Shown: positions 1-15,576 of the stretch, in pieces | How the letters are laid out: every line of letters starts with the position of its first letter | Numbering within the stretch: the first letter of the stretch is position 1 | Source: Sulfuricella sp. | GTDB taxonomy: Bacteria > Pseudomonadota > Gammaproteobacteria > Burkholderiales > Sulfuricellaceae | DNA: 15,576 bases | Direction: 5' to 3' | Assembly: GCA_030696235.1 (NCBI GenBank) | Contig: JAUYSN010000421.1 | Span: 1-15,576 of the forward strand | Position numbers and translations under genes: made by a program | Notes under the pieces: generated by a model | Told to the model about the DNA's origin: nothing | Databases searched by the model: none | The model's input: only the letters and a program-made list of their open reading frames with translations

Positions 1-426
1 GTCGTTGTAGAACTCGCGCCGGTCGGCGATGGCGTTCTCCAGCCCGGTGATGCGTCCCTGCAAGTGCTGGAAGGTTTCGTTGGCTTTCAGCTCGGGGTAG
101 GCCTCGGCCACCGCGAACAGGTTGCCGAGCAGCCCGCGCAGCGAGCCTTCGGCCGCACCCAGTGCCCCCATGTTGTGACTTTCACGTGCATCGGCAACCT
201 GGGAGCGCGCCTTCATCACCTTTTCCAGGGTTTCCTGCTCGTATTTCATGTACTGCTTGCAGGTTTCCACCAGCTTGGGCAGCTCGTCATGGCGCTGCTT
301 GAGGAGCACGTCGATGTTGGCCCAGGCCTTGGAAACATTGTGCTTGAGGTTGACCAGGCCGTTGTAGAGCATGATGAAATAAACCGCGACGACAGCCAGA
401 ATGGCAAGCAGGACGAGAAATCCCAT
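1..426 (-). CDS. lemA: LemA family protein (partial, C-terminus outside window)
   Basis: The N-terminal 142 codons of a LemA-family protein; the 3' end runs off the left edge. One hydrophobic segment at residues 2-18 is followed at once by the family's hallmark stretch LYNGLVNLKHNVSKAWANID and then by a long helical region ending in RREFYND, which matches the LemA four-helix bundle with one N-terminal membrane anchor. The ATG at 426 is preceded by AGGGGAA at good spacing. LemA proteins are anchored membrane proteins of unclear biochemical role, often next to TPM-domain or peptidase genes; the downstream neighbour is not visible here. The gene diverges from fbaB. Confidence 0.93.
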   Translation of the reverse strand, partial: MGFLVLLAILAVVAVYFIMLYNGLVNLKHNVSKAWANIDVLLKQRHDELPKLVETCKQYMKYEQETLEKVMKARSQVADARESHNMGALGAAEGSLRGLLGNLFAVAEAYPELKANETFQHLQGRITGLENAIADRREFYND

Positions 427-505
427 GGCAGTTCCCCTTTGTTTTGAATTGGTATCCATGCATTTTGCCGAAATTCACGCCGCTTCGCCAGTTTCAACGA
501 AGATT

Positions 506-535
506 TTGGGGATGGTCGATCGTGGCTGCTATATT
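506..535 (+). promoter_or_regulatory. possible fbaB promoter
   Basis: TTGGGG at 506-511 and TATATT at 530-535, spaced 18 bp, lie about 45 bases before the fbaB start in the 155-bp gap between the divergent lemA and fbaB genes. The -10 box is good and the -35 box is weak. Confidence 0.35.
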
Positions 536-581
536 TAAAAATGATGAACCTTATTCACTTTGATCAGCAAGGGAAACGAAA

Positions 582-1631
582 ATGACCGATATCATCAAGT
601 TGCTGGGCAATGAAGCGGAGAATTTGCTGGCCTACCAGTGCAAGGGAATTCCCAAGGACATGCTGCACCTGCCGGGGCCGGACTACGTCGACCGGGTGGT
701 GGCGCAGAAGGACCTCAAGCCCGGCGTGCTGCGCGCTTTGCAAACCCTGTTCAGCCATGGCCGTCTGGCCGGGACGGGCTACCTGTCCATCCTGCCGGTG
801 GATCAGGGGGTGGAGCATTCGGGTGGCGCTTCTTTCGCCCCCAACCCGATCTACTTCGACCCTGAAAACATCGTCAAGCTGGCCATCGAGGGCGGCTGCA
901 ACGCGGTGGCTTCGACCTTGGGTGTGCTGGGTTCGGTGGCGCGCCGCTATGCGCACAAGATCCCTTTCATCGTCAAAATCAACCACAGCGAGATGCTCAC
1001 CTACCCGGAGATCCACGACCAGACCCTGTTCGCCAGCGTTGACCAGGCTTTCGACATGGGCGCGGTGGCAGTGGGGGCGACGGTGTATTACGGCTCGGCC
1101 GAGTCGCGGCGGCAGATCATCGAGATCAGCGAGGCCTTCGCCCATGCACACGAGCTGGGCATGGCCACGGTGCTGTGGGCCTACCTGCGCAATTCAGGCT
1201 TCAAGAAGGACGGCGTCGATTACCACACCAGCGCCGACCTGACCGGCCAGGCCAACCATCTCGCCGCCACCATCGAGGCCGACATCATCAAGCAGAAGCA
1301 GGCCGAGAACAACGGCGGCTACACCGCGATCAAGTTCGGCAAGACCCATCCCAAGGTGTATTCCGAGCTGACCAGCGATCACCCGATCGATCTGGTGCGC
1401 TACCAGGTGGCCAACTGCTACCTGGGACGGGCCGGCATGATCAACTCCGGTGGCGCTTCGGGCGAGAACGACCTGGGTCAGGCAGTGCGCACCGCGGTGA
1501 TCAACAAGCGTGCCGGCGGCATGGGGCTGATTTCGGGGCGCAAGGCGTTCCAGAAGCCGATGCAGGATGGCGTGATTCTGCTCAACGCGATCCAGGATGT
1601 GTATCTGGCAAAGGACGTGAGTATTGCGTAG
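582..1631 (+). CDS. fbaB: fructose-bisphosphate aldolase class I, DhnA type
   Basis: A 349-residue protein, the usual length for FbaB (about 350). It should cleave fructose 1,6-bisphosphate reversibly to dihydroxyacetone phosphate and glyceraldehyde 3-phosphate in the cytosol, serving glycolysis or gluconeogenesis. It shows [11 protein letters not shown] near residue 70, VKINHSE near 131, VGATVYYGS near 167, and ADIIKQK with Lys237 aligning to the Schiff-base lysine of this family. [31 protein letters not shown] and a C-terminal [10 protein letters not shown] complete the FbaB pattern. The ATG has an AAGGGAAA ribosome-binding site. It is a single gene, convergent with the mlaF-type gene 28 bases downstream. 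Class I enzymes need no metal ion, unlike FbaA. Confidence 0.95.
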
Positions 1632-1643
1632 GGAAATGCGTAA

Positions 1644-1666
1644 CGGCTGAGGTGCGCTGTCAGCCG
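1644..1666. terminator. hairpin between convergent fbaB and mlaF-like genes
   Basis: CGGCTGA (1644-1650) and TCAGCCG (1660-1666) form a perfect 7-bp stem with a 9-base loop exactly between the two convergent stop codons, overlapping the end of the minus-strand gene. There is no T tract, so intrinsic termination is uncertain. Confidence 0.35.
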
Positions 1667-2505
1667 ATGATCCCCAGTTCTTCCGTGTATGGCCTGCTCG
1701 GGTACTGGAAGCCAACCGGCCCGTCCGGTTCGGCATGGACGAACTGGTGGACGAACGGGTTTTCGGAGTCGAGCAATTCCGCCGCCGCACCCTCGGCCAC
1801 CACCACGCCGTCATGGATGAAATAGACGTAGTCGACGACCTTCAGGGATTCCGATACGTCGTAGGTCACCACTACCGAGGTTACGCCCAGCGCGTCGTTC
1901 AGGCGCCGGATCAGGTTTGCGATGGTGTTGAGCGAGATCGGATCGAGGCCGGCGAAGGGTTCATCGTAGATGATCAGCGTGGGGTCCAAGGCGATTGCGC
2001 GCGCCAGAGCCACCCGCCGCTCCATGCCGCCCGACAGCTCGCTCGGCATCAGGGCGTGGGCGCCGCGCAGGCCGACTGAGTGGAGTTTCATCAACACCAG
2101 ATCGCGGATCATCTCCTCGGGGAGGTCGGTGTGTTCGCGCATCGGGAACGCAATATTGTCGAAAACCGACAGATCGCTGAATAGCCCGCTCACCTGGAAC
2201 ATCATGCCCATTTCCCGGCGCAAGGCGTACAGGCCGTCGTTGTCGAGTTCGTGGACGACCTGGCCTTCAACCTTGACGCTTCCGCGCGACGGCCTGAGCT
2301 GCCCGCCGACATGGCGAAGCAGGGTGGACTTGCCGCATCCGCTCACCCCCAGAATGGCGACGATTTTCCCGCGTGGAATGGTGAGGTTGATGCCTTTGAG
2401 TATCGCTCTGTTGCCATAGGCGAAATGGAGATCGCTGATCTCGACCAGGTTTTCCGGGGATTGCTCCAAAGCTTTCAAATCCTTTTGAAGCGCGTCAATG
2501 TGCAA
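1660..2505 (-). CDS. MlaF-type ABC transporter ATP-binding protein
   Basis: A 281-residue ABC ATPase resembling MlaF/Ttg2A, the ATPase of the Mla system that moves phospholipids between inner and outer membranes. Walker A GVSGCGKST is at 53-61, the Q-loop is in MMFQVSGLF, the signature is LSGGMERRVALARA, and Walker B is LIIYDEPFAGLD. The H-loop reads VVTYDV, with Tyr215 where the switch histidine is usual. The C-terminal extension after VYFIHDGVVVAEG is also MlaF-like. No permease (MlaE) or MCE protein (MlaD) gene is adjacent, so partners must lie elsewhere. The first possible start is a TTG at 2505 just after an in-frame stop, with a poor ribosome site; a TTG a few codons later, behind AAGGA, is an alternative. 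Confidence 0.85.
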   Translation of the reverse strand: MHIDALQKDLKALEQSPENLVEISDLHFAYGNRAILKGINLTIPRGKIVAILGVSGCGKSTLLRHVGGQLRPSRGSVKVEGQVVHELDNDGLYALRREMGMMFQVSGLFSDLSVFDNIAFPMREHTDLPEEMIRDLVLMKLHSVGLRGAHALMPSELSGGMERRVALARAIALDPTLIIYDEPFAGLDPISLNTIANLIRRLNDALGVTSVVVTYDVSESLKVVDYVYFIHDGVVVAEGAAAELLDSENPFVHQFVHAEPDGPVGFQYPSRPYTEELGIIG

Positions 2506-2662
2506 ACGCGGTTAAATGAATTGTTTATTTTAGCTTAAAGTGCGGAAAGTCGGGGCATGCACGCCGTAATATGCCTGATCTTTCCATCCGAGCACATCCT
2601 GAACATGCCCTTATCCATGCTTGGCTAGGGACTCCTTTTTTCAGGGATGGTTCTTGCCGAGG

Positions 2663-4371
<1,709 letters not shown>

Positions 4372-4381
4372 GCGAGACTCC

Positions 4382-4739
4382 TTAGTAAAAAAGTGGGGCG
4401 AAATAGGGAAAAAGCAGGGCGAGGCCGATCAGCGCGGCGACCAGCCAGAACAAGACCTTGTACACCCGGTTGGTTTGCGGCAAGGCACACAAGGTGCCCG
4501 GCGTGCAGCTTCCCGCCGCGCTTGCTCCGTAAATCTTGCGCCAGGCAAGCACCAGGAACACAACGGCGACGCCCAGCAATAGCGGCCGATAGGATTCGAG
4601 CAGGGAGAGGTTGGCCGCCCAGGCGCCGCCGATGCCCAGCATGACCAGCACCAAGGGGCCCGATGCAACACAGGGAAGCCGCGACTGCGGCGGCGGCCCC
4701 GCCGATCAGCGGCCAGCGGTCGAGTTTGTTTTGGGACAT
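4382..4739 (-). pseudogene. merT: mercury transporter MerT, frameshifted
   Basis: The inner-membrane Hg(II) transporter is split over two frames. The first frame, from the ATG at 4739 (GAGG ribosome site), encodes 28 residues ending ASLCCIGP with the Cys24-Cys25 pair in helix 1. The rest (LVLVMLGIGGAWAANL, LESYRPLLLG, WRKIYGASAAGSCTPGTLCALP, VLFWLVAALIG) continues in another frame to the stop at 4382. Removing one base from the run of four G on the plus strand (4655-4658) restores a 118-residue MerT of normal length with three membrane helices and both cysteine pairs. This is either a real inactivating indel or an error in a short homopolymer. Confidence 0.9.
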
Positions 4740-4770
4740 GGATAGCCTCATTTCGGTTAACGACAAGATG

Positions 4771-4802
4771 ATGCTACACCCCGTACTTGGGTACGGAGTC
4801 AA
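4771..4802 (-). promoter_or_regulatory. merTPA promoter and MerR operator, copy A
   Basis: Read toward merT: -35 TTGACT (4797-4802), perfect dyad CCGTAC-ccaa-GTACGG (4781-4796), and TAGCAT (4771-4776) 20 bp from the -35. A 19-bp choice gives the poorer GTAGCA. An overlong spacer filled by the dyad is the hallmark of MerR-controlled promoters, where MerR with Hg(II) untwists the DNA to activate transcription. Confidence 0.9.
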
Positions 4803-4828
4803 GGATCGTTAATGCCAGCCGGAATGGA

Positions 4829-4856
4829 TTGCAGCATAATGTAGCCTCCGTATCAT
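4829..4856 (+). promoter_or_regulatory. putative merR promoter
   Basis: TTGCAG (4829-4834), a 16-bp gap and TATCAT (4851-4856) read toward merR. The -10 lies inside operator copy B, so MerR bound there would block its own gene, as is known for other mer loci. Confidence 0.5.
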
Positions 4857-4869
4857 GGTACGGAATCAA
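4838..4869 (-). promoter_or_regulatory. second MerR operator and promoter-like copy B
   Basis: A second element of the same design lies 67 bp upstream in the same orientation: -35 TTGATT (4864-4869), dyad CCGTAC-catg-ATACGG (4848-4863, one arm mismatch), and TACATT (4838-4843) after 20 bp. It may be a second Hg-inducible start for merTPA. It also overlaps the likely merR promoter, suggesting autorepression. Confidence 0.75.
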
Positions 4870-4893
4870 GAGGTTTAATGCGGAGACAAAAAC

Positions 4894-5292
4894 ATGGCGA
4901 ACCAAGCCCTCACCATCGGCCTGCTTGCCGGGCAGTCGGGTGTCAATGTAGAGACGATCCGCTTTTACCAGCGGCGCGGGCTGCTCGCCGAGCCCGAGAA
5001 ACCGCTGGGCGGCATCCGCCGCTACGGCGCGACCGAGGTGGCGCGGGTGCGGTTCATCAAGTCGGCGCAGCGCCTGGGTTTCACGCTGGAGGAGATAGGC
5101 CTGCTGCTCAAGCTCGAGGATGGGGCGCGCTGCGCGGAGGCGCGGGAGATCGCCGAACTCAAGCTGGCGGATGTGCGCGCCCGGTTGACCGACCTGCAGC
5201 GGATCGAGGCTGCCCTGAGCGGCCTGGTCAAGGAATGCCAAGCGGGCGGCAGCGTGACATGCCCGTTGATCGCTTCGTTGCTGGACACCTGA
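4894..5292 (+). CDS. merR: mercury-responsive regulator MerR
   Basis: A 132-residue MerR. The N-terminal winged helix-turn-helix is [20 protein letters not shown] (6-25), followed by [12 protein letters not shown] and the GFTLEEIG segment, then the dimerisation helix. Cys80, Cys115 and Cys123 correspond to the three Hg(II)-ligand cysteines, and the tail TCPLIASL is typical. The second and third cysteines are 8 apart against 9 in Tn501 MerR, so the binding loop is one residue shorter. It represses merTPA without mercury and activates it with mercury from the two dyads upstream. The start has GGAG eight bases before it. Divergent from merTPA. Confidence 0.95.
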
Positions 5293-5352
5293 CGCCTCGC
5301 CGCGCGCGCCACTCGCACTGCGGCGCCGGCACAGGCGTATCCAGAACGGCAA

Positions 5353-6558
5353 TCACGCAAACTGCCCCGCCACCCAGCCCGACGACCACGCCCACTGGAA
5401 ATTGTAGCCGCCCAGCCAGCCGGTGACGTCGACCACTTCGCCGATAAAATAGAGGCCGGGCACCGGCTTAGCCTCCATGGTTTTCGACGAAAGTTCGCCG
5501 GTGTCGACGCCGCCCAGCGTGACTTCGGCCTTGGCGTAGCCCAGCGTGCCGGATGGCGACAGCGCCCATCCCTTGAGGGCTTGCGCGGCGGCATCGAGTT
5601 CGCGCTGGGAAAGTTCGTTCACCGGCTTTGCCCAGCCGAACAGCGCGCACCATTCATGCGCAAAGCGGCGCGGCAGCCGTTCAGCCAGCAGATTGGACAG
5701 CAACGCCTTGCTGCGGCGATGCTCCGCCAGCCAGGCGGCCGCGTCGAGGTCGGGCAGCAGGTCGATTTCAACCGGCTGTTTCTTTCCGCCGCCGTACTCC
5801 TGCATCTGCCAGTAGCTCGAAATCTGCAGGATGGCCGGCCCGGAAAGGCCGCGGTGGGTGATCAGCACATTTTCTCGGAAGGAACCGCCGTCGCAGTGGG
5901 TGCCGGCATCGAGCGATGCACCGGCGAGCGGCTTCAGCGGGCCCAGCGTCTCCGGCGCGAGCGCCAGCGGCACCAGCGCGGGCTTGGGCGGCACCACGTG
6001 CAGGCCGAATTGCTCCGCGATCTTGTAGCCGAACGGGCTGGCGCCGATTTTCGGGGCGGCGAGGCCCCCGGTGGCGATCACCAGCGACTGGCAGCGGAAG
6101 GAGCCGAGCCCGGTGGCGACCGCGAAGCGCAAGCCTTCCTCATGGTTTTCGATGCGTTCGATGTGGTGCACCGGGCACGGCATCGCCCACTGCACCCCGG
6201 CGTCGTCGCAGCCGTCCTTGAGCATGTCGATGATGTCTTGCGCCGTATCGTCGCAGAAAAGCTGGCCGTGCTCCCGCTCGTGGTACGAAATGCGCCGCCG
6301 TTCGACCATCGCGATGAAGTCGCGCTGCGAGAAGCGGGCGAGCGCCGAGCGGCAGAAATGCGGGTTCTGCGAGAGGTAGTTCTCTGCGCCTACGTTGCGG
6401 TTGGTGAAATTGCAGCGCCCGCCGCCGGAAATGCGGATGCGCTCGCCGAGTTTGGCCGAGTGGTCGATGATCAATACGCGCCGGCCACGGCGTCCGGCCT
6501 GTGCGGCACACATCATGCCGGCGGCGCCGGCGCCGATTATGATGATATCGAAGCGCAT
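5353..6558 (-). CDS. BaiN/YhiN (HI0933)-family FAD-dependent oxidoreductase
   Basis: A 401-residue flavoprotein. The N-terminal dinucleotide motif IIIGAGAAGMMCA (residues 5-17) is followed by the family signature GERIRISGGGRCNFTN, the mid-protein ATGGLAAPKIGASPFGY, and a C-terminal GLYFIGEVVDVTGWLGGYNFQWAWSSG that closes the FAD site. This matches the HI0933/YhiN/BaiN family (about 400 residues), often annotated as NAD(P)/FAD-dependent oxidoreductase or aminoacetone oxidase family. The physiological substrate of most members is unknown, so no reaction is claimed. It converges with merR, 60 bases apart, and has no obvious operon partner. Nothing links it to mercury resistance. Confidence 0.9.
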   Translation of the reverse strand: MRFDIIIIGAGAAGMMCAAQAGRRGRRVLIIDHSAKLGERIRISGGGRCNFTNRNVGAENYLSQNPHFCRSALARFSQRDFIAMVERRRISYHEREHGQLFCDDTAQDIIDMLKDGCDDAGVQWAMPCPVHHIERIENHEEGLRFAVATGLGSFRCQSLVIATGGLAAPKIGASPFGYKIAEQFGLHVVPPKPALVPLALAPETLGPLKPLAGASLDAGTHCDGGSFRENVLITHRGLSGPAILQISSYWQMQEYGGGKKQPVEIDLLPDLDAAAWLAEHRRSKALLSNLLAERLPRRFAHEWCALFGWAKPVNELSQRELDAAAQALKGWALSPSGTLGYAKAEVTLGGVDTGELSSKTMEAKPVPGLYFIGEVVDVTGWLGGYNFQWAWSSGWVAGQFA

Positions 6559-6711
6559 GGAAAGCGAAATGATTTAAGCGATAGAGAAGATGCTGGCGCG
6601 GTGAAGTCGAAACGGCTGGATTGTGTGCTTGTTACTGCGTTTTGAAGCGGCATGATCCGGGATCATCAGTTGCGGAGATCCTGCGCAGGAGGGGTATCGC
6701 TGAGAGAAGAG

Positions 6712-6732
6712 GGGCGGCCGAGGAGGCCGCCC
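6712..6732 (-). terminator. rho-independent-like terminator of the HU gene
   Basis: GGGCGGCC (6712-6719) pairs perfectly with GGCCGCCC (6725-6732) around a 5-base loop. It starts eight bases beyond the HU stop and is followed on the minus strand by the pyrimidine-rich CCTCTTCTCTC, a weak U tract. Confidence 0.7.
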
Positions 6733-6739
6733 TCATGAA

Positions 6740-7051
6740 TTACTTCTTTTTGGCTTTAACTGCAACAGCGGCTTTAACGCCTGCAACAGCGTCTTTCAGC
6801 TTGCTGCCAACCTTGAATTTGGCGACCTTCTTGGCAGGAATCTTCAGTTCCTTGCCGGTGGCAGGGTTGCGGCCAGTGCGTGCGGCGCGCTCTTCAACGG
6901 CAAAGGTGCCGAAGCCGATCAGCTGGACATTGTTGCCCTTGGCCATGGCGCCTTGGACAGTGGCCATCAGTGCGTTCAGGGTTGCTTCGGTATCGGCCTT
7001 GGTTTGCTTGGTGGATTTTGCTACGGCGTCGATCAGTTCTGCTTTGTTCAT
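6740..7051 (-). CDS. HU-family histone-like DNA-binding protein
   Basis: A 103-residue HU subunit. It starts MNKAELIDAVA, has the GFGTFAVEERAARTGRNPATGKELKIPA arm that inserts in the DNA minor groove (tip Pro within RNPATG), and ends with FKVGSKLKDAV plus a Lys/Ala-rich tail (KAAVAVKAKKK) beyond the usual 90-residue core. Such tails occur in betaproteobacterial HU proteins. It compacts and bends DNA as a dimer in the nucleoid. GGGAG is the ribosome site; it is transcribed alone from a strong promoter with a hairpin after the stop. Confidence 0.95.
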   Translation of the reverse strand: MNKAELIDAVAKSTKQTKADTEATLNALMATVQGAMAKGNNVQLIGFGTFAVEERAARTGRNPATGKELKIPAKKVAKFKVGSKLKDAVAGVKAAVAVKAKKK

Positions 7052-7088
7052 GGTGTCAGCTCCCGTTGTGGTTGATTAAAGCAAATAC

Positions 7089-7117
7089 ATTGTAGGGGAA
7101 ATTTGGCATCAAGCCAA
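7089..7117 (-). promoter_or_regulatory. sigma70 promoter of the HU gene
   Basis: Read on the minus strand: TTGGCT (7112-7117), 17 bp, TACAAT (7089-7094), about 38 bases before the HU start. Spacing is optimal and the -10 has five of six consensus bases. Confidence 0.75.
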
Positions 7118-7300
7118 TCGTCATTGAAAAAATGCTGGGGTGATTTTTTCGCCGCGCAGTTGCCGTGTCTAATTGGCTGGAACCCCGCAACACTTTACTC
7201 CATATTCCACTGTTCAAGCTAGCGGTACATCACGTTTGAGGTCTTTGGCGGTTTATACTGGGAGTCGATGTGTGATTAAGCAAGCAGAAATGGAAAGCCA

Positions 7301-7855
7301 ATGAGCAAACTTTACGTCTCGACCTACCTGGGCAACCGGTTCTATCCGCTGGAGCCGCGCATCGACGATGTGGATATCGAGGACATCGCGCACGGCCTGG
7401 CCTACCAATGTCGCTTCAACGGCCAGACCAACGCCTTCTACTCGGTCGCCCAGCATAGCCTGATCGTCGCCTCGCTGGTGCCGGAAGAGCTGCGCTTCGC
7501 CGCCTTGCTCCACGATGCCGCCGAAGCCTACCTCGGGGACATGGTCAAACCGCTCAAGGTGCTGCTGCCCGGCTTTTCGGAAATCGAGGACAACGTCAGC
7601 CGCATCATCGGCGAGCGCTTCGGGGTCGACCTGAACCACAATCCCATCGTCAAGCAAGCCGACCTGATCGCGCTGGCCACGGAGAAGCGCGACCTGATGC
7701 CGTATTCCGTTGAAGAATGGACCTCTCTGATCGGGGTGGAGCCGATGGGGGAGACGATACTGCCCATGCCGCCGGATGTGGCCAAGCGGGAATTCATGCG
7801 GGAGTTTGAGCGGATGCACAATTCAAGGGCAACTGATTTTAGAGGCGCCCTTTAG
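7301..7855 (+). CDS. HD-domain phosphohydrolase (COG1896/YfbR-like)
   Basis: A 184-residue protein of the HD superfamily. Candidate metal ligands are His52 (SVAQHSLIVA), the His71-Asp72 pair in ALLHDAAEAYLGD, and a later Asp in VKQADLIALATEKRDL. The opening YVSTYLGNRFYPLEPR and IEDIAHGLAYQCRFNGQ are typical of a subgroup found in both chromosomes and phages. YfbR-type members are 5'-deoxynucleotidases, but the substrate here is not established. GGAAAG precedes the ATG. It stands alone, with a 249-bp gap from HU upstream in which, apart from the HU promoter, nothing gene-like is seen. Confidence 0.85.
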   Translation: MSKLYVSTYLGNRFYPLEPRIDDVDIEDIAHGLAYQCRFNGQTNAFYSVAQHSLIVASLVPEELRFAALLHDAAEAYLGDMVKPLKVLLPGFSEIEDNVSRIIGERFGVDLNHNPIVKQADLIALATEKRDLMPYSVEEWTSLIGVEPMGETILPMPPDVAKREFMREFERMHNSRATDFRGAL

Positions 7856-7926
7856 CGTTTCGCCTCCCTGCCGCGCATGCAAAATTACTGATATAGTTTC
7901 AGCCAACAATCAGCCAGCCAAAAGCC

Positions 7927-8298
7927 ATGACCAAACAATCCGATCACGCCCGACTCGACCGCGTTATCGCCGAAGCACGCCGGCACAGCAGTGAGCGTGA
8001 GGCCACTTATCGCGAGCGGGCACTCAAATTATTTCCATGGATTTGCGGGCGGTGTGGCCGCGAGTTTGCCGGGGTGCGCCTGAAAGAATTGACGGTGCAC
8101 CACAAAGATCACAATCACGACAACAATCCGCTGGATGGCAGCAACTGGGAATTACTCTGCCTGTATTGCCACGATAACGAGCATTCCCGCGTTATGGATG
8201 AGGCGGTAAGGGGTAGAAGCTCTGGCGATCAGGCATCCGTGGCAACCCATAATCCATTCGCCGACCTGAAAGCGAAGCTGGAAGGGAAGAAGGGTTGA
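7927..8298 (+). CDS. yajD: YajD-type HNH nuclease family protein
   Basis: A 123-residue protein matching YajD. A zinc-binding Cys40-x-x-Cys43 and Cys78-x-x-Cys81 frame the HNH core HHKDHNHDNNPLDGSNWELL (58-77), followed by HDNEH at 82-86. The N-terminus LDRVIAEARRHSSEREATYRERALKLFPW is the usual YajD lead. HNH domains cleave DNA with one metal ion, but the function of YajD is not known. The 71-bp gap after the HD gene could allow co-transcription. The C-terminal 35 residues are low in motifs. Confidence 0.88.
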   Translation: MTKQSDHARLDRVIAEARRHSSEREATYRERALKLFPWICGRCGREFAGVRLKELTVHHKDHNHDNNPLDGSNWELLCLYCHDNEHSRVMDEAVRGRSSGDQASVATHNPFADLKAKLEGKKG

Positions 8299-8330
8299 TG
8301 GCCCCTGGTTAAACCTAAAAACGGCATTTC

Positions 8331-8483
8331 ACCGCAAAGGACGCTAAGGTTCGCAAGGTACCAAAAGTAGGCGCCTCTAGGCGAAGCAATGAGTTAATGA
8401 ATTATTTTTCATCACCTATCGGGTAAGCAGATTAAGTTATTCAAGTCCTTGAATTCCTTCGCGTCCCTTGCGTCCTTTGCGGT
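8331..8483. repeat. inverted-repeat element with ACCGCAAAGGACGC ends
   Basis: The left end, ACCGCAAAGGACGCTAAGG (8331-8349), is repeated inverted at the right end as CCTTGCGTCCTTTGCGGT (8466-8483), with one base missing. The ~115-bp middle is AT-rich and has no ORF. Ends of this type are widespread in proteobacterial intergenic regions, and the layout is like a small non-autonomous element. Confidence 0.6.
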
Positions 8484-8518
8484 TCAACTGCTTTTTCAAG
8501 GTTAAACCCGGTTGCCGA

Positions 8519-9139
8519 TTACAGACCGAGTCTGCATTTGGCTCGTTCAACGCAGCTATTCATCTGCGCTTTCGGCGCCTTCTGCAGCGTGCGCAAAAAC
8601 TCGTGCGGAACGGCGCTCAGGCCATATTGCTGCCTGATATCCGACACCATCTTTACCCACAGATGGGCGGTCATTTCTGCGTCAGCCAGGGCGCGGTGAT
8701 GGCGGATCGCCGAGGGAAGCCCCAGATGCCTGACCAGCGTTCCCAGCTTGTGATCAGGCGCAGCCGGATAAATCCGGCGTGCCAGCAACATTGAACAGGC
8801 AAACTCCTGCCGCCGCCGCTGGTTGATCCTCAACCACTCGGCATCCAGAAACCGGCTGTCGAACGAAGCATTGTGCGCCACCAGAGGCACGTCGCCGACA
8901 AACTCCGCCAGCGCACTCATCACCTCCGCTGCCGGCGGTGCCTTGCGGATCATGGCGTTGGATATGCCGGTCAGCGCCTCGATAAATGCAGGGATGCGCG
9001 CACCCGCATTCATCAGGCTTTGGTAGCGGTCGACGATCTTGCCGTCATCCACGATAACCACCGCCACCTCGGTCGCCCGGTCCCCCATGGCTGGCGATAG
9101 CCCGGTTGTTTCGAAGTCGATGACCGCTACGGTCTCCAT
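8519..9139 (-). CDS. DEDDh 3'-5' exonuclease (DnaQ/PolC-epsilon-like)
   Basis: A 206-residue exonuclease of the DnaQ-like superfamily. ExoI is VIDFETTG (Asp8, Glu10), ExoII is VAHNASFDSRFL, and ExoIII is HRALADAEMTAHLW with the His and Asp of the DEDDh type. It should remove nucleotides from 3' ends using two metal ions. It lacks a UvrC/GIY-YIG or polymerase domain, so it is a stand-alone exonuclease and not clearly the replicative epsilon subunit. The start is placed at the ATG at 9139, preceded by AGGA at five bases; a TTG seven codons upstream is less likely. The last 40 residues are basic and cysteine-bearing. Confidence 0.88.
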   Translation of the reverse strand: METVAVIDFETTGLSPAMGDRATEVAVVIVDDGKIVDRYQSLMNAGARIPAFIEALTGISNAMIRKAPPAAEVMSALAEFVGDVPLVAHNASFDSRFLDAEWLRINQRRRQEFACSMLLARRIYPAAPDHKLGTLVRHLGLPSAIRHHRALADAEMTAHLWVKMVSDIRQQYGLSAVPHEFLRTLQKAPKAQMNSCVERAKCRLGL

Positions 9140-9354
9140 GCATATCCTATTGATGGGCAATAATTTCAGACGGAATCATACCTTGAGCCTTCTGGCTGGG
9201 ATAGTGACATCAGGACGAATGGATTTAATCAGCGCCAACCTGGTGAGAATTTCTATAATGAAGCTGATGCAGAACGATCTCAGCCCTGACAGGAGACCAA
9301 AGCCATGCCGAAATTGCATCTGGTACCCGCAGAAACTCATGCTTTTCATTAAAA

Positions 9355-9378
9355 GCCGCGACTCCGAACTCTCGCGGC
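9355..9378. other. perfect 7-bp hairpin in the decayed region
   Basis: GCCGCGA (9355-9361) and TCGCGGC (9372-9378) form a stem with a 10-base loop. On the minus strand TTTT follows directly, as in a leftward terminator, but no leftward gene is seen just upstream. Confidence 0.4.
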
Positions 9379-9398
9379 GCATTGATGCTGAGGCATAG

Positions 9399-9530
9399 TC
9401 AGAGATCGTTGTTGCGGAGGATTGCCATCAGAACTACCTGGCCCGTCATCCCCGTCAACCGTATATTGTCATCCATGATATGCCTAAGCTTCAGCAGCTT
9501 CGAAAGCGGTTTCCCGAAATTTATCAATAA
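9399..9530 (+). pseudogene. 3' remnant of peptide methionine sulfoxide reductase MsrA
   Basis: After a stop at 9396-9398 the frame encodes EIVVAEDCHQNYL, then QPYIVIHDMPK and LRKRFPEIYQ before the stop at 9528-9530. This is the typical MsrA C-terminus (AEDYHQ-YL ... QPY-- ...LP K). The catalytic GCFWG region and the first ~120 residues are absent upstream in all frames, and there is no usable start. It is therefore a gene remnant. The ~260 bases between the exonuclease gene and this tail hold only short stop-rich frames. Confidence 0.75.
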
Positions 9531-9559
9531 GCTGGTGGGGCTGCTCGCGTGTTTCGTAT

Positions 9560-9588
9560 TTGACAATTGGAAGGTATTCGTAAATAGT
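9560..9588 (+). promoter_or_regulatory. possible promoter of the 82-aa gene
   Basis: A consensus TTGACA at 9560-9565 is followed after 17 bp by AATAGT (9583-9588) in a locally AT-rich stretch, 28 bases before the 82-aa gene. The -10 is weak. Confidence 0.45.
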
Positions 9589-9616
9589 AAATGATTTATA
9601 AATATATAGGTGTGTC

Positions 9617-9865
9617 ATGAACAACAAGAACACCAAGCCAGGAAATGGGGAAGACCGGCGTGTTGTAAACAGGCGTGTCAAAGATGTAGGCCCACCGCCT
9701 GGCTGGAAGGAGCGTCGCCTTTCTGCTGAGAAACGGAAGCCGGAAGTGACAGAAGGTTCTTTGGATGAATGGGAAGCCTTAATGGGCAAAAGTCACGCCC
9801 AGGTTTCTCCGGAAACTCAGGATGAACAGGCCTTGACCGATTGGGAAGGCTTGAAGCATCTTTAG
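9617..9865 (+). CDS. conserved-looking 82-aa hypothetical protein
   Basis: I do not recognise a family with a known role. The protein is hydrophilic with no membrane segment. The N-terminal half is basic (EDRRVVNRRVKDVGPPPGWK, then ERRLSAEKRKPEV). The C-terminal half is acidic and carries two related short motifs, LDEWEALM and LTDWEGLK, about 35 residues apart. The ATG is preceded by AGGTG and a good -35 lies upstream. It converges with the 80-aa gene across a GC-rich hairpin. Codon use resembles its neighbours. A role as a small adaptor or regulator is conceivable but unsupported. Confidence 0.65.
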   Translation: MNNKNTKPGNGEDRRVVNRRVKDVGPPPGWKERRLSAEKRKPEVTEGSLDEWEALMGKSHAQVSPETQDEQALTDWEGLKHL

Positions 9866-9879
9866 CCGCCTCTATGTTG

Positions 9880-9902
9880 CGGCCGGCCGACCCGGCCGGC
9901 CG
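9880..9902. terminator. GC-rich palindrome between convergent genes
   Basis: CGGCCGGCC (9880-9888) and GGCCGGCCG (9894-9902) form a perfect 9-bp stem with a 5-base loop, between the stop of the 82-aa gene and the stop of the 80-aa gene. Neither side has a T tract. It is probably a bidirectional transcript end or RNA-stabilising hairpin. Confidence 0.55.
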
Positions 9903-9903
9903 A

Positions 9904-10146
9904 TCAGTCGATTTCCAGCGTGGCATCCAGCCCGGTCACGGCCATGAGGATATCGTTGGTCAATTCCTCGTCTTCGTCGGTCCAGGTCGCATCCAAGTCA
10001 TTCTCCTCGGTAGCCAGCGGCACGATGTCGAAATCGATGAACCTGGCGCCGATTTTCAGCGCCTGGATGCCCGACTTGTGTTCGACAACCTCCCAGTCGT
10101 CCGGAATTTCCAGCTCTGCATGGATGCGGACGGTCAGTTTTTTCAT
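9904..10146 (-). CDS. 80-aa acidic hypothetical protein
   Basis: A small protein without a family I recognise. It begins MKKLTVRIHAELEIPDDWEVV, continues ALKIGARFIDFDIVPLAT, and ends in a very acidic stretch (TEENDLDATWTDEDEEL) and MAVTGLDATLEID. It has no signal peptide or membrane segment. The ribosome site AGGGA sits nine bases before the ATG. It lies 80 bases downstream of the WYL regulator on the same strand and could share its transcript. Net charge is strongly negative, as in DNA-mimic or antitoxin-like small proteins, but nothing else supports such a role. Confidence 0.65.
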   Translation of the reverse strand: MKKLTVRIHAELEIPDDWEVVEHKSGIQALKIGARFIDFDIVPLATEENDLDATWTDEDEELTNDILMAVTGLDATLEID

Positions 10147-10226
10147 GGTGGTTTTCCCTGTCGTGTGTGATTTCCCATCCTAGCACGGCACGCGCATTCG
10201 CCGCCGAATAATGCGCTTTTCGTGCA

Positions 10227-11201
10227 CTAGCTGTCGCCGTATATCCCCGAGGTCTGGCCGACCAGGTCGATGATCCGGCGGCGCAGCAAATCGGGCCCCA
10301 GCACTTCCACCTCCGGGCCGAATTTCAGGATATCCATCACCAGTTCCCGGTCGTCGCTGTAGGGCACGTTCAGGGTGTAGCGCCCCTCGTCGTCGAAGTG
10401 CGACTTCTGCTCCGGGTGCCAGGCTTCGCGGCTCACCCAGCGCGCACGCTGCGGCGTGAAACGCAGTTCCGCCCACTTCACTTCCTTGCCCGAGAAAATC
10501 CCGTAGCCGGTGCCGAGGATTTCATCGAGTTCCTGTTCGCTGACATCCAGCGCCTGCTCGCTGATCAGCCGCACCCGGCGGATAGCGTCCAGCGAGAAGC
10601 TGCGAATGCCGTTGCGCATGTGGCACCAGGCATCCAGATACCAGTTGTCCCGGTAGTGTGTCAGGCGCTGGGGAGACAGGACCCGGCCCTGCGTTTCGTC
10701 CCGGCTGCGGGTGTAGTAGCTGATTTCCAGTTTCTTGCGCTGGAGGACGGCGGTCGCGATCGGGGAGAAGTGTTCGGGCTCGTAGGAGCGGGCGTTGACG
10801 CGCAGGATGCGGATGCGCTTCTCGACCGAATCCATCGGGATATCGGCCGATTCCAGCAGCAGTTTCAGCCGGGTGAGCAGCGGGTCGACATGGGGGGAAA
10901 GCAGGCCTGGCCCCAGGTTCTGCAGCAGGTGCTGCATGGTGAGCAGGGCGTGGATTTCCGAGGCGTTGAACCACAGGCCGGGCAGCTCGTACTTGTTCCC
11001 GGCAATCGGCTTGTCGAAGTGGTATCCCCAAGCTTCCCGGTCCCAGACGATAGGCGCGTTCAGCCTGTCCCGCAGGTATTCGATATCGCGCATGAACGTG
11101 GCGCGGGAGATTTCCAGTTCGCCAAGAAAAACCTCGATGGGAACAATTTTGCGTTCATGCAGCAGCTGGTCGATGCGATAGAAGCGTTCCGTGCGGTCCA
11201 T
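10227..11201 (-). CDS. WYL-domain transcriptional regulator
   Basis: A 324-residue regulator. The N-terminal helix-turn-helix is FYRIDQLLHERKIVPIEVFLGELEISRATFMRDIEYL (7-43). The central WYL domain contains RVLSPQRLTHYRDNWYLDAWCHMRNGIRSFSLDAI, with the family's Trp-Tyr-Leu in place. A C-terminal WCX-type region includes LNVPYSDDRELVMDILKFGPEVEVLGPDLLRRRI. WYL domains bind nucleic-acid ligands, and members such as CapW and BrxR control anti-phage systems; the target here is not shown. AGGGA precedes the ATG. A perfect inverted repeat overlapping its promoter suggests autorepression. Divergent from two small unknown genes. Confidence 0.9.
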   Translation of the reverse strand: MDRTERFYRIDQLLHERKIVPIEVFLGELEISRATFMRDIEYLRDRLNAPIVWDREAWGYHFDKPIAGNKYELPGLWFNASEIHALLTMQHLLQNLGPGLLSPHVDPLLTRLKLLLESADIPMDSVEKRIRILRVNARSYEPEHFSPIATAVLQRKKLEISYYTRSRDETQGRVLSPQRLTHYRDNWYLDAWCHMRNGIRSFSLDAIRRVRLISEQALDVSEQELDEILGTGYGIFSGKEVKWAELRFTPQRARWVSREAWHPEQKSHFDDEGRYTLNVPYSDDRELVMDILKFGPEVEVLGPDLLRRRIIDLVGQTSGIYGDS

Positions 11202-11224
11202 GAAAATTCCCTGATGGGATTCTG

Positions 11225-11245
11225 GTGTCTCATCCTGTGAGACAC
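11225..11245. promoter_or_regulatory. probable WYL-regulator operator
   Basis: GTGTCTCA (11225-11232), 5 bases, TGAGACAC (11238-11245) form a perfect inverted repeat, 23 bases before the WYL gene start. The minus-strand -10 TATAGT (11246-11251) abuts it, so a bound dimer would block transcription. The divergent small genes may share this control region. Confidence 0.75.
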
Positions 11246-11322
11246 ACTATACCCCACAATGCATGACAGAACGAAGGCACCTATCTGAAAAACGGCATGA
11301 CTTGACTTGAAAGGGCATAGAG

Positions 11323-11508
11323 ATGGAAAACCATAACGGACTGAAACTGATGATGGCGATACGCCGTATCTGCAACCGCGCGGCAGCCGAGGGAAAAACC
11401 ATCGTGCGGCCGGCCACGCTGCGCCAGATGGACAGGCAGATCAGCCGGATGCGCAAAACTCTCAAGGCCGGGCCATCCGAAAAAGCGGTTAGCGCAAGCC
11501 TCTTTTGA
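11323..11508 (+). CDS. 61-aa basic hypothetical protein
   Basis: A small, strongly basic protein that I do not recognise. The sequence GLKLMMAIRRICNRAAAEGK is probably helical and amphipathic, followed by TIVRPATLRQMDRQISRMRK and a short tail. It has no signal peptide or membrane helix. AAGGG precedes the ATG. It is 45 bases upstream of the 93-aa DUF4258-like gene on the same strand, so the two are probably one operon, and it diverges from the WYL regulator. Coding status rests on the ribosome site and operon layout, as the frame is short. Confidence 0.55.
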   Translation: MENHNGLKLMMAIRRICNRAAAEGKTIVRPATLRQMDRQISRMRKTLKAGPSEKAVSASLF

Positions 11509-11553
11509 CCACAGCCGGAATCGGACGAATCGCTTTAAGCTAAGGAGAAAAAC

Positions 11554-11835
11554 ATGAAACTTGGAATCGTCAGCAGCCACGCCAGAATGAGCATGAAGCG
11601 CCGCGGCATCCCACCCCAGGCCCTGGAAACGCTGTTCGCATACGGCCGGGTCGCACATGCGCCTCACGGGAGCCGGGTAGTGTATTTCAGCAGCGTGGGA
11701 AAGGCCGTGCTGTCAAAATCGCTGCCAGCCAATCAGATCGACCGCTGGGCGGATATGTATGCCGTCCTTGACTCGCAAAACGAGGTGATCACGGTGGGTT
11801 ACCGCACCAACCGGATTCGGCGTGCCAAACACTGA
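11554..11835 (+). CDS. 93-aa DUF4258-like protein
   Basis: The layout SSHARMSMKRRGIPPQALETLFAYG, then HGSRVVYFS, then NEVITVGYRTNRIRR resembles the DUF4258 pattern: a His-Ala-Arg-x-R-x-x-x-RGI helix, short strands and a C-terminal VITV-R strand. This small fold, seen near toxin-antitoxin and defence genes, is not assigned a biochemical activity here. A strong AAGGAG lies five bases before the ATG. It follows the 61-aa gene in the same direction and is followed by a 15-bp perfect hairpin. The pair has the size and order of a two-gene toxin-antitoxin module, but no toxin activity can be read from the sequence. Confidence 0.7.
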   Translation: MKLGIVSSHARMSMKRRGIPPQALETLFAYGRVAHAPHGSRVVYFSSVGKAVLSKSLPANQIDRWADMYAVLDSQNEVITVGYRTNRIRRAKH

Positions 11836-11864
11836 ATCAGATATTGCCGATGAAGCGATTAACC

Positions 11865-11899
11865 GCCCTATTCGCTTCATAATTTGAAGCGAATAGGGC
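11865..11899. repeat. perfect 15-bp inverted repeat (hairpin)
   Basis: GCCCTATTCGCTTCA (11865-11879) and TGAAGCGAATAGGGC (11885-11899) with a 5-base loop TAATT, 29 bases after the 93-aa gene. A third related TGAAGCGA lies at 11851-11858. No T tract follows. It could end the two-gene transcript, or be a protein site or element end at the edge of the fic remnant. Confidence 0.85.
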
Positions 11900-12003
11900 T
11901 TGGATCTGGCAACAACATCAAGACCAGCCGCGCCACGGCTTACCGCGAACTCTCCGAACTGGTCGAGAAGGGCTGCCTCACGCCAAGGGGGAAGGGCGGA
12001 CGA
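11887..12003 (+). pseudogene. Fic-family C-terminal remnant, copy 1
   Basis: The frame reads TSRATAYRELSELVEKGCL followed by GKGGR, the winged-helix tail typical of many Fic-domain proteins (…RATA-RDL-ELVEKGLL…GRS-Y). The frame then runs on into unrelated residues instead of the expected Tyr-containing end. No Fic catalytic motif (HPFxxGNGR) is present upstream. The right arm of the 15-bp hairpin forms its left border. Bases 11944-12002 recur at 13276-13334 with five mismatches. Confidence 0.7.
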
Positions 12004-12035
12004 ATAAACGCGCCTGCTTTTCCTATAATGGAACA

Positions 12036-12830
12036 ATGCGCTTGCAACAAACTGACACCATCCCTTCGCAGCCGGGGCATTATGCGAAATCCTGCATCTG
12101 TTCGCCGTTTCCCTTATCGAGAGCACTCGCGATCCTCGCGTGCTGCTGGGCATGCTCCGGTCACTGCGCGCCGGATTTTTTCAAACTCAAGCCGCCCGTT
12201 GCGGCTTCTGTCGCCTTGCACAGGATGGAAATGATCCCCTTGCCGCAACCCCGTACCGATGGCCCCGTCTCGGTTGAGCGTGCGCTGAAGCAGCGCCGCT
12301 CGGTGCGGGATTTTTCCGCCGCCGCCCTCTCTCTGGACGAGATCGGGCAACTCCTCTGGTCTGCCCAAGGTGTCACCCACCCGGAAGGGCTCCGCACCGC
12401 TCCTTCGGCCGGCGCACTATATCCGCTTGAGCTGACCGTGGTCGTCGGCAACGTCACCGGGCTGAGCGCGGGAGTGTATCGCTACGATCCTGCCGGGCAC
12501 GTTCTTACGCCGCTCGCGGCGGGTGATCGGCGTGCCGACCTGGCGCGCGCAGCCTTTGGCCAGTCGTGGATGCAGAAGGCGCCGGCGCTGATCGCCTTCG
12601 GCGCAGTCGAAGCGCGGATCACACGGAAATACGGCCAGCGGGGAAACCTCTATGTCCACATCGAGGTCGGCCATGCAGCGCAAAACGTGTTCCTGCAGGC
12701 CGAGGCTCTTGGCTTGGGGGCGGCGGTAGTGGGGGCGTTCGACGACGCAGCCGTTGCAGCCGTCCTGCAAATGCCCAAGGAGGAAAAGCCGCTGTATCTG
12801 ATGCCGGTGGGCAAGCCCTATTCCCCTTGA
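12036..12830 (+). CDS. SagB/ThcOx-type nitroreductase-family protein with N-terminal leader
   Basis: A 264-residue protein. Residues from about 66 form a nitroreductase fold: RTDGPVSVERALKQRRSVRD carries the Arg-Arg-Ser FMN contact, LSLDEIGQLLWSAQGVTH and RTAPSAGALYPLE are the SagB/ThcOx signature, YVHIEVGHAAQNVFLQAEALGLGAAVVGAF is the second FMN segment, and MPVGKPYS closes it. Residues 29-44 (SRALAILACCWACSGH) are hydrophobic and cysteine-rich, suggesting export or a lipoprotein anchor. SagB enzymes oxidise azolines in peptide maturation, but no precursor or cyclodehydratase gene is nearby, so this is probably a stand-alone flavoenzyme of unknown substrate. The start at 12036 has a poor ribosome site; a start nearer residue 65 would remove the leader. 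Confidence 0.82.
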   Translation: MRLQQTDTIPSQPGHYAKSCICSPFPLSRALAILACCWACSGHCAPDFFKLKPPVAASVALHRMEMIPLPQPRTDGPVSVERALKQRRSVRDFSAAALSLDEIGQLLWSAQGVTHPEGLRTAPSAGALYPLELTVVVGNVTGLSAGVYRYDPAGHVLTPLAAGDRRADLARAAFGQSWMQKAPALIAFGAVEARITRKYGQRGNLYVHIEVGHAAQNVFLQAEALGLGAAVVGAFDDAAVAAVLQMPKEEKPLYLMPVGKPYSP

Positions 12831-13015
12831 GCCCGGATGGCGGGCCATGTGACTGCAACGGTGTCGGGTGCCAAGTTCCGGCCGCCAATCACCGGCAAGG
12901 TCAGGATCATCTCAAGGCTTTTTCAGCCAGGCCAGGATGTTAGCCGGGAGGTAGTCGCGGTCCTCCCGAGCGCAGCTCTAAATTCATCTCAGATTGTCCA
13001 TTGGAATGCTCGTAC
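12831..13015. other. non-coding stretch with small hairpins and a gene-tail-like frame
   Basis: Part of a 635-bp gap without an intact gene. It contains GCCCG-N5-CGGGC (12831-12845) just after the SagB stop and CGGGAGG-N10-CCTCCCG (12945-12968). On the minus strand a short frame ending at 12912 reads DRDYLPANILAWLKKP, which looks like the C-terminus of a lost gene, though I cannot name it. Confidence 0.4.
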
Positions 13016-13060
13016 ATGTAGGAGCGCCGCCCCCGGCGCGAATGCAGCCGCAAATCGCTC
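13016..13060. repeat. REP-like element (GTAGGAGCG type)
   Basis: TGTAGGAGCGCC begins at 13017, and GCGCCG-cccc-CGGCGC (13024-13039) is the hairpin core, followed by GAATGCAGCCGCAAATCGCTCG. Head and stem-loop match REP repeats common in beta- and gammaproteobacteria. It sits exactly where the fic 5' fragment stops matching. Confidence 0.65.
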
Positions 13061-13197
13061 GTGGCGACGCGGCGCAGTGCCGACAGTCGATTGGGTGCAA
13101 GCGTGCCCAAAGCGCGCCATGCCCCCTTGAACTCGTCGATCTTTGCGATCAGGGTCAAGATTTCTGGCGTGATTTGAATGGAGTCGGATCGGATCAT
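13060..13197 (-). pseudogene. Fic-family N-terminal remnant
   Basis: On the minus strand from ATG 13197 the frame reads MIRSDSIQITPEILTLIAK, then IDEFKGAWRALG and LAPNRLSALRRVAT. This is the usual N-terminus of one large Fic-protein group, in which RRVAT is normally followed by IESIGSSTRIEG. Here the match ends at RRVAT and runs into the REP-like element. The Fic domain itself is missing. The orientation is opposite to both C-terminal remnants, so these are scattered parts and not one split gene. Confidence 0.7.
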
Positions 13198-13275
13198 GGA
13201 ACCAATACTGCACCCAATTACACCCATTATCGAGGGGTAACCAATAACACACCCATTCACATCCAAAAACAGAAA

Positions 13276-13362
13276 CGCGAACTCTCTGTACTGGTCGAGA
13301 AGGGCTGCCTCATGCCATCGGGGAAGGGCGGACGGAGCGGCGGTTATGAGATCGTTTGGTGA
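13276..13362 (+). pseudogene. Fic-family C-terminal remnant, copy 2
   Basis: RELSVLVEKGCLMPSGKGGR followed by SGGYEIVW and a stop gives the intact natural end of a Fic-type protein (winged-helix tail). Upstream sequence has no Fic motifs. The first 59 bases match copy 1 (11944-12002) at 54 positions, so both derive from closely related genes or from one duplicated segment. Confidence 0.72.
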
Positions 13363-13465
13363 TGTTTGTGTTCTGAATTGCCGTCAGGTCTCAAGAAGTG
13401 ACGACGTTTGAAAAATAATTCAAGCCGCCCCTTTGGGTTTTGAGATTCGGCGCCATTAAGCCGGA

Positions 13466-13741
13466 TCAATAAACTGCGTCATGGTCGCCGATGTTGACCG
13501 GGATGATTTCTTCATCAGATATCAGCAATTCCAGCGTAATGCGGTAGGAAAGATTGATCGAAACCGAATGCAGCCCCTCAAGCCGCCCGCTCAGCGGGTG
13601 CAGGCGCAATCCGGGGTGGAAGGGATTGGCCTCAAGCAGTTGCAGGGTTTTTAGGTATTGCTGTTTCAATTCGGGGTGCCGTTTGAGAAAGCGGCCTGCT
13701 CGCCGGGTGTATTGCTCGGTAAAGACCAGCGTATAGCTCAT
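13466..13741 (-). CDS. RelE/ParE-superfamily toxin
   Basis: A 91-residue toxin-like protein: a helical start FTEQYTRRAGRFLKRHPEL, a second helix LKTLQLLEANPFHPGL, then strands RLHPLSGRLEGLHSVSINLSYRITLEL and the end EEIIPVNIGDHDAVY, the standard RelE/ParE/YafQ finish. RelE-type members cut mRNA on the ribosome and ParE types poison gyrase; which applies is not decided by sequence alone, although the YafQ-like layout favours mRNA cleavage. The ATG overlaps the antitoxin stop (ATGA), so translation is coupled to the antitoxin gene upstream. No frameshift is seen. Confidence 0.88.
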   Translation of the reverse strand: MSYTLVFTEQYTRRAGRFLKRHPELKQQYLKTLQLLEANPFHPGLRLHPLSGRLEGLHSVSINLSYRITLELLISDEEIIPVNIGDHDAVY

Positions 13742-13995
13742 TCAGCGGCATCCAGCCGCGCCAGATGGGCTTCCGCCGACTCCTTGACGAAACGCCCGGC
13801 AGCCAAATCCGCCCGCGTCTCGGCCAGCGCGGCATCCAGTTCGCATTCCCGCAGATAATGGTAATGGGCAATATCCATCACCACGAAACGATCCTTGCCG
13901 CGCACCGAAATAATCGCTTCAGGTTGATGTGCAAGTTCAGCTTCGATGGCGGAAATCCCTTTGGTCTTGAGATCGTTGGCGCTGATGCTCGACAT
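13738..13995 (-). CDS. Phd/YefM-type antitoxin
   Basis: An 85-residue antitoxin. The N-terminal DNA-binding part reads SSISANDLKTKGISAIEAEL, then EAIISVRGKDRFVVMDIAHYHYLRE as in Phd/YefM proteins. The C-terminal LDAALAETRADLAAGRFVKESAEAHLARL is the segment expected to wrap the toxin. It neutralises the downstream RelE-like toxin and, with it, represses the operon. The ribosome site AGGAG lies 6 bases before the ATG, and a clear promoter lies upstream. Antitoxin-first order with a 4-base overlap is standard. Confidence 0.88.
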   Translation of the reverse strand: MSSISANDLKTKGISAIEAELAHQPEAIISVRGKDRFVVMDIAHYHYLRECELDAALAETRADLAAGRFVKESAEAHLARLDAAE

Positions 13996-14008
13996 GATTC
14001 GCTCCTGA

Positions 14009-14057
14009 AATAATGCGGTATACAGGTCATTAAATCACATTATTGATCGTACTTCAA
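14009..14057 (-). promoter_or_regulatory. promoter and possible operator of the Phd-RelE pair
   Basis: On the minus strand TTGAAG (14052-14057), 17 bp, TTTAAT (14029-14034). The inverted repeat AATAATG (14009-14015) / CATTATT (14038-14044), separated by 22 bases, brackets the -10 and is a candidate autoregulatory site. Confidence 0.6.
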
Positions 14058-14130
14058 ATGGTGTGTGAAGTCCTTGCTCACCCCGCGCCGAGATAAATTT
14101 CAATCGAGGCTGAGCTAATTTATTTGCAAG

Positions 14131-14166
14131 GGTGGGTTAGGCACGCCGTTCGTGCCGTAACCCACC
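14131..14166. repeat. GGTGGGTTA hairpin repeat
   Basis: GGTGGGTTA-GGCACG pairs with CGTGCC-g-TAACCCACC (one bulge) around the loop CCGTT. Hairpins with these ends are common intergenic repeats in proteobacteria. A degenerate relative (GGGTTACGC…GCTAACCC) lies at 14400-14422. Confidence 0.65.
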
Positions 14167-14220
14167 AGACGTGCCGTCAGGTACTCATTAAACCCAGATT
14201 GTTCATTAGGCCTGAAACAC

Positions 14221-14344
14221 CGTCATTCCCGCAAAAGCGGGAATCCAGTGGGTTGAATTACCCCGCGAAGCGGGACAAAACCGAGGTCTTGTTCGCTTCG
14301 CGGAGTGGTTACATCACTGGATTCCCGCCTTCGCGGGAATGACG
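14221..14344. repeat. 124-bp MITE-like element with dRS3-like ends
   Basis: The 30-base ends CGTCATTCCCGC…CCAGTG (14221-14250, and inverted 14315-14344) differ at two positions. Each contains ATTCCC-N8-GGGAAT, the dRS3 pattern. Inside, CCGCGAAGCG and CGCTTCGCGG form a second nested inverted repeat, so the whole unit can fold into one long hairpin. It has no ORF. It lies in the 527-bp gap between the two toxin-antitoxin pairs. Confidence 0.8.
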
Positions 14345-14399
14345 AGGCTAATGAATTATTTGGGTTAAAAATACGTTGTGTTGCTACGCAACGCTTGGG

Positions 14400-14422
14400 G
14401 GGTTACGCAAAAACCGCTAACC
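14400..14422. repeat. degenerate GGGTTACGC hairpin
   Basis: GGGTTACGC, a 7-base loop and GCTAACCC fold with one bulge. Just to the left, GTTGC-tac-GCAAC forms a second tiny stem. Both resemble the GGTGGGTTA repeat family. Confidence 0.45.
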
Positions 14423-14522
14423 CACATTTCTCACGTGGATAGATCGACTTTTATCGTTCCCATATTGGGAGTGATAATACCCATTAAGGGAATGATCAAT
14501 GTTTATGTGTTGCCGCGAGTGG

Positions 14523-14957
14523 TCAAATGTTTAGCGTCTTGATGAATTGATCAGCGGTAATGATGGGGCAGGAAAACTGGCCAGCAAGGCACAGCAAATC
14601 CTGGTCGCTACTCACGAGATAGTCAGCCTTGCCCACAACGGCGAGCTGCAGAAACGGCAGATCGAAGGGGTCGCGGCACTCCGGTGTCTCGGGCGGCGGG
14701 TTGGGTATGCGCACGGTAGTGCACCAGGGCAGGTAGTCGGCCAGGAGTTCCTGTTGTTCGTCCGGCGTGAGTTTGAACTTGGGGTAGGCGAGTACGCGGA
14801 TGAGTTCCGCTGCTGTGACTCTGGATACCAAGGGCTGGCAATGTTCGCCTTGCCAGGCATGGCGCAATAGGGCCAGCTGCCCCTGGGCAAATACCAGCGC
14901 GGACAGCACCAAGTTGGTGTCGATCACCACGCAGGGTGGGCGCGGGGAACGGGTCAT
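14523..14957 (-). CDS. PIN-domain toxin (COG1569 type)
   Basis: A 144-residue PIN protein. VVIDTNLVLSAL gives the first acidic residue (Asp13) and the Asn/Ser pair, SRVTAAELIRVL the second (Glu), and RDPFDLPFLQLAVVGKADYLVSSDQDLL the remaining acids. PIN toxins are Mg-dependent ribonucleases cutting tRNA, rRNA or mRNA; the target here is unknown. All expected catalytic acids are present, so it appears intact. The ATG overlaps the antitoxin stop as ATGA. The C-terminal PIITADQFIKTL is usual for this PIN group. Confidence 0.9.
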   Translation of the reverse strand: MTRSPRPPCVVIDTNLVLSALVFAQGQLALLRHAWQGEHCQPLVSRVTAAELIRVLAYPKFKLTPDEQQELLADYLPWCTTVRIPNPPPETPECRDPFDLPFLQLAVVGKADYLVSSDQDLLCLAGQFSCPIITADQFIKTLNI

Positions 14958-15220
14958 TTCTTGCGGCGGTTCTTCGCGGGGCTGGCGGGTGCTTGACTAG
15001 CCGTTTGCCGGGCCCATGCAACCGCGTCGGCAATGTCCTGCTCCTGCAAGTCCAGTTCGGCCAGCTTGGCGCGCACGGCATCGCTGCGCTGGATGCGAAC
15101 CGGGGTCAGCACGATCTGTCCGTTGCGGGCCTCCACGTCGAAATACTCCGCAGGGCCAACGGCAGCGGTGATGCTCTTGGGTAGGGTGAGCTGGTTTTTA
15201 GAAGTCATTTTGGCAAGCAT
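14954..15220 (-). CDS. SpoVT/AbrB-type antitoxin
   Basis: An 88-residue antitoxin partner of the PIN toxin. The N-terminal AbrB swapped-hairpin DNA-binding part reads AKMTSKNQLTLPKSITAAVGPAEYFDVEARNGQIVLTPV. The C-terminal half, AVRAKLAELDLQEQDIADAVAWAR, is helical, and a Lys/Arg-rich tail follows. The start is the ATG at 15220 with GGAGG five bases before it; a TTG four codons upstream is less likely. It should bind the palindrome just upstream and keep the operon repressed with the toxin. Its stop overlaps the toxin start. Confidence 0.9.
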   Translation of the reverse strand: MLAKMTSKNQLTLPKSITAAVGPAEYFDVEARNGQIVLTPVRIQRSDAVRAKLAELDLQEQDIADAVAWARQTASQAPASPAKNRRKK

Positions 15221-15233
15221 GATAGCCTCCAAT

Positions 15234-15262
15234 GCATAAAGTAAGGAATCCTTACTTTATGC
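15234..15262. promoter_or_regulatory. 29-bp perfect palindrome, antitoxin operator
   Basis: GCATAAAGTAAGGA, one central base, TCCTTACTTTATGC: 14-bp perfect arms, 13 bases before the AbrB-type antitoxin start. The minus-strand promoter TTGAAA (15277-15282), 17 bp, TAAAGT (15254-15259) has its -10 inside the palindrome, so occupancy would block transcription. Confidence 0.85.
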
Positions 15263-15282
15263 CGTTTGCTGAAAAATTTCAA
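15254..15282 (-). promoter_or_regulatory. promoter of the AbrB-PIN operon
   Basis: TTGAAA (15277-15282) and TAAAGT (15254-15259) on the minus strand with 17-bp spacing, overlapping the palindromic operator. Confidence 0.6.
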
Positions 15283-15340
15283 GCGGCGCGGTTAATCGGG
15301 CTACGTCCCCTATTATTAGGTGTATGAGAACTTTATTTTT

Positions 15341-15374
15341 AATACATATTAATTTTGTATAATACATATAAATT
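15341..15374. repeat. 20-bp-phased direct repeat in AT-rich leader
   Basis: AATACATATTAATT (15341-15354) and AATACATATAAATT (15361-15374) differ at one base and start exactly 20 bp apart, about two helical turns. They lie 45-78 bases before the last gene, near TATAAT-like boxes, as expected for a tandem regulator site. Confidence 0.55.
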
Positions 15375-15418
15375 ATAAATGTGATATAGTTTGTGCGTAA
15401 CGACAATTTGGAGGTTCT

Positions 15419-15576
15419 ATGGCGACTAGAAATAAAGCTGAAAAGTTTATTGAGCTGGCGAACAAGCGGGTCAACAAAGCTCTAAAGGACATGCAATTGA
15501 TAGGTAACCTAGCCAACAGGCAGAATTATGAATTCACAGAGGAACAGGCGAAGAAGATAGTGAGGGCGCTTCAGCA
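15419..15576 (+). CDS. unknown protein, 5' part only
   Basis: The ATG at 15419 has a strong GGAGG four to five bases before it. The 52 visible codons read MATRNKAEKFIELANKRVNK, then ALKDMQLIGNLANRQNYEF and TEEQAKKIVRALQ, with no stop before the window edge. The stretch is hydrophilic and helical. The phrase LIGNL-NR-NYE(F/Y)TEE seems to belong to a conserved accessory-gene family that I cannot name. An AT-rich leader with TATAGT (15385-15390) precedes it, unlike the GC-rich neighbours, consistent with recent acquisition. It diverges from the AbrB-PIN pair. Confidence 0.75.
   Translation, partial: MATRNKAEKFIELANKRVNKALKDMQLIGNLANRQNYEFTEEQAKKIVRALQ

Follow-up and report, generated by a model that had tools for sequence, protein, structure and literature searches.

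In a 15,576-nucleotide stretch of Sulfuricella sp. DNA (hereafter the window), we find a WYL-domain regulator which, judged from sequence comparisons across its relatives, probably switches on two adjoining small genes together with DNA-repair and phage-defence genes through the same 17-letter signal. We put the probability that this protein is a transcription activator of the DriD/PafBC type, with a wide repair and defence regulon and the operon of the two small genes (encoding 61 and 93 amino acids) as its local target, at roughly two in three. The unit of small genes is better read as the target of such a global DNA-damage and defence activator than as a toxin-antitoxin pair with a regulator of its own. 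Most regulators of phage defence have been described for single systems, and those WYL activators that respond to damage come from a few species, so one operator joining repair to unrelated defence systems across the order would explain how cells arm their defences under DNA attack. Among the matches listed in a search of titles and abstracts of open-licence papers, neither the operator nor a betaproteobacterial WYL damage regulon is described and, if our reading is true, the WYL network is an undescribed stress-response network. The features of the locus are collected in Table 1.

Table 1. Features of the window, numbered from its first letter
Feature	Positions	Strand	Basis or remark
HD-domain-like hydrolase	7301..7855	+	YfbR-like 19.7 bits and HD 16.4 bits, both under cut-off
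DnaQ-like exonuclease	8519..9160	-	Pfam RNase_T 104.7 bits; also kept near WYL in sister genus (region clustering)
WYL-WCX transcription regulator, 324 aa	10227..11201	-	Pfam WYL and WCX matches
Operator dyad GTCTCATCCTGTGAGAC (consensus GGCTCAYNNNRTGAGCC)	11227..11243	.	kept in relatives
Candidate -10 box CACAAT of the 61/93-aa operon, without -35 box	11255..11260	+	11 bp after operator
61-aa protein, a basic helical hairpin; many relatives have a clamp-type motif at one end	11323..11508	+	profile homologs, model, motif counts
Ribosome-binding-site-like AAGGAG ahead of 93-aa gene	11542..11547	+	sequence
93-aa protein, DUF4258-like, model like RelE/BrnT-fold toxins	11554..11835	+	homologs, weak Pfam match, structure model
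15-bp hairpin	11865..11899	.	folding z -5.7; once in own genome

The regulator matches the Pfam families WYL (75.4 bits) and WCX (58.3 bits) over their cut-offs, and its N-terminal helix-turn-helix (HTH) matches HTH_11 at 16.2 bits, under the cut-off of 25. With this sub-cut-off match included, the protein has the HTH-WYL-WCX domain order of DriD/PafBC-type activators. A profile search ranked PafBC first (9e-24), then DriD entries (about 5e-10) and then BrxR (4e-8), which makes mycobacterial PafBC, a WYL damage activator, the closest solved relative by profile; as far as the cited part of that study goes, its heterodimer and sigma adaptation are features of PafBC (PMC11804915). In an alignment of 23 orthologs the HTH residues S31, A33 and R37 are invariant, as are R172, R183, R199 and F201 of the putative ssDNA-binding WYL groove, whereas a Ser stands here in place of the second of the conserved groove Arg residues of PafC, as presented in the same part of that study (PMC11804915). 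Matches to the protein at E<=1e-20 occur in 20 of the 22 genomes of its own family, and 106 of the 300 genomes compared across the order hold an ortholog at E<=1e-40. Its own genome, a 1.97 Mb assembly in 501 contigs, holds a single match.

The initial annotation had placed an operator in the promoter common to the WYL gene and the small genes, and the comparison with relatives bears this out. The window copy, GTCTCATCCTGTGAGAC, is a perfect 6-N5-6 dyad of the consensus form GGCTCA-Y-NNN-R-TGAGCC, in which the arms GTCTCA and TGAGAC carry a matched change relative to the GGCTCA and TGAGCC of relatives. In the WYL promoters of 16 relatives' regions the dyad is kept with at most one mismatch in 15 (GGCTCA-N5-TGAGCC exact in 10, one mismatch in 5) and is absent in L066. 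Within 300 bp upstream of the WYL gene the motif was found at 26 of 42 loci with up to two mismatches, and at 28 with up to three as against 2 for the reversed sequence (3 of 45 loci had been dropped for partial WYL genes). Where the neighbouring genes are arranged differently, the operator goes with them: four genomes of the sister genus g3 have separate copies with 0-1 mismatch before the 61-aa gene, before the 93-aa gene and before the WYL/HD pair, and G020 has one copy ahead of the 93-aa gene. The strongest local evidence that both small genes are targets of the regulator is that the operator is kept at each of them where they lie apart. A further operator-like site at the exonuclease gene (9173-9189) has three mismatches and is too degenerate to claim.

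Operator and regulator also occur together well beyond the locus. The extended motif GGCTCAYNNNRTGAGCC was found in 74 of 300 genomes of the order, compared with 18 for a reversed control. A WYL ortholog is present in 61 of the 74 operator genomes and in 45 of the 226 operator-free ones (joint counts 61/13/45/181; Fisher p=3.6e-22), and the association persists with the regulator's own family removed (p=8e-19). For the reversed pattern 9 of the 18 genomes have the WYL gene and the association is not significant (p=0.2). When WYL labels were permuted within families the mean overlap was 49.8 and none of 20,000 permutations reached 61, so the association does not come from shared family alone. 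A loose pattern gave 70 sites, of which 18 are one repeat in the genome G005, versus 18 for the reversed control, and a composite of operator plus -10 matched in 11 of 12 chosen operator-rich genomes, its reversed control in none. Only 12 of 229 genomes in a class-wide search, own genome included, matched the composite pattern, which indicates that the operator signal is mainly one of this order.

The position of the operator within promoters points to how it would be used. Among 63 target-oriented promoters, 26 of which come from the WYL, 61-aa, 93-aa and HD regions of close relatives and cannot count as independent, 48 have a -10 hexamer that starts either 10 bp (29 promoters) or 11 bp (19 promoters) past the operator, and other positions account for 0-5 each. 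CACAAT is the candidate -10 box at the corresponding place before the 61/93-aa operon. At 38 sites with chosen targets the -10 lies on the target side in 25 and on the other side in 3; of the 60 sites outside the chosen set, 24 likewise show it on either side. A -35 match (at least 4/6, at 16-18 bp spacing) was found in 0 of the 48 promoters, with a mean of 1.7 matching positions versus 2.3 in shuffled sequence. Since the operator fills the -35 position in promoters lacking a -35 box, the geometry points to an activator.

DriD of Caulobacter crescentus, in the cited part of its report, likewise has an operator that covers the -35 place and keeps a constant spacing to the -10 (PMC12340889). Both are HTH-WYL-WCX proteins with a divergent target operon adjoining the regulator, and a repair-gene regulon, predicted in the present case, is common to the two. 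As that partial account has it, the regulon of DriD includes recJ, dnaG, bapE and didA, whereas the predicted targets here include cas3, restriction-modification (R-M), BREX, recC, sbcD and rmuC; the DriD operator, ATACGAC-N7-GTCGTAT, differs from the present dyad (PMC12340889).

A protein bound at the -35 place would keep polymerase off as well, and the same promoters could be silenced by a BrxR/CapW-type repressor until a phage or damage signal arrives. In the cited part of the BrxR study, BrxR is a repressor binding inverted repeats with a 5-bp spacer, and an HTH-WYL protein, an operator of this build and a link to defence genes, which are frequent among the targets, are common to the BrxR/CapW group and the system described here (PMC9122601). 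We nevertheless consider a repressor unlikely. The lack of a -35 box beneath or next to the operator, seen in all 48 promoters and a difference from BrxR/CapW as that source presents them (PMC9122601), fits an activator; PafBC and DriD rank before BrxR in the profile comparison, and repair genes are also among the targets. Further, BrxR represses an adjoining island according to the same partial source (PMC9122601), whereas most operator sites here have no detected WYL gene nearby. In the regulator's own genome an exact operator stands 53 bp before cas3 on a contig other than that of the WYL gene, so the regulator does not sit beside the defence gene it would control.

The genes downstream of the operator are in keeping with the link to stress or phage that had been proposed for the locus. 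Of 50 such genes, which were hand-chosen rather than picked blind from 85 extended-motif sites (26 of these inside a called gene), 26 encode predicted repair or anti-phage proteins in a Pfam scan: Cas3 (7), N6/N4 methylase (3), SNF2 helicase (3), MrfA/HRQ1-type helicase (3), HsdM (2), RmuC (2), RecC (2), and one each of SbcD, BrxC/D, ribonucleotide reductase and HIRAN, the last with a cas3-like gene (judged by eye) after it. Outside the 26, a further target is a WYL gene. PAPS-reductase-like and TY-Chap proteins were left out of the repair/defence count, as was a Bro-N target resembling DinD. A rough control of 73 genes across the same operators, from the same neighbourhoods as the targets, gave at most 12 repair/defence matches among the 25 of 90 families listed, with more repair genes possible beyond those 25. 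Elsewhere in the family, exact operators lie before cas3, BREX BrxC/D and a type III-like methylase. A DNA-repair regulon of the kind expected for DriD/PafBC-type activators is thus an operator-based prediction, and the operator's place before many repair and defence genes elsewhere suggests that the regulator is probably not private. Among the operator sites listed, 60 regions were fetched outside the family and 12 sites left aside; the 18 G005 repeats and sites in regions already read were not fetched. It is very improbable that several WYL paralogs travelling with defence or mobile genes share the motif while the window protein controls its own neighbours only: at least 10 of the 60 regions do contain a WYL gene, and the motif recurs in repeated elements, 18 times in G005, but no WYL gene was detected near the operator in the remaining regions, the own genome has its cas3 operator on another contig despite a single WYL match, and the three HTH residues are invariant among the aligned orthologs.

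Turning to the small genes, the initial annotation had made its proposal depend on conservation of the 61-aa frame and on the three genes being found together in other genomes, and both are observed. The 61-aa protein has 46 homologs by sequence search and 111 by profile search, and changes between its frame and those of three close relatives fall mainly at codon position 3 (1/5/12, 3/4/11 and 3/4/10 for positions 1/2/3); by this pattern of conservation the frame is a real gene. The 93-aa frame, with 19 homologs by search, shows the same bias (2/3/19 to L067). The WYL gene faces the 61-aa and then the 93-aa gene, contiguous and divergent, in 10 of 12 genomes of the Sulfuricella-like genus; the two others (G008 and G013) are 74% and 79% complete. 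Across the 300 genomes of the order, homologs of the 61-aa protein turned up in 9, every one in its own family.

Gene size and order, the contiguity of the pair in those 10 genomes, the alignment of the 93-aa model to RelE/ParE/YafQ/BrnT toxins, and the antitoxin-first order listed for DUF4258 toxins in the cited part of one survey (PMC11980606) would all fit a local type II toxin-antitoxin pair, with a 61-aa antitoxin, a 93-aa RelE-fold toxin and the WYL protein as private switch. The initial annotation had leaned toward such a self-contained two-gene system, which we now consider rather improbable, for the pair does not stay together everywhere. In four genomes of the sister genus g3 (G014, G016, G017 and G019) WYL and the 93-aa homolog downstream of it share a strand, with a gene of the DnaQ-like exonuclease cluster next in line; the HD-like hydrolase gene points away from WYL and has the operator before it, and the 61-aa gene is some 2 kb off on the opposite strand, so that the small genes are unlinked, each with its own operator. 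No 93-aa homolog was found in G015 and G021 of g3 or in G001 of g2, although the 61-aa gene faces WYL there, and in G020 the 93-aa gene follows WYL. A 93-aa-family gene in another family (L233 in G187; 28% identical to the window protein) stands 32 bp behind an operator-plus-(-10) pattern, and no 61-aa homolog was found in that family among the 300 genomes of the order. The operator, moreover, is common to repair and defence genes. Distant 93-aa paralogs (L016-L018) had no operator, at up to three mismatches, in the 400 bases upstream.

The model of the 61-aa protein has a pLDDT of 83.8, with C-terminal blocks at means of 54 and 51. Foldseek returned no match to it at E<=0.001, and the top rows are mainly two-helix hairpins such as ribosomal uL29. 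A terminal Q-x-x-[L/M]-F occurs in 31 of the 111 family members, at either end of the conserved core, compared with a mean of 0.37 in shuffles. This motif is shared with sliding-clamp-binding proteins as described in the cited part of a review (PMC11139829), whereas the window member lacks the motif Gln and has a partial motif only, SASLF at its C-terminus; the same part of the review gives AMSLF of the delta subunit as a natural clamp motif without Gln (PMC11139829). The 61-aa homolog of G021 (L062 5870-6229, P0066) has about 45 extra residues inserted in frame, which by eye resemble a translated intergenic repeat.

The 93-aa protein, which had been described as DUF4258-like, has a toxin-like model; its match to Pfam DUF4258 is weak (14.2 bits against a gathering cut-off of 25), and the best scores among the relatives scanned, 24.3 and 23.9, are also under 25. 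Residues H9, Y69, T80 and R87 are invariant in 17 homologs, and a ribosome-site-like AAGGAG stands before the gene. The model (pLDDT 82.3) aligns to RelE, ParE, YafQ and BrnT toxins at modest scores, and the protein is probably a RNase-like effector of the RelE/BrnT fold. Its model resembles the DUF4258 and RelE-BrnT (BECR-fold) toxins in fold, while its sub-cut-off score and an operator in common with repair and defence genes set it apart from them, as they appear in the cited part of the survey (PMC11980606).

Gene conservation, the operator, its co-occurrence with WYL orthologs, the promoter geometry and the classes of target genes are computed results, whereas binding by this WYL protein, activation, the ssDNA signal, clamp binding and RNase activity belong to the model that we build on them. 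We propose that the WYL protein would bind the dyad GGCTCAYNNNRTGAGCC, here GTCTCATCCTGTGAGAC, in place of a -35 box and recruit RNA polymerase to promoters with a -10 only. By analogy with DriD and PafBC, the signal would most likely be ssDNA, produced by damage or by replicating phage and lodged in the WYL groove. The 61/93-aa operon would be the conserved local target, and the others would vary by genome, among them recC, sbcD, rmuC, SNF2 and MrfA-type helicases and ribonucleotide reductase on the repair side and cas3, type I and type III-like R-M and BREX on the anti-phage side. The 61-aa protein would probably dock on the DNA sliding clamp through its short terminal motif, and the 93-aa effector would probably slow growth during DNA repair or the fight against phage. 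Taken at its widest, this would be a second, LexA-independent, WYL-run DNA-damage regulon of Betaproteobacteria in this order, acting through GGCTCAYNNNRTGAGCC on repair, CRISPR Cas3, restriction-modification and BREX together, with some repeated, probably mobile, elements also carrying the operator, and with the 61-aa protein as a new ligand of the sliding clamp and the 93-aa protein as a RelE-fold effector, its conserved small targets, together halting or redirecting replication and translation; we hold this full version tentatively, at somewhat less than even odds. The operator would then serve as a DNA signature for finding new damage and defence genes, of which the 61-aa and 93-aa proteins are examples.

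The 15-bp hairpin reported behind the 93-aa gene is present as described, but the 150 bases downstream of that gene in 8 relatives contain no perfect hairpin of more than 6 bp (loop 3-10). We rejected it as a part of the module since it is not conserved; it probably lies outside the module and is possibly a local terminator or a relic. The Fic remnants that had been claimed for the surroundings are putative readings by eye. The surroundings, which had been called rich in toxin-antitoxin pairs, do contain two toxin-antitoxin-like pairs with family matches, although several of these are under cut-off: a YafQ-like and Phd-like pair at 13466-13995, both under cut-off, and a PIN protein (over cut-off) with an AbrB-like protein (under cut-off) at 14523-15232. 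Directly after the module, positions 12036-12830 encode a SagB/nitroreductase-family protein (TIGR03605, 128 bits) with no homolog in the 17 relatives' regions compared. Neither an Rfam match at gathering threshold nor a tRNA was found in the window.

Several operator sites elsewhere caught our attention. G005 has 18 copies of GGCTCACTACGTGAGCC, and composite sites are repeated in G217, G158 and G048, some of them at contig ends; at L129 2530 the operator stands 50 bp before a gene that by eye resembles an IS1595-type transposase. Mobile elements may thus time their transposition through a damage regulator. About 3-5 kb from the WYL/61-aa region of G015 lie umuC- and umuD-like genes (L060 984-3412, by eye). 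In two families, small proteins of 104-109 aa that are apparently secreted and contain N-S-P-Y-N-like repeat units (L154 2584-2895 and L231 1576-1902) are encoded at a distance of 43-45 bp from either the operator or the operator-plus-(-10) pattern, behind it. In three genomes of another family, proteins of 317-326 aa adjoin WYL behind an exact operator (L184 1542-2492, L185 1446-2423 and L186 1498-2475); the L184 protein has no Pfam match, and the three begin with MMEQLSFF or MMEQLSFL, a clamp-motif-like N-terminus.
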